From assembly GCA_018817715.1 (NCBI GenBank), contig JAHITT010000001.1, positions 173,781 to 226,486 on the forward strand: DNA of 52,706 nucleotides, given 5' to 3'. The DNA comes from Patescibacteria group bacterium. Its GTDB lineage: Bacteria; Patescibacteriota; Patescibacteriia; Veblenbacterales; UBA10138. Below, one piece after another: positions 1 to 52,706 of this stretch (position 1 is the stretch's first letter; every line of letters starts with the position of its first letter). A program made the translations under genes and the position numbers. The notes under the pieces were generated by a model. The model searched no databases, had not been told where the DNA came from, and was given only the letters and a program-made list of their open reading frames with translations.

Positions 1-1
1 C

Positions 2-163
2 TTTTCTGATCAGATTGATTACTTCGCTAAAGTAATCAAAGGTGAAGACAAAAACTTTCAAGGAAATAACTACCATATACAACATATGGCGTTAATCGAA
101 GCAGCTTACGAATCAAACATAACTGGCAAATACATTGATCCTCATAAATATTTTATATCTTAA
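2..163 (+). CDS. C-terminal end of a Gfo/Idh/MocA-family oxidoreductase (5' cut by window edge)
   Basis: An open frame enters from the left edge and stops at TAA 161-163, giving 53 residues that start FSDQIDYFAKVIKGE and include HMALIEAAYES. This pattern (a 'connQ..yFv.vI.gee' stretch, then H...aL.vi.Aa..S) is the usual last helix pair of NAD(P)-dependent Gfo/Idh/MocA dehydrogenases, which oxidise or reduce sugar and nucleotide-sugar hydroxyls. The Rossmann half is outside the window, so the substrate cannot be inferred. The next gene, a DegT-type aminotransferase, starts 7 nt later. Dehydrogenase plus PLP aminotransferase is the standard pair for making amino sugars. Family call fairly sure; exact role unknown. 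Confidence 0.7.
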   Translation, partial: FSDQIDYFAKVIKGEDKNFQGNNYHIQHMALIEAAYESNITGKYIDPHKYFIS

Positions 164-169
164 TCTATT

Positions 170-1435
170 ATGAAAAATAACTCTATTTTAGCTCTACTTG
201 GCGGGCGACCAATAATTAAAAATAAAAGCAACTTTAATTGGCCGATAATAAATAAAGAGATATTACAAATTGTAAAAAAACAAACCAAAGAAACTATTTC
301 AATTTATAATCGTTCTGGAATTTTTGAAAAATTTGAAAATCGTTTTGCTGAATATCACAACCTAAAATACGCCTTAGTCGGTAATTCGGGTACAACCTCA
401 ATCTATACTATGTATGTAGCAGCGGGTTTAGGAAAAGGAGACGAAGTTATATGCCCGGCGTATACCTTTTTTGCTACCGTCAGTCCATTATTATTTACTG
501 GTGCTACACCGATATTAGCCGACTGTGACGAAAACGGTAATATTAATCCAAAAGAAATTAAAAACTTAATAACTAGTAAGACAAAAGCGATTGTTGTAAC
601 TCATATGTGGGGAATCCCCGCCCAAATGGAAGAGATCAAAAAAATAGCTGAAAAAAATAAGTTACTCTTATTAGAAGACTGCTCCCACGCTCATGGGGCT
701 AGTATAAACAATAAAAAAGTTGGTAGTTGGGGTAATATGTCGGCTTGGAGTTTACAAGGACAAAAAATAATAACTGGTGGCGAGGGTGGAATTTTTACTA
801 CAAATAATCCTGAATTCTATTACCGTGCCTTATTGTTAGGGCACTATAACAAACGATGCAAGCAAGAAATTCCGTCAACTCATCCACTTTATAAATTTTC
901 AGTTACTGGTATGGGTCTTAAATTTAGAGCTCATCCCTTAGCAATTGCTATAGCTGATTACCATTTACAGAATTTAGATAAATGGTTATCTATAAAAAGA
1001 CGCTATGCCACAAAACTAATTAATAGTTTAAAAAAATATAAAGCTTTGCAACCACCAATAATACCAAAAAATGTATTGCCTAGTTGGTATGCTTTAGTCT
1101 GGCGATATCAAGCTAACCAACTCGGTAATATTCCAATCAATACATTATATAACGCCTTACAAGCAGAAGGTTTAACAGAATTCGATTTACCTAATTCAAC
1201 ATGCCCTCTTAATAAACTACCATTACTACAAAACCCTCATTTATTATTTCCCCAATTGTATCCCAATAAAACAATGTATAAACCTGAACAATTTCCCAAT
1301 GCTGAAAAATTCTATAAACAAGCTATAAAATTATCAATTTGGGTTAACCCTTCTGATAAAAAAATTATAGGTCAGTATATTGACGGTTTTAAAAAAGTAC
1401 TACATAATTATCGGGATCTACAAAAAATGTCCTAA
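170..1435 (+). CDS. DegT/DnrJ/EryC1/StrS-family PLP-dependent aminotransferase
   Basis: This 421-residue protein has the whole type I fold of sugar aminotransferases: the GNSGTTS phosphate-binding region near residue 71, PAYTFFATVSP near 96-106, LLLLEDCSHAHGA with the cofactor-binding Asp170, and SLQGQKIITGGEGG with the predicted Schiff-base Lys199. Family members convert keto sugars (often nucleotide-linked) to amino sugars, or make 3-amino-5-hydroxybenzoate-like products. The upstream neighbour is a Gfo/Idh/MocA oxidoreductase and the downstream one a Nudix hydrolase, so a small amino-sugar or modified-nucleotide pathway is likely (inference). The start ATG is 7 nt after the upstream stop, consistent with an operon. 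Codon use is strongly A/T biased, like the rest of the first 4 kb. Confidence 0.88.
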   Translation: MKNNSILALLGGRPIIKNKSNFNWPIINKEILQIVKKQTKETISIYNRSGIFEKFENRFAEYHNLKYALVGNSGTTSIYTMYVAAGLGKGDEVICPAYTFFATVSPLLFTGATPILADCDENGNINPKEIKNLITSKTKAIVVTHMWGIPAQMEEIKKIAEKNKLLLLEDCSHAHGASINNKKVGSWGNMSAWSLQGQKIITGGEGGIFTTNNPEFYYRALLLGHYNKRCKQEIPSTHPLYKFSVTGMGLKFRAHPLAIAIADYHLQNLDKWLSIKRRYATKLINSLKKYKALQPPIIPKNVLPSWYALVWRYQANQLGNIPINTLYNALQAEGLTEFDLPNSTCPLNKLPLLQNPHLLFPQLYPNKTMYKPEQFPNAEKFYKQAIKLSIWVNPSDKKIIGQYIDGFKKVLHNYRDLQKMS

Positions 1436-1449
1436 GTTTTATTATCTAT

Positions 1450-1890
1450 ATGACTAGAAAAAAAAACATAATTCAGCGTATCGTTGTTGCTGGTCTATTG
1501 CTTAAAAAAAATAAGGTTTTATTAGTACAAAGATCTTTTAAAGAAAAAATATTTCCTAACCTATGGGAAATTCCTTCGGGTAAAAAAGAACTCGGCGAAA
1601 CAACTATACAGGCTATGCAAAGAGAATTTAAAGAAGAAACAAGTTTATCTATATCCTGCTTAAATCCTTTTTCGATATTTGATTATAAAATTAATAAAAA
1701 TAATGAAATAAGGGAAACTACTCAAATAAATTTTTTGGTAAAATTAATCAATGATAAAAAAATAAAGATAAAACTTAGTAAAGAGCATACGGATTATAAA
1801 TGGGTGGGTTCGGGAGATATAAATAAACTATACATATCAAAAGAAACAAAACAAATATTAAAAAAAATTTTAAGGAGTAAAAATGAATAA
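1450..1890 (+). CDS. Nudix hydrolase
   Basis: A 146-residue single-domain protein with a nearly canonical Nudix box (GX5EX7REUXEEXGU): Gly44, Glu50, then REFKEETSL with Arg58, Glu59, Glu62 and Glu63. The second box glycine is Ser here, a tolerated change. The strand-loop before it (GLLLKKNKVLLVQRS) is also typical. Nudix enzymes hydrolyse nucleoside diphosphates linked to another group; MutT-like dNTP cleaning or hydrolysis of a nucleotide sugar are both possible. It starts 14 nt after the aminotransferase stop and overlaps the next small gene by 8 nt, so it is translationally linked to it. Substrate not predictable from sequence. Confidence 0.85.
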   Translation: MTRKKNIIQRIVVAGLLLKKNKVLLVQRSFKEKIFPNLWEIPSGKKELGETTIQAMQREFKEETSLSISCLNPFSIFDYKINKNNEIRETTQINFLVKLINDKKIKIKLSKEHTDYKWVGSGDINKLYISKETKQILKKILRSKNE

Positions 1891-2116
1891 TAAAAATATT
1901 GGAGCGGTAATTACTTTAGTAAATACAGGAAAAAAGATTGGCCCTTATTTCATAGGTGTATCACTAGAGGCAATCAAAAAAAAGTTCTCTAATAAAATAA
2001 TTAACAACAACTTCGAAATAGTAGAAATTGACACAATTCATATTAAAAATCTACCGGGATATAATAAGGCACTAGAAAAAATAAACAACGGCGATAGTGC
2101 TACCATTATTATTTAA
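1883..2116 (+). CDS. small hypothetical protein, operon member
   Basis: A 77-residue protein I do not recognise. It begins inside the last codons of the Nudix gene, with AAGGAG placed about 6 nt before the ATG, one of the better Shine-Dalgarno sites in the window, so the start is convincing. The chain has an N-terminal hydrophobic strand (GAVITLVNTGKKIGPYFIGV), a basic middle and a hydrophobic C-terminus ending DSATIII. No Cys, no membrane segment of full length and no signal peptide. The next gene follows after 9 nt. A small alpha/beta protein working with the Nudix enzyme or the Gre-like protein is a guess from position only. Confidence 0.6.
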   Translation: MNNKNIGAVITLVNTGKKIGPYFIGVSLEAIKKKFSNKIINNNFEIVEIDTIHIKNLPGYNKALEKINNGDSATIII

Positions 2117-2125
2117 GGGGGTTAT

Positions 2126-2602
2126 ATGTTTTACTATTTTTTAAAACTAGATCTAATTAATCTGGAAAAAAAAATACTAGAAATATTAGAAGAAATTAAA
2201 AAGATTGGTGAAAAAATTGGTGAAAGTTGTGAGAGTGGCGCTGATACCTGGCATGATAATTTTGATTATGAAGAAGGTATGCGCCAAATGCATATGGTGT
2301 CTAGTCATTTAAAACAACTGACCAATATAAGAAACAAATCAAAAATCATAACACCAACCAAATCTAATGATAAAGTTAGTATAGGAAAAACAGTTGTCTG
2401 TTTAATTAACGATGAAGAATTTTCTTATACTATTAGTAGTTATATGCTACTAGAAGAAAATGAACCCGCAGAAAAAAACAACAAAAAAATCTCCTATATA
2501 TCCCCTATGGCTAAATTATTAATTAATCACTCTATCGATGATACTTATGAAGGGGTAATTAATGGAAAAATTAAAAAGTTAAAAATTATCTCAATCAGCT
2601 AA
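2126..2602 (+). CDS. divergent GreA/GreB-like protein
   Basis: 158 residues with the layout of a Gre factor. There is an N-terminal helical hairpin (about residues 8-75) whose tip carries the acidic stretch GADTWHDNFDYEEG, where GreA has DFSENAEY. After a linker comes a C-terminal FKBP-like half starting DKVSIGKTVVC and ending ISPMAKLLINHSIDDTYEGVI, which parallels the GreA block 'spiG.aLlGk.vGD.v.v'. Gre factors enter the RNA polymerase secondary channel and stimulate cleavage of backtracked RNA through acidic tip residues. A canonical GreA is encoded at 16989-17486, so this is a second, specialised copy. It sits in the sugar/Nudix operon and is followed by a strong terminator at 2606-2631. 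Family call is my reading of motif order, not a search. Confidence 0.6.
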   Translation: MFYYFLKLDLINLEKKILEILEEIKKIGEKIGESCESGADTWHDNFDYEEGMRQMHMVSSHLKQLTNIRNKSKIITPTKSNDKVSIGKTVVCLINDEEFSYTISSYMLLEENEPAEKNNKKISYISPMAKLLINHSIDDTYEGVINGKIKKLKIISIS

Positions 2603-2605
2603 CAT

Positions 2606-2631
2606 AAGGCTCCCCTAAAGGAGCCTTTTAA
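2606..2631 (+). terminator. intrinsic terminator of the accessory operon
   Basis: Perfect 8-bp stem AAGGCTCC (2606-2613) / GGAGCCTT (2620-2627) with a 6-nt loop, followed by a T-rich run. It lies 4 nt after the Gre-like gene, between convergent genes, and would end the operon running from the left edge. Confidence 0.85.
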
Positions 2632-2655
2632 TTTAAAATTTTTACAAAATAAATT

Positions 2656-2679
2656 AAGGACAGATTTATATCTGTCCTT
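2656..2679 (-). terminator. intrinsic terminator overlapping the end of the dTMP-kinase-like gene
   Basis: Perfect 10-bp inverted repeat AAGGACAGAT (2656-2665) / ATCTGTCCTT (2670-2679) with a 4-nt loop. On the minus strand it is followed by a T-rich tract. The stop codon of the minus-strand gene (2666-2668) lies in the loop, so the last residues of the protein are encoded by the terminator stem. Confidence 0.75.
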
Positions 2680-3334
2680 TAAATAATTTAAATTTATCAA
2701 TAATTATATCGCTTATTTCTTTTACTGACTCCATTGGCCTACCATTATTTTTGATATTTAACCAACGACCTCGGTTCTTTAAAGCCAGTTTATTATATAT
2801 GTTTTGTCTTTTTTGAAAAACCCTTAAATCCACCGCGGAAACCTCCTCTCCTCTACCAACAATTCTATTTTTTAAAATTTCTTTCTTTACATCCAAAAAG
2901 AAAGTTAAATTAGGTCTCCTTAATTTTTTTAGAGATTGTTCAAGCCATTTAAATAAATACTCCGGATTACTGCCAGGATAATCATCAATAATTTTAGGAA
3001 TCTGGCAAGCAAATATTGAATCAATATGCCTTTCCTTAATAATAACCTTCCCCTCTTTTAAGGCTGGACCTATCTCCAGTTCATCTTGAGAATAAAGATC
3101 AGAGATAACATACATTGTTTCTGTAAGAGCACTTGGTCCACATGTATTTAATCTAAAAAATTTATTTTCCCCAAGAATTTTCTTTATAAAATTACCTAAA
3201 ACATTAGAAGAAAATTCTGATACAACTACCACCGGCACCTTACGATTATCTAATTCTCGCAAAAGAAGCTTTAGTATTTCTGACTTACCAGAGGCATCTT
3301 GCCCCTCTAAAGAAACTAATAATCCTTTTTCCAT
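2666..3334 (-). CDS. thymidylate-kinase-like P-loop NMP kinase
   Basis: 222 residues, the usual size for bacterial dTMP kinase. The N-terminus LLVSLEGQDASGKSEI is a P-loop of the kind used by Tmk (EGxxGxGKS). KERHIDS near residue 102 corresponds to the DR(Y/H) substrate motif, with Glu in place of Asp. LTFFLDVKKEILKNRIVGRG matches the strand and arginine-bearing LID region. The reaction would be dTMP + ATP to dTDP, but the motif changes and the accessory neighbourhood leave room for another nucleotide or nucleotide-like substrate. AAGGAG lies 6 nt before the ATG. It is divergent from the gene at 3441, and its promoter region overlaps that gene's promoter (3371-3428). Confidence 0.75.
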   Translation of the reverse strand: MEKGLLVSLEGQDASGKSEILKLLLRELDNRKVPVVVVSEFSSNVLGNFIKKILGENKFFRLNTCGPSALTETMYVISDLYSQDELEIGPALKEGKVIIKERHIDSIFACQIPKIIDDYPGSNPEYLFKWLEQSLKKLRRPNLTFFLDVKKEILKNRIVGRGEEVSAVDLRVFQKRQNIYNKLALKNRGRWLNIKNNGRPMESVKEISDIIIDKFKLFKGQI

Positions 3335-3370
3335 ATAAACTCCTTATATTTTAAATAACTTTTTTAAAAG

Positions 3371-3428
3371 ATTATACTTTTTGCCTAATATTGTCAAATT
3401 GATAGATTAATGCTATAATTTATCAATT
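3371..3428. promoter_or_regulatory. overlapping divergent promoters with a possible operator
   Basis: Plus strand: TTGTCA (3391-3396), 17-nt spacer, TATAAT (3414-3419), placing transcription start only about 15 nt before the ATG at 3441. Minus strand: TTGACA (complement of 3392-3397), 15-nt spacer, TATAAT (complement of 3371-3376) for the dTMP-kinase-like gene. The two -35 boxes share the same bases. An 8-bp perfect inverted repeat, AATTGATA (3397-3404) / TATCAATT (3421-3428), straddles the plus-strand -10 box and looks like an operator (inference). Confidence 0.6.
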
Positions 3429-3440
3429 AACCATAACTTT

Positions 3441-4205
3441 ATGGACAACTTAGAAAAATCCGCACCCAATAATCCGGGAATGTACGATTGGCTTCTAGCC
3501 CAACAGAAAGACAGTTTAATAGATCCTAAACAAACTGAAAAATTATTAAAAGAAAACGAGGAAAAACAAGATCGTTTAAAAAAATATAGATTGCCCACCT
3601 ATGCTACTACCGGAACCCATTCTTCATTAGAAGAAGCTATCTCCTACATACCAGAAAATAAATGGGGTGTTGAAAAATTCTTAGTACGTTGTGTACCCAA
3701 AAATAATGGGGGTTTAAAAATTCAGAGATGCAGAAATATAAGCTTAGAAGAAGTAATAAATTTTGTTAACAATCTACCAGAAGGTAAAAATAATTATTTC
3801 GTAGAAATAAGAGAGCATTGGGAGCCAAATTATTCTGGAACTATAATATCAGATGGTGATGGCTCTACGGTTATTGAACAAGTTAAAGGAAGTCATGCTA
3901 ATTTAGAAAATCAATCAATAGCTACCCCAACTATTAATCCAGAAACTGGTATCAAAAAATTGGAGATAAATAACAATAGATTCGACTTACATTTTGTAAG
4001 CCAAGGCGAACCCAACTTGGAAGAAAAAAATATAATGCTTGAAGCATTAAGATATTTTACCCCCGAAATAAATAGAAAAAAATTGGAAAAACTCAAGGTT
4101 TATACCGAATATTGTTTCTCTAATAAATATGGCTATAGATTTATTGACATAGCCGACAACGACTATTGGACAAATCTGAAAAAGAAAAAGTATAGTATAG
4201 ATTAA
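3441..4205 (+). CDS. hypothetical protein with a possible ATP-grasp-like segment
   Basis: 254 residues, not firmly recognised. A charged N-terminal helix (about 18-50) precedes a strand-rich middle: KFLVRCVPKNNGG near 80, then YFVEIREHWEPNYSGTII, SDGDGSTVIEQVKGSH up to about residue 152. The order 'ire.w.p.ysGtiis..dg..viE.v.G.h' recalls the ATP-binding half of PEP-synthase-like and other ATP-grasp proteins. The catalytic acidic pair later in that fold is not obvious, so I do not assign a reaction. The C-terminal 60 residues are helical and basic. It has its own promoter with a very short leader and no Shine-Dalgarno, and is monocistronic. AT-rich codon use matches the neighbouring accessory genes. 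Confidence 0.55.
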   Translation: MDNLEKSAPNNPGMYDWLLAQQKDSLIDPKQTEKLLKENEEKQDRLKKYRLPTYATTGTHSSLEEAISYIPENKWGVEKFLVRCVPKNNGGLKIQRCRNISLEEVINFVNNLPEGKNNYFVEIREHWEPNYSGTIISDGDGSTVIEQVKGSHANLENQSIATPTINPETGIKKLEINNNRFDLHFVSQGEPNLEEKNIMLEALRYFTPEINRKKLEKLKVYTEYCFSNKYGYRFIDIADNDYWTNLKKKKYSID

Positions 4206-4269
4206 TTAACACACTAAAACCACTGCCTTAAAAATCTAATAGTCAATTTAGCAATCATCGGCCTATCCA

Positions 4270-4300
4270 AATATCTTAGACTTTACCTAAGATATTTTTA
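4270..4300 (+). terminator. possible AT-rich terminator
   Basis: Inverted repeat AATATCTTA (4270-4278) / TAAGATATT (4288-4296) with a 9-nt loop, then TTTATTT. It is weakly paired but correctly placed after the gene ending at 4205. Confidence 0.45.
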
Positions 4301-4316
4301 TTTAAGTAAAAAAATA

Positions 4317-4369
4317 AGGTGTTAATTCTTGAGTACTGGATTATGAGTACTGTATAAGAATTAACACCT
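4317..4369. repeat. large two-part hairpin between convergent genes
   Basis: Perfect 14-bp inverted repeat AGGTGTTAATTCTT (4317-4330) / AAGAATTAACACCT (4356-4369). Nested inside are two copies of the self-complementary hexamer AGTACT (4332-4337 and 4346-4351), which extend the pairing, leaving an 8-nt loop. No clean T-run follows on either strand, so it is not a textbook terminator, although it lies between convergent genes. Confidence 0.6.
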
Positions 4370-4433
4370 AAACACTAGAAGAAACATCGCTATTTTGCAT
4401 TTTTACCTAGACATTATTTTGAGAACTATATTT

Positions 4434-6029
4434 TTATTTTACGTACACCATTTTTTTGGTGCTGACATAGTTGCCTGCAACCAAGCGGTAGATGTAGGTA
4501 CCGCTGGCTAGATTTTCAGCAGTAAAACTATATTCATAGTTCCCGACTGACTGATATTCGTTTACCAAAACTGTAACCTGCTGACCGAGTATATTATATA
4601 TTGTCAGAGTAACATTAGAAGATTTTGGTATGGAATATCTAATCTTGGTTGAAGGATTAAACGGGTTGGGATAATTTTGAACTAACTGATATTCAACAGG
4701 AATACCTTCAATAACTTCTACCCCAGTAGTTTTATCAACCTTCAAGTTGTAACTTAAAGTATCTGTACCACCCTTACCGTCTGAAGCTAATACCTTAACA
4801 ATATAGTTACCGGTATCTTGACTGCTAGGCATTCCAACTACACAACAATTATCAATTGTTAAGAACGAAGGTCCTTCAATAATTGATAAGGTAACTTGGT
4901 CGCCATCTGGGTCTACTACTTGCAAAGCTTGAGAATACTGTGAATCAGCGTAAGCTATGGAATCAGAAATTGTTTCAGTAAAGTAAGGCTTTACGTTATC
5001 GCAGCGCCACATTTGTAAACCGCCGCCCCAATAAGTATTACCATTCTTGGTTAAGCTATAAATAAGATCGTTATAACCTAATTTCTGTTCCAAAAACCAA
5101 GTTTTACCGCCGTCCAGACTTCTTAGAATACGCATATTAGCTTCCCTGGTGTCGTGATTAAAATATTGACCAACCATAACTATATTATTAGAATCAACAA
5201 CATATACGGGCTTAGTAAGAGAAATCGTTAGCAAAGAAATTTCTGATATTACTTGCCAAGTTTGCCCACCGTTGGTAGTTCTGTATACCCAAGTATTACT
5301 TTTGCCAAGTTCAGTTCTAGAAGAAAAAAGCAATCCTTCGGTATCATTAAAAAAATGAATTTGTTTAATCAGTTCTTCTGGATGATAAGAAAAACCATAT
5401 TCTTGCCAGGTTTCACCCATATCACTGGTAACATACAATTCATAACCATTTGATAAGAATCCTCTACCAGTAGAAAGCATCCATATTTCTTGCCAACCGC
5501 CTTTAGGTTTACCAACTTCTTTGTATGTCCAAGTTAATCCACCGTTAGTAGTTTTCCAGAACAAGCCCTTAGCACTAACGGAATCTGACCAGAAAAAGGA
5601 AGCGTTGTTACCACCACATGCAAAGCCGACTTGAGTATTAAACCAAAATGTACGATGAGCTTTACCGTCGGTTGTGCCGTTATCTACTTTTTGCCAATTA
5701 ACACCAGCATCAGTAGTTTTGTAAAAGTAACCCTGATAAGGACCTTGATAAGTTGTTATCCAACCTATTTTGTTGTCTATGAAGGTTACCCCGCGGGAAG
5801 ACAGCCAGATTAAATCCCAGGTTGCCTTTAACTGCCAGGTTTGGCCGCCATTAGTAGTGTGGTAAAAACCAAAACCGCTGGCAGTGGCTGTACCGTTTAA
5901 TGAATCGGCAAAAGCGACTTCTTCTATCCAAAGATTGTCACCATGCGTTACTTGTGTCCACTGAGCGTTTATAACGCCAGCGAACAACAATACGAATACT
6001 GCTATTACTAAGCGTTTCATTTTTGTCAC
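4434..6029 (-). CDS. secreted YCF48/BNR beta-propeller protein with type IX secretion (T9SS) C-terminal sorting domain
   Basis: 531 residues. A signal peptide (RLVIAVFVLLFAGVINAQ, cut near 22) leads into a propeller with six Asp-box/BNR motifs, such as TTNGGQTW (58-65, 251-258), TTDAGVNW (105-112), TTNGGLTW (160-167), TSDMGETW (201-208) and SLDGGKTW (304-311). A putative Ig-like domain follows (about 350-432), then a classic 'Por secretion system' sorting domain (about 441-531) with QNYPNPFNPSTKI near 451 and a C-terminal strand ending KKMVYVK. That tail directs cargo to the T9SS of Bacteroidota and Ignavibacteria, where it is cleaved and the protein attached to the surface. No T9SS component is visible here. 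Likely gained from such a bacterium, or a chimeric contig; codon use looks similar to neighbours. AAAGGTG serves as ribosome site. Confidence 0.88.
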   Translation of the reverse strand: MTKMKRLVIAVFVLLFAGVINAQWTQVTHGDNLWIEEVAFADSLNGTATASGFGFYHTTNGGQTWQLKATWDLIWLSSRGVTFIDNKIGWITTYQGPYQGYFYKTTDAGVNWQKVDNGTTDGKAHRTFWFNTQVGFACGGNNASFFWSDSVSAKGLFWKTTNGGLTWTYKEVGKPKGGWQEIWMLSTGRGFLSNGYELYVTSDMGETWQEYGFSYHPEELIKQIHFFNDTEGLLFSSRTELGKSNTWVYRTTNGGQTWQVISEISLLTISLTKPVYVVDSNNIVMVGQYFNHDTREANMRILRSLDGGKTWFLEQKLGYNDLIYSLTKNGNTYWGGGLQMWRCDNVKPYFTETISDSIAYADSQYSQALQVVDPDGDQVTLSIIEGPSFLTIDNCCVVGMPSSQDTGNYIVKVLASDGKGGTDTLSYNLKVDKTTGVEVIEGIPVEYQLVQNYPNPFNPSTKIRYSIPKSSNVTLTIYNILGQQVTVLVNEYQSVGNYEYSFTAENLASGTYIYRLVAGNYVSTKKMVYVK

Positions 6030-6508
6030 CTTTTATTTATTGTTATTAATTTTTTAATTTACTGTTTTAGAAATTGTTATTTTAAGAAAGAAGATTGAGA
6101 ATTAGTTAGGGAGAGTTATTAACCCCTCCTAACCTCCCCTTTCCGCCAGCCGGCGGACTAAGGGGAGGAGTAATATTCTTTCTTAAAACAACAATGTTGG
6201 TTTTTTGAGGTCCTTCTCACCCTTCGGGTGATCAGGATGACATATTATTTGTTTTTAAAGTCTTAGGTAATTTAGATCCTTCACTGCGCTTACGCTTCAT
6301 TCAGGATGACAGACTTTTTTAATTTATATTTATTTCGACTGTCATTTATATTTTAATTGATTTTTTATTGTTTAACATTGCATTATACAGCCAAATAGCC
6401 AATTTGTCAATCCCTATGGAACCAATACTACCCTATTTAGGCTAATATTAGACAAAACTCAAATCCCTGCTATTTAAATAGCAGGGATTTTTAAAGATTT
6501 TTACAATA
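6030..6508. repeat. gene-free spacer packed with dispersed palindromic repeats
   Basis: No gene seen. Contents: a 'TTAACCCCTCC...AAGGGGAGGAG' element (6117-6173), related to copies at 50163-50206 and inside the CDS at 50746-50795; nested in it TCCGCC-AGCC-GGCGGA (6142-6157); a hairpin TCACCC-TTC-GGGTGA (6217-6231) followed by TCAGGATGACA; a second unit 'GATCCTTCACTGCG...TCAGGATGACAG' (6275-6311); and a hairpin formed by 'AAATCCCTGCTATTTAAATAGCAGGGATTTT' at about 6461-6491, which would be the terminator of the minus-strand gene ending nearby or a bidirectional stop. Inverted copies of TTTTAAGAAAGAA / TTCTTTCTTAAAA (about 6080-6187) frame the first element. Confidence 0.7.
6461..6491 (-). terminator. 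terminator hairpin just downstream of the FN3/Ig surface-protein gene
   Basis: AAATCCCTGCTATTT is directly followed by AAATAGCAGGGATTT, a perfect inverted repeat of about 15 bp, 18 nt beyond the stop codon of the minus-strand gene at 6509. The minus strand is T-rich after the stem. Confidence 0.75.
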
Positions 6509-9500
6509 TTACTGGATTTCAACAATATTTTTAGGAATTACTACAGTAGGTGCTTGATTATTAACTTGGAAAGTCTGATTAAGCGTCGTAGAATTTCCAG
6601 CATTATCAACAACATCTATTGAAAAACTATGACTACTACCATTATTATCACCATAAGCATAGCTCCCCCAACATTTAGTAGCGTCACAACTACAACTACC
6701 TAATTTATTACCAAGAGTTGGATTTTTTAAAAGACAAGTCGCGTTTGAAACGCCAGACAAACTATCACTAAGATACACTTCAAAAGCCGGAGCATTAGAA
6801 GAAGTCGAAGTGGCAACTTGCAAATTACCAGAAGAACCAGCTTTTACAGTGCTCTTTATGGGCGCGACTTTATCTATATTAGTAATATTCACCGTGGCTG
6901 TAGCTGTATTGCCTGCCCTATCCCGACCGCACAAATACAAAGAACCGTTAGCAGAATAAGTTAAAGCCCAAATAACCCGACTACCACCAGAATAATATAA
7001 ACTACCGCCCGAAGTACAGGTAGCATTAAGACTATTACTCCCGATAGAATACCGAGCGTCTTTAATATCAGACGAAGCATTTAAAGCCACATCAACATTG
7101 CCATCAGTCCAGCCACTAGGTGTAGGAGTGCCAGAAACACTAGGCGAACTTGTTTTATAAAATACTGCGCCCGAAGTGGTAGAACTACAACCAACTGTAT
7201 TACAAGCCCCTACAGCATCTACATAACTACCTTCCCCATAACTTGCCGAAATGCTATTAGAGGCGCCGGCAGTACTGGAGTATTTATAAACACCATTAAA
7301 ATAAATATAGTGATTATAATAAGTAGCACCTACAGAACCATTACACTGGAAAGTCATTGGTGAAACATTGGTATAACCAGCATCAGCGTCGGAGTTAGCA
7401 TTAGTAACTGTAACGCTACTACAAGTTGTAGGTGCGGCACCTACAGTTATACTATCCGAGGCACAAGAAGAATTACCAGCCCCGTCCATATATTCCACGC
7501 TGGCATATTGGGTACCCGTGCCGGGCAAAGTTATGGAAACCGCACTGGGACCATCCAAAGCGCCATAATTAGAAGCTACGGCTGTACCCAAACAAGAACT
7601 ATTGGTAAAAACTTTATACTGCTGACACCCCACTATACCATTAGGCGGAGCGGCCGCGGCTCTGGCTTCGGAAATTAAACCCAACCAAGATAATAATTGC
7701 CCAGCCAAGGCGTAAGTTTTACCAAAAGGTAAATAAGCTACCCCACCACCAGAATAACTATTATCCGAACAAGTCATATTCAAAGTGACATTTTGACTAG
7801 AAGTCGTAGCCGCCCCATTGTTTATAGCTGCTGTAACAACCGGCGGTGTAGTATCTAAAAAAATACTGTCACTAGCACAAGCAGTTAAACCAACATTATC
7901 TTTTACCTCAGTACTAACATATTTAGGGCCATCACCACTGCTTAAAGTAACAGTAGCGCTACCATTGGAACCAGTACCAGTAGACACTGGAGTACCACTA
8001 CAACCAGCTGTGTTGGCAAAAATTTTATAACTGGCACAACCGCTACCTGAATCTGAACAGCTAATTGCTACGCTGTTAGAGGTTGTTGGTGTAGTATCCC
8101 AGCCGCCACTTATGTTTACATAACCGGTAGGAGCCGTGGTATCACAATTTGGTTTATAAACTGAATTGCTAGTGGCGCTAGAAGTATAACTATGAGCCGG
8201 TACGCTAGAGACAACAGTATAAGTATAATTGCCAGCGGCCGGACAGCTAGCATCGTTTAAAGAAAAAGAAGATTCATAAGTACTGCCCCTAGAAACCGCC
8301 CCAACATAAGAACCATTACGGTAAACAGCAAAATTCAAAGGATAAGAACCAGAACCGGTAAACCAACTAATCTGAATAGTTGAGCCATAAGCCGTAGCGG
8401 TTACGCTGTTAGCCGGCGCCGGAGCTAAATAATAATGTTTACACTCTGTACTACTCCACACGCCACCTATGTCCTTAGCTTTAGTACAAGTAACTGTGTC
8501 GGCTCCGGTGGAAGTAAAAGACCAAGGATTAGCTACGGTAGTACTAGGCGTACAAATACTGCCGTACTGCGAAGCACAACCTAAAACTTGAGAAACTGCT
8601 ATGTTGTCAGCATAACTTATGCTGACCGTCATACTATTACCAATAGTAGAAGGGTTAGGCGACCAAGAACTTATATAAGGTGGCGATTGATCACAACTGG
8701 CTGTAGAACCAGATACAGTGGCCGCACTAGTTTCTACATAAATATCCTGTGGCACGGCTCGAGCAACATTAAGAATACCTAACCACCCTAAAGCTTTAAG
8801 CCAGATACTATCTTTATAAACCACGTTAATGTAATGCTTATAAGCAGAAACATTGAAAGTATAAAAAGTACCACAAGTTAAACCAGAATAAGTATAACTA
8901 GTACTACCAGCACTTAAAGAAATTTTAGCGCCACCTTCACGCCACACATAATAACCATCTTCGTTAGTAGCATTATCGTTCCAAGTTAAACCAACTGAAG
9001 TGGTAGCTATATTATTCATTATCAAATTAGAGGGCGCAGCATTGGGCGGTGAGTTATCCGGACAAACACTGGTACTAGGGCTAACTGAATTAGAAGAAGC
9101 TACCTGACCAGTAGTAGTGTTATAAGCCTGTACATAATAGGAATAACTGGTGCCACATAAAAGACCGCTAACCGTATAAGAAGTAGTATTAGCACCTAGG
9201 GTAGCAATCGGCGTATTGTAAGGCGGATTATACACTTTGTAACCCTGCTCGTTGGTATTGGGATCGTTCCAAGCCAAATTAATGCTAGTTTGTCCGCCAG
9301 CCGAGCCAGACAAGGAAGGGCCAGTCATAGTGGGGCAAGTAGCTGGCGTGGCATAAACAGTATTGGAATAACCAGTAGTACCGTAAACATCTTCGGCTAA
9401 TACCCTAAAAGAATGCTGGCCACAAGGTAAACCCGTAACATCTTTATATGACCAAATAGTAGAATAGTAAGAACCATTTTTATACAAATACATGTAATCG

Positions 9501-9679
9501 GTATTTTCGTGTATATTGGAAACGTTTATCCTAACACTGGTAGAACTGGTAACTGTGGCCGAAATAGTTGGCGGAACAAATAACGGCGCGGCCTTAACTG
9601 TATCCAATAATAAAAAAACACCGACCGCTATACTTAAAGTAATGGCGGCGATTGAAAATAGCTTATTCCCCCTGATCAT
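6509..9679 (-). CDS. large secreted FN3/Ig-like repeat surface protein
   Basis: 1056 residues. An N-terminal signal peptide or anchor (FSIAAITLSIAVGVFLLLDTVKA, about 8-30) is followed by fibronectin-III-like repeats (about 35-115, 117-205, 212-325, 420-510) and Ig/bacterial adhesin-like repeats with paired Cys (about 515-610, 615-745, 750-845, 850-935, 940-1045). The DTT(A)P linkers and 'DxAGN' loops are typical of such repeats. Two hydrophobic inserts ending in AxA-like motifs break the repeats: DSIWLKALGWLGILNVARA (290-308) in an FN3 loop, and QLLSWLGLISEARAAAAP (661-678) inside an Ig repeat whose sister (about 540-560) runs straight through. No C-terminal anchor or sorting motif is seen. 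Probable cell-surface adhesion or display protein. No Shine-Dalgarno. Domain count is by eye. Confidence 0.8.
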   Translation of the reverse strand: MIRGNKLFSIAAITLSIAVGVFLLLDTVKAAPLFVPPTISATVTSSTSVRINVSNIHENTDYMYLYKNGSYYSTIWSYKDVTGLPCGQHSFRVLAEDVYGTTGYSNTVYATPATCPTMTGPSLSGSAGGQTSINLAWNDPNTNEQGYKVYNPPYNTPIATLGANTTSYTVSGLLCGTSYSYYVQAYNTTTGQVASSNSVSPSTSVCPDNSPPNAAPSNLIMNNIATTSVGLTWNDNATNEDGYYVWREGGAKISLSAGSTSYTYSGLTCGTFYTFNVSAYKHYINVVYKDSIWLKALGWLGILNVARAVPQDIYVETSAATVSGSTASCDQSPPYISSWSPNPSTIGNSMTVSISYADNIAVSQVLGCASQYGSICTPSTTVANPWSFTSTGADTVTCTKAKDIGGVWSSTECKHYYLAPAPANSVTATAYGSTIQISWFTGSGSYPLNFAVYRNGSYVGAVSRGSTYESSFSLNDASCPAAGNYTYTVVSSVPAHSYTSSATSNSVYKPNCDTTAPTGYVNISGGWDTTPTTSNSVAISCSDSGSGCASYKIFANTAGCSGTPVSTGTGSNGSATVTLSSGDGPKYVSTEVKDNVGLTACASDSIFLDTTPPVVTAAINNGAATTSSQNVTLNMTCSDNSYSGGGVAYLPFGKTYALAGQLLSWLGLISEARAAAAPPNGIVGCQQYKVFTNSSCLGTAVASNYGALDGPSAVSITLPGTGTQYASVEYMDGAGNSSCASDSITVGAAPTTCSSVTVTNANSDADAGYTNVSPMTFQCNGSVGATYYNHYIYFNGVYKYSSTAGASNSISASYGEGSYVDAVGACNTVGCSSTTSGAVFYKTSSPSVSGTPTPSGWTDGNVDVALNASSDIKDARYSIGSNSLNATCTSGGSLYYSGGSRVIWALTYSANGSLYLCGRDRAGNTATATVNITNIDKVAPIKSTVKAGSSGNLQVATSTSSNAPAFEVYLSDSLSGVSNATCLLKNPTLGNKLGSCSCDATKCWGSYAYGDNNGSSHSFSIDVVDNAGNSTTLNQTFQVNNQAPTVVIPKNIVEIQ

Positions 9680-9827
9680 AAATTTTATTTTTTAAGGGTT
9701 AAGATAACTGAATTATAGCATATTATCAAAAGGAAAGCAACTCAAATAAAAATAGAATTAAAGGGTTAAAATATTGGAACTAAAATCTATTTTTTCTATT
9801 CTAAATTCCAGACCCGAACTTAAACCT

Positions 9828-9857
9828 TTGACATCTTTAGCCAATACTTAGTAAAAT
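9828..9857 (+). promoter_or_regulatory. sigma70-type promoter of the DUF5666-like gene
   Basis: TTGACA (9828-9833), 18-nt spacer, TAAAAT (9852-9857), about 76 nt before the ATG at 9934. Confidence 0.55.
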
Positions 9858-9933
9858 ATAGATATCTTATTAATTTAATTTAGCCTGACTGATTAATCTA
9901 AAATCAGCTTGGGCCAACTAATAGATTACGCCT

Positions 9934-10443
9934 ATGAATGAATTCACACCTAATGCGCCGGCCCCTAAGCGCAACACCACTTTAATAATGGTGGTGGTAG
10001 TGGTGGTAGCCATTATCCTTTTGGCTTTGGGTTATTATTTAACCAGTAATCAAACTGGCACCGAAAACACACCAGCTAACAGTGAACAAACTGGTGAGCA
10101 AGCCGGTGACAGCCTACCTATGCCAGAAGAAGTCTTTTCTTATGTCGGTGAAGTTACAACTGTTGGCGAAAACGAATTAACTGTTTTGGCTAAACCAGTA
10201 GTTAATTATTTAACTGCTGATACCAGTTTAACAGTAACTACTAACGAAGAAACTCAAATTGTTAAACGGACTATTCCTAAAGTTTTACCCGAGGATGGCA
10301 ATGTAGCCAACTTGTTCAAACAGGAAACCGTAACTTTGGACGATGTTAAAACAGGCGACCAAGTAACTGTAGTTTCGGCTACTAATATTAAAGGCCAAAC
10401 CACCTTTACTGCCTCCAGGGTGGAAGTGTTGAACATACAATAA
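9934..10443 (+). CDS. membrane-anchored DUF5666-like protein
   Basis: 169 residues: a short cytoplasmic N-terminus, one membrane helix (TTLIMVVVVVVAIILLALGYYL, about 15-36), a Thr/Glu/Gln-rich linker (38-65) and an extracytoplasmic beta-rich domain. FSYVGEVTTVGENELTVLAKP near 68 and VTLDDVKTGDQVTVVSATNIKG near 132 are the two halves of the OB-like fold seen in DUF5666 and related CPR envelope proteins. Role unknown. It stands alone between its own promoter (9828) and a terminator (10468). The membrane topology is well supported; the DUF assignment is by resemblance. Confidence 0.65.
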   Translation: MNEFTPNAPAPKRNTTLIMVVVVVVAIILLALGYYLTSNQTGTENTPANSEQTGEQAGDSLPMPEEVFSYVGEVTTVGENELTVLAKPVVNYLTADTSLTVTTNEETQIVKRTIPKVLPEDGNVANLFKQETVTLDDVKTGDQVTVVSATNIKGQTTFTASRVEVLNIQ

Positions 10444-10467
10444 ACCCATCAAACAAAAACCGAAAAC

Positions 10468-10500
10468 AAAAACCTCTGGGGAAACTTGGAGGTTTTTGGT
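10468..10500 (+). terminator. intrinsic terminator
   Basis: AAAAACCTC (10468-10476) / GAGGTTTTT (10489-10497) with a 12-nt loop and terminal T-run, 25 nt after the stop at 10443. Confidence 0.8.
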
Positions 10501-10527
10501 AATCTCTTACAAAATTCCTAATTCTGA

Positions 10528-10800
10528 TTGCTTTAGTAATCGTCCCGCGTAGGCAAAGTCTGTTGTGATAACATACAGAACCATCATTGCGAACCATTCA
10601 CCCTCATTGTCATTACGAGAGAGTAAAACGACCGAAGCAATCTCTGGGTCCCCAATTACCACGTCGGCCTTAAGGCCTCCTCGCAATGACAAATAAATTG
10701 TTATGGCTTAGTTACTCTTTAATCATTGTGAGCCACAGATCAAGCAATCTAGCCTGCCACGTCTTCTCCGCCAGTTGGCGGATCGACTCGCAGTGACATA
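10528..10800. repeat. cluster of dispersed palindromic elements ('CATTGCGAG' family)
   Basis: The 485-bp gap 10444-10928 holds no gene. 10528-10551 matches 15275-15298 at 20 of 24 positions. 10608-10691 is an element with ends TTGTCATTACGAG / CTCGCAATGACAA and the internal block GTAAAACGACCGAAGCAATC, also present (one change) in a copy at 31850-31942. 10722-10800 is a third, degenerate copy (TCATTGTGAG ... CTCGCAGTGACA) carrying TCCGCC-AGTT-GGCGGA at 10767-10782. These look like non-coding MITE/REP-type repeats; no transposase is present in the window. Confidence 0.7.
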
Positions 10801-10853
10801 ATGGTTTATAGTTTTATTTTATATTTCAACTTCCAACTTCTATCTATTAACAG

Positions 10854-10894
10854 TTGATTTTTCCTATTTAAACCGCTAAAATGAATGCTACAAT
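10854..10894 (+). promoter_or_regulatory. promoter region of lemA-htpX
   Basis: TTGATT (10854-10859), 17-nt spacer, TAAAAT (10877-10882). An alternative extended -10 TGCTACAAT ends at 10894. Either gives a leader of about 25-40 nt before the ATG at 10929. Confidence 0.5.
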
Positions 10895-10928
10895 ATATTT
10901 AAACTTTATCATTAAATAAGATAATTTT

Positions 10929-11483
10929 ATGTCTTCCCTACTGTGGATAATATTAGCCGCTGTGGCTATAATAATTTTTTGGCTAGTCGGCACTTATAAT
11001 CGCCTAGTCACTCTTAAAAACCGTAGTGAGGAGGGTTGGAGCGACATAGATGTCCAATTAAAAAGGCGCCATGATTTAATACCTAACTTAGTAAATACGG
11101 TTAAGGGTTATGCCAGCCATGAAGCCAGTGTTTTTACCGAAGTTACTAAAGCCAGAACCGCTGCCTTGTCGGCCGGTACCATAGGTGAAGTACAAGCGGC
11201 CGAAAATCAACTAAGTCAGGCTTTAAAAAGTTTATTTGCCGTAGCCGAAAGTTATCCGGAATTAAAAGCTAGTGTTAATTTTTTACAATTGCAGGATGAA
11301 CTAAGCGATACAGAAAATAAAATCCAGGCTGCCCGGCGCTTTTATAACGGACTGGTTCGCGATCTTAATACAGCCTTAGAAACCTTTCCTTCCAATTTAG
11401 TGGGTAATGTTTTTAAATTTAACAAACGAGAATTTTTTGCCGCTGATGAGGTGGAAAAAGAAAATGTGGAAGTAAAATTCTAA
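10929..11483 (+). CDS. lemA: LemA family membrane protein
   Basis: 184 residues, standard LemA length. One N-terminal membrane helix (LLWIILAAVAIIIFWLVGTYN, about 4-24) precedes the helical bundle with the family's best-known run: LVTLKNRSEEGWSDIDVQLKRRHDLIPNLVNTVKGYASHE, where the RR.DLIPNLV block is diagnostic. The C-terminal FKFNKREFFAADE is also conserved. LemA proteins face outward, and their biochemical role is unsettled. Here it is followed 78 nt later by an HtpX-type protease, a pairing common in bacteria, suggesting joint work in envelope quality control. An inverted repeat lies in the spacer between the two. Confidence 0.93.
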   Translation: MSSLLWIILAAVAIIIFWLVGTYNRLVTLKNRSEEGWSDIDVQLKRRHDLIPNLVNTVKGYASHEASVFTEVTKARTAALSAGTIGEVQAAENQLSQALKSLFAVAESYPELKASVNFLQLQDELSDTENKIQAARRFYNGLVRDLNTALETFPSNLVGNVFKFNKREFFAADEVEKENVEVKF

Positions 11484-11484
11484 A

Positions 11485-11551
11485 CGTTAATCGCTACTCG
11501 CTAACTACCAACCATAAATAAAGATTACGAGTAGCCAGGCAGCGACTAACG
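11485..11551. repeat. interrupted inverted repeat between lemA and htpX
   Basis: CGTTAATCGCT + ACTCG on the left (from 11486) and CGAGTAG ... AGCGACTAACG on the right (to 11551) can pair with one mismatch in the outer arm, around a 35-nt loop. There is no T-run after it, so it may be an mRNA processing or stability structure rather than a terminator. Confidence 0.45.
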
Positions 11552-11560
11552 AATTTCGAT

Positions 11561-12442
11561 ATGTATAACCAAATTACCTCCAACAAACGAAAAACCTGGC
11601 TTTTGCTGATATTATTTTTTGGCGTCATTTTAGCCTTGGGCTACGCCTTTGGCTATTACTATGGCGATGTTGTAGGTTTGCTTAGTTTAGCCGGTTTAAT
11701 TGCCATAATTATGACTTTAGTCGGCTACTACGGTGGTGACAAAGTGGCCTTAGGATTAGCTGGCGCCAAAATTACCACCAAACAAGACAATCCTTACTTA
11801 TGGCGTTTGGTAGAAAACTTATGCCTAAGCCAAGGCCTGCCCATGCCCAAAGTATATGTTATGCCCGAAGGAGCCATAAACGCTTTTGCCGCCGGCCGGG
11901 ATCCTAAACATGCTTCCCTAGCCGTAACTCAAGGCGCTTTAACCAAACTAACTAACGAAGAACTAGAAGGCGTCTTGGCTCACGAACTTTCCCACATAAA
12001 AAACTTTGACATTAGATTGGCCACCTTGGTAATTGTCTTAGTTGGTTTAATTGCTATTATGTCTGATATTTTACTGCGTTCGCATTTATTCGGTTCCCGC
12101 CGTAGCAGCAACAACAATCGCCAAGGCGGTGGACTGATTATGATACTGGGATTAATCCTAGCAGTGCTATCTCCTTTAATTGCTCAGCTTATTAAGCTGG
12201 CTATTTCCAGAAAACGAGAATTCTTAGCCGATGCTTCCGCTGCCCTAATGACCAGATATCCCGAAGGCTTGGCCAACGCCCTTAATAAAATTGCCAACGA
12301 CACTACTCCTTTAACCAAAGTTTCGCCAGCTACCCAACATCTTTATTTGGCTGCCCCGTTTACTGGCAAAAAATTTATGAAACTTTTGGCCACTCACCCA
12401 CCGATTGAGGCTAGGATTAAAGCCCTTAAACAAATGACCTAA
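11561..12442 (+). CDS. htpX: HtpX-like zinc metalloprotease (M48)
   Basis: 293 residues, the normal HtpX size. Two N-terminal membrane helices (about 14-32 and 35-57) precede the M48 peptidase domain with HELSH at 141-145 (two zinc His plus catalytic Glu) and KREFLADASAALMTR near 215-230, supplying the third zinc ligand Glu. Two further hydrophobic segments lie between (about 154-172, 187-207). The domain is expected to face the cytoplasm and cleave misfolded membrane proteins. Linked to lemA upstream. It ends 183 nt before clpC, with a dispersed repeat in the gap. Confidence 0.93.
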   Translation: MYNQITSNKRKTWLLLILFFGVILALGYAFGYYYGDVVGLLSLAGLIAIIMTLVGYYGGDKVALGLAGAKITTKQDNPYLWRLVENLCLSQGLPMPKVYVMPEGAINAFAAGRDPKHASLAVTQGALTKLTNEELEGVLAHELSHIKNFDIRLATLVIVLVGLIAIMSDILLRSHLFGSRRSSNNNRQGGGLIMILGLILAVLSPLIAQLIKLAISRKREFLADASAALMTRYPEGLANALNKIANDTTPLTKVSPATQHLYLAAPFTGKKFMKLLATHPPIEARIKALKQMT

Positions 12443-12504
12443 AATTATCTCTTTGTTAAAAAGCGTCTAGTAGATAAAAATTTTAAAAAATAAAACAGCA
12501 GCCC

Positions 12505-12613
12505 TAATAAATCCAAAATCCTAATGCCTAAAACCCAAATAAATCCCAATACCCAATTGTTAAATTTTAGAATTTGGTTATTATTTAGATATTAGGATTT
12601 AAGATTTTAAATT
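12505..12613. repeat. dispersed AT-rich palindromic repeat, copy 1 (upstream of clpC)
   Basis: Contains AAATAAATCCCAATACCCAA at 12537-12556 and a 22-nt block beginning TTATTTAGATATTAGG at 12581-12602. Both are repeated exactly in copy 2 downstream of clpC. The ends are partly inverted (AAATCCTAA ... TTAGGATTT). Confidence 0.75.
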
Positions 12614-12625
12614 TTTATATTAATT

Positions 12626-15136
12626 ATGTTAGATCTTTTTTCCAAATTAACTTCCCATTATCAAAAAATTCTGGTTCAGGCTAAAGCCGAAGCTCAAAAA
12701 GACGGCCGCGGACAAATAGATATTAAAGATTTACTACTGGCTTTAACTTTAGAACAAGGCTCTTTGGCCGCGGAATTGGTTAACAAATATCAAAACCAGA
12801 CTAAAACTTCTAAAATATTGGAAACTGATGCTAGCCCGGCTGACATAGAGGCTGTCAACCAAAAAGCACAACCAAAATCTGAAGAACTTTTGGAAATATT
12901 AAATAAAGGTTTGTCGCCAGCTGTTAAAAAAATAATTGAACAATCTGTTTTAATTGCCTGGCGCAACAAACATCGTTATATCGGCACCGAACATTTACTG
13001 CTCGCTTTAATTTCCGCCCCGGAACAAGAAATAAATGCCCTGTGGCAAGAAATCGAACTAGATACTAAAAATCTAAAAGATAATTTGCATCAAGCCCTTA
13101 AGGGTGCCGGACGTTTTGCCGAATTAACCGACAATTTAACAACCGAAAAAGAAACCGATGCTTCCAGTAATGCTACACCAGCTTTGGACTTTTTTTGCTT
13201 GGATTTAACCAATCTAGAAACGCAAAATAAAATTGATCCGGTCATCGGCCGGCACAAAGAAATTGACCGACTAATAAACATTCTCTCCAGACGCACCAAA
13301 AACAATCCGTTGTTATTGGGCGATCCCGGCGTTGGTAAAACCGCTATTGTAGAAGGACTGGCCAAACGCATTAACCATAACGACGTGCCCAACTGGCTGC
13401 TGGATAAAAGAATCCTATCCTTGGATTTGGGTCTGGTGGTGGCTGGCACTATGTATCGCGGTGAATTTGAAGGCCGTTTAAAACAAATTCTAGAAGAACT
13501 TAAAAATCATCCAGAGATAATCCTTTTTATCGACGAAATACACACCATCGTTGGCACAGGCTCAGCGCCTGGCTCTTTGGATTTGGCGAATTTAATTAAA
13601 CCGGCCCTGGCCAAAGGTTTAATCCGCTGTATTGGCGCCACCACCCAAGAAGAATACAAAAAAAATATCGAAACCGATGCCGCTTTAGAGAGGCGTTTTC
13701 AAGTCGTGCAAATTGCCGAACCTACGCCAACGGAAACTTTGGCCGTACTGCAAGGTTTAAAAACCAACTACGAAAAATTCCATGGCGTTATAATAAGCGA
13801 CCAGGCCTTGGAAGCAGCTGTAGAATATTCTCAAAGATATTTACCGGAAAAATTTTTCCCCGACAAAGCCATAGATTTAATCGACGAGGCCGCTTCGCGC
13901 TGCAAAAACAAAAAACCCGTACCGCCAGTCTTAATTAAAATTAAAGATCTGCAAGACAAAATCAAAAAAACCAATCAAGCTAAAGAAACAGCTATTGCCC
14001 AAGAAGACTTTGAATTGGCTAAAAAACACAAACAAACCCTAAAAATCTTAAATCAGAACTTAAGTAAACTTCAAACTACTGCCAAGCCTTCCGCCAAAGC
14101 TCTACCGATTATCGGCCGGACACAAATTGCCACCACCGTATCTTTTATTACCGGCGTACCTTTAACGGAATTAACCAATCAAACAAAAACTGAACTTAGT
14201 GCTTTAGAAAAAACCCTTAACCAAAAACTTATTGGTCAAACTGAAGCTGTTTTAGCGGTTAGTAAAGCTATTAAACGTAGTCGCCTAGGACTTAATAATC
14301 CAGGCCGTCCCATTGGCTCTTTTTTGTTCTTGGGTCCTTCGGGTGTGGGTAAAACCGAACTAGCCAAATTACTAACTGAAATAGTTTTTCAAGATCCCGC
14401 TTCCCTAATTAGGTTGGATATGTCGGAATTTGGCGAATCTTTTAACATGGCTAAACTGATTGGCGCGCCAGCCGGCTATGTTGGCTACAAAGACGGTAAC
14501 AAATTAACCGACCGAGTAAAACGCCGGCCTTTTAGTGTGGTATTATTTGATGAAATAGAAAAAGCCCATCCTGATGTTTTTAATTTACTTTTGCAAATTA
14601 TGGACGAAGGACATTTAACCGACGCTGGCGGTAAACAGGTTAATTTTAAAAATTCCATTATTATCTTAACTTCTAACCTTGGCCTAAAAGAACTAACCCA
14701 ACAAGCTAAACTGGGTTTTACTGCTCAAGATAATTCCCACACTAAACAAATTAAGCAAACCCGACTGCAGGAAACTAAAGATAAGTTAATGGCCTCGGTT
14801 AAACAGTTTTTTAATCCTGAATTATTAAACCGGCTGGATGATATTATTGTTTTTAATCCTCTAAGCGAAAAAGATTTAGCCAAAATCGTTAAACTGCAAA
14901 TAGCCGATTTTAATCAGCGATTAACCACCCAAAAAATCCCCAGTCAAATTGAACTTGATCTTAAAACTTCCAGACAAATTGCTAAATTAGCTTGGTCACC
15001 CGACCAAGGCGCCCGTGGTATAAAACGTTTATTACAAAATCAATTGGAAAACCAGTTAAGCGATTTATTGCTTAAAAATAAACTTAAAGAAAAAATAAAA
15101 CTAAGCGTGGTCAAAGGACAGCTGAAACTGAATTAA
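12626..15136 (+). CDS. clpC: ClpC-type AAA+ unfoldase
   Basis: 836 residues. An N-terminal Clp_N double repeat (about 1-145) is followed by AAA-1 with Walker A GDPGVGKTA (near 233) and Walker B ILFIDEIHT. A UVR-like middle segment with QEDFELAKKHKQ (near 455) comes next, then AAA-2 with GPSGVGKTE (near 570) and VVLFDEIEKAHPDVFN. The loop KLGFTAQD after AAA-2 Walker B carries the L-G-F tripeptide that docks ClpP, and the middle segment is short, so ClpC fits better than the disaggregase ClpB. It would unfold proteins and feed them to ClpP (not in the window). The gene is bracketed by two direct copies of one dispersed repeat. Confidence 0.9.
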   Translation: MLDLFSKLTSHYQKILVQAKAEAQKDGRGQIDIKDLLLALTLEQGSLAAELVNKYQNQTKTSKILETDASPADIEAVNQKAQPKSEELLEILNKGLSPAVKKIIEQSVLIAWRNKHRYIGTEHLLLALISAPEQEINALWQEIELDTKNLKDNLHQALKGAGRFAELTDNLTTEKETDASSNATPALDFFCLDLTNLETQNKIDPVIGRHKEIDRLINILSRRTKNNPLLLGDPGVGKTAIVEGLAKRINHNDVPNWLLDKRILSLDLGLVVAGTMYRGEFEGRLKQILEELKNHPEIILFIDEIHTIVGTGSAPGSLDLANLIKPALAKGLIRCIGATTQEEYKKNIETDAALERRFQVVQIAEPTPTETLAVLQGLKTNYEKFHGVIISDQALEAAVEYSQRYLPEKFFPDKAIDLIDEAASRCKNKKPVPPVLIKIKDLQDKIKKTNQAKETAIAQEDFELAKKHKQTLKILNQNLSKLQTTAKPSAKALPIIGRTQIATTVSFITGVPLTELTNQTKTELSALEKTLNQKLIGQTEAVLAVSKAIKRSRLGLNNPGRPIGSFLFLGPSGVGKTELAKLLTEIVFQDPASLIRLDMSEFGESFNMAKLIGAPAGYVGYKDGNKLTDRVKRRPFSVVLFDEIEKAHPDVFNLLLQIMDEGHLTDAGGKQVNFKNSIIILTSNLGLKELTQQAKLGFTAQDNSHTKQIKQTRLQETKDKLMASVKQFFNPELLNRLDDIIVFNPLSEKDLAKIVKLQIADFNQRLTTQKIPSQIELDLKTSRQIAKLAWSPDQGARGIKRLLQNQLENQLSDLLLKNKLKEKIKLSVVKGQLKLN

Positions 15137-15140
15137 AAAT

Positions 15141-15300
15141 CCAAAAATACATACTTAAAATCCTAAAATTTAATATCTAAATCCTAAATAAATCCCAATA
15201 CCCAAAATTAGTAATTAGGATTTGAGTATTATTTAGATATTAGGATTTAAAATTTGGGGTTTAATAAATTTTAGTTGCCTTAGCAATCATCCCGTGTACG
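15141..15300. repeat. dispersed AT-rich palindromic repeat, copy 2 (downstream of clpC)
   Basis: AAATAAATCCCAATACCCAA at 15186-15205 and the 22-nt block at 15229-15250 are identical to copy 1, in the same orientation. At 15275-15298 a different repeat follows, related to 10528-10551. Confidence 0.75.
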
Positions 15301-15333
15301 TGAGGTAAAAGCTAAGCTCTTATTCTTAATTCT

Positions 15334-16059
15334 ATGTACCATTGGTTCCAAGGAGGCTGGAACTTTATAAAACAAGCTTTATTTCCTAAGCTTTGTTTAG
15401 GTTGCCGCCAACATGGCACTTACGCTTGCCCAACTTGTTTAACCAAGCTTAGTTTCACAAAACAACTTAAATGCCCCAACTGCCATAAACCCAGTCTACT
15501 GGGCCAATTTTGTGCTAAGTGCCAAAAAGATACCCTTTACTTAAATGGCTTATGGCCGGCCCAAAACTACGCCCACCCCTTAATAAAACAATTAATTAAA
15601 ACTTTTAAATACGAAGGGGTTTGGGAAATTAATGACATTTTAAGTCAATTTTTAGTAGCCACTTTATTTAACTATCAACTACCACCACCTTGGCACCAAG
15701 TACCTTTAACCAGTTGGTTTATAACGCCCATCCCTTTAGCTAAAAGAAAGCAACGGCAACGCGGCTTTAATCAAGCGGAGTTAATGGCTCGCCAACTGGC
15801 CCAGCTGACCAATTTGCCGTTTGAAACAACTTTAATAAGGCAACGGCCTACTCCTAAACAAAGTCGGCTGACTAATTATTGGCGACAAACGAATTTGACT
15901 GAAGCTTTTTGTTTAACAGATCAGGCTCAACCAAGTGGCAAAATTTATATACTAGTGGATGATGTTTACACCTCCGGCGCCACTCTGAACGCTGGGGCTA
16001 AAGTTTTAAAACAGGCCGGTGCACTGGAAGTTTGGGGTTTAACCGTAGCTAAGGGGTAA
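15334..16059 (+). CDS. comF: ComF family phosphoribosyltransferase-like protein
   Basis: 241 residues. Four CxxC pairs (CLGC 21-24, CPTC 32-35, CPNC 47-50, CAKC 60-63) form the N-terminal double zinc ribbon of ComF/GntX proteins. The C-terminal half is a type I phosphoribosyltransferase with the PRPP loop ILVDDVYTSGATL and the conserved KRKQRQRGFNQAELMARQLA block. ComF proteins are tied to DNA uptake during natural transformation in several bacteria, which would suit an organism that likely scavenges nucleotides and DNA (inference). It converges on the HAD gene with an 11-bp overlap. Confidence 0.9.
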   Translation: MYHWFQGGWNFIKQALFPKLCLGCRQHGTYACPTCLTKLSFTKQLKCPNCHKPSLLGQFCAKCQKDTLYLNGLWPAQNYAHPLIKQLIKTFKYEGVWEINDILSQFLVATLFNYQLPPPWHQVPLTSWFITPIPLAKRKQRQRGFNQAELMARQLAQLTNLPFETTLIRQRPTPKQSRLTNYWRQTNLTEAFCLTDQAQPSGKIYILVDDVYTSGATLNAGAKVLKQAGALEVWGLTVAKG

Positions 16060-16651
16060 TTAAAGATAAACTATTTATAGCCTCCCGCAACTGCTGAGCA
16101 TCTTTAAACAAAATTGTGGACAAACCTCTCTCTGTGGCTAAAGCCAAATATTTTTGTTTGTTATCTATAAACAAAATCTCGGCTGGTAAAAAAGGAATCT
16201 TGGCCAACACCAAATCCCAAACTTTGGGATTGGTTTTACTGACTTTTAATTGATGTGACAAAAATAATTCGTTAAAATACTCTCGAAAATTAACTTTAAT
16301 CTGATAATTAGGAAAAACCGGACCGAAATTATTAGACAACAAATAAACCTTATATTTTTTCTTTAACTCGCCAGCTAATTGTAAAACAGACCAATTTACC
16401 TGGGGTATAGTATTAAACAAATACAAATAATCATCCACTTGGCCGTTGGGGTCCAAAGTGGCTAAAAACTTTTGCAAAAATTCCCGATCCGTTAATTCGG
16501 CAGCGGCAAAAGGTTGTAAGACTTTTTTAAATTCAGAACGAATAACCCCGTCATCTATTTTAAGCTTAGCTGATAATTCTCTAGCTAAACAATCAGCCCA
16601 ATTTTCTGTGGTACAAACCCCAAACCAATCAAAAATAATTGCCTTAATCAT
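16049..16651 (-). CDS. HAD-superfamily hydrolase-like protein lacking the second motif-I aspartate
   Basis: About 200 residues from the preferred ATG at 16651. An in-frame ATG at 16678 would overlap the upstream gene by 23 nt, while 16651 leaves a 4-nt gap and places the domain start MIKAIIFDWFGV right at the N-terminus. The HAD core is recognisable: motif I FDWFGVC with nucleophile Asp8, motif II LLSNN, motif III Lys in KVSKTNPKVW, motif IV ILFIDN. The general acid two residues after Asp8 is Phe, a change found in some HAD-IA subgroups, so classic phosphatase activity is doubtful. It follows the DUF4342 gene in an apparent operon, with GGAGAG in that gene's 3' end as ribosome site. Confidence 0.75.
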   Translation of the reverse strand: MIKAIIFDWFGVCTTENWADCLARELSAKLKIDDGVIRSEFKKVLQPFAAAELTDREFLQKFLATLDPNGQVDDYLYLFNTIPQVNWSVLQLAGELKKKYKVYLLSNNFGPVFPNYQIKVNFREYFNELFLSHQLKVSKTNPKVWDLVLAKIPFLPAEILFIDNKQKYLALATERGLSTILFKDAQQLREAINSLSLITP

Positions 16652-16655
16652 AAAA

Positions 16656-16901
16656 CTACTTTTTTCTCTCCACGACAATAGTGCACTTGGTTAACAAGGC
16701 TGACAAAGTACCCAAAGCTGCCAGTACCGGCAAAAATACCGTACCAATTACCGCTACGGTAACCGGAATTTCCAACATAATTTTATCTTTTTCGTTTTTT
16801 ACGATAATCCGACGCACATTTCCCTCTTTAATCAACTTTTTTACCGTGGCCACCAAATCCTGGCCCATAATTTTAAATTCTTGCTGAGTTTTTTTGTCCA
16901 T
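16656..16901 (-). CDS. DUF4342-like small membrane protein
   Basis: 81 residues with the compact pattern of DUF4342: a helical start EFKIMGQDLVATVKKLIKEGNVRRIIVKNEKDKIMLEIPVTV, then one hydrophobic helix (VAVIGTVFLPVLAALGTLSALL, about 49-70) and the closing TKCTIVVERKK. The EGN(V/I)RRI and 'cTivVer' ends are the recognisable parts. Family function is unknown; it is predicted to be an inner-membrane protein with a cytoplasmic N-terminal domain. It sits upstream of the HAD gene with a 4-nt gap. Confidence 0.8.
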   Translation of the reverse strand: MDKKTQQEFKIMGQDLVATVKKLIKEGNVRRIIVKNEKDKIMLEIPVTVAVIGTVFLPVLAALGTLSALLTKCTIVVERKK

Positions 16902-16988
16902 AAAATAAAATGTTTAATATTAATCAGTAGTATTATAATACTATTTTTTTAAAAAATAATAAACACAACAACTTATAATTAACTACTC

Positions 16989-17486
16989 TTATTCTATTTT
17001 TATTATCTGGCATTCAATATCCTGAGCGCCAGCCTGATAAATTACCTTATCCCCCACCTGGCGCCCCATTAAAGCCAGACCAATGGGTGAATTGTGAGAA
17101 ATGGTTCCTTGGCCAGGATTAGTTTCGGCTGAACCTAAAATAAGATAAGTTTTTTGCTGGCCAGCCACAACTATAGTTACCTTATGACCTAATTGAATTT
17201 TAGATACATTTTTAACCACTTTAATTACTTGAGCTTTTTTTAATTGCTCGGACAATTCCAACATTCTTTGATTAATACTTCTTAAGCGCCCTTTAGCCAT
17301 AATATAACCAGCATTTTCGGAAAAATCTCCCATAGCCGCCAAACGTTTAACTTCTTCGGCTGCTTGGGGTTGGCTTATTTTTAATTTAGCCAACTTTGCT
17401 TTAAGCTCATTAAACTTTTCTTGGGTAATACAAGGATCGGGCTTTAAATGGGTATATTTACCTGGTTTTCTTCTGGGAACTTGCAT
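16989..17486 (-). CDS. greA: transcription elongation factor GreA
   Basis: 165 residues. The coiled-coil hairpin (about 24-90) carries the tip DFSENAGY (GreA consensus D.SENaeY) with the acidic residues that help RNA polymerase cleave backtracked RNA. The FKBP-like C-terminal domain ends with the standard block TISHNSPIGLALMGRQVGDKVIY. A short basic N-terminal tail (PRRKPGKYTHLK) is additional. The gene lies 9 nt after a small Cys/His protein gene on the same strand. The divergent paralogue at 2126-2602 lacks the SENA tip. Confidence 0.93.
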   Translation of the reverse strand: MQVPRRKPGKYTHLKPDPCITQEKFNELKAKLAKLKISQPQAAEEVKRLAAMGDFSENAGYIMAKGRLRSINQRMLELSEQLKKAQVIKVVKNVSKIQLGHKVTIVVAGQQKTYLILGSAETNPGQGTISHNSPIGLALMGRQVGDKVIYQAGAQDIECQIIKIE

Positions 17487-17495
17487 GAGATAAAA

Positions 17496-17741
17496 TTATT
17501 TATTATTTTGTTTGTGTTGATTCCATTTTAAGACTTCTTCGTTTCTTAAATATAAATAATAACCATCTTTACAATACGAACAATGATCTCCTCTATGGCT
17601 TTTCATCTCTATCTCATCCTTGTTTAATCCATGTGTATGCTTCTTACCACTTGGACACATTAATTCAACTTTATATGTCTCTAAACTTAGCTCGTCAATA
17701 ATAATACAATCTATAGTAGGGATATCTTTATCATTTTGCAT
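17496..17741 (-). CDS. small hypothetical protein with a zinc-ribbon-like Cys/His set
   Basis: 81 residues, family not recognised. A beta-rich start (TIDCIIIDELSLETYKVELMC) is followed by a Cys/His cluster: Cys29, HTHG (35-38), HRGDHCSYC (49-57, CxxC). This could bind one zinc. The C-terminus is charged and aromatic. It precedes greA by 9 nt, so the two are probably co-transcribed. A nucleic-acid or protein-binding ribbon is plausible but unproven. Confidence 0.55.
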   Translation of the reverse strand: MQNDKDIPTIDCIIIDELSLETYKVELMCPSGKKHTHGLNKDEIEMKSHRGDHCSYCKDGYYLYLRNEEVLKWNQHKQNNK

Positions 17742-17821
17742 ATTATTAATATTAAAAATAATAAATAATTTTATTTAACTTATGAGAATATTTTACCCTT
17801 AAAAGTACTAAGGTGTTCTCT

Positions 17822-17957
17822 TGGCGGAAGGGATGGGATTCCTTTTCCCCCGAAATATAGCAACGCCTTCAACGTAAGCTGTATTTCTCCTCCAAAGCCC
17901 GGGTCAATAAAAACGTAAAGCAGTTTACCTTTTTATTGTACCCTTCGAATCCCACCA
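17822..17957. repeat. structured element carrying a copy of the tRNA-Ser 3' end
   Basis: 17822-17841 (TGGCGGAAGGGATGGGATTC) is identical to the last 20 nt (minus strand, with CCA) of the tRNA-Ser gene at 18015-18034, but the rest of the tRNA is absent. The other end holds an inverted version of the T-arm side (GAATCCCACC, 17947-17956). Between lie two hairpins: GAAATATAGC (17852-17861) / GCTGTATTTC (17878-17887), one mismatch; and a long stem 17901-17919 / 17924-17943 of about 19 bp with one mismatch and a 4-nt loop. It may be an attachment-site remnant, a tRNA-derived mobile repeat, or an unknown structured RNA. Confidence 0.6.
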
Positions 17958-18014
17958 AATCAACCAAAAATAACAAAACAGCCCACTTGTTTGTTTAAAT
18001 GAGCGTTTTTGTTA

Positions 18015-18104
18015 TGGCGGAAGGGATGGGATTCGAACCCATGAGACCCCTTACGGGGTCACAGGTTAGCAACCTGTTGCCTTAAGCCACTCGGCCACCC
18101 TTCC
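18015..18104 (-). tRNA. tRNA-Ser (anticodon GCU)
   Basis: On the minus strand: acceptor GGAAGGG / CCCTTCC, discriminator G, encoded CCA; D-arm with GGCCGAGTGGCTTAAGGC; anticodon stem-loop CAGGT-TGCTAAC with GCT; a long class II variable arm (GACCCCGTAAGGGGTC); T-arm GGGTTCGAATCCC. It reads serine AGC/AGU codons. It lies 19 nt after the second tRNA-Ser in one transcript. Confidence 0.95.
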
Positions 18105-18123
18105 GTAATATATTTAATTTTAA

Positions 18124-18212
18124 TGGCGGAGGCGAGAGGATTCGAACCTCTGATACCTTTTGGGTATAACGGTTTTCAAGACCGTCGCCTTAAACCACTC
18201 GGCCACGCCTCC
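18124..18212 (-). tRNA. tRNA-Ser (anticodon UGA)
   Basis: On the minus strand: acceptor GGAGGCG / CGCCTCC, discriminator G, encoded CCA; D-arm GGCCGAGTGGTTTAAGGC; anticodon stem CGGTC around TTGAAAA with TGA; a class II variable arm (ATACCCAAAAGGTAT); T-arm AGGTTCGAATCCT. It reads UCN codons. First of two serine tRNAs behind the promoter at 18296-18324. Confidence 0.95.
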
Positions 18213-18295
18213 TTTCATTTATTTTTAAACCCCTGCCTGCCGGCAGGACTCTCGCACCTCTCCTAAGGATAAATTTAAAGCTCTGATGCTACCGT

Positions 18296-18324
18296 ATAAT
18301 ACCGACAGCTAAATTATATGTCAA
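18296..18324 (-). promoter_or_regulatory. sigma70-type promoter of the tRNA-Ser pair
   Basis: Minus strand TTGACA (complement of 18319-18324), 17-nt spacer, TATTAT (complement of 18296-18301). The tRNA starts about 75 nt downstream. Between them lies a CCTGCCGGCAGG palindrome (18236-18247). Confidence 0.75.
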
Positions 18325-18358
18325 TTACCTCTTATGTTATAGTATTAAGGTAAAAACT

Positions 18359-18898
18359 ATGCCTATTATTATAATCGCCTCAGAAAATCCAGTTAAAATT
18401 GAAGCTGTTAAAAAAGCTTTTACTTTAATGTTGCCTGGTAACCAATTTATTTTTACCGGCCTAACCGTACCTTCGGGCGTTAGCAACCAACCCCTAAACG
18501 ATCAAGAAACTAAACAGGGCGCTATTAATCGTCTTAACCAAGCTAAACTGGTTAAGCCTCAAGCTGATTACTGGGTCGGTTTAGAAGGTGGTGTGGAACA
18601 AAAAGAAATTGGTTTAGAAGCTTTTGCTTGGATAGTTATTCAAAATAAAACTGGTCAAACTGGCCAAGCTCGCACGGCTAGTTTTTATTTACCACCTCAA
18701 ATAGCCACTCTAATAAAACAAGGTTTAGAACTGGGCGAAGCCGATGATCAAGTATTTGGCCAAACCAATTCTAAACAACAAAACGGCGCGGTGGGCATTT
18801 TAACCAACAATTTAATAGACCGCGCAACTTATTACCAACAAGCTGTTACCTTAGCGCTAATTCCTTTTACCAATCCTAATCTTTATCCCTTAATATGA
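18359..18898 (+). CDS. yjjX: inosine/xanthosine triphosphatase-like NTPase (YjjX family, DUF84)
   Basis: 179 residues with the ITPase fold of YjjX: IIIIASENPVKIEAVKKAF at the N-terminus (the SxNPvK nucleotide loop), PSGVSNQPLNDQET (the 'v.sgv..QP.s..et..GA..Ra' block) and YWVGLEGGVE, the most diagnostic motif. The C-terminal GAVGILTNNLIDR is also conserved. These enzymes hydrolyse non-canonical ITP/XTP to keep them out of nucleic acids. The stop overlaps the start of the transporter gene (ATGA), implying translational coupling. It ends in TGA, showing UGA is a stop here. Confidence 0.87.
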   Translation: MPIIIIASENPVKIEAVKKAFTLMLPGNQFIFTGLTVPSGVSNQPLNDQETKQGAINRLNQAKLVKPQADYWVGLEGGVEQKEIGLEAFAWIVIQNKTGQTGQARTASFYLPPQIATLIKQGLELGEADDQVFGQTNSKQQNGAVGILTNNLIDRATYYQQAVTLALIPFTNPNLYPLI

Positions 18899-20286
18899 CA
18901 CAACCTTTGCCTGTCGCTTTACCTTTAAAAAAATTAATCGGCCCAAGTTTTATTTTATTGGCCCTAGGTTTTGGTTCGGGTGAAGTTATTCTCTGGCCCT
19001 ATTTGGCCAGTAACGTTGGCTTGGGTATAGCCTGGGGGGCTTTGCTAGGTATTACTTTTCAATTTTTTATTAACATGGAAATAGAACGCTACGCTCTTAT
19101 TAAGGGTGAAAGCGTTTTTGTTGGTTTAAAAAAAATCTGGCCTTTTAGTCCGTGGTGGTTTATTGCTTCCACTTTTTTAGGTTTTGGTTTGCCGGGCATC
19201 GTGGCCGCCTCAGCTCAAGTTTTCGCCCAAGTAATTGGTTTAACAGATTTTAAATGGCTGGCCATATTATTCCTACTTATTATTGGCGTATTAATAAGTT
19301 CGGGCCGAACTGTTTACGGGTTAATGGAAAGAATAACCAAAACCATAATTTTTATTGGTTTACCCTTTATTATTATTTTAGCAATTATTGTTTCCAGGTC
19401 CACTGACTGGCTGGCTTTGGCTCAGGGTTTGGTTGGCCAAGGCCAGGGCTATAACTGGCTACCTGAAGGTTTAAGCTTAGCCACTTTCTTAGCTGCTTTT
19501 GCTTACGCCGGTGCTGGTGGCAACCTTAATTTAACTCAATCAATTTACATTCGGGAAAAAGGCTATGGTATGGGCTATTATGCTCAAAAAATTTCCGGCC
19601 TGTTCCACAACAAAAGCCCACAACCAACCATTAAATTAACTGGCCAAGATTTTGATTTAACCGAAGGAAATCTTAAAAATTTTAAAACTTGGTGGCGACG
19701 AATAAATTTGGAACACTTTTTAGTCTTTTGGTTTTTAGGTTTTTTGGGTATTTGTTTGTTAATGATTTTAAGTTACAGCACCACTTATAATCTAGCCGGC
19801 AATTTGCAAGGTATTAAATTTATTTTAAATGAAGGACGAATTATCGGACAACTTATCTCGCCTATTGTCGGTACTATTTTCCTGTTAGTTATTAGCATAA
19901 TGCTCTGGCAAACCCAATTGGGAGTTTTAGATTCCACTTCCAGAATTATGGCGGAAAATTTGGCGCTAAAAAAATTAAATAATCAAAACCAATTTCCTTT
20001 GGGAAAAATATACTACAATTTTTTATGGGCACAAATTATTTTCGGTATTATTTTATTCTTATTTAATATTTACGAACCAAAAACTTTAATAATTATCGGC
20101 GCGGTTATAAACGCTGTAGCTATGTTTATTCATGTTGGTTTAGTAAATTGGATGAACCACAAATTATTGCCAAAAATTCTACGTCCCAAAATGTGGCGCC
20201 AACTTATTATTATAATAATTTTCCTATTCTTCGGCCTGTTTAGCGCTATAACTTTGTGGAGTAATTTAAGCAATTGGTTAAAGTAA
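18895..20286 (+). CDS. Nramp-related membrane transporter
   Basis: 463 residues with about eleven hydrophobic helices. The N-terminal GPSFILLALGFGSGEVILWPY and following INMEIERYALIKGES align in position with TM1 and TM3 of Nramp metal transporters. However, the DPGN metal-binding motif of TM1 is replaced by GSGE and the TM6 MPH region by AGAGGNLNL, so classic Mn/Fe transport cannot be assumed. A charged cytoplasmic loop of about 45 residues (roughly 230-275) is longer than usual. It is coupled to the yjjX-like gene by an ATGA overlap. Ion or solute specificity is unknown. Confidence 0.65.
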   Translation: MTQPLPVALPLKKLIGPSFILLALGFGSGEVILWPYLASNVGLGIAWGALLGITFQFFINMEIERYALIKGESVFVGLKKIWPFSPWWFIASTFLGFGLPGIVAASAQVFAQVIGLTDFKWLAILFLLIIGVLISSGRTVYGLMERITKTIIFIGLPFIIILAIIVSRSTDWLALAQGLVGQGQGYNWLPEGLSLATFLAAFAYAGAGGNLNLTQSIYIREKGYGMGYYAQKISGLFHNKSPQPTIKLTGQDFDLTEGNLKNFKTWWRRINLEHFLVFWFLGFLGICLLMILSYSTTYNLAGNLQGIKFILNEGRIIGQLISPIVGTIFLLVISIMLWQTQLGVLDSTSRIMAENLALKKLNNQNQFPLGKIYYNFLWAQIIFGIILFLFNIYEPKTLIIIGAVINAVAMFIHVGLVNWMNHKLLPKILRPKMWRQLIIIIIFLFFGLFSAITLWSNLSNWLK

Positions 20287-20463
20287 AGTTAGCTTAAGAC
20301 TTGACTAAATATAAAAAATATACTAGACTCTTACCTAGATGTAAGAGTTCTTCGCCAGTTTCTTAAATTATCCTTTAATTTAAAGGAGCAAGCGTTAAGC
20401 TTGAGGATTGGAAAGGAGAATAGGTCGCCTTACACGTTTATTGATTTTTTGTATATTCTCAAA
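20287..20463 (+). other. 177-nt leader region upstream of the RRM gene
   Basis: Holds a hairpin ACTCTTAC (20327-20334) / GTAAGAGT (20341-20348), which may end the transporter transcript, though the T-run is weak. An AAAGGAG lies near 20412, about 50 nt before the chosen RRM start. Long, structured leaders are common for cold-inducible RRM genes (inference). No clear promoter seen. Confidence 0.4.
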
Positions 20464-20793
20464 ATGGCGAAGAAATTATACGTTGGTGGTTTGCCTTACA
20501 GCACCACTGACGCTGCTTTGCAAGATCATTTCGCACAAGCCGGCACCGTTGCCTCGGCCACCGTTATCATCGACAAGATGTCCGGCCGTTCCAAAGGTTT
20601 TGGTTTTGTGGAAATGTCCACTGATGAAGAAGCTCAGGCCGCAATTGACATGTTTCATGGTAAAGAGTTCGAAGGTCGAACTTTAACTGTGAACGAAGCC
20701 AGGCCTTTGGCTCCTCGCCCGCCTCGCAGCGGCGGTTTTAATCGCGGTGGTTTTGGTGGTGGCAACTCTGCTCCACGTCAAAATCGCTGGTAA
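20464..20793 (+). CDS. RRM-type RNA-binding protein
   Basis: About 109 residues from ATG 20464 (MAKKLYVGGLPYS), which starts directly at the RRM; an in-frame non-ATG extension to 20401 adds unlike sequence and is rejected. RNP2 is LYVGGL and RNP1 is KGFGFVEM, with a conserved Phe/Tyr set for stacking on RNA. The C-terminus is a Gly/Arg/Phe-rich tail (RPPRSGGFNRGGFGGG), as in cyanobacterial Rbp proteins that bind and remodel single-stranded RNA, often at low temperature. Followed by a strong terminator; monocistronic. Confidence 0.92.
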   Translation: MAKKLYVGGLPYSTTDAALQDHFAQAGTVASATVIIDKMSGRSKGFGFVEMSTDEEAQAAIDMFHGKEFEGRTLTVNEARPLAPRPPRSGGFNRGGFGGGNSAPRQNRW

Positions 20794-20809
20794 AGCACAA
20801 CTCAAAACT

Positions 20810-20850
20810 CACCCCCTTTTAGCTTAGAGCTAAAGGGGGGTGTTTTATTT
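20810..20850 (+). terminator. strong intrinsic terminator after the RRM gene
   Basis: CACCCCCTTTTAGCT / AGCTAAAGGGGGGTG: a 15-bp stem with one imperfection and a 3-nt loop, followed by TTTTATTT. Confidence 0.9.
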
Positions 20851-20869
20851 AAAAAAACACTTTAACCAA

Positions 20870-20898
20870 TTGACAAAAACACTTTAAACCATTATTAT
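20870..20898 (+). promoter_or_regulatory. consensus sigma70-type promoter of typA
   Basis: TTGACA (20870-20875), exactly 17 nt, TATTAT (20893-20898). Transcription would start near 20905, giving a leader of about 70 nt. Confidence 0.85.
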
Positions 20899-20904
20899 CC
20901 TAAA

Positions 20905-20947
20905 GTTAAGAGGCTATCCTCTTTCTTCGTCGAACGAGGATTTTTTG
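20905..20947 (+). promoter_or_regulatory. attenuator-like leader hairpins of typA
   Basis: Two mutually exclusive stems: AAGAGG (20908-20913) / CCTCTT (20918-20923), and ATCCTC (20916-20921) / GAGGAT (20936-20941), followed directly by a run of T (20941-20946). The second is terminator-shaped, and the first uses part of its 5' arm, as in transcription attenuators. No leader peptide is evident. Confidence 0.6.
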
Positions 20948-20974
20948 TTAAGTAAATTCACTCCTTAAATTATT

Positions 20975-22792
20975 ATGACCGAAACCAAAATAAGAAACGT
21001 AGCTATTATTGCTCACGTGGACCACGGCAAAACCACTTTAGTAGATTCCCTGCTTAGGCAAACCAGCACTAAGTTAAAAAAAGACTTACAGCAGGCTGAT
21101 TTAATAATGGATAGCAACGAACTGGAAAAAGAACGTGGTATTACTATTTTTTCTAAAAATGCTTCCGTCCAATGGGGTGATTATAAAATAAACATCGTTG
21201 ATACGCCCGGCCACGCCGATTTCGGTGGCGAGGTAGAACGGGTACTTACTCTAGTTGACGGTTGTTTATTATTGGTGGACGCCAAAGAAGGCCCCATGCC
21301 CCAAACCAGGTTTGTTTTAAGGCGCGCTTTGGAAATGAAATTAAAAATATTGGTTGTTATAAACAAAATAGATAAACCGGATGCCCGACCCGATTACGCC
21401 TTAAATAAAACTTTTGATTTATTCGTGGAGCTGGGTGCCGATGACGCTTCTTTGGATTTTCCGGTAATTTATGCGGCGGCCAAACAAGGTAAAGCCGGCC
21501 TTACGGCCGATCTTAATAAAATGACCGATATTTTACCGGTTTTTGAATCAATCGTTCAACACATACCAGCCCCCCAAGGCGATATTAATAAACCTTTACA
21601 AATTTTAATTACTAGTTTAAGCGCCGATCCATTTAAAGGGCGAGTAGCCACTGGCCGAGTTTGGCAAGGTACTGTTAAAGCCAATGACACGGTGGCTCAT
21701 ATTAACCGCACCGGCGACATAAAAAAATATCGCTTGCTCTCTTTAATGACTTTTGAAGGCTTGGAACGTTTAGAAACCCCTCAAGCTCAAGCCGGCGATA
21801 TTATCGCTTTAGCCGGCATACCCGACATAACCATTGGCGAAACCATCGCCGATAGTGAACAACCTCTAAGTCTTCCCCTGCTCAGCGTGGAAGAACCGAC
21901 TGTTAAATTGTCAGTAATGATTAATGATTCTCCCTTAGCTGGCCAAGAAGGACAATTTACAACTTCTAGGCAAATTAAAGAACGTTTATTTAAAGAGTTA
22001 GAAACCGACGTGGCTTTACGGGTGGAAGAAATTCAAGCCGGTCTGTGGAGTGTAGCTGGCCGCGGCGAACTACACTTGGCCATACTTTTAGAAAGATTAA
22101 GGCGAGAAGGCTATGAACTGCAAGTTTCTCAACCGCAAGTAATCAACAAGGTAATCGACGGAGTTACCTTAACCCCTTTTGAACAATTGTTTATTGAAGT
22201 ACCAGAAGATTTTGCCGGAGTAGTTATACAAAAACTAGGCGCCCGGCGCGGTGAACTTAAAGAAATGAAAGTAGATAATAATTTAGCTTTATTGGAATTT
22301 ATTATCCCTACCAAAGGTTTGTTGGGTTATCGTAGTGAATTTATAACTGATACTAGAGGTCTTGGGATAATGAACAGTTTATTCTACGATTATCAGCCCG
22401 ATCCAGGCAACTGGCGTCCCCGAGAACAAGGCTCCTTAGTAGCCCACGAAACTGGTTTAACCAATCTTTACGGACTGCTTAATGTGCAAGATCGAGGTAT
22501 TTTATTTATTGGTTCGGCTGTTAAAGTATACAAAGGACAAGTCGTTGGCCAACACTCCAGAGAAAAAGACCTACGAGTCAATGTTTGTAAAACCAAACAA
22601 CTTTCCAATATGCGTTCCAAAGGCGACGGTTCAGCTGAACATTTTAACAAGCCCAAAGATATGGACTTAGAAGACGCTTTGGAATACATTGGCGTTGATG
22701 AATTGGTGGAAATAACACCGAAAAATATCCGTATGCGTAAAAAAATACTGGACGAAGTCGAAGCCCGGCGCAAAGAACTAGGAATTAAATAA
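20975..22792 (+). CDS. typA: ribosome-associated translational GTPase TypA/BipA
   Basis: 605 residues, standard TypA length. G1 AHVDHGKTT (near 13-21), effector RGITI, G3 DTPGHADF and G4 NKID are intact. Domain II, EF-G-like domains III and V, and the TypA-specific C-terminal domain follow ([34 protein letters not shown]). The protein binds ribosomes and supports 50S assembly and growth in cold or stress. It has a consensus promoter and an attenuator-like leader, the strongest regulatory signal pair in the window. It converges on the acyltransferase-like gene with an 8-bp overlap. Confidence 0.96.
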
Positions 22793-23573
22793 CAAACTGA
22801 CTTAAAAAATATTCACTCAAAACGTTATTTTTGCCGTCGGTTTTATTATTTCTTAAAACTTCTTGCCAATCACCGACCGGCCTATAACTTTCGTCTATTT
22901 TAACGGTTTTAGTTTCTGAAAAACGATTAATATTAAATAGACCCTTGGTTAAAACATCAGAAGATAACCCGGCAAAATCAGGCAAACATTCTTTAACCAA
23001 TTGCCGAGACTGTTCCGGGTCGGTATAAAAAGAATAAACCATGGCTTCCTGGGGCAGTTGTTGTAAAAAAAATCTAAAACCACTCTTAAATTCCGGTTGA
23101 GCAATATTTTGTTCACCGCCACCAGAAGGAAATATCATTACTGCTCCCCCGGTCTTAATATGACTCTTTACTGTTTGCAAAACTGGTTTTAATTCCGAAA
23201 TATTTTTAGCATTGGGCACAAAATATTGCTCACCAAATTGCCTAACAAAATGTTCATATAAATGCTGGGTCACCATAAACTTAACATCTTCCCTGTCTAA
23301 AGTATTTAAAATAGCGGGAATTTCAATATACCCAGGATGATTACCAATAATCAATCCTGGCTCTTTTTGTAATTTTTGTCGCAGGCCAGAAAAAGAAGGG
23401 TCCGCTTCTTTGGTATAATCAATCCGTACATTCACAGCTTCCAAAAGATAATGCCCAACGCCTTTAAATCCCTTTTTATCAAACTCCTCCTTAAACTTAG
23501 GCAAATTAATAGCTGATTTTTCTACAGTTCTTATAACGCTGTCTTTAAAAAAATTTAAAGATTCTCTAGACAT
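22785..23573 (-). CDS. PlsC-like acyltransferase family protein with altered catalytic motif
   Basis: 262 residues. GLIIGNHPGYIEIP (near 73-86) resembles motif I (N-H-x4-D) of glycerophosphate and lysophospholipid acyltransferases, with Glu at the Asp position. MIFPSGGGEQN (near 146) matches motif III (FPEG..S), with Ser for Glu. The spacing between the two is right for the family. No transmembrane segment is evident, so it may be a peripheral enzyme, or a degenerate member. Most CPR bacteria cannot make lipids and remodel host ones, for which a reacylating enzyme would fit (inference). It lies 5 nt downstream of the PIN gene, likely co-transcribed. Confidence 0.65.
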   Translation of the reverse strand: MSRESLNFFKDSVIRTVEKSAINLPKFKEEFDKKGFKGVGHYLLEAVNVRIDYTKEADPSFSGLRQKLQKEPGLIIGNHPGYIEIPAILNTLDREDVKFMVTQHLYEHFVRQFGEQYFVPNAKNISELKPVLQTVKSHIKTGGAVMIFPSGGGEQNIAQPEFKSGFRFFLQQLPQEAMVYSFYTDPEQSRQLVKECLPDFAGLSSDVLTKGLFNINRFSETKTVKIDESYRPVGDWQEVLRNNKTDGKNNVLSEYFLSQFVI

Positions 23574-23578
23574 AATAA

Positions 23579-24028
23579 TTAATTACTTATTATATTTTTA
23601 ATCCAACTATTCCAAGAATCTCCTCCACCCGTTTGCTCCCAACGCGACCAAAATTGTTCCGGCGTTAAAATATCAAAACCATTAAAATTTCCTAAATCCA
23701 ACAAATGCCTATCTTCGGTTATTAAAAAATTAGCTCGACCACCCTTAGCCGCTGCTAATAATTTAAGATCCTCTTTATCTTCAATTGGCACCTGCACCCG
23801 GCTCGGCTCTACTTGTTCGGCCATTATTAAAAAATCTTGTATATCGCCTTTTAACCTTTCATCTTTAACTAATCTGTCCACCAATAATCGATTCTCCCGC
23901 CAGACCTGAGACGTAATAACAGCTTCCAGGGCACCCTGTAAAACCAAATCCAAAATACGCTTCGGGTAGCTAAATTCACCCTTATCAGCGTTTATTAAAA
24001 CATTAGTGTCTAAAACGACGCGCCACAT
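23579..24028 (-). CDS. PIN-domain protein (putative VapC-like RNase)
   Basis: 149 residues. WRVVLDTNVLINA at the N-terminus gives the first acidic residue (Asp7) and Asn9 of the PIN fold. KEDLKLLAAAKGGRANFLITEDRHLL near 85-110 supplies the later acidic positions (D.kll..A...ga.fliTeDrhLL). These usually hold Mg/Mn for RNA cleavage. The C-terminal PEQFWSRWEQ is also usual in this subgroup. No antitoxin-like small gene is adjacent; the upstream gene is divergent ychF and the downstream one an acyltransferase, so it may be a stand-alone RNase rather than a toxin-antitoxin module. Confidence 0.8.
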   Translation of the reverse strand: MWRVVLDTNVLINADKGEFSYPKRILDLVLQGALEAVITSQVWRENRLLVDRLVKDERLKGDIQDFLIMAEQVEPSRVQVPIEDKEDLKLLAAAKGGRANFLITEDRHLLDLGNFNGFDILTPEQFWSRWEQTGGGDSWNSWIKNIISN

Positions 24029-24106
24029 ATCTATCTAGTATAGAAGCTGGCAGAGCGCTTGCCAAATGAATTAATTAAGGTAAAGTGGAATAGACTTAAA
24101 AATTAT

Positions 24107-24129
24107 AAATCCTTACATTACGGATTTTT
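24107..24129 (+). terminator. small terminator-like hairpin in the ychF leader
   Basis: AAATCC (24107-24112) / GGATTT (24122-24127) with a 9-nt loop and a short T-run, 40 nt before the ychF ATG. The stem is only 6 bp; it could be a weak attenuator or chance. Confidence 0.3.
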
Positions 24130-24167
24130 CCTAATTCTTTATGCTTGATTCTTAATTCTAGAGCTTT

Positions 24168-25235
24168 ATGTCTTTTCAAATCGGCATTGTGGGACTGCCT
24201 AATGTCGGCAAATCCACTTTATTCAAAGCCTTAACCCGCAAACAAGTAACCATTGAAAATTATCCTTTTGCCACTATTGATCCTAATGTTGGTGTAGTGG
24301 CAGTACCGGACGCACGGCTAACCAAACTAACAGAACTATCCAAGTCAGCCAAAACCGTACCAACCACTATTGAATTCGTGGATATAGCTGGTCTGGTTAA
24401 AAATGCTCATCAAGGCGAAGGTTTGGGTAACCAATTTTTAGCCACTATTCGAGAAGTAGATGCTATTATTCAAGTAGTCAGGGATTTTAAAGACAGTAAT
24501 ATTATCCATGTCCACAATGAAGTTAACCCCGAGTCCGATGCCACTGTTATAAACTTGGAACTTGTTATGGCTGATTTATCAACTGTAGAAAAAAGACTGG
24601 CAGCCCTACGACCAAAACTTAAAACCGGCGCTGATAAAACTTGCCAAAAACACATAGACATCCTAGAAAAATTCGCCAGTCATTTAAAAACTGGTCAATC
24701 TATCAGAACTTTGTCTTTAACTGATGATGATGTAACGTTCTTAAAAGAACTGCCTTTATTGTCAGCTAAACCGTTGCTCTATGTTTTTAACGTAGCTGAA
24801 AAAGATATTAACCAACCGCTTAAAACCACCCTGTCACCAGCTATTGGCATTTCGGCAAAAATAGAATCTGAATTAACAGAACTATCGGCTGACGAAGCAG
24901 TTTTATACCAACAAGAACTTAAGCTAACCGAAACCGGCTTACATAAACTTATTACCGCCAGTTATCAATTACTTAAGTTAATTACCTTTTTTACTTCCGG
25001 ACCCCTGGAGTCGCGCGCTTGGACTATAGTCCAAGGCCATAAAGCACCCCAAGCCGCCGGCGTAATTCACAGTGATTTTGAACAGGGCTTTATTCGAGCT
25101 GAAGTTATAAGTTATCAAGATTTTGTAAATTGTGGTGGCGAAAATGGCGCTAAAGACCAAGGTAAATTTCGTTTAGAAGGCAAAGATTACCAGCTTCAAG
25201 ATGGCGACGTTTGTCACTTTAGATTCAGTGTTTAA
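24168..25235 (+). CDS. ychF: YchF/OLA1-type P-loop ATPase
   Basis: 355 residues, usual length. G1 GLPNVGKST (8-16) at the N-terminus, G3 DIAGLV with the YchF-typical KNAHQGEGLGNQFL after it, and the altered G4 NVAEKD (N-x-x-E in place of NKxD), which in this family shifts preference from GTP to ATP. The C-terminal TGS-like domain ends GKFRLEGKDYQLQDGDVCHFRF. It binds ribosomes and is linked to translation and stress responses. Its 3' end is close to the YfiH-like gene: 10 nt to the chosen ATG there. Confidence 0.96.
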   Translation: MSFQIGIVGLPNVGKSTLFKALTRKQVTIENYPFATIDPNVGVVAVPDARLTKLTELSKSAKTVPTTIEFVDIAGLVKNAHQGEGLGNQFLATIREVDAIIQVVRDFKDSNIIHVHNEVNPESDATVINLELVMADLSTVEKRLAALRPKLKTGADKTCQKHIDILEKFASHLKTGQSIRTLSLTDDDVTFLKELPLLSAKPLLYVFNVAEKDINQPLKTTLSPAIGISAKIESELTELSADEAVLYQQELKLTETGLHKLITASYQLLKLITFFTSGPLESRAWTIVQGHKAPQAAGVIHSDFEQGFIRAEVISYQDFVNCGGENGAKDQGKFRLEGKDYQLQDGDVCHFRFSV

Positions 25236-25245
25236 CAACCAACCA

Positions 25246-25986
25246 ATGTCTGTAAATTTACCGAAAGATTTCTTATATGGCTTTTCTCAAATTTCCGACG
25301 GCACTATGTCGTTTAAATTCGGGTCAACTAAACTAGTTAGACAAAACCGCCAAAACTTTTGCCAAAAATTAGGTATTGATATAAAAAATTGTGCCACTAG
25401 TCAATTAGAACATAAAGATAAAATCATCAGGCTCACTAATAACGACCTAGGGCGTAATATGTTAACGCCGGATTATGATTTAACAGCCGACGCTTTGGTT
25501 ACCAGCCAACCTGGTCTTTACTTATTTACGGTGGTGGCTGACTGTTTAGTAATTATTCTTGTTGATCCCCAAAATAAATCCCTAGGCTTGATTCACGCTG
25601 GTTGGCAAGGTTTAAACTTAAACATAATTCCTAAAACAGCTGCTTATTTACAAAATAATCTAAACAGCCAACCTAAAAATCTACTGGCTATAATTAGCCC
25701 GGCTATTCAAACTTGTTGCTATGCCTATGAGTCTGTAAAACAAAGTGCTGATAAAACCTGGCAACCGTTTCTTAATAAACAAGCTGATGGTTTAATACAT
25801 ATTGATTTAATCAATCTGGCCAAACAACAATTAACTAAGGCCGGAATTAAGCTGAATAATATCATTGCTAATTCGGCTTGCACGGCCCACAACCATAATT
25901 ACTATTCCCACTTCCGCGATCAACAACAAAACCAGCCTGATAAAGGCCGTTTTACAGTAGTGGCTGGTTTCAAATACTTTATTTAA
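25246..25986 (+). CDS. YfiH/laccase-domain protein (COG1496)
   Basis: About 246 residues from ATG 25246; an earlier in-frame ATG at 25201 overlaps ychF by 35 nt and adds unlike sequence. The fold's metal/catalytic residues are visible: Cys in TVVADCLVIILVDP, His in GLIHAGWQGLNLNI (HAGWrG) and the C-terminal SACTAHNHNYYSHFRD (C(T)x5-FySyRrd). Members cleave adenosine and related nucleosides (purine nucleoside phosphorylase-like, originally called polyphenol oxidase), and some edit peptidoglycan precursors. The neighbouring adenosine-deaminase-family gene, convergent with an 8-bp overlap, fits a purine salvage theme. Confidence 0.88.
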   Translation: MSVNLPKDFLYGFSQISDGTMSFKFGSTKLVRQNRQNFCQKLGIDIKNCATSQLEHKDKIIRLTNNDLGRNMLTPDYDLTADALVTSQPGLYLFTVVADCLVIILVDPQNKSLGLIHAGWQGLNLNIIPKTAAYLQNNLNSQPKNLLAIISPAIQTCCYAYESVKQSADKTWQPFLNKQADGLIHIDLINLAKQQLTKAGIKLNNIIANSACTAHNHNYYSHFRDQQQNQPDKGRFTVVAGFKYFI

Positions 25987-26989
25987 TAAAACTAACTTGC
26001 CGGGCTAAATCAAAGCTGTCTCTAAGTTCATCTTTGGTCATAATGTTATTATTTAACATTATTTCTATTTCTTTTTTCATATTGCTATTAAGCAAATAAG
26101 GCCCGTCAGTGTTGATCGTGTATTTTACACCAAATTCTTTAAACTTATTTACAATATCTTTAAACTCCGACCAATCTTTTATAGCCCGAGTTTGCAAATT
26201 AGAGGAAGGACATAATTCCAAAACTGTGCCGGCGGACGCTAATTCTTTAAGCAAACTTTCATCCTTGGCCGCCTGAATACCATGGCCAATGCGTTGTGGT
26301 TTAATATCACGCAAAACCTGGCGCACACTATCCGGACCAGTGGCATCGGTTTCACCAGTGTGCACAGTTATACCTAAACCAGCTTGTTTAGCTGTATTAA
26401 AAAGTTCAATATATTTTTTAAAGTCTGGTTCTTGTTCAAAAGTTTTTTTCTCTGGACCGGCGATATCAATACCAATTACTCCCCACTTTTGATACTTAAG
26501 CGCTTTTTTAACTATAATTTCATTTAATTCAAAAGAAAATTCTCTAGCTAAACAAAACATTAAACCTGCTTTAACACCAAAATCCAAACTGGCTCGGTAC
26601 ATACCATTAAGACTGGACTGAATAATATGATCTAAATCCATTTGTCCGCCATTATTGCGTTTCATTGGATTAAATCTAAGCTCAATTTGATTAATATTGG
26701 ACGAACGATATTCTTTGGCAATAATAGCATAAACACAACGCTCCATAGCTACCGGACTAGATTGTATTTTCTCGGTCCATTGATGCATAATATCCACATA
26801 TTCTTCTAAATTTTGCACTGTTTCATCACTGGCTGTAATCAACTTCCAAAAATCCCAATAATTCTTGACGGGCAATTTTAAACCTTGTTGATGGACCAAC
26901 TCCCACATAATATGAGGCGCCACAGCGCCGCCAATATGTATATGCAAGTCGATTAATTCTATATTTAATTGGTTTTTATAAAAAATCAT
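25979..26989 (-). CDS. adenosine/adenine deaminase family metallohydrolase
   Basis: 336 residues. Zinc-site motifs of the ADA branch of amidohydrolases are complete: LIDLHIHIGGA with His16 and His18, ITVHTGETDA (third zinc His region and catalytic Glu), RIGHGIQ and YTINTDGPYL with the metal-binding Asp. The expected reaction is hydrolytic deamination of adenosine to inosine, although adenine or modified nucleosides are used by relatives. It is expressed from its own putative promoter (27054-27083), with a terminator-like hairpin in between. With the YfiH-like protein it suggests nucleoside scavenging. Confidence 0.9.
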   Translation of the reverse strand: MIFYKNQLNIELIDLHIHIGGAVAPHIMWELVHQQGLKLPVKNYWDFWKLITASDETVQNLEEYVDIMHQWTEKIQSSPVAMERCVYAIIAKEYRSSNINQIELRFNPMKRNNGGQMDLDHIIQSSLNGMYRASLDFGVKAGLMFCLAREFSFELNEIIVKKALKYQKWGVIGIDIAGPEKKTFEQEPDFKKYIELFNTAKQAGLGITVHTGETDATGPDSVRQVLRDIKPQRIGHGIQAAKDESLLKELASAGTVLELCPSSNLQTRAIKDWSEFKDIVNKFKEFGVKYTINTDGPYLLNSNMKKEIEIMLNNNIMTKDELRDSFDLARQVSFIK

Positions 26990-27003
26990 AAGGTTTTTTA
27001 AAT

Positions 27004-27037
27004 AAGCAAAAAAGAATCCCCTAAACCAAGGACTCTT
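27004..27037 (-). terminator. terminator or attenuator hairpin upstream of the deaminase gene
   Basis: On the minus strand AAGAGTCC / GGATTCTT (complements of 27030-27037 and 27012-27019; one mismatch) is followed by a T-run. It can end the methyltransferase transcript, but a putative promoter lies before it (27054-27083), so it could also act as an attenuator for the deaminase gene. Confidence 0.6.
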
Positions 27038-27053
27038 CTATTCACTTTGATTA

Positions 27054-27083
27054 AGTATAGCAGAATCAGATAAAAAACAGCAA
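27054..27083 (-). promoter_or_regulatory. putative promoter of the adenosine-deaminase-family gene
   Basis: Minus strand TTGCTG (complement of 27078-27083), 18-nt spacer, TATACT (complement of 27054-27059), about 65 nt before the start codon at 26989. Confidence 0.45.
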
Positions 27084-27149
27084 ATTAACAACCCCTCGTT
27101 GTGCAGCTCTTTCAATCCTCCATCTCCATATAAAAATCACAAATTAACT

Positions 27150-28352
27150 TTATTTCCTAAACACCCATATTTCCCGGGCCAGCCGTTGGTCCGGCCGATG
27201 ATATATATAGGAACCGCGATTATTTAACCAACCGACTGGTGCCTCCTTAGGTAATAAATTTTCTATCTTAAAACCATAACTTTTAACTTTGTCCACCAAA
27301 GGCAAAAATATTTTTTCTTCCCTTAGGCGCCAACTAGGCCAAACCATAACCAACCGGGCGCCTGGTTGCAAAGCTGAATATAAAATTTTAAGCGTGGTTG
27401 CATAAAATTGCGTTAACTCGACTTGAATATTTTTAAGCTCGGCTGTTGATTCGTGACCGCTTAAGGGCGGACCTAAATAAGGCTCAGTTACTACGGCACC
27501 AAAAGTCTGCTGTTTAATAAAATTAGGCAATTGCCGAACATCCACCGCTTGTAATTGCCAAGTAAATAATTTATCGAGGCAATCTTTTTTTAACCACTCT
27601 AAATTACTATTAGTTCTGTCTATTCCCCGCTGATCAATATCCGAACCCCACAATTTTAAATAACCCAAACTAGCCGCTTCTTGCAAAACAGTGCCCGAGC
27701 CACAAAAAGGATCTAACAAGGCCTGCTGTTTATCCGCCAAAGATAAATTCACCATTAATCTAGCTAATTTAGGTGGCAACATGCCAACTTTAGCTTGCCG
27801 GGCCGGCCGGCCGTAATCACGTTTGGACCAGGCGGCAAAATCTTGAACTTTAATAGTCCGACCGATTATTAAACTACCGTCAGCTTGCGGTAAAAAAATA
27901 AAATCATAGCCAGTCGGTGGTAATAATTTATTTTTTTCCACTACTACTGAAGATAAATCCGCTTCCCGAGAAACTACCAAACGCGCTCTGGCGCCTGATT
28001 GTTTAAATTCCTTCTTTAGGCTAAGTCCAGCTAAATTCAACCATTTAGGCGGCCGACGACCATACCAACTAAAACCAAACAAATAGCTACTGCTAATTAT
28101 TTTCTTTAAAAAATCTCTAATAACTTTTTCCACTGTCGGCCTATCCCCCGCCACTTTGTCCACATATTCAGCCAACTTAACCGAACCGGCTAAATTATCA
28201 AAAAAATCAGCTGGCAAATCCGCCGCCAATAAAACATAAGTCTGGGTTATGGCTAACCAAGTTGCCGATAGATTATTCTTAATTAATTGACTGTTAATCT
28301 CCGCCACGCTTAAAACCGGTTCCCGCCCTAAAATAAATATGTATTTAGTCAT
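27150..28352 (-). CDS. TRM11/TrmG10-like SAM-dependent RNA methyltransferase
   Basis: 400 residues. The N-terminal half (about 1-170, start TKYIFILGREPVLSVAEI) resembles the THUMP-bearing region of the COG1041 family. The C-terminal Rossmann domain has the SAM loop LLDPFCGSGTVLQEA, an acidic ribose-binding GSDID, and VVTEPYLGPPL at the catalytic position where amino-methyltransferases have (D/N)PPY; TEPYLG is characteristic of the Trm-G10/TRM11 branch. The likely reaction is N2-methylation of a guanosine in tRNA. The start at 28352 directly gives the conserved N-terminus. Confidence 0.85.
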   Translation of the reverse strand: MTKYIFILGREPVLSVAEINSQLIKNNLSATWLAITQTYVLLAADLPADFFDNLAGSVKLAEYVDKVAGDRPTVEKVIRDFLKKIISSSYLFGFSWYGRRPPKWLNLAGLSLKKEFKQSGARARLVVSREADLSSVVVEKNKLLPPTGYDFIFLPQADGSLIIGRTIKVQDFAAWSKRDYGRPARQAKVGMLPPKLARLMVNLSLADKQQALLDPFCGSGTVLQEAASLGYLKLWGSDIDQRGIDRTNSNLEWLKKDCLDKLFTWQLQAVDVRQLPNFIKQQTFGAVVTEPYLGPPLSGHESTAELKNIQVELTQFYATTLKILYSALQPGARLVMVWPSWRLREEKIFLPLVDKVKSYGFKIENLLPKEAPVGWLNNRGSYIYHRPDQRLAREIWVFRK

Positions 28353-28646
28353 AATAGACTAAAGTATAACATTATAATAAAAAATACTAAATTTAAAATT
28401 CTTTTATTTACTGGCCATTAATAAATTCACCCGGCGAACAGCTTAAAACCCGCTTGTAAATTCTATCCCTCGGCCACCCGGTCGGCCCTTGCCAAACCAT
28501 TAGCTTTATGATAACATCATTTTAACTTAGCGCTTAATAAGTTTAGCGCTCCATACCTCTAAAATTTAGAGGTCCTAACTGGTTCAAGGGGTTTTACTGG
28601 TTAGGGCAAAAAACTTCAGCGTTTTTTATTTTTAAAAAAATAACTT
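28353..28646 (+). promoter_or_regulatory. structured leader of the rpsF-ssb-rpsR-efp operon
   Basis: Four hairpins run up to the S6 start: AGCGCT (28529-28534) / AGCGCT (28545-28550); ACCTCTAAA-A-TTTAGAGGT (28555-28573, perfect); CCTAAC (28574-28579) / GTTAGG (28600-28605) with a G-rich 20-nt interior; and AAAAAAC (28608-28614) / GTTTTTT (28621-28627). In many bacteria an rpsF leader binds the S6-S18 pair for feedback control; that role here is inference. Further upstream, 28425-28495 is GC-rich with GGCC repeats, unlike its surroundings. No confident promoter; TATGAT at 28507 lacks a good -35. Confidence 0.5.
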
Positions 28647-29141
28647 ATGAAGCATTACGAACTGATTTATATAATACCCATTAAAGCTGGTAGTGAAGAA
28701 GATACAACTGTGGCCGACAAAGTACGCGCCATGCTAAAAGAAGAAGGCGCCACTATTAGCCAAGAAGATTCTTTGGGTAAAAAAAAGCTGGCTTATCCTA
28801 TTAAAGGGTTAAGGCATGGTAATTATATTTTAGTGGAATTTGATTTAGAGTCAACCAAATTAGCCCGGGTAAATAACTGGTTTAGAATGTCTACTGAAGT
28901 ATTGCGCAGTCAAATAATCCTTAAACCGCTTAAATCACCGGAACAATTAGCCAGAGAAAAAGCCTTCCAAGAAAAATTAATGAAAATACAAGCTCGAGAA
29001 GAAGCCGAAACTAAAGAACCAGCCAAACCGGCTGATTCAGAAAAACCCGCGCCAGCTGTTGAGTCGGTTCCCCGACCTGTTCAATTTGATGACTTGGACA
29101 AAAAAATAGAAGAAATTTTAGAACAAGAAATTGTTAAATAA
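28647..29141 (+). CDS. rpsF: 30S ribosomal protein S6
   Basis: 164 residues: the S6 fold MKHYELIYIIPIKAGSEED ... LAYPIKGLRHGNYILVEFD ... RSQIILKPLK fills about 1-97. A Lys/Glu/Ala/Pro-rich tail of about 65 residues ends in DDLDKKIEEILEQEIVK. Longer acidic tails on S6 are common in CPR and some other phyla. S6 pairs with S18 on the 30S platform; the S18 gene is two genes downstream. First gene of the cluster, behind a long structured leader. Confidence 0.95.
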   Translation: MKHYELIYIIPIKAGSEEDTTVADKVRAMLKEEGATISQEDSLGKKKLAYPIKGLRHGNYILVEFDLESTKLARVNNWFRMSTEVLRSQIILKPLKSPEQLAREKAFQEKLMKIQAREEAETKEPAKPADSEKPAPAVESVPRPVQFDDLDKKIEEILEQEIVK

Positions 29142-29163
29142 TCATTCCTTATAACCACTTTAA

Positions 29164-29658
<495 letters not shown>

Positions 29659-29675
29659 TAATCTATTAACTATCT

Positions 29676-29906
29676 ATGATTAGAAAAAACAATACCCTAA
29701 CTAAACCGCGCGTCTGCTACTTCTGCGTTAACGGACTTAATGAAGTAGATTATAAAGATACTCGGGTAATGCAAAAATTCTTGTCCGGTTATGCCAAAAT
29801 TCTACCCCGACGTCGTACTGGTACTTGCATGAAACATCAAAGAAAATTAGTTCTAGCTATTAAACGAGCTCGTTTTATGGCTTTACTAGCTTTTGTTTCT
29901 AAATAA
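29676..29906 (+). CDS. rpsR: 30S ribosomal protein S18, zinc-binding form
   Basis: 76 residues with the S18 core VDYKDTRVMQKFLSGYAKILPRRRTGTCMKHQRKLVLAIKRARFMALL. It keeps the four-ligand set CYFC (14-17) and CMKH (51-54), a zinc-binding ('C+') S18 rather than the Cys-free form. Partner of S6; 17 nt after ssb. Confidence 0.96.
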   Translation: MIRKNNTLTKPRVCYFCVNGLNEVDYKDTRVMQKFLSGYAKILPRRRTGTCMKHQRKLVLAIKRARFMALLAFVSK

Positions 29907-29927
29907 TCCTAGTTTAACGAATAATTT

Positions 29928-30494
29928 ATGGCTGTTTTACCCTCGCTTAATTCCATCCGAGTCGGACTTAGTATTCTAGTCAACGAAGAGCCTTACTTAG
30001 TCTTAGAAGCTTCTTTTATGCGCACTGCTCAACGCAAACCAGTAATGCGCACCAAACTAAGAAATTTACTTAACGGTAAAGTATTAGAACAAACTTTTAA
30101 ACCGGGTGACAAAGTAACCGAGGCCGACATGTCGCGCCTTAAAGCCAGCTTCCTGTACGCTGATGATTCCGGTTATCATTTTATGAATCAGGAAACTTTT
30201 GAACAATTTGATTTTTCTCAAGAAGCCTTAGCCGACCAAGCGGGCTATTTAATTGACGGCTTAGAAGTTAATATTCTTAATTTTAACAACCAGCCGGTCA
30301 GTGTGGAATTACCTAACAAAATTACCATTAAAGTTAAGGAAACTCCGCCCGGCGTTAAAGGCGACACAGCTACCGGTGGTAGTAAGCAAGCTACTTTAGA
30401 AACTGGTCTAATTATCAACGTACCTTTATTCATTAAGAATGACGAAAAAATTATAGTTAACACTGAAACCGGCCAGTACGTAGAAAGAGCTTAA
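29928..30494 (+). CDS. efp: elongation factor P lacking the usual modified-lysine loop
   Basis: 188 residues, normal EF-P size, with KOW-like domain I, OB domain II and the C-terminal OB block VSVELPNKITIKVKETPPGVKGDTA (the ETxPGvKGdtA signature). EF-P relieves ribosome stalling at proline stretches through a modified Lys or Arg at the loop tip of domain I, normally in PGKG. Here the loop reads SFMRTAQRKPVMRTKLRN, so the tip position falls on Gln35 by alignment, with Arg36-Lys37 next to it. Any modification must use a neighbouring residue or be absent. Followed by a strong terminator that closes the operon. Confidence 0.93.
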   Translation: MAVLPSLNSIRVGLSILVNEEPYLVLEASFMRTAQRKPVMRTKLRNLLNGKVLEQTFKPGDKVTEADMSRLKASFLYADDSGYHFMNQETFEQFDFSQEALADQAGYLIDGLEVNILNFNNQPVSVELPNKITIKVKETPPGVKGDTATGGSKQATLETGLIINVPLFIKNDEKIIVNTETGQYVERA

Positions 30495-30513
30495 GCTAGC
30501 TTAAAATACCTTG

Positions 30514-30552
30514 AACGGCTCACTTCATCAGATGAAGTGAGCCGTTTGTTTT
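30514..30552 (+). terminator. strong intrinsic terminator after efp
   Basis: AACGGCTCACTTC (30514-30526) / GAAGTGAGCCGTT (30534-30546): a 13-bp perfect stem with a 7-nt loop that can zip further, then TTGTTTT. Confidence 0.92.
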
Positions 30553-30659
30553 AGCTAAAAATTGCTTTTATTCAAACCTTCCTTTACTAGCCGTTTAAAT
30601 AATAAATAGGATCGACTTTATTCTTTATAGCTCCGGTTGCTACCTGCCAACTTCTTAAA

Positions 30660-31697
30660 CTACTTCTCCGCCATTCTTTCTTCTTCTACTTTTTTTAAAA
30701 CATCGGTCCTAATTTCCTTAACTATTTTAGGATTGTCTCGTAAAAACTGCTTAGCCTGTTCGCGGCCGACACCTAATTTTGTTTCACCATAGCTAAAAGT
30801 ATTACCATTCTTTTTAACTACTTCCCTAGTTAAACCTAAATCAATCAAATCCCCAGACAAAGAAATTCCTTCATTATACATAATATCAAATTCCGCTCCC
30901 TGAAAAGGCGGGGCAACTTTATTCTTAACTACCTTAACTCTGGTGCGATTACCCACCATTTTGTCACCTTGTTTTATTTGACCAATACGCCTTATCTCTA
31001 TACGAACCGACGAATAAAATTTTAAAGCCATACCGCCGGTAGTAGTTTCTGGATTGCCAAAAAATACACCAATTTTCATTCTAGTTTGATTTAAGAAAAT
31101 TACCACGGTTTTTGATTTGGAAATAATGGCTGTTAATTTACGTAAGGCTTGGCTCATTAACCGAGCTTGCAAACCCATATGATGGTCGCCCATATCGCCT
31201 TCTATTTCCGCTTTGGGGGTCAGGGCGGCCACTGAATCTACCACAATTATATCCACGCCATTAGACCTAACCAAAGTATCAACTATATCCAAAGCTTGCT
31301 CGCCAGTATCTGGCTGAGAAATTAACAGCTCGTCTATATTAACGCCAATTTTTTTAGCATAAGAAGGATCCAAAGCATGTTCGGCATCCACAAAAGCGGC
31401 CAAACCACCAGTTTTTTGAACTTCGGCAATAGCATGCAAGGTCAAAGTGGTTTTACCCGAAGCTTCCGGACCAAACACTTCGATCACCCGACCTCGGGGC
31501 AAACCGCCACCTAAAGCAATATCCAAAGATAAACAACCAGTCGGTATAGTATCAACCGACATAGATTGGGCTTCACCTAACTTCATAATTGCCCCTTCAC
31601 CAAACCTTTGTTTAATCTGATCAATGGCTAATTGAGCGGCTTTTTGCCGACCAGTACTTTCAGTAGTAGTTATATTTTTTTTATTACTAGTTTTCAT
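30660..31697 (-). CDS. recA: recombinase RecA
   Basis: 345 residues. Walker [11 protein letters not shown], the KLGEAQSM and [15 protein letters not shown]-terminal blocks, [35 protein letters not shown] (L1/ATPase core) and [27 protein letters not shown] (L2) are intact. RecA coats ssDNA for strand exchange and repair. The minus-strand leader has AAGGAGGG about 17 nt before the ATG. An isolated gene, with a repeat-bearing spacer upstream. No LexA-type operator recognised. Confidence 0.97.
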
Positions 31698-32049
31698 AAT
31701 AATTTTAACTTTCCCTCCTTAATAATTAGTCTAAATATAATAACATAAATTACCCGAGGCAGGAATGGTATATATATAAATAAATCTAACTTTATCTAAT
31801 AATTATTCTATCATTACAAAGCAGCTTTAACGACTACGGTAATATCAATTGTCATTGCGAGGGAGTAAAACGACCGAAACAATCTAAGAATCATTAGATT
31901 GCCCCGTCAGTCGGCCTAACAGCCTCCCTCCTCGTAATGACCTACTATTTGTTATTGCCAAAAATAACCTAGATATTTAAAAAAATTAAAAACTAAATGT
32001 CCTGCTGTCCGCCAGAAGCGGATTATTTCAATATCTAAATTTTGAACTT
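31698..32049. repeat. spacer with a CATTGCGAG-family element and a small palindrome
   Basis: No gene in 352 bp. 31850-31942 is a copy of the 10608-10691 element: ends GTCATTGCGAGGGAG and CTCCTCGTAATGAC, internal GTAAAACGACCGAAACAATC. TCCGCC-AGA-AGCGGA at 32008-32022 is a degenerate relative of TCCGCCAGNNGGCGGA seen at 6142, 10767 and 50558. Confidence 0.7.
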
Positions 32050-32736
32050 CTAAAATATCTGCAAAGGCAAACCCACCGTACTGTCTGGTTTAAACATGAC
32101 TCGCCTAGTTAAACCAGTACGCTGGCCATAACTTTTTTGGGCCTCTACTAACAAATTGTTTAAACCCGGTTGTAAGGGTACCACCGCCCTAAATAACCCC
32201 TCTTCACTAACCACCAAAGGCTGATTATTTATAAATATTAAAGTACCAGCTTGAGTCGAACCTGTAACCACCACCGTTGGTTGGCTAGTAGTAAAATCAC
32301 CAACCGGTTCCACTAAACTAAAACGGGGTGGCACAATAGCCAACCAGGCACCGGCCAATAAATAAACCAAAATTCCCGCCCCAGCCATAAATAACAAAAA
32401 TAATCGGCTCTTGTGCCAAGAAATATTTGAGCTACGTTGGCTGGTAAAATTTTTTGACTGATTAACAAAAAGACTAACCGGCAAAACCGTTTCCGTGTCC
32501 AAACTGTTTTGATCTAAACCTAAAAACTGAGAATATTTTTTTAAAAACATCTTACCATAAGAACCAAAAGGCAAATCATACCAACGGCCCTGTTCTAAAG
32601 CTTGCAAATAACGACCACTAATACCCAAATCCCGACTGGCCTTTTCTATGGACAAGCCTTTAGACTGGCGCTGTTTAGCCAAAAAAGATCCTTGGCCATC
32701 ACTATTATTTAATTTATGAGTACTAAAACGAGCCAT
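32050..32736 (-). CDS. RodZ-like protein: cytoplasmic HTH, one membrane helix, beta-rich outer domain
   Basis: 228 residues. An N-terminal Cro/RodZ-type HTH (about 15-80: GSFLAKQRQSKGLSIEKASRDLGISGRYLQALEQGRWYDLP) includes the DLP.g.Y.kgFlk.Ya motif of RodZ/HTH_25 proteins. One membrane helix (LFLLFMAGAGILVYLLAGAWLAI, about 112-134) separates it from an extracytoplasmic Ig-like domain (about 140-228). RodZ links the MreB cytoskeleton to cell-shape machinery; no mreB is in the window. It lies between ftsK and recA on the same strand. Confidence 0.8.
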   Translation of the reverse strand: MARFSTHKLNNSDGQGSFLAKQRQSKGLSIEKASRDLGISGRYLQALEQGRWYDLPFGSYGKMFLKKYSQFLGLDQNSLDTETVLPVSLFVNQSKNFTSQRSSNISWHKSRLFLLFMAGAGILVYLLAGAWLAIVPPRFSLVEPVGDFTTSQPTVVVTGSTQAGTLIFINNQPLVVSEEGLFRAVVPLQPGLNNLLVEAQKSYGQRTGLTRRVMFKPDSTVGLPLQIF

Positions 32737-32756
32737 TAGATAAAACTAAAAAATTA

Positions 32757-32820
32757 AACCTTAAATAATCCCCAATAGTCTAAATTAAAAACCTAATTAC
32801 TAGAGTATTATTTAAAAATT
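32757..32820. repeat. degenerate copy of the clpC-flanking repeat
   Basis: AAATAATCCCCAATAG ... GAGTATTATTTAAAAATTAAG aligns with the 15186-15250 repeat, with many substitutions. Confidence 0.4.
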
Positions 32821-32855
32821 AAGCTTTCGAATTTAATATGTTATTTTAAAAAAAT

Positions 32856-35129
32856 TTATTTTTCTTCAAAGTCATCACCAGCTTCTTCTTCAGATTCAAG
32901 CAACTCCTCATCATCTACCACTTCTGACGAATCTGCTTCCTCAGGCAAACCAGCTGTGTCGTTCATTAAATCTTGTTGACTAACCAACACCTCCCTAGGT
33001 TTGGCCCCATCACCTGGTCCAATTATGCCTTTTTCTTCTAATAAATCCAATAAACGAGCAGCCCGGGCATAACCAACTCTTAAACGTCTTTGCAAAAAAG
33101 AAGCTGAAGCCTTACCAGCCCGAATAATTATCTCCTGCGCCTCAGGCAACAACTCATCATCATCTGGCTGACTGCCTCCAATCAAAGAATTAACTCCCCG
33201 ACCATACTGCTTTACTACAACTTCCGGATTATAATCTGGTTTAGCAGCTTGTTTTAAGAAATTGGTTACTTTTTCTATTTCCCCATCCCCAACAAAAGCA
33301 GCTTGAATACGTTTAGGTTTGGATAAATCAGCCGAAATAAATAAACTATCGCCTCGACCCAATAATTTTTCAGCGCCACTGGTATCTAAAATAGTCCTGG
33401 AATCAGTACTGGAAGCCACAGCAAAAGCTATCCTGGAAGTTATATTAGCTTTAATTAAACCAGTAATTACATCAACCGATGGTCGCTGAGTTGCCACGAT
33501 TAAATGTATACCAACGGCTCGAGCCATTTGTGCCAACCGAATAATGGCCGCTTCCACATCTTGAGCCGCCACCGCCATTAAATCAGCTAATTCATCTATC
33601 ACCACAACTATATAGGGCATTAACTCGCCACCCAACTGATTAAAAGCCTGAATATTTCTCTTACCAGAAGAGCTTAGAACCTGATAACGTCTGTCCATCT
33701 CCCCAACTACCCACTTTAAGGAATTAATCGTCTTATTAACATCGGTTATTACCGGCGTTAATAAATGAGGAATATCATTATAAGAAGCTAATTCCACTCT
33801 TTTCGGATCAACTAAAATAAGTTTTAATTCATCTGGCGAATTAGTGTAAAGCAAGGACAATAAAATAGTATTAATACAAACTGATTTGCCAGAACCAGTG
33901 GCGCCAGCAATTAATAAGTGAGGCATTTTTTCCAAATTAGCCACAAAAGCTTGGCCGGCCACGTCTCGCCCCAAACTAAAAGTTAAATTAGATGAACGTT
34001 TTTTAAAAGCTTCTGACTCTATAATATCCCTTAAGCCGACCAAAGCCACAGTTTGATTGGGCATTTCTATACCCACTAAAGACTGACCGGGAATTGGCGC
34101 TTCTATTCTAATGGGGTGAGCGGCCAAAGCCAAAGCCAAATCATTACTTAAGGTTGTAATATGAGAAAGTTTAACACCTTGTGATGGAGCTAAAGTATAT
34201 TGCGTCACAGTCGGACCTATATTAATCGGCCCCATTTCCACCTCAATACCGAAGTTAAGTAAAGTCCGACGGATTTTCTCTTTATTTGCTTCAATATCCC
34301 CCGAAGTAGGTTTACCTTTGCGCTCCTCTAATAAATCCGTCTTAATTTGTATTTGGCGAGGCGGTAAAGGCAATTTAACCACCTCCGGCTCAGTTACTTC
34401 CAAAGTAGTCAGCAAATTATCTACTGGACGTTTCTTAAAAACTTTATCCAAAGTTGGTAAAATTTGTTCTTTAATCCGGCTAACCGGCTCCTCTTCTTTG
34501 GGTGGTTTAGTTTCACGCCATAAAGCTGCTTTATCCTCCTTGGAATTAATCGGGGAACTATTAACCACTGATTGATTAAGGGCACTCTGCCAACTTGCTA
34601 AAGTATCTTTAAAACGTTTAAACAAACTAATAGGTGAAGTATCAAACAAAACCAATAAGCCAGCTACTAAAATAGTCAACAATAAAACTATGGCGCCCCA
34701 ATCACCTAAAATCGGCGTTAAAGCCCATAACCAAATAAAACCCAAATAACCACCACCCACACCTTCTTTAACAGCTTGCCACCAAGTAATATTCTCCAAA
34801 GCCGAATGAGTCAAACCGGCTAAACCTGATAAAAACAAAAATAAACCCACAACTTGCCTTAATTGAATCCGCCAACCAGGTTGCATTAAAGCGTAACCAA
34901 CCATTAATAAAATAACGGGTATTAAATAAGCTGACCAACCAAAAGTAAAAATTAATCCTCTTTTTAATCCTTGGCCGACCAAGCCTGATAAATCCAAAAA
35001 AGACAAAATAAAAATTATGGACAAAGCTACTAAGCCAACCACTACCAAACCATGCTTGGTTTCGGCTGATAAACCAACTGATCCGCTATTATTTTTAGTT
35101 GTTGAATTTTTATTATTAACCCGAGCCAT
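32856..35129 (-). CDS. ftsK: FtsK/SpoIIIE DNA translocase
   Basis: 757 residues. Four N-terminal membrane helices (about 26-190) are followed by a short charged linker. The alpha/beta motor has Walker A GATGSGKSVCIN (near 410) and Walker B PYIVVVIDELADLM (near 507), plus the FtsK signature GRDVAGQAFVANLEKMPHLL. The gamma winged helix (ELLPEAQEIIIRAGKASASFLQRRLRVGYARAARLLDLLEEKGIIGP) normally recognises polar KOPS-type DNA. An unusually acidic C-terminal tail of about 45 residues (EEADSSEVVDDEELLESEEEAGDDFEE) follows. It moves DNA through the closing septum. Confidence 0.96.
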   Translation of the reverse strand: MARVNNKNSTTKNNSGSVGLSAETKHGLVVVGLVALSIIFILSFLDLSGLVGQGLKRGLIFTFGWSAYLIPVILLMVGYALMQPGWRIQLRQVVGLFLFLSGLAGLTHSALENITWWQAVKEGVGGGYLGFIWLWALTPILGDWGAIVLLLTILVAGLLVLFDTSPISLFKRFKDTLASWQSALNQSVVNSSPINSKEDKAALWRETKPPKEEEPVSRIKEQILPTLDKVFKKRPVDNLLTTLEVTEPEVVKLPLPPRQIQIKTDLLEERKGKPTSGDIEANKEKIRRTLLNFGIEVEMGPINIGPTVTQYTLAPSQGVKLSHITTLSNDLALALAAHPIRIEAPIPGQSLVGIEMPNQTVALVGLRDIIESEAFKKRSSNLTFSLGRDVAGQAFVANLEKMPHLLIAGATGSGKSVCINTILLSLLYTNSPDELKLILVDPKRVELASYNDIPHLLTPVITDVNKTINSLKWVVGEMDRRYQVLSSSGKRNIQAFNQLGGELMPYIVVVIDELADLMAVAAQDVEAAIIRLAQMARAVGIHLIVATQRPSVDVITGLIKANITSRIAFAVASSTDSRTILDTSGAEKLLGRGDSLFISADLSKPKRIQAAFVGDGEIEKVTNFLKQAAKPDYNPEVVVKQYGRGVNSLIGGSQPDDDELLPEAQEIIIRAGKASASFLQRRLRVGYARAARLLDLLEEKGIIGPGDGAKPREVLVSQQDLMNDTAGLPEEADSSEVVDDEELLESEEEAGDDFEEK

Positions 35130-35251
35130 AAATTATACTTCTCTCTAACTTTAGACAGTATAACGCTAATTAAGGTTTCTTAGCCAACCTAGGCACTGCT
35201 TAACAATAACAATCTTACTTCTTTAAAGCTGTCTTTTTCTTGTAAATAAAA

Positions 35252-38200
35252 CTAATTCTCTACTACCGTATCCGTAGAAATTGGCAAAGTCAAACTAGCG
35301 TCTAATTCTTCTTGTTCTTTAATTCTGGCTTGTAAAGCCGCCTCCGCTTCAGCCGCTTCTTTAATAGCATTAGCTTCTCTTTGTACCTGTAATTTATCCA
35401 TGGCCGTAGCTAACAATTCGGCTTTAGGGCCATAACCCGTACCAGCTGGAATTAAACGACCAATAATAACATTTTCCTTAAGACCTCTTAATCTATCAAT
35501 TTTACCAGTCACGGCGGCATCAATCAAAACGCGAGCGGTTTCTTGGAAAGAAGCGGCCGACAAGAAACTATCGGTTGATAAAGAGGCTTTAGTAATACCC
35601 AATAACAAATACTCAGCTTTGACTGGGTGCCCTCCCTTAATTTTAATCTGCTCATTCGCTTCTTCAAACTGAGCAACCGTTACTACTTCACCAGACAACA
35701 AATCACTGCTACCGGTTTCCACAATAACCATCCGAGAAAACATTTGACGAATAATTAACTCAATATGTTTATCGTTTAATTTTTGACCTTGCGAAGAATA
35801 AATATATTGAATTTCTTTCAAAATATAATGTTGAACAGCTTCTTTGCCTCGTAAACTATAAAGTTCATGTAAATTCAAACTACCCTCTGTTAATTGTTGC
35901 CCTTTTACAACCAATTCACCATTTTTTACCCAAACTGCTAAACCACCTGGTACGGCAAACTCCTGCTCTGTTTCCGCTGACACATTTATAACCACTTTCT
36001 CTTCAGTAATATTTTTTACCTTACCCGCCCGTTGCACTTTAATCATTTGATCACCAGCCTGTACTATTTCTTGCCCAGCGGTTACAGCTTGGCCTTTCTT
36101 AACAAGAATTTTGGGAGCTTCATGAAGAGCTAAATTAATAACTTCTTCACCACCATCGTGATAATTCATTTTAATAAATTTCTGCCGACCTTGATTATAA
36201 ACTTCCACCTTACCGTCAGCTGGAGCCAATAAACCAGCTCTCTTAACCGGCCGGGCTTCAAAAACTTCTTCTACTCGAGGTAAACCTTGAGTTATATCTT
36301 CAGCTGAAGCCACACCGCCAGTATGGAAAGTGCGCATAGTCAATTGTGTACCCGGCTCACCAATTGATTGAGCAGCTATGATACCAACAGCCGTACCATT
36401 TTCCACCAAAGCATTAAAACCTAAATCATACCCATAACATTTTTGGCAAATACCGCGTCTGGTTTTACAAGACAAGGGTGACCTTAATAAAACTTCGGTT
36501 ACACCAGATTCATCAATTAATTTACCATCCTCTTGGCTAACTATACTACCCTTTTTCAATAAAACTTTTTTAGACTGACCAACTACTACATCTTTGGCCA
36601 AAAAACGACCAGCAGCTCTTTTACCTAAAGAATCGCCAATATCTTCACTATCATTATAAGTAAAATTAAAACCTTCTTTATCCCCACAATCTTCTTCCAC
36701 TACTACAATATCATGCGACACATCCACTAAACGCCTAGTCAAATAACCGGCATTAGCTGTCCTTAAAGCAGTATCAGTTAAACCCTTACGGGCACCGTGA
36801 GTAGAAATAAAATATTCCAAGACATCAAATCCTTCTTTAAAATTACCCTTGACTGGCAATTCCATGGTGTCACCGGCCGGGTTAGTTACCAATCCTTTCA
36901 TACCCATCATTTGAGTAATTTGCCCCCAAGAACCGCGAGCTCCTGATTGAATCATAGAAAAAACCGAACCATGGTTTGGCAAGGCCTTACGGGAAAATTC
37001 CGTTACCCGATCTTTAACTTGAGCCCAAATTTCTATCACTTTAATATGACGTTCATCATCAGTTAACAAACCTTGCTGATACTGATCATAAATTTCTTCA
37101 ATTTGCATTTCCGCTTCATTATAAATTTGTTCCCGTTCTTTAACCTCGGGCAAATCCGACATACCCCAAGACAAACCGGACTTGGTTAAATACTCAAAAC
37201 CCATAACCTTAAGACGATCCAATAATTTAGCTGTCTCATCCAAACCATCTTCAGCCAAAGCTTGAGAAACTAACCTATTCAACACTTTTTTATCCACTAC
37301 TTCATTACAAAAACGCAAAGATTCTGGTAGGATTTCATTGAATAAAATACGACCGACACAAGTTTCCATCTTTTGCCCATCAGACAAACGAACTTTAATG
37401 GCCTTTTGCAAAGATAACCAATCAGATTGATAAGCTAAAATAGCTTCCCCCAAAGAACCGTACTCTTTAATTTTTTCATCAGCTTTAACTTCTGTTTTGT
37501 TGGTCATATAATAACAACCCAAAACTATATCTTTGGACGGAGTAGCTACTGGTTCACCCGTGGCCGGCTTAAGCAAATTTTTAGACGACAACATAATATT
37601 GGCCGCCTCCCACTTAGCTTCTTCAGTCAAGGGTACATGAACAGCCATTTGGTCACCATCAAAGTCAGCGTTAAAAGCCGGACAAACCAAAGGATGAACT
37701 TGAATAGCTTTACCTTCAATTAAAACAGGCTGAAAAGCCTGAATACCTAAACGATGCAAGGTCGGTGCACGATTCAATAACACATAAGAACCTTTAACTA
37801 TTTCTTCCAAAATATCCCAAATTTCACCCTTGCCCGCCTCAATAAAACGATTGGCGCTCCGAACATTATGAACTAATTCGCGCTTAATCAATTTGGAAAT
37901 AACTAAGGGCTTAAATAATTCCAAAGCCATTCGTTTAGGCAAACCACACTGATGTAATTGTAAAGTTGGACCAACCACAATAACACTCCGGCCAGAATAA
38001 TCAATACGCTTACCCAATAAATTCTGTCTAAAACGACCTTGCTTACCCTTTAAGATATCGGCGATGGATTTAAGCATGCGTCTTTGACCAGTAGAAGCTG
38101 TAACGGTCTTACCATGACGAGCGCTGTTATCTAACAAAGCATCAACTGCTTCCTGCAACATACGCTTCTCATTACGACAAATTACTTCCGGCGCATTTAA

Positions 38201-39256
38201 ATCCATTAAACGCTTCAAACGGTTATTACGATTAATAACTCGTCTGTACAAATCATTCAAATCGGAAGTGGCAAATCGGCCACCATCCAACTGAACCATT
38301 GGCCGCAAGTCCGGCGGAATAACTGGCAAAACGTCCAAAACTGTCCATTCCGGACGAATGTTAACCAACTGAAAACTTTTTAATAACTTAAGTCGACGGA
38401 TTAACTTCTTTTGTTTGGTCGACACAGACTGAGCAACTTCCTCCTCCAAAACAGCAATACCTTTTTTTATGTCTATCTTTTCCAATAACTCATGAATTGC
38501 TTCAGCACCAATAGAAGCTTCAAAAACCTGGCCGTACTTTAACGATAAATCTTGATACTGATTCTCAGAAATTATTTGTAAAACCTTCAATTCTTTAATT
38601 TCTCGACGAGCCGTTTCAAAAGCTTGTTCTAGCTTACTTAATTTTTCGTTTTTGATAGTTTCCAAAGAATGCCTTTCCTGCTCTAATTGACTGCCAGTAT
38701 ATTTTTGGGCCGCTAATTCTGTTTGCTTTTGGTACTCAGCTTCTAAGCCCTTCCTTTTAGTCTTATACTCACCAGTTACCTGATTCAATAAAGCCTGCTT
38801 TTTAGTTTCATCTACTTTGGTAACTATAAAAGAAGCAAAATAAATAACTTTTTCCAAATCTTGCACCGATAAACCCAAAGACAAACCAATTTTAGAAGGT
38901 ACACCCCGTAAAAACCAAATATGAGAAACTGGGCTAGCCAATTTTATATGACCAAAACGTTCTCGCCTAACAACCGCTCGAGTAACTTCCACTCCGCATT
39001 TATCACAAACAATACCACGGTAACGAATACGTTTATATTTACCACAATAGCATTCCCAATCCTTGGTCGGACCAAAAATTCTTTCGTCAAATAAACCATC
39101 TTTCTCTGGTTTTTGTGTGCGGTAATTTATGGTTTCAGGTTTGGTTACTTCACCAAAGGACCATTTTAAAATCTGGTCTGGAGAAGCCAAACGCAAACGA
39201 ATGGAATCAAAATCGTTGGCGTGTAAGTGTTCTTTTTCGGGAAACATAGATGTCAT
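35252..39256 (-). CDS. rpoC: RNA polymerase beta' subunit
   Basis: 1334 residues. The N-terminal zinc ribbon [20 protein letters not shown], clamp, [18 protein letters not shown], catalytic [12 protein letters not shown] with the three Mg-binding aspartates, bridge-helix region [12 protein letters not shown] and trigger loop ([19 protein letters not shown]) are all present. A second Cys cluster, [13 protein letters not shown], completes the zinc-2 site. The C-terminal tail is Glu/Ala-rich. It lies 23 nt after rpoB, in one transcript from the promoter at 42812. Confidence 0.98.
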
Positions 39257-39279
39257 ATTATTTTTTAATTGATTGAACT

Positions 39280-42200
39280 TTAAGTAGTTGGTTGCTCCGA
39301 ATTTTTCTTTGGATCAGTCGACACTATCTGACCATCTTTAATCAATTCCACATCTAAAGACAAACCTTTCAATTCCCTAATAAGGACATTAAAAGATTCC
39401 GGCACATTAAGACGCGTTATCGGCTCACCTTTAATTATTGATTCATAAGCTTTGGATCGACCCGGCACATCATCTGATTTAATAGTCAAAATTTCTTGAA
39501 GACTATAAGCTGCACCATAAGCTTCTAAAGCCCAGACTTCCATTTCGCCGAATCTTTGACCACCGAATTGAGCTTTACCACCTAATGGTTGTTGCGTAAC
39601 TAAAGAATAAGGCCCAATAGATCGTTGATGTATTTTATCTTCCACTAAGTGATTAAGCTTTAACATATAAGTTAAACCAACTGTCACTTTTTCATCAAAA
39701 GCTTCACCAGTCCGACCATGATATAAAGTCATTTTGCCATCTTCGGGATAACCAGCTTTCACTAATTCCTGCCTAATAGTTTTTTCTGATACACCATTAA
39801 AAGGCTTAGTGGCTACATAATAACCTAACTGCCGAGCAGCTAAACCTAAATGAGTCTCTAAAATCTGACCCAAATTCATACGAGAAGCCACACCCAAAGG
39901 ATTCAATATTATGTCGACCGGCGTGCCGTCGGGCAAAAAAGGCATATCCTCTTCCGGTACAATTTTAGAAATTACACCTTTGTTACCGTGTCGGCCAGCC
40001 ATTTTGTCACCAACTTGTATTTTCCTAAGTTGGGCAATAGATACCTGAATAGATTTAATAACACCAGAAGAAAGTCGATCGCCATTTTCTCGGGAAAAAA
40101 CTTTAATATCAATAACTTTACCATGCTCACCATGCTCCAAATACAAAGACGAATCCCTAACATCTTTGGCTTTTTCACCAAAAATAGCTCTTAATAATTT
40201 TTCTTCAGCCGATAATTCAGTTTCACCCTTAGGTGTTATTTTACCCACCAAAATATCACCAGAAGAAACTTCGGCACCTATACGAATAACACCTTCCTCA
40301 TCTAAATCTTTTAATTTTTCTTCACCAACATTAGGAATGTCTTGGGTAACTACTTCAGGACCTAATTTAGTATCCCGCACGTCTATTTTATAATCTTCAA
40401 TATGAATGGAAGTATAACGATCATCATGCACTAAACGCTCCGATAATAAAACAGCATCTTCGTAATTACCACCCTCCCAAGCTATATAAGCTACCACCAC
40501 ATTTTGGCCAATCGCTAATTCCCCTCGCTCAGTAGCAGCGCCATCGGCCAAAGCCTGGCCTTTCTTTATTTTTTGTCCTTTATCCACTATAACTTTTTGG
40601 TTCATGCAAGTTGAAGCGTTAGAACGTACAAATTTACCCAAGTTATAAGGATGAACTTGACCAGCACTGTCTTTAACTTCAATACGATCACCTTGGGCCA
40701 AAACAACTTCACCGTCTTGTTGAGCCACAATAACCTGACCGGAATCTTGGGCCGCTTTAGCCTCCACGCCCGTACCCACCACTGGTGCTTGAGGTTTTAT
40801 ACAAGGCACAGCTTGGCGTTGCATGTTGGTACCCATTAAAGCTCGCACCGCATCATTATGTTCTATAAAAGGTATTAAAGAAGTGGTGATAGAAATTATT
40901 TGCTGAGAAGAGACATCCATATAATCTATCTTCTCCACATCATCTAATTTAGGTTGACCATGTTCCCGAACCTCGGAACGTTCTTTAAGAAAATAACCCA
41001 TTTCATCAATCGGTGTAGTAGCCGCTGTAGTAATATGACGTTCTTCAGCAAAAGCATCTAACCAAATAATTTCCTCCGTTACCCGCGGTACCAAAGCCAC
41101 AGTGGTTAAACCCTTAACCTCTTTGATTTTTTTAGCCATTTCGGCCGTAACTTTTTCACCAGCCTTAAATAAAACCTTGCCTTGTTCATTAACAATATCT
41201 TGTCTTAATTTTTCACCAGTTGATGATTGGCCATCATTAGGTACATCGTGGACCACTTTTCGAAAAGGCGTTTCAATAAAACCATAACTGTTAACCCGGG
41301 CGTAAGAAGCCAAATGGCCAACTAAACCAATGTTCGGACCTTCGGGTGTAGCAATCGGACAAATTCGGCCATAGTGCGTACGGTGCACATCTCTAACATC
41401 AAAACCGGCTCGCTCTCTGGAAAGCCCACCTGGACCCATAGCTGATAAACGACGTTTATGTTCCAATTCAGCCAAAGGATTAGTTTGGTCCATAAATTGG
41501 GATAACTGCGACGACATAAAAAATTCTTTTATGGCACCAATTATCGGTCGAGCGTTAATTAATTGATTGGGTGTTAAAGTGGCAATATCCAAAGTGGACA
41601 TTTTATCCTTAATAATTCTTTCCAAACGAGCCAAACCGACCCGGAATTTATTTTGCACTAATTCACCAACCGCTCGCACGCGCCTATTACCCAAGTGGTC
41701 TATATCATCGGGTTCATCTTGAGTATTATTAAGTCGAATAATTTCCTTAATAATAAGAACCAAATCATCCAAACGCAAAACTCGGTTCTCTTTATTAATA
41801 GCTAATTTTAAACCAAAACGTTGATTCAATTTATAACGTCCAACCCGGCCAAAATCATAACGGGCAAAATTAAAAAACATGTTATGAATCAAAGAACGAG
41901 CATTTTCCACCGTAGCCAAATCGCCCGGACGAATACGTTTATAAACTTCTATTAAACCTTCGGCTTCATCTTTAGTTATATCTTTAGCCAAAGTAGCTGA
42001 AATATAATTAACTTCCGGATGATTATCTACTTCGGCAAAAGTTTTTTTAATCTCTTCATTGTCGGACAAACCAAAAGCCTTAAGTAAAGAAGTAGCGGCT
42101 ACTTTACGTTTACGGTCAATTTTTACCCAAATTACATTATTGCTATCCACCTCAAATTCTAACCAAGCCCCACGATTAGGTATTATTTTAGCGCCATAAT

Positions 42201-42672
42201 AACGTCGTCCGCGGTTAAATTCTGAAGTAAAAAATACACCAGCCGAACGAATAAGCTGTGAAACCACTACACGTTCAATACCGTTAATTACAAAAGTACC
42301 TCGGGGTGTCATAACTGGAAAATCACCCAAATAAACCTGCTGCTCTTTTATTTCACCAGTCCGTTTATTAACTAAACGAACCTTAATCCGCAAGGGAGAC
42401 TCATAAGTAGTATTTTTGGCATGAGCAGTTACTTCATCAAATTTTGGTTCATCCAAATAATAATCCAAAAAATATAATTCTAAATCACGACCGATAAAAT
42501 CTTTAATCGGCGATATTTCATCGAATAATTCTTTAAGCCCTTCGGCAAAAAACCATTCGTAAGAAGCCCGCTGTGTTTCCACTAAATCGGGTAACTCAAT
42601 AGCGTCCTTTAAATTAGTAAAACTAAGACGCTGGCGATACGGGTTTAAGAGATCGGTATTTTTTTCAGACAT
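39280..42672 (-). CDS. rpoB: RNA polymerase beta subunit
   Basis: 1130 residues, near the compact end for bacterial beta, without large lineage inserts. Recognisable blocks include SQLIRSAGVFF, the rifampicin pocket region SSQLSQFMDQTNPLAELEHKRRLSAMGPGGLSRERAGFDVRDVH, GPNIGLVGHLASY, EDAVLLSERLV, GDKMAGRHGNKG, and the C-terminal GGKAQFGGQRFGEMEVWALEAYGA. The rif pocket keeps the Asp (MDQTN) and His (EHKRR) typical of sensitive enzymes. The gene is not preceded by rplJ-rplL as in most bacteria; it has its own strong promoter and a leader of about 130 nt. Confidence 0.98.
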   Translation of the reverse strand: MSEKNTDLLNPYRQRLSFTNLKDAIELPDLVETQRASYEWFFAEGLKELFDEISPIKDFIGRDLELYFLDYYLDEPKFDEVTAHAKNTTYESPLRIKVRLVNKRTGEIKEQQVYLGDFPVMTPRGTFVINGIERVVVSQLIRSAGVFFTSEFNRGRRYYGAKIIPNRGAWLEFEVDSNNVIWVKIDRKRKVAATSLLKAFGLSDNEEIKKTFAEVDNHPEVNYISATLAKDITKDEAEGLIEVYKRIRPGDLATVENARSLIHNMFFNFARYDFGRVGRYKLNQRFGLKLAINKENRVLRLDDLVLIIKEIIRLNNTQDEPDDIDHLGNRRVRAVGELVQNKFRVGLARLERIIKDKMSTLDIATLTPNQLINARPIIGAIKEFFMSSQLSQFMDQTNPLAELEHKRRLSAMGPGGLSRERAGFDVRDVHRTHYGRICPIATPEGPNIGLVGHLASYARVNSYGFIETPFRKVVHDVPNDGQSSTGEKLRQDIVNEQGKVLFKAGEKVTAEMAKKIKEVKGLTTVALVPRVTEEIIWLDAFAEERHITTAATTPIDEMGYFLKERSEVREHGQPKLDDVEKIDYMDVSSQQIISITTSLIPFIEHNDAVRALMGTNMQRQAVPCIKPQAPVVGTGVEAKAAQDSGQVIVAQQDGEVVLAQGDRIEVKDSAGQVHPYNLGKFVRSNASTCMNQKVIVDKGQKIKKGQALADGAATERGELAIGQNVVVAYIAWEGGNYEDAVLLSERLVHDDRYTSIHIEDYKIDVRDTKLGPEVVTQDIPNVGEEKLKDLDEEGVIRIGAEVSSGDILVGKITPKGETELSAEEKLLRAIFGEKAKDVRDSSLYLEHGEHGKVIDIKVFSRENGDRLSSGVIKSIQVSIAQLRKIQVGDKMAGRHGNKGVISKIVPEEDMPFLPDGTPVDIILNPLGVASRMNLGQILETHLGLAARQLGYYVATKPFNGVSEKTIRQELVKAGYPEDGKMTLYHGRTGEAFDEKVTVGLTYMLKLNHLVEDKIHQRSIGPYSLVTQQPLGGKAQFGGQRFGEMEVWALEAYGAAYSLQEILTIKSDDVPGRSKAYESIIKGEPITRLNVPESFNVLIRELKGLSLDVELIKDGQIVSTDPKKNSEQPTT

Positions 42673-42811
42673 AAAAAATATCTCCTTCCAGATTTAAGGG
42701 ACAAATTTAGGAACGAGATGCAAATTAATTAATTATGTTAGACAAAACGCTTGGAGACGCCTAGGTTAAAAGCCACACGGCTTAGCCAAAAAACGTCATT
42801 AAAGTAGTTAG

Positions 42812-42846
42812 ATTCTATCAATTACTTATCCCCTTGTCAAGCTGTC
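42812..42846 (-). promoter_or_regulatory. strong sigma70-type promoter of rpoBC
   Basis: Minus strand TTGACA (complement of 42835-42840), 17-nt spacer, TAGAAT (complement of 42812-42817). A second TTGACA sits immediately upstream (complement of 42842-42847). The leader to the ATG at 42672 is about 130 nt and contains a hairpin AAGCC-GTGT-GGCTT. Confidence 0.85.
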
Positions 42847-42847
42847 A

Positions 42848-43097
42848 AGAGCTTAAAAATCAATAATTTCCTATTTAATTTATTTTTGGCTCTACTTAGC
42901 CAAAAAAATCAACCAAATAATACCTTAATTGGCTTTGTTAAATAAATCAAAAAACTGCTTGCACAACTAATCCACAGGAATAAAATAAGAATTAATGTCA
43001 AATTACCAATTAATAAATATCAAATCAATAAATTTGATATTTATTAATTGGTCATTGGTTAGTTATTTGCTATTTGGATTTTGGAATTATTTAGAAA
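42848..43097. repeat. spacer with a perfect 20-bp AT-rich hairpin
   Basis: No gene. 43006-43025 and 43032-43051 are perfect inverted arms (CCAATTAATAAATATCAAAT and its complement) around a 6-nt loop. 43083-43115 resembles the clpC-flanking repeat (ATTATTTAGAAATCAGGATTTAGG). The hairpin follows the end of the minus-strand Mur ligase gene but lacks a clear T-run. Confidence 0.65.
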
Positions 43098-44432
43098 TCA
43101 GGATTTAGGGTTTAGTATTTTTCTAATCTCCTCTCTCACCACCTGCCTATCATCCCAAGGTATTTTTTTATTATTAGCCACACATAACCATTGTTCCGAA
43201 CCCTTACCAGTAATAACTACTATCTCCCCGGCCTTAGCTATTTGTAAGGCTTTTTTTATAGCCTGACGTCGATCTGGCTCAATAAATAAATCTACACCTT
43301 CTTTTTTGCCAACATCCAAAACACCAACCGCTACCTGTTTCATAATACTTACTGGTTCCTCGTCATAAGGATCCTCATTTGTTACCAAAACCACTTTAGC
43401 ATATTGACCAGCTAACTTACCCAAAGGCTCTCGCCTAGCTTTATCCCGACCACCACCACAAGAACCCAGCACTGCTACTAACTCACTAAAACCACCTAGT
43501 AATTTATAAATTTGCTCCAAAGATTCAACAGTATGGGCATAATCCACCACAACTTTAAAATCTTGCCCCTCGTTTATAAATTCCAGCCTGCCCGGCGTAC
43601 CACTATAAGTAGTTAAAACATTTAAAACCTTTGGCAAGGGGAAATTAAGAACCTGCCCAACCAAAGCCGCGGCTAAAATATTATAAGCATTAAACTGACC
43701 ACCCACTAAAAATTCATAATCTATTGAATCTATATTTATTTTTAATTTATCCAAACCAACTTCTTCAAATTTAGCTATTTGATTATTAGTTGCTAAACTA
43801 CTCGTTTTGTTATTAAAACTATAACCATAACGCTCGGCCACAGGAAAACTTAAAAAATAATCAGCTGACTTATCATCTAAATTAATAACACTGGCTGGTT
43901 TAACCAAACCTAAAGGACTGACTAATGGCTTTTTTATTTTAGATAAATAAGCAAACAACCTACCTTTGGCTGATTTATAATTATCAAAACTGCCATGAGC
44001 TTCAATATGCTCCGGAGTTAAATTGGTAAACACGCCAACTACATAAGGCAAGCCGGCTTGCCTAAACTGTGCCAAACCCTCGGACGAAGTTTCCATTACC
44101 AAATACCGACAATCTTCCTTAACCATTTGCCTAAGTAGTTGTTGCAACTTTAGCCTGCCTGGCATAGTCATTTTTAAATCATTAGGCCAGGCGGTAGAAC
44201 CTATAGCCATTTGGGCTGTGGAAATTAAACCAGTCTTATAGCCCATATTTTGCAAAGCATACCAAATCATATTACTAACTGTGCTTTTACCTTTGGTACC
44301 GGTTACACCAATTACCACTAAATGCCTGGCTGGCAAACCATAAAACAAAGCTACTAACCAGGACATAACAAAATGATAAACCCGGAGCGCTGGGCGCGGT
44401 ATTAATTTTCTAACAAACGACTTGATTCCCAT
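43098..44432 (-). CDS. MurE-like Mur ligase (UDP-MurNAc-tripeptide synthetase family)
   Basis: 444 residues. ATP-binding GVTGTKGKSTVSNM (near 43-56), METSSEGLAQ and the TNLTPEHIEAHGSFDNYKSAKGRLF block give the central Mur domain with its carbamylated-Lys region. The C-terminal domain has VVDYAHTVESLEQIY, LGSCGGGRDKARR and NEDPYDEEP at the place where MurE has DNPR. MurE adds the third amino acid (Lys or mDAP) to the peptidoglycan stem; absence of a clean DNPR means neither should be assumed. The N-terminal substrate domain is reduced to about 35 residues, so the protein is shorter than usual MurE and could act on another UDP-linked substrate. Confidence 0.8.
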   Translation of the reverse strand: MGIKSFVRKLIPRPALRVYHFVMSWLVALFYGLPARHLVVIGVTGTKGKSTVSNMIWYALQNMGYKTGLISTAQMAIGSTAWPNDLKMTMPGRLKLQQLLRQMVKEDCRYLVMETSSEGLAQFRQAGLPYVVGVFTNLTPEHIEAHGSFDNYKSAKGRLFAYLSKIKKPLVSPLGLVKPASVINLDDKSADYFLSFPVAERYGYSFNNKTSSLATNNQIAKFEEVGLDKLKINIDSIDYEFLVGGQFNAYNILAAALVGQVLNFPLPKVLNVLTTYSGTPGRLEFINEGQDFKVVVDYAHTVESLEQIYKLLGGFSELVAVLGSCGGGRDKARREPLGKLAGQYAKVVLVTNEDPYDEEPVSIMKQVAVGVLDVGKKEGVDLFIEPDRRQAIKKALQIAKAGEIVVITGKGSEQWLCVANNKKIPWDDRQVVREEIRKILNPKS

Positions 44433-44542
44433 GTAATTTATTATACCCTTTATTTAATTAATAAAAAATCCCTTCAAAATATTTAAAATTATATTCCCTT
44501 TCATTTCTAATCTTATATATTTTTGTGGTTTTCTTACTTTTT

Positions 44543-44590
44543 TATCTTGCGGGGAAAAGTGTCCACGTGGACATAAATCCCCGCAAGATA
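44543..44590. repeat. left palindrome of the PaaX/Cas2-like cassette
   Basis: 13-bp outer arms TATCTTGCGGGGA (44543-44555) / TCCCCGCAAGATA (44578-44590), a small internal loop, and a perfect inner palindrome TGTCCACGTGGACA (44560-44573). 27 nt of its left part are identical to the right palindrome at 45232. Located 43 nt before the cassette gene. Confidence 0.9.
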
Positions 44591-44621
44591 TTGAACTCTT
44601 TTATATATTAAAAAAATTTAT

Positions 44622-44627
44622 TATACT
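44622..44627 (+). promoter_or_regulatory. -10-like box giving a possibly leaderless transcript
   Basis: TATACT ends 6 nt before the ATG at 44634. No Shine-Dalgarno and no good -35 are seen, so if used it would start transcription at or near the first codon. Confidence 0.35.
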
Positions 44628-44633
44628 ATATTC

Positions 44634-45197
44634 ATGACCAAGGAGGGGTCTAAATTAAATTTAACTACAGTATTATTAAACCTGATAGCTTTGGCTGGCC
44701 AGGCCGGTTTTAATTATATTAATTTTTTTTATGACATTAAACGTTACGGATATTTACGCACCCTTCCTTCAGGTGCTGACTATGTGGCTGAAATTAAACA
44801 ATTCCAAAAAGAAAGACAGTTAAAGGAAACTTTAAGACAACTCCAAAGATCCAAATATATTAAAAGCCAAAAAATCGGTAAAAATTTGATTTATAAAATA
44901 TCGGACAAAGGACTTTTTAAATTACTGACTTGCCAATTAAATCAAGCCCCCAAAATGGCAAAGAATTACACTATTGTTATATTCGACATACCAAAAACAC
45001 AAAATCCCGCTCGTCGACACCTCCGCTGGCTACTCAGGAGGGGTGGTTTTAAAATGCTACAACAAAGTGTTTGGCTAAGCCAAAAAGACAATTATAACCT
45101 GCTTAAAAAATTTATTAAAGAAAATAACCTAGATTCCTGGGTTAATATATTATACGCTGACAAAATACTAAACCTACCTAAAAGTATTTATAAATAA
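44634..45197 (+). CDS. PaaX-like winged-helix protein with a Cas2-like C-terminal domain
   Basis: 187 residues in two parts. Residues about 10-100 form a helical DNA-binding region ending in a winged-helix-like stretch (KETLRQLQRSKYIKSQKIGKNLIYKISDKGLFKLL). Residues about 111-180 have the Cas2/PaaX-C ferredoxin-like pattern: NYTIVIFDIP with Asp118 at the Cas2 catalytic position, RRHLRWLLRRGGFKMLQQSVWLS, and a final strand SWVNILYADKI. PaaX proteins repress catabolic genes; Cas2 is the scaffold/nuclease of CRISPR adaptation. No cas1, CRISPR array or catabolic operon is present. The gene is alone between two related large palindromes (44543-44590 and 45232-45271), which may be its binding sites or the ends of a mobile unit. 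Confidence 0.75.
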   Translation: MTKEGSKLNLTTVLLNLIALAGQAGFNYINFFYDIKRYGYLRTLPSGADYVAEIKQFQKERQLKETLRQLQRSKYIKSQKIGKNLIYKISDKGLFKLLTCQLNQAPKMAKNYTIVIFDIPKTQNPARRHLRWLLRRGGFKMLQQSVWLSQKDNYNLLKKFIKENNLDSWVNILYADKILNLPKSIYK

Positions 45198-45231
45198 AGC
45201 GAGTAAAAAATACAATCTATGTTTTATTACT

Positions 45232-45271
45232 TTGCGGGGAAAAGTGTCCACGTGGACACTTTTCCCCGCAA
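45232..45271. repeat. right palindrome of the PaaX/Cas2-like cassette (perfect, 40 bp)
   Basis: 40-bp perfect palindrome centred at 45251/45252: outer TTGCGGGGAAAA / TTTTCCCCGCAA, core GTGTCCACGTGGACAC. It begins 34 nt after the stop of the cassette gene and lies 29 nt before the convergent surface-protein stop. Confidence 0.93.
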
Positions 45272-45300
45272 GCTGAATTATCAAAAAAATCTCAACAATA

Positions 45301-48300
45301 CTAAAACCTAACAGCGCTGGCTTCCTGCATAACTTGCTTTACCTGCTCGGCGGTTAAACCATAATTATATACCCTAAAATCATCAATTTTACCTTGCAAA
45401 TAATACCAAGCCAAACCTATTCTCCATTGATAGCCGCTTATTAAATGATCGCTCCACCAATCCCCAGAATTTGTACCAGTTACAGTAACTTCCTTACCAT
45501 TTATGTATAATTTAACCCCTACGCCATCCTGCACCCAAGCAATATGAAGCCATTGATTAGTAAACGTCCCTAAATTATCTAAATCATAATTTAGATTAAC
45601 CTTAGCCACATCATCGTCTTCTATAACCAAATCAATAACATTTCCAGAACTTATATAACTCCTAATATAATCCGCAGTACTATTTTCATAAAAATGAAAA
45701 AGCCCATGATTTCTATCCGAAGCGGCTAAATTCAACCAATAACTAAATGTACCTGTTTTTGATTTAAGGGTTAAAGCGTTTGAAGCTATTATTTGATCAT
45801 CTGTCCCATCAAAATTTAAACTTTTACCAAATTTACCACTTGCTCCATTAGACCAAGCTTGAGCCACAGTAGTTTGTGTGCCGGTTGCCCCAATAGTAAT
45901 TGTTCCATTATTACCATTACCGCTGAAATCGCGGGCTGTTGTGCCATCACCTTCGTCCAAAGCCCAGTGCCCCACTGGCTTACCGCGATTATAATCATAA
46001 GATACTTGCGCTTGATTGCGAGCGTAGTTATAAATTTTTACATCATCAACTAAACCATCAAAAGGGAAACTCCCTGCCCGACTACCAATATAACGAACAG
46101 CGGCTGTAGCATCACCAGGGTAAGTACTGCTAGCCACTAAATTACCGTTTAAATATAAATTCTGATAATTACCAGTTTCACTGAATACTCCTTCAACGTG
46201 CTGCCAATTAGTATTATTAGCGCTACCAGTAGAAACAACTGCATTGTTAACATAAAACTGTAGAGTATTATTGTTATAACAAACTTCAAACTGAGAACCA
46301 TTATCAGTAAAAATCATCTGATAGGTTGGCGTAGAAGTACGTCGCTTAAACCAAACAGAAATTGTTCCTTCGGTTAAGGTACCTAAAGTATTACCTACAT
46401 TTATATAATCATTACTACCGTCAAAACTTACAGCCGAGCCGTATTTACCCGGCTTCCAAGTTGGGCCATTAATTAAAGTTCCTGTACCACCACTACCACT
46501 ACTATCTACGGCGCTGGTACCGGTATTATCGTCCATTTTCCACCAAGCCACTGGTGCATTGCCTGTACTCCCTGATTCTACCCCGCTACCTAAAGCTATA
46601 GCAGAACCTTGATTATAATCTCGAACAACATCGGCATCGGTTAGAGCATATGTATACATTTTTACATCATCAATCAAACCGGAAAAAAAGTTAGTTGTGT
46701 TACGGGCGCCAATATTTGAATTTGTTAAAATACCATTACCTAAAGCACCTGATGGTGAATTATTAGTATTGTCTAATTTACCATCTAAATAAACCCTTAG
46801 TTGGTTTCCGTAGTCCAGAACACAAGCTGTGTGATGCCAATTTGTATCAGTAATGGTTGTATTAGAATCAACAGATGGTGAAACTGTTCCATTCCAATAT
46901 TCACATCTAATTTTATTATCAGCTTTAATATAAATAGTACTTTCGTCTCCGTCACTATCCACCACATATTCCACCACACCAGTCCTTGTTCTTTTAAACC
47001 AAGTAGAAATTGTTAGTTGGCTAGGCACAGTATTGCCAAGCGGTTGAGATATATTAACTTTAGTTGTTGTTCCATTAAAACTTATAGCCTTGCTAATTTT
47101 TCCACTGGTAGTCCAAGTACCACCAGTTATTGTGCCATTGGGTCCGCCTACAACATTATTATAAGCAGTTGTGCCTTGGCCCTCATCAAACCGCCACCAA
47201 TTAACTGGCCCACCAATACCTGTTCCCATATCTTCTTGAATTTGTTTTGGCGTGCGAACGTAGTTGTAAATTTTTACTTCATCTATTTTACCCTGAAAAT
47301 CTTCACTGCTACGGCTAATTGCTAAACCAGCAGCAGCTGTAAAACTTCCAGATTTACTTCCCGAAGCTACCTGTATTCCATCCACATATAATCTGGAAGT
47401 TGCTCCGTCATAAGTACCAGTAACATAATGCCAGGCATCATTAATATTAGTAGCATAAGCTAGCATAGTTACGGGGCTGTTACACTGGCTACCAAAATTT
47501 AATTGGTTATTACTAAAACCAAATAAAATATCAGCACAACCACCAGCTACAATATCATCCCAGTTACTACTGGCGGTATGGTATACCCAAGCACTAACTG
47601 TTAAAGCGCTACCATATTTACCTGTCATGGCTGGCAAGGCAACATATTTGTTAGTACCAGTAAAATCCAAAGCGCTACCGTGTTTACCCGGCTTCCAAGT
47701 TGGTGAACCACTAAAAGAAGTGCTATTAAAACCATTGCCACTGGAATCGTAAGCGGTGCTACCAGTATTCTCATCAAACTTCCAATACCCCACCGGCCCC
47801 GGCGCCCAAGAATATAAATCCGCTACTTCTTGGCCGGACAAAGCACGGTTGTAAACACGAACATCGTCCATTGAACCATTATTAAAAAACGAAGATGCAC
47901 CAGTATGCGAACCTATATAACATTTACCTGTGGCAACATTCATTGTTATATTCTGTTGATTTTTTAGCTCACCGTTAACATAAACATAACTAATTCCATC
48001 TTTGTGAACTAAAACAACATGATACCAATTGCCAGTAGAAATAGTGTTAGTAAAAGTAACCAATGGACTTGAATAAGCAGAATGAAATAAATTGCCACCA
48101 CTGGTAATACCAAAACCACTTTGTTGGCCTGTGACATTATCACCAACACTAAAAATATAATTATAACTATTGGTAAAAGAGGTTCCTTTAACCCAAGCTG
48201 AAAAAGTATGAGAATTAGAACCAAAAATAAAGTTAGAGCTTGTGCCGCATGATATATAATCATCAGTACCATCCAATAAAGCACCCTTACCATATTTAGC

Positions 48301-50151
48301 TGTGCTAGTAGTCATACCACCATTAGCTGTACCATTGTTGCCATTACCACTAGAATCAACAACTTCACCAGCTGTACCATTCCAACTTGCCTCGTCCATT
48401 TTCCAGTAACCAACCAAACCGTCGGCTAACCATTTTTGTGACTTACCACCCAGCACGGCCGAGGCACCCGCGCTGGCGCCGCTGCCGGCTAAACCGGCTG
48501 TATAATCCTGTTTTATTTGTGTTTCATTGCGACCGTAATTGTAAAATTTTACCTCGTCTATAAAACCGTTTAAAGCTCGACCATAACCAGCGCTTTCCAT
48601 GCCAATATTAAGTGCATTACCGTTGGTAGTAATAGTACCGGTAGCGGCGTAAGTTTTATCTAAAACACCGTTTAAGTACCACTTGATATTGCTACCGTCC
48701 CAAGTGATGGCCACGTGTGTCCACTGATTCAAAGGAATAGCGGTATTGGAATCCCTATGATTAGCATCTACCCCGTAAAAAAACGAAGCTAGTTTACCTG
48801 TACCAGCCGTAACCGACATATAATAAGCTGAGGCTTTTATGGTAATAGCGCCCCGATCGGTATTAGCGCCGCCCATGGTGTAACTGTTTAATTTTACCCA
48901 GGCTGACATAGTTATACCGTTGGTAAAATCTATTTGATTGGCATCGGGCACGGAAACATAATCATTGGTGCCATCAAAACTAAAACAGCGTCCGCTAATA
49001 CATTGATCTTGATTCAACCAGGTAGCACCGTTTATTGAAGCATTGTTCAAATAAGTAGTACTGTCGGCTGTAGAAGTGCCATAACCTTCGTCAAATCGCC
49101 AGTAGCCTACCGGCCCCTCCCCTTTTTCCTCGCTGCCTAAAGTGCCGATTGTCGGCTCGGTAGCGGTATATTTTCTTAAACGAACATTATCATATTGAAC
49201 AACAGTCTGATACTGTCCTAAAGCAATACTTAAATCGGATAAAGGACTTAAACTGCCAGAGGATGTACCTGAACCTATAGAAGCATCATTGATAAAAAAA
49301 GTATTATTACTTCCATTAACTTGGGTTTTTAAATTATACCAAGTATCAGCCGACATATTATTAGCACCTATATTTGTATTGCCAGTCCAAGATCCACTAT
49401 ATTCTTGAAAATTAGTAGTCGCGGTGCCACTAGTCCAAAATCGCGATAAATATCCATTGGAAATACGATATCTTTGATAAACTTGCAAACGACCGCTACC
49501 ACCCGAAGAAAATTTTCCTCTAAACTCCATAATATAACCACTGGCATCGGAAAGGTTTGAAAGATTGGCATATAACGGTGTGGCATCACAAGTAGGACTC
49601 GCCCCAATCTGCATAACTCCAGACGAAATAGTAGCCGCACAACCAGAATGATTAGTCCACTTGCTTGAATCCACTACTGAACCAGAAAAATCATCAAAAA
49701 AAGTAAACACCTCACTGCCTTTTTGAGCATTAGTGGCTTGCGGGTTACCATAATAGGTAAAAATATTAGTAGTACCATTGGGTAACGAAGCAACTTTTGT
49801 CCAAACTTTGGTAGCGGCATTATTACAACCGGGATTATTTTCTTCTAGCCAATATGGCAATACCTGCCCTTGATAATCCGTAATTCTTAAATCATCGCAA
49901 TCGGCCTGCATTTTGCCAGCGCTTATTAAAGAAGCTGTATCCAAAGTAAAAGCCACTTGATAATCGGTTAAAGTACTACCCCCGTTAGTTATGGGGATTA
50001 ATTTACGATAATGCCAACCTTCGTTCCACCAGGCCGAAGCCTCCCCCACGTCGCGGCTAAAAAAGAAATAACCTAAAAATCCGCTAATTATTACAAAAAT
50101 AATTAAAGTGATTATAACAGGTTTCTTTTTAGGGAGATGTTGGAGGAACAT
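45301..50151 (-). CDS. giant membrane-anchored DUF2341/LamG repeat surface protein
   Basis: 1616 residues. One N-terminal membrane helix (PVIITLIIFVIISGFLGYFFF, about 11-31) leads to a DUF2341 domain (WWNEGWHYRKLIPITNGG ... IFTYYGNPQATNAQ, about 41-140) and a concanavalin-like module (about 150-335). Six LamG/jelly-roll repeats follow, each opening with a G-(P/L)-V-x-(Y/W/H)-W motif and an acidic tip, near 346, 578, 788, 982, 1199 and 1391. Most contain a SFDG(T/S)(N)DY-like strand and close with a DDV(K)-YNY motif. LamG domains bind sugars and surface ligands, so host attachment is a fair guess. No C-terminal anchor is visible. It is downstream of another surface protein on the same strand, after a repeat-rich gap. 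Confidence 0.88.
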   Translation of the reverse strand: MFLQHLPKKKPVIITLIIFVIISGFLGYFFFSRDVGEASAWWNEGWHYRKLIPITNGGSTLTDYQVAFTLDTASLISAGKMQADCDDLRITDYQGQVLPYWLEENNPGCNNAATKVWTKVASLPNGTTNIFTYYGNPQATNAQKGSEVFTFFDDFSGSVVDSSKWTNHSGCAATISSGVMQIGASPTCDATPLYANLSNLSDASGYIMEFRGKFSSGGSGRLQVYQRYRISNGYLSRFWTSGTATTNFQEYSGSWTGNTNIGANNMSADTWYNLKTQVNGSNNTFFINDASIGSGTSSGSLSPLSDLSIALGQYQTVVQYDNVRLRKYTATEPTIGTLGSEEKGEGPVGYWRFDEGYGTSTADSTTYLNNASINGATWLNQDQCISGRCFSFDGTNDYVSVPDANQIDFTNGITMSAWVKLNSYTMGGANTDRGAITIKASAYYMSVTAGTGKLASFFYGVDANHRDSNTAIPLNQWTHVAITWDGSNIKWYLNGVLDKTYAATGTITTNGNALNIGMESAGYGRALNGFIDEVKFYNYGRNETQIKQDYTAGLAGSGASAGASAVLGGKSQKWLADGLVGYWKMDEASWNGTAGEVVDSSGNGNNGTANGGMTTSTAKYGKGALLDGTDDYISCGTSSNFIFGSNSHTFSAWVKGTSFTNSYNYIFSVGDNVTGQQSGFGITSGGNLFHSAYSSPLVTFTNTISTGNWYHVVLVHKDGISYVYVNGELKNQQNITMNVATGKCYIGSHTGASSFFNNGSMDDVRVYNRALSGQEVADLYSWAPGPVGYWKFDENTGSTAYDSSGNGFNSTSFSGSPTWKPGKHGSALDFTGTNKYVALPAMTGKYGSALTVSAWVYHTASSNWDDIVAGGCADILFGFSNNQLNFGSQCNSPVTMLAYATNINDAWHYVTGTYDGATSRLYVDGIQVASGSKSGSFTAAAGLAISRSSEDFQGKIDEVKIYNYVRTPKQIQEDMGTGIGGPVNWWRFDEGQGTTAYNNVVGGPNGTITGGTWTTSGKISKAISFNGTTTKVNISQPLGNTVPSQLTISTWFKRTRTGVVEYVVDSDGDESTIYIKADNKIRCEYWNGTVSPSVDSNTTITDTNWHHTACVLDYGNQLRVYLDGKLDNTNNSPSGALGNGILTNSNIGARNTTNFFSGLIDDVKMYTYALTDADVVRDYNQGSAIALGSGVESGSTGNAPVAWWKMDDNTGTSAVDSSGSGGTGTLINGPTWKPGKYGSAVSFDGSNDYINVGNTLGTLTEGTISVWFKRRTSTPTYQMIFTDNGSQFEVCYNNNTLQFYVNNAVVSTGSANNTNWQHVEGVFSETGNYQNLYLNGNLVASSTYPGDATAAVRYIGSRAGSFPFDGLVDDVKIYNYARNQAQVSYDYNRGKPVGHWALDEGDGTTARDFSGNGNNGTITIGATGTQTTVAQAWSNGASGKFGKSLNFDGTDDQIIASNALTLKSKTGTFSYWLNLAASDRNHGLFHFYENSTADYIRSYISSGNVIDLVIEDDDVAKVNLNYDLDNLGTFTNQWLHIAWVQDGVGVKLYINGKEVTVTGTNSGDWWSDHLISGYQWRIGLAWYYLQGKIDDFRVYNYGLTAEQVKQVMQEASAVRF

Positions 50152-50335
50152 AAACTGGGATTATTAACCCCCTCCTACCTCCCCCTTTAAAAAGGGGGAG
50201 AAAATATAGTGTCAGTCTTTAAAAAATTGGAGGAGAATAGTGGGGGTAATTATTAAAGATTTTTTCTTGGGTAATTTGGTCAAAAACATACTAAGCAATT
50301 TCTAATTTCAAATCAATTTATAATTAATAAATGAA
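50152..50335. repeat. gap with an 'AACCCCCTCC...AAGGGGGAG' repeat
   Basis: 50163-50206 reads TTATTAACCCCCTCC, then a hairpin CTCCCCCTTT-AAA-AAGGGGGAG. It is related to 6117-6173 and to 50746-50795 inside the neighbouring CDS. A degenerate second unit (TTGGAGGAGAATAGTGGGGG) lies at 50225-50249. No gene. Confidence 0.7.
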
Positions 50336-52706
50336 TTAAGGAGTAGTCGAGGTATCAGTAGTCGTTGGTGTAGTGGTAGTTGGAGTTGTGGTGGTTGAAG
50401 TAGTATCAGTACTGGTGGTCGGAGTGGTGGAAGTGGAGGTCGCCGTTGTTGGAGTTGTGGTAGTAGTCGGTGTAGTAGTTGTCGGAACAGTTGTAGCCCC
50501 GTCAGACGGGGTGGTTGAAGTGGTATCAGTACTGGTGGTCGGAGTTGTTTCTCCTTCTCCGCCAGTGGTGGCGGATGGCGGAGGCGTCGTTGATGTAGTC
50601 GTTGTCGGAGTGGTAGTTGTTGGGGTTGTAGTAGTAGTCGGCGTAGTAGTTGTTGGGGTTGTGGTGGTTGGGGTTGTGGTAGTAGTTGGAGTAGTAGTTG
50701 TTGGAGCAGTTGTAGTCGGTGGTGTGGTTGTTGTCGGAGTAGAACCACTAACCCCCTCTGTCTCCCCCTCACTAAGGGGGAGAATAGAAGTGGGGGTGGT
50801 CGTTGTATTAGCCTGCCCTGTACCGAGCTCGCTCTGGTATAGGGTAACATCAATCAACCACCAATCAAACGGTACAGCTGAAGCAGACGGATAAGCTAAA
50901 GACACAGTAAATTCTCCTGCCGCCACATTAGTTACAGCCAAAGACTGCGAAATCGGCAATTTAGGTGTTAAGAAAATCTTCATACCTGGTTTAACTTCGG
51001 GCGCCTGCACAATAATTTGCGTAACACCACTTGGTATTTCCGCGCTACCAATAGTTGTGCGTTGATTATCCGAATTATCTAGCCTTATGGCTCTAGCCAC
51101 TATAGTATCCGCTTCTAATACGCCCAAATGATTTATGGCAAATAATTTTTTGCCACCGGGACCTAAAAACCTAATTAAGTAGCCTTGGAAATTACTACTC
51201 ACCGCGCCAGCAATTAAAGTTCTAGTGGTAATAGTAGATTCGTCTAGCACATAATCGGCACTGTCGGTAATTCTAAGACCTTGATTATGAACTTTACCAT
51301 CGTGCGTTACGCGGAAAGTGGAGCTGTAAATAAGATAATCGTAAGCGGTAGTACCACGAGTGCTTAAAGCCATAGTGGCTCTGGTAGCGGTTACGGCATC
51401 AGCCGAAGTTTGAGCAATAGACATAGCCGCGCCTATGGAAGTGGCGGGAATATTACCTTCGACTACTGTACCATCTTCGTTTACTGTAGCCGTAGCCACA
51501 TTACCCGGAGTTACTGTACCGTCCGGATTAACACTGGAATAAATATTCAAAGAAGTAATGTTTTTTAAGTTGCCGTCCTTATCCAAAACTACTTTATCGC
51601 CTAGTTGCAAATCACCTTGCAGTTTTAAGTTGCCGCCAATTTCGGCATCGGCAATAGTGGTTAAAGAACCAACACCTAAGTTACCAGACAGCCAGGCATT
51701 ACCATTGGCTAAAATGTTAAACTTAAGTTCGCCATTAACCTTGGCTTCAAAAATACTTCTAAAAGCCGTAACAGCGACTGGACTGCCACCTAAAGATTCT
51801 TGAGTTAAACCAGACAAAACATCGGTTATTGAATCAGGTGTTAAGTCTATAGTGAAAGGCGTGCCACTGGCCGACACCTTAACCATACCTAAAATATTAC
51901 CGCCAGTAGTAGACAAATAATTACCTTGACCTGGATCATAATAACTGCGATTCACGTACATTATTATTTTGGTGGTCGCCCCGTCAAACGGGGTGACTGA
52001 AGAATCAGTAGGCTGAGATTCTTCGTTATCACTCAGAATGACGGCAGAAAGCTGGACTAAAGCAATCTCTGATAAATCTTCCAAAGCCATACCAATTACT
52101 GGCCCAGCTTTAGTGGCCTTCATAGCCACACCCGGAACACTGGAGGAAGTAAGATAATCACCTATTTTAATAGGACCATTTTCTAAACTGACTTTGACTG
52201 GCACACGACCGGCTAAGGCGACTGGCCGGGCATTGTCTTCCAAAGTGAACTGACGACCAATCACATCGTTCGGGTTAGTGGACACCACGCCAATTACCGT
52301 GTTTTGGTAAGCAATGGTAGATTTAACCACCCAAGCTTTGGAACCTAAGTTAAAGCCTTCGCCAGATTCAGTGGCGGACTTAGAAGCATCCACCATAACC
52401 AAATCACCAGCTTGAATAGAAGCATCGCTAGTGCCATATTCTTCGGCATAGTCGGCACCGCCAGCTGAACAATCGCCCAAGGCTACCGCACCTGCCCCAC
52501 CGTCAACGCCACTATGACACAACCTTTGACTATAAGTGTTGCTTATTCTAATAACAGTATCTGGTTCCAAAACAAACAAGAAATCTTGCGTAGCCGAAGT
52601 TTTAGACCGACCGCCACTGTAAATATCAGTACTGGAGATAGCCCATTCCCAATTATAACCTGTTGGTTCATTAGTTAATACTCCTCCTGAATTACCTGTT
52701 ACAACC
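50336..52706 (-). CDS. large surface protein with peptidase-G2-like region and Thr/Pro tail (5' end beyond window)
   Basis: The frame is open to the right edge (790 residues visible). The first part (VVTGNSGGVLTNEPTGYNWEW...) continues into a block typical of CPR surface proteins resembling the peptidase G2/intramolecular chaperone autoprocessing family: GDLVMVDASKSA, VIGVVSTNPNDVIG, NARPVALAGRVPVKVS, NGPIKIGDYLTSSSVPGVAMKATKAGPVIGMALE. A phage-tail-fibre-like stretch (NLGVGSLTTIADAEIGGNLKLQGD) follows, then a beta domain (about 540-590 from the apparent internal start) and a roughly 150-residue Thr/Pro tail of TTTTP repeats, probably an extended or glycosylated stalk. Palindromic repeats also found between genes occur in frame at 50496-50512, 50558-50575, 50746-50795, 51978-51994 and 52017-52045. 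Confidence 0.8.
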   Translation of the reverse strand, partial: VVTGNSGGVLTNEPTGYNWEWAISSTDIYSGGRSKTSATQDFLFVLEPDTVIRISNTYSQRLCHSGVDGGAGAVALGDCSAGGADYAEEYGTSDASIQAGDLVMVDASKSATESGEGFNLGSKAWVVKSTIAYQNTVIGVVSTNPNDVIGRQFTLEDNARPVALAGRVPVKVSLENGPIKIGDYLTSSSVPGVAMKATKAGPVIGMALEDLSEIALVQLSAVILSDNEESQPTDSSVTPFDGATTKIIMYVNRSYYDPGQGNYLSTTGGNILGMVKVSASGTPFTIDLTPDSITDVLSGLTQESLGGSPVAVTAFRSIFEAKVNGELKFNILANGNAWLSGNLGVGSLTTIADAEIGGNLKLQGDLQLGDKVVLDKDGNLKNITSLNIYSSVNPDGTVTPGNVATATVNEDGTVVEGNIPATSIGAAMSIAQTSADAVTATRATMALSTRGTTAYDYLIYSSTFRVTHDGKVHNQGLRITDSADYVLDESTITTRTLIAGAVSSNFQGYLIRFLGPGGKKLFAINHLGVLEADTIVARAIRLDNSDNQRTTIGSAEIPSGVTQIIVQAPEVKPGMKIFLTPKLPISQSLAVTNVAAGEFTVSLAYPSASAVPFDWWLIDVTLYQSELGTGQANTTTTPTSILPLSEGETEGVSGSTPTTTTPPTTTAPTTTTPTTTTTPTTTTPTTTTPTTTTTPTTTTPTTTTSTTPPPSATTGGEGETTPTTSTDTTSTTPSDGATTVPTTTTPTTTTTPTTATSTSTTPTTSTDTTSTTTTPTTTTPTTTDTSTTP
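50339..50750 (-). repeat. low-complexity coding repeat (TTTTP array)
   Basis: About 400 bp of short tandem codon repeats, mostly ACN ACN ACN CCN, encoding Thr/Pro runs in the surface-protein tail. Such arrays change length by slippage, so the assembled length may be unreliable. Confidence 0.85.

Follow-up and report, generated by a model that had tools for sequence, protein, structure and literature searches.

The locus raises the question of what a single gene for a PaaX/Cas2-like protein does between two long palindromes, and whether these palindromes belong to it. The window, i.e. the whole stretch of DNA analysed, comprises 52,706 nucleotides of a Patescibacteria genome. The gene (44634-45197, plus strand) encodes 187 aa and was assigned by Pfam, NCBIfam, PADLOC, an AlphaFold2 model and structure matches. 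On the left it is preceded by a palindrome at 44543-44590 (extended stem; core 44545-44584), about 43-49 bp before the start codon. On the right a perfect palindrome of 20+20 bp at 45232-45271 begins 34 bp after the stop codon. Both contain the string TTGCGGGGAAAAGTGTCCACGTGGACA. An earlier note on this DNA, made from the letters alone, had described a protein with a winged-helix and a Cas2-like half, Asp118 in the motif VIFDIP, and flanking palindromes with 27 identical nucleotides. The domain searches and the structural model confirmed the protein, and the two palindromes were found again.

The Pfam domain PaaX_M was detected at residues 110-177 (2.1e-11). The NCBIfam model for Cas2, TIGR01573, was matched with 28.5 bits, above the cut-off of 24.5, and PADLOC also called the protein Cas2. 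With the PaaX equivalog TIGR02277 a score of 27.1 bits was obtained, far below the cut-off of 264.55. In the AlphaFold2 model (mean pLDDT 87) the N-terminal half is helical and winged-helix-like (residues 10-104; 44661-44945, plus strand), and PDB profiles of winged-helix proteins were matched as well. The C-terminal Cas2-like domain (residues 112-175; 44967-45158, plus strand) is modelled as beta-alpha-beta-beta-alpha-beta. The best match among solved structures was E. coli PaaX (8a39, E = 1.4e-5), followed by Cas2 from Cas1-Cas2 complexes. No significant match was obtained in a library of viral structures.

Seven residues, D118, R127, F139, Q143, S145, V146 and W147, are invariant across 57 aligned homologues. 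Asp118 (codon at 44985-44987, plus strand) is the Cas2 aspartate, which is missing in the aligned sequences of E. coli PaaX and Rv0674. From this alignment, the Patescibacteria family appears to have retained an active-site residue of Cas2, whereas the classical PaaX repressor would have lost it. The translation holds a single histidine. Hence, an HUH motif is impossible in this protein, and no HUH transposase family was found among the Pfam and NCBIfam matches of the protein family. The gene lies between a Mur ligase gene and a gene for a laminin-G-repeat protein; among these immediate neighbours neither cas1, a CRISPR array nor genes of phenylacetate degradation (paa) were present. The reading frame directly after the right palindrome (45301-50151) encodes 1616 aa with six laminin-G-like domains and DUF2341.

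The left palindrome is an imperfect hybrid of two stem types. Its outer half is of the AAAAGT type, TTGCGGGGAAAAGTGTCCAC, and its inner half of the ATTTAT type, GTGGACATAAATCCCCGCAA; each type occurs as a full palindrome elsewhere in the same genome. The 15-mer GTGTCCACGTGGACA was matched four times in the window with up to two mismatches, versus 0.03 expected, and folding of the two palindromes as single-stranded DNA gave z = -6.9 and -9.5. Thus, a chance origin is excluded. The whole genome (872 kb) holds seven palindrome sites, versus none for the reversed control pattern. Five of them are further copies without the gene, of the AAAAGT or the ATTTAT type, and all five have the outer stem GCGGGG in common. 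Two other long palindromes of the window, at 30514-30546 (16-bp arms) and 43001-43056 (25-bp, A+T-rich arms), are outside this type.

The left palindrome lies just upstream of the promoter region of the gene. A candidate promoter, TTTATA-16-TATACT, was recognized by its consensus match just past the palindrome (44600-44627, plus strand). A -10-like hexamer was found in 35 of 52 elements of the family, at a median distance of 31 bp from the centre of the left palindrome, which would place the -35 within the arm of this palindrome. Autoregulation of the Cas2-like gene through the left palindrome over its promoter is therefore likely, as judged from the arrangement of these motifs.

Homologues were found in 25 of 95 sampled genomes, with up to 10 diverged copies in one genome; within the order to which the window belongs, each of the 8 genomes contains them. 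In a large genome set the named relatives were all Patescibacteria wherever the record names phylum or lineage, including Kerfeldbacteria, Veblenbacteria, Uhrbacteria, Daviesbacteria and Saccharibacteria. A search of phages and plasmids revealed no homologue. The flanks were scored by the best repeat shared between the 300 bp before and the 300 bp after each gene. The threshold was exceeded for 56 of 76 homologues and missed for the other 20; of 81 control genes from the neighbourhood, 2 exceeded it (Fisher p = 7e-23). In an independent set of new homologues from other Patescibacteria it was exceeded for 26 of 50. Flanking of homologues by palindromes, proposed in the earlier note as a check, is thus borne out, and the control genes speak against its counter-case of palindromes equally common near unrelated genes.

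Palindromic symmetry is absent from a few shared repeats; most are element-specific palindromes with the centre GTCC-NNNN-GGAC, CGATCG, CGGCCG or similar. Their length is 36-44 bp across the family, about 40 bp for the copies in the window. For the 52 elements with palindromic repeats, the centres are separated by a median of 682 bp and lie about 66 bp before the start codon and 46 bp after the stop codon. Single genomes contain several diverged pairs of gene and palindrome, each paralogue with a palindrome of its own. The similarity of palindromes and proteins is weakly correlated (Mantel r = 0.25-0.28 for the inner 6 bp, p = 0.001), and this correlation could come from co-inheritance. The Cas2-like gene between its own palindromes is a phylum-wide family.

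The stems were compared at 74 sites of the GTCC type. Pairing of the arms was 0.77-1.0 out to 17 bp and fell to about 0.26 by 22 bp; in the comparison of elements it was kept to about 19 bp. All four Watson-Crick pairs are represented at positions 13-17, for position 15 with 29 GC, 23 CG, 12 TA and 3 AT pairs, and no enrichment of G.T pairs was observed at these sites. The stem sequence varies while complementarity is kept, which indicates a DNA dyad or a hairpin of single-stranded DNA. Comparison of the two copies within single elements gave 27 compensated and 177 uncompensated changes, chiefly owing to the frequent imperfection of the left copy. Hence, the evidence for pairing rests on the comparison between different elements. 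A model with an integrase acting at the centre, with complementary external and free internal halves, is not favoured by a comparison of the four half-sites, in which external and internal halves agree equally (0.81 and 0.80).

Palindromes alone, as non-autonomous units, had also been anticipated, and such solo copies do exist, dispersed and for the most part at the ends of genes. In the 8 genomes of the order the pattern TGTCCNNNNGGACA was found at 64 sites versus 3 for the reversed control. The 33 solo sites matched elements of their own genome with 10.0 of 12 versus 8.3 of 12 after permutation of the genomes (p <= 5e-4). An own-genome element was the best match for 18 of them, so a resident counterpart does not exist for every solo copy. 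Where both neighbouring genes were readable, these genes are convergent at about 13 sites, in tandem at about 14 and divergent at 1. This placement resembles that of REPs, unlike that of operators. A few solo positions recur between genera, owing to either common descent or a hotspot. In viral contigs, no match was obtained when 25 bases from the palindrome were searched for exactly.

Some repeats were noticed beside the solo copies. In G006, palindromes of two families stand about 140 bp apart as a repeated composite (L193:900-1110 and L195:850-1060); at two unrelated sites, this composite resembles a non-autonomous element. In G005, three solo palindromes (L200:6130-6215, L201:1030-1130, L202:940-1040) are followed by a conserved tail of about 55 bp with repeated AATCTAC units. 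The abundant CCTCCCC...GGGGAGG repeats of Uhrbacteria, first read as solo copies, are a separate family. A REP-like family besides that of the Cas2-like elements, CCTCCCCTTAAGGTAAGGGGAGG, is very abundant in the Uhrbacteria G035, G072 and G095, frequently in doublets (L236:1650-1702, 3565-3625 and 9970-10080; L234:6405-6490), and no link to Cas2-like genes was seen.

Movement was examined by comparison of related genomes, all of them unnamed or metagenome assemblies. In the Uhrbacteria genome G072 the palindrome flanking the Cas2-like gene L075 is present in ten exact copies, sharing a 26-bp core, and two variants. None of these was found in G035 and G095, which represent sister genera. An alpha/beta-hydrolase gene of G072 contains one copy in frame as an insertion of 51 bp (17 residues), i.e. 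15 bp beyond the 36-bp palindrome, and the orthologues in both sister genera are without it. A second in-frame case is likely at L244; most copies are intergenic. The genes pheS and rseP are separated by 16 bp in G035 versus about 4 kb in G072. There, an array with four identical 36-bp palindromes (L236:4357-8745), absent from G035 and G095, carries unrelated genes, for a thioredoxin-like, a membrane, a lipoprotein-like and a Cas2-like protein, with palindromes between them. Two of these cassettes share a promoter segment after the palindrome, TTGACA...TGCTATTAT. The in-frame insertion and the gene array, both absent from the sister genera, indicate mobility of the palindromes and occasionally of the gene. 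This insertion evidence comes from Uhrbacteria, a different lineage from that of the window. Furthermore, the L072 element of G035 is missing from the syntenic locus of G072, the closest G072 relative of this element lies elsewhere, and the mutual homology of three G065 elements ends near the element edges. No target-site duplication was seen at 12 copies.

The gene itself behaves differently. No pair of paralogues within one genome exceeds about 73% identity; thus, its copying was not recent. Some elements hold their position between genera; that of the window and the corresponding one of G005, for example, both precede the same Mur ligase gene. Three genomes, G000 (the genome of the window), G005 and G002, have elements of two different subfamilies in divergent orientation before this gene, which reflects either a hotspot or a retained function. 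As the Cas2-like gene is frequently passed on at a fixed position, mobility seems to be greater for the palindrome than for the gene. Overall, the gene is for the most part inherited and its palindrome spreads, which is the pattern of REPtrons (PMC8266576). The suggestion of the earlier note, a minimal mobile or self-regulated element, is supported in part. Empty sites, also named there, were located in a related family, both for a palindrome by itself and for an array that carries genes. For the window element no nucleotide-exact empty site was found among the 8 genomes of the order, which share about 50-55% protein identity. At the rpmF-gyrA locus, G007 and G004 were too diverged from G003 and G006 for junctions to be defined. 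In the rpmF-gyrA intergenic region of G007, a 49-bp repeat of the 3' end of gyrA (L111:5895-5943 and 6660-6708) stands on the far side of the element; it is a possible insertion scar and not clearly a target duplication.

From the element-specific bracketing, the dispersed solo copies and the insertions absent from sister genera, we conclude with a probability of about 0.66 that the locus is a REPtron-like unit, in which a PaaX/Cas2-like protein is joined with its own family of 36-44-bp palindromes spreading in the genome. The protein itself may cut or copy the palindrome. In such a mechanism the winged helix would recognize a half-site of the palindrome, and dimerization on this site of two-fold symmetry, or on the hairpin, would be due to the Cas2-fold domain. 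Together with a metal, the conserved Asp might then nick or resolve the site, after which the palindrome, or the DNA between two palindromes, would be copied or moved. The overlap of the left palindrome with the gene promoter would probably allow autoregulation too.

The main rival is the autoregulatory repressor: an ordinary PaaX-like protein with the palindromes as operators, which represses its own promoter and whose regulon is marked by the solo copies. The closest structure match, E. coli PaaX, is in line with it, as are the position of the left palindrome next to or over the -35, the perfect two-fold symmetric sites, which fit a dimeric winged helix, and the few solo positions recurring across genera. 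A repressor explains the left palindrome, but not the second copy directly after the gene, the copy within the hydrolase reading frame, the ten exact 26-bp cores in G072 with none in the sister genomes, and the retention of the Cas2 Asp that E. coli PaaX is missing. The solo sites, convergent or tandem with one divergent, and the own palindrome of every paralogue also argue against it, and we consider this explanation unlikely. The hydrolase copy within an open reading frame also speaks against bidirectional terminators or mRNA-stabilizing hairpins. Such a function would suit the strength of the hairpins and their frequent position after stop codons; it is highly improbable, as the palindromes were not reported by a terminator scan, are not followed by a T-run and show no G.T enrichment in their stems.

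The palindromes could also be REP-like sequences spread by an unrelated enzyme (such as an IS200/IS605-type transposase) or by replication slippage, with the Cas2-like gene as cargo. Other genes of G072 also lie between identical palindromes, HUH transposase genes may be present elsewhere in the genomes, and another REP family, of the CCTCCCCTTAAGG type, is abundant in Uhrbacteria. Against this, the same protein family recurs between element-specific palindromes in many families of Patescibacteria, and neighbouring genes are rarely found between such palindromes. The similarity of palindromes tracks that of the proteins, though co-inheritance could give the same result. A mere cargo role is thus improbable, and the REPtron-like unit is preferred.

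Cas2 is regarded either as the structural partner of Cas1 or as a nuclease, for RNA or DNA, whose role is unclear. The genomes of Patescibacteria are streamlined and poor in known insertion sequences. In the open-access literature, which includes few preprints, no description of a PaaX/Cas2-palindrome system in Patescibacteria was found, and its novelty is provisional. Tentatively, and with less confidence than in the REPtron-like unit, we put forward a wider reading: a so far undescribed class of mobile palindromes that is widespread in Patescibacteria. A nuclease of the Cas2 fold, fused to a winged helix and independent of Cas1, would recognize, cut and copy the perfect palindrome belonging to it and at times take along whole genes from between two palindromes. 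This would be a DNA-mobilizing role of the Cas2 fold outside CRISPR. If true, the Cas2 fold would have a role in DNA mobility without Cas1, which bears on the origin of Cas2. Patescibacteria would possess their own means to mobilize gene cassettes and short DNA, the REP/RAYT problem would have been solved a second time in an unrelated way, and many genes annotated as 'Cas2' or 'PaaX' in Patescibacteria would need new names.

Among known systems, PaaX is an aryl-CoA-responsive repressor of phenylacetate degradation. The window protein shares with it the winged helix, the PaaX_M Cas2-like domain and the top PDB fold match (8a39). It differs in length (187 aa versus about 316), in the Cas2 Asp kept and in a TIGR02277 cut-off far from reached, and its gene is bounded by palindromes without adjoining paa genes. 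With Cas2 and VapD-like nucleases of the Cas2 fold it has the fold, the signature D..., R..., GF..LQ.SVW and the invariant Asp in common. In contrast to CRISPR Cas2, the gene has no adjoining Cas1 or CRISPR, is fused to a winged helix and is tied to dispersed palindromes. The protein is neither a classical PaaX nor a CRISPR Cas2.

Insertion sequences of the DDE type have terminal inverted repeats and a short target-site duplication, whereas the element ends are palindromic direct repeats and no target duplication was seen at the 12 copies. Integron cassettes are inserted by a tyrosine integrase at attI. In G072, several genes with identical palindromes between them resemble such cassettes, and a similar promoter segment is present in two of them, but no integrase was seen at this locus, most elements carry the Cas2-like gene alone and the sites are perfect palindromes. 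Rickettsia palindromic elements are palindromic repeats in frame in protein-coding genes, with a size of about 150 bp (PMC10969869). The in-frame palindrome of the G072 hydrolase gene may be comparable, but the palindromes of Patescibacteria are mostly intergenic, measure about 36-44 bp and have an associated protein gene.

A REPtron consists of a TnpA-REP (RAYT) gene flanked by cognate REP palindromes, which are 20-50 nt long, dispersed and mostly intergenic (PMC8266576). The RAYT gene is largely vertically inherited, protein and palindrome co-vary, and the REP/RAYT mechanism is still open (PMC8266576). The Cas2-like single gene is likewise flanked by cognate palindromes, with dispersed, mostly intergenic solo copies. 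Its protein is winged-helix/Cas2-like, whereas RAYT is of the HUH/Y1 type. Hallmarks of RAYTs are the HUH motif and the catalytic Tyr of Y1 transposases, and a GTAG tetranucleotide before the palindrome. No shared GTAG was found in the flanks of the G000 and G072 palindrome copies; further differences are the several diverged gene-palindrome pairs per genome and the many palindromes without an intervening loop sequence. Having neither HUH motif nor GTAG, the Cas2-like unit is not a member of the RAYT family, yet it works like a REP/RAYT system.
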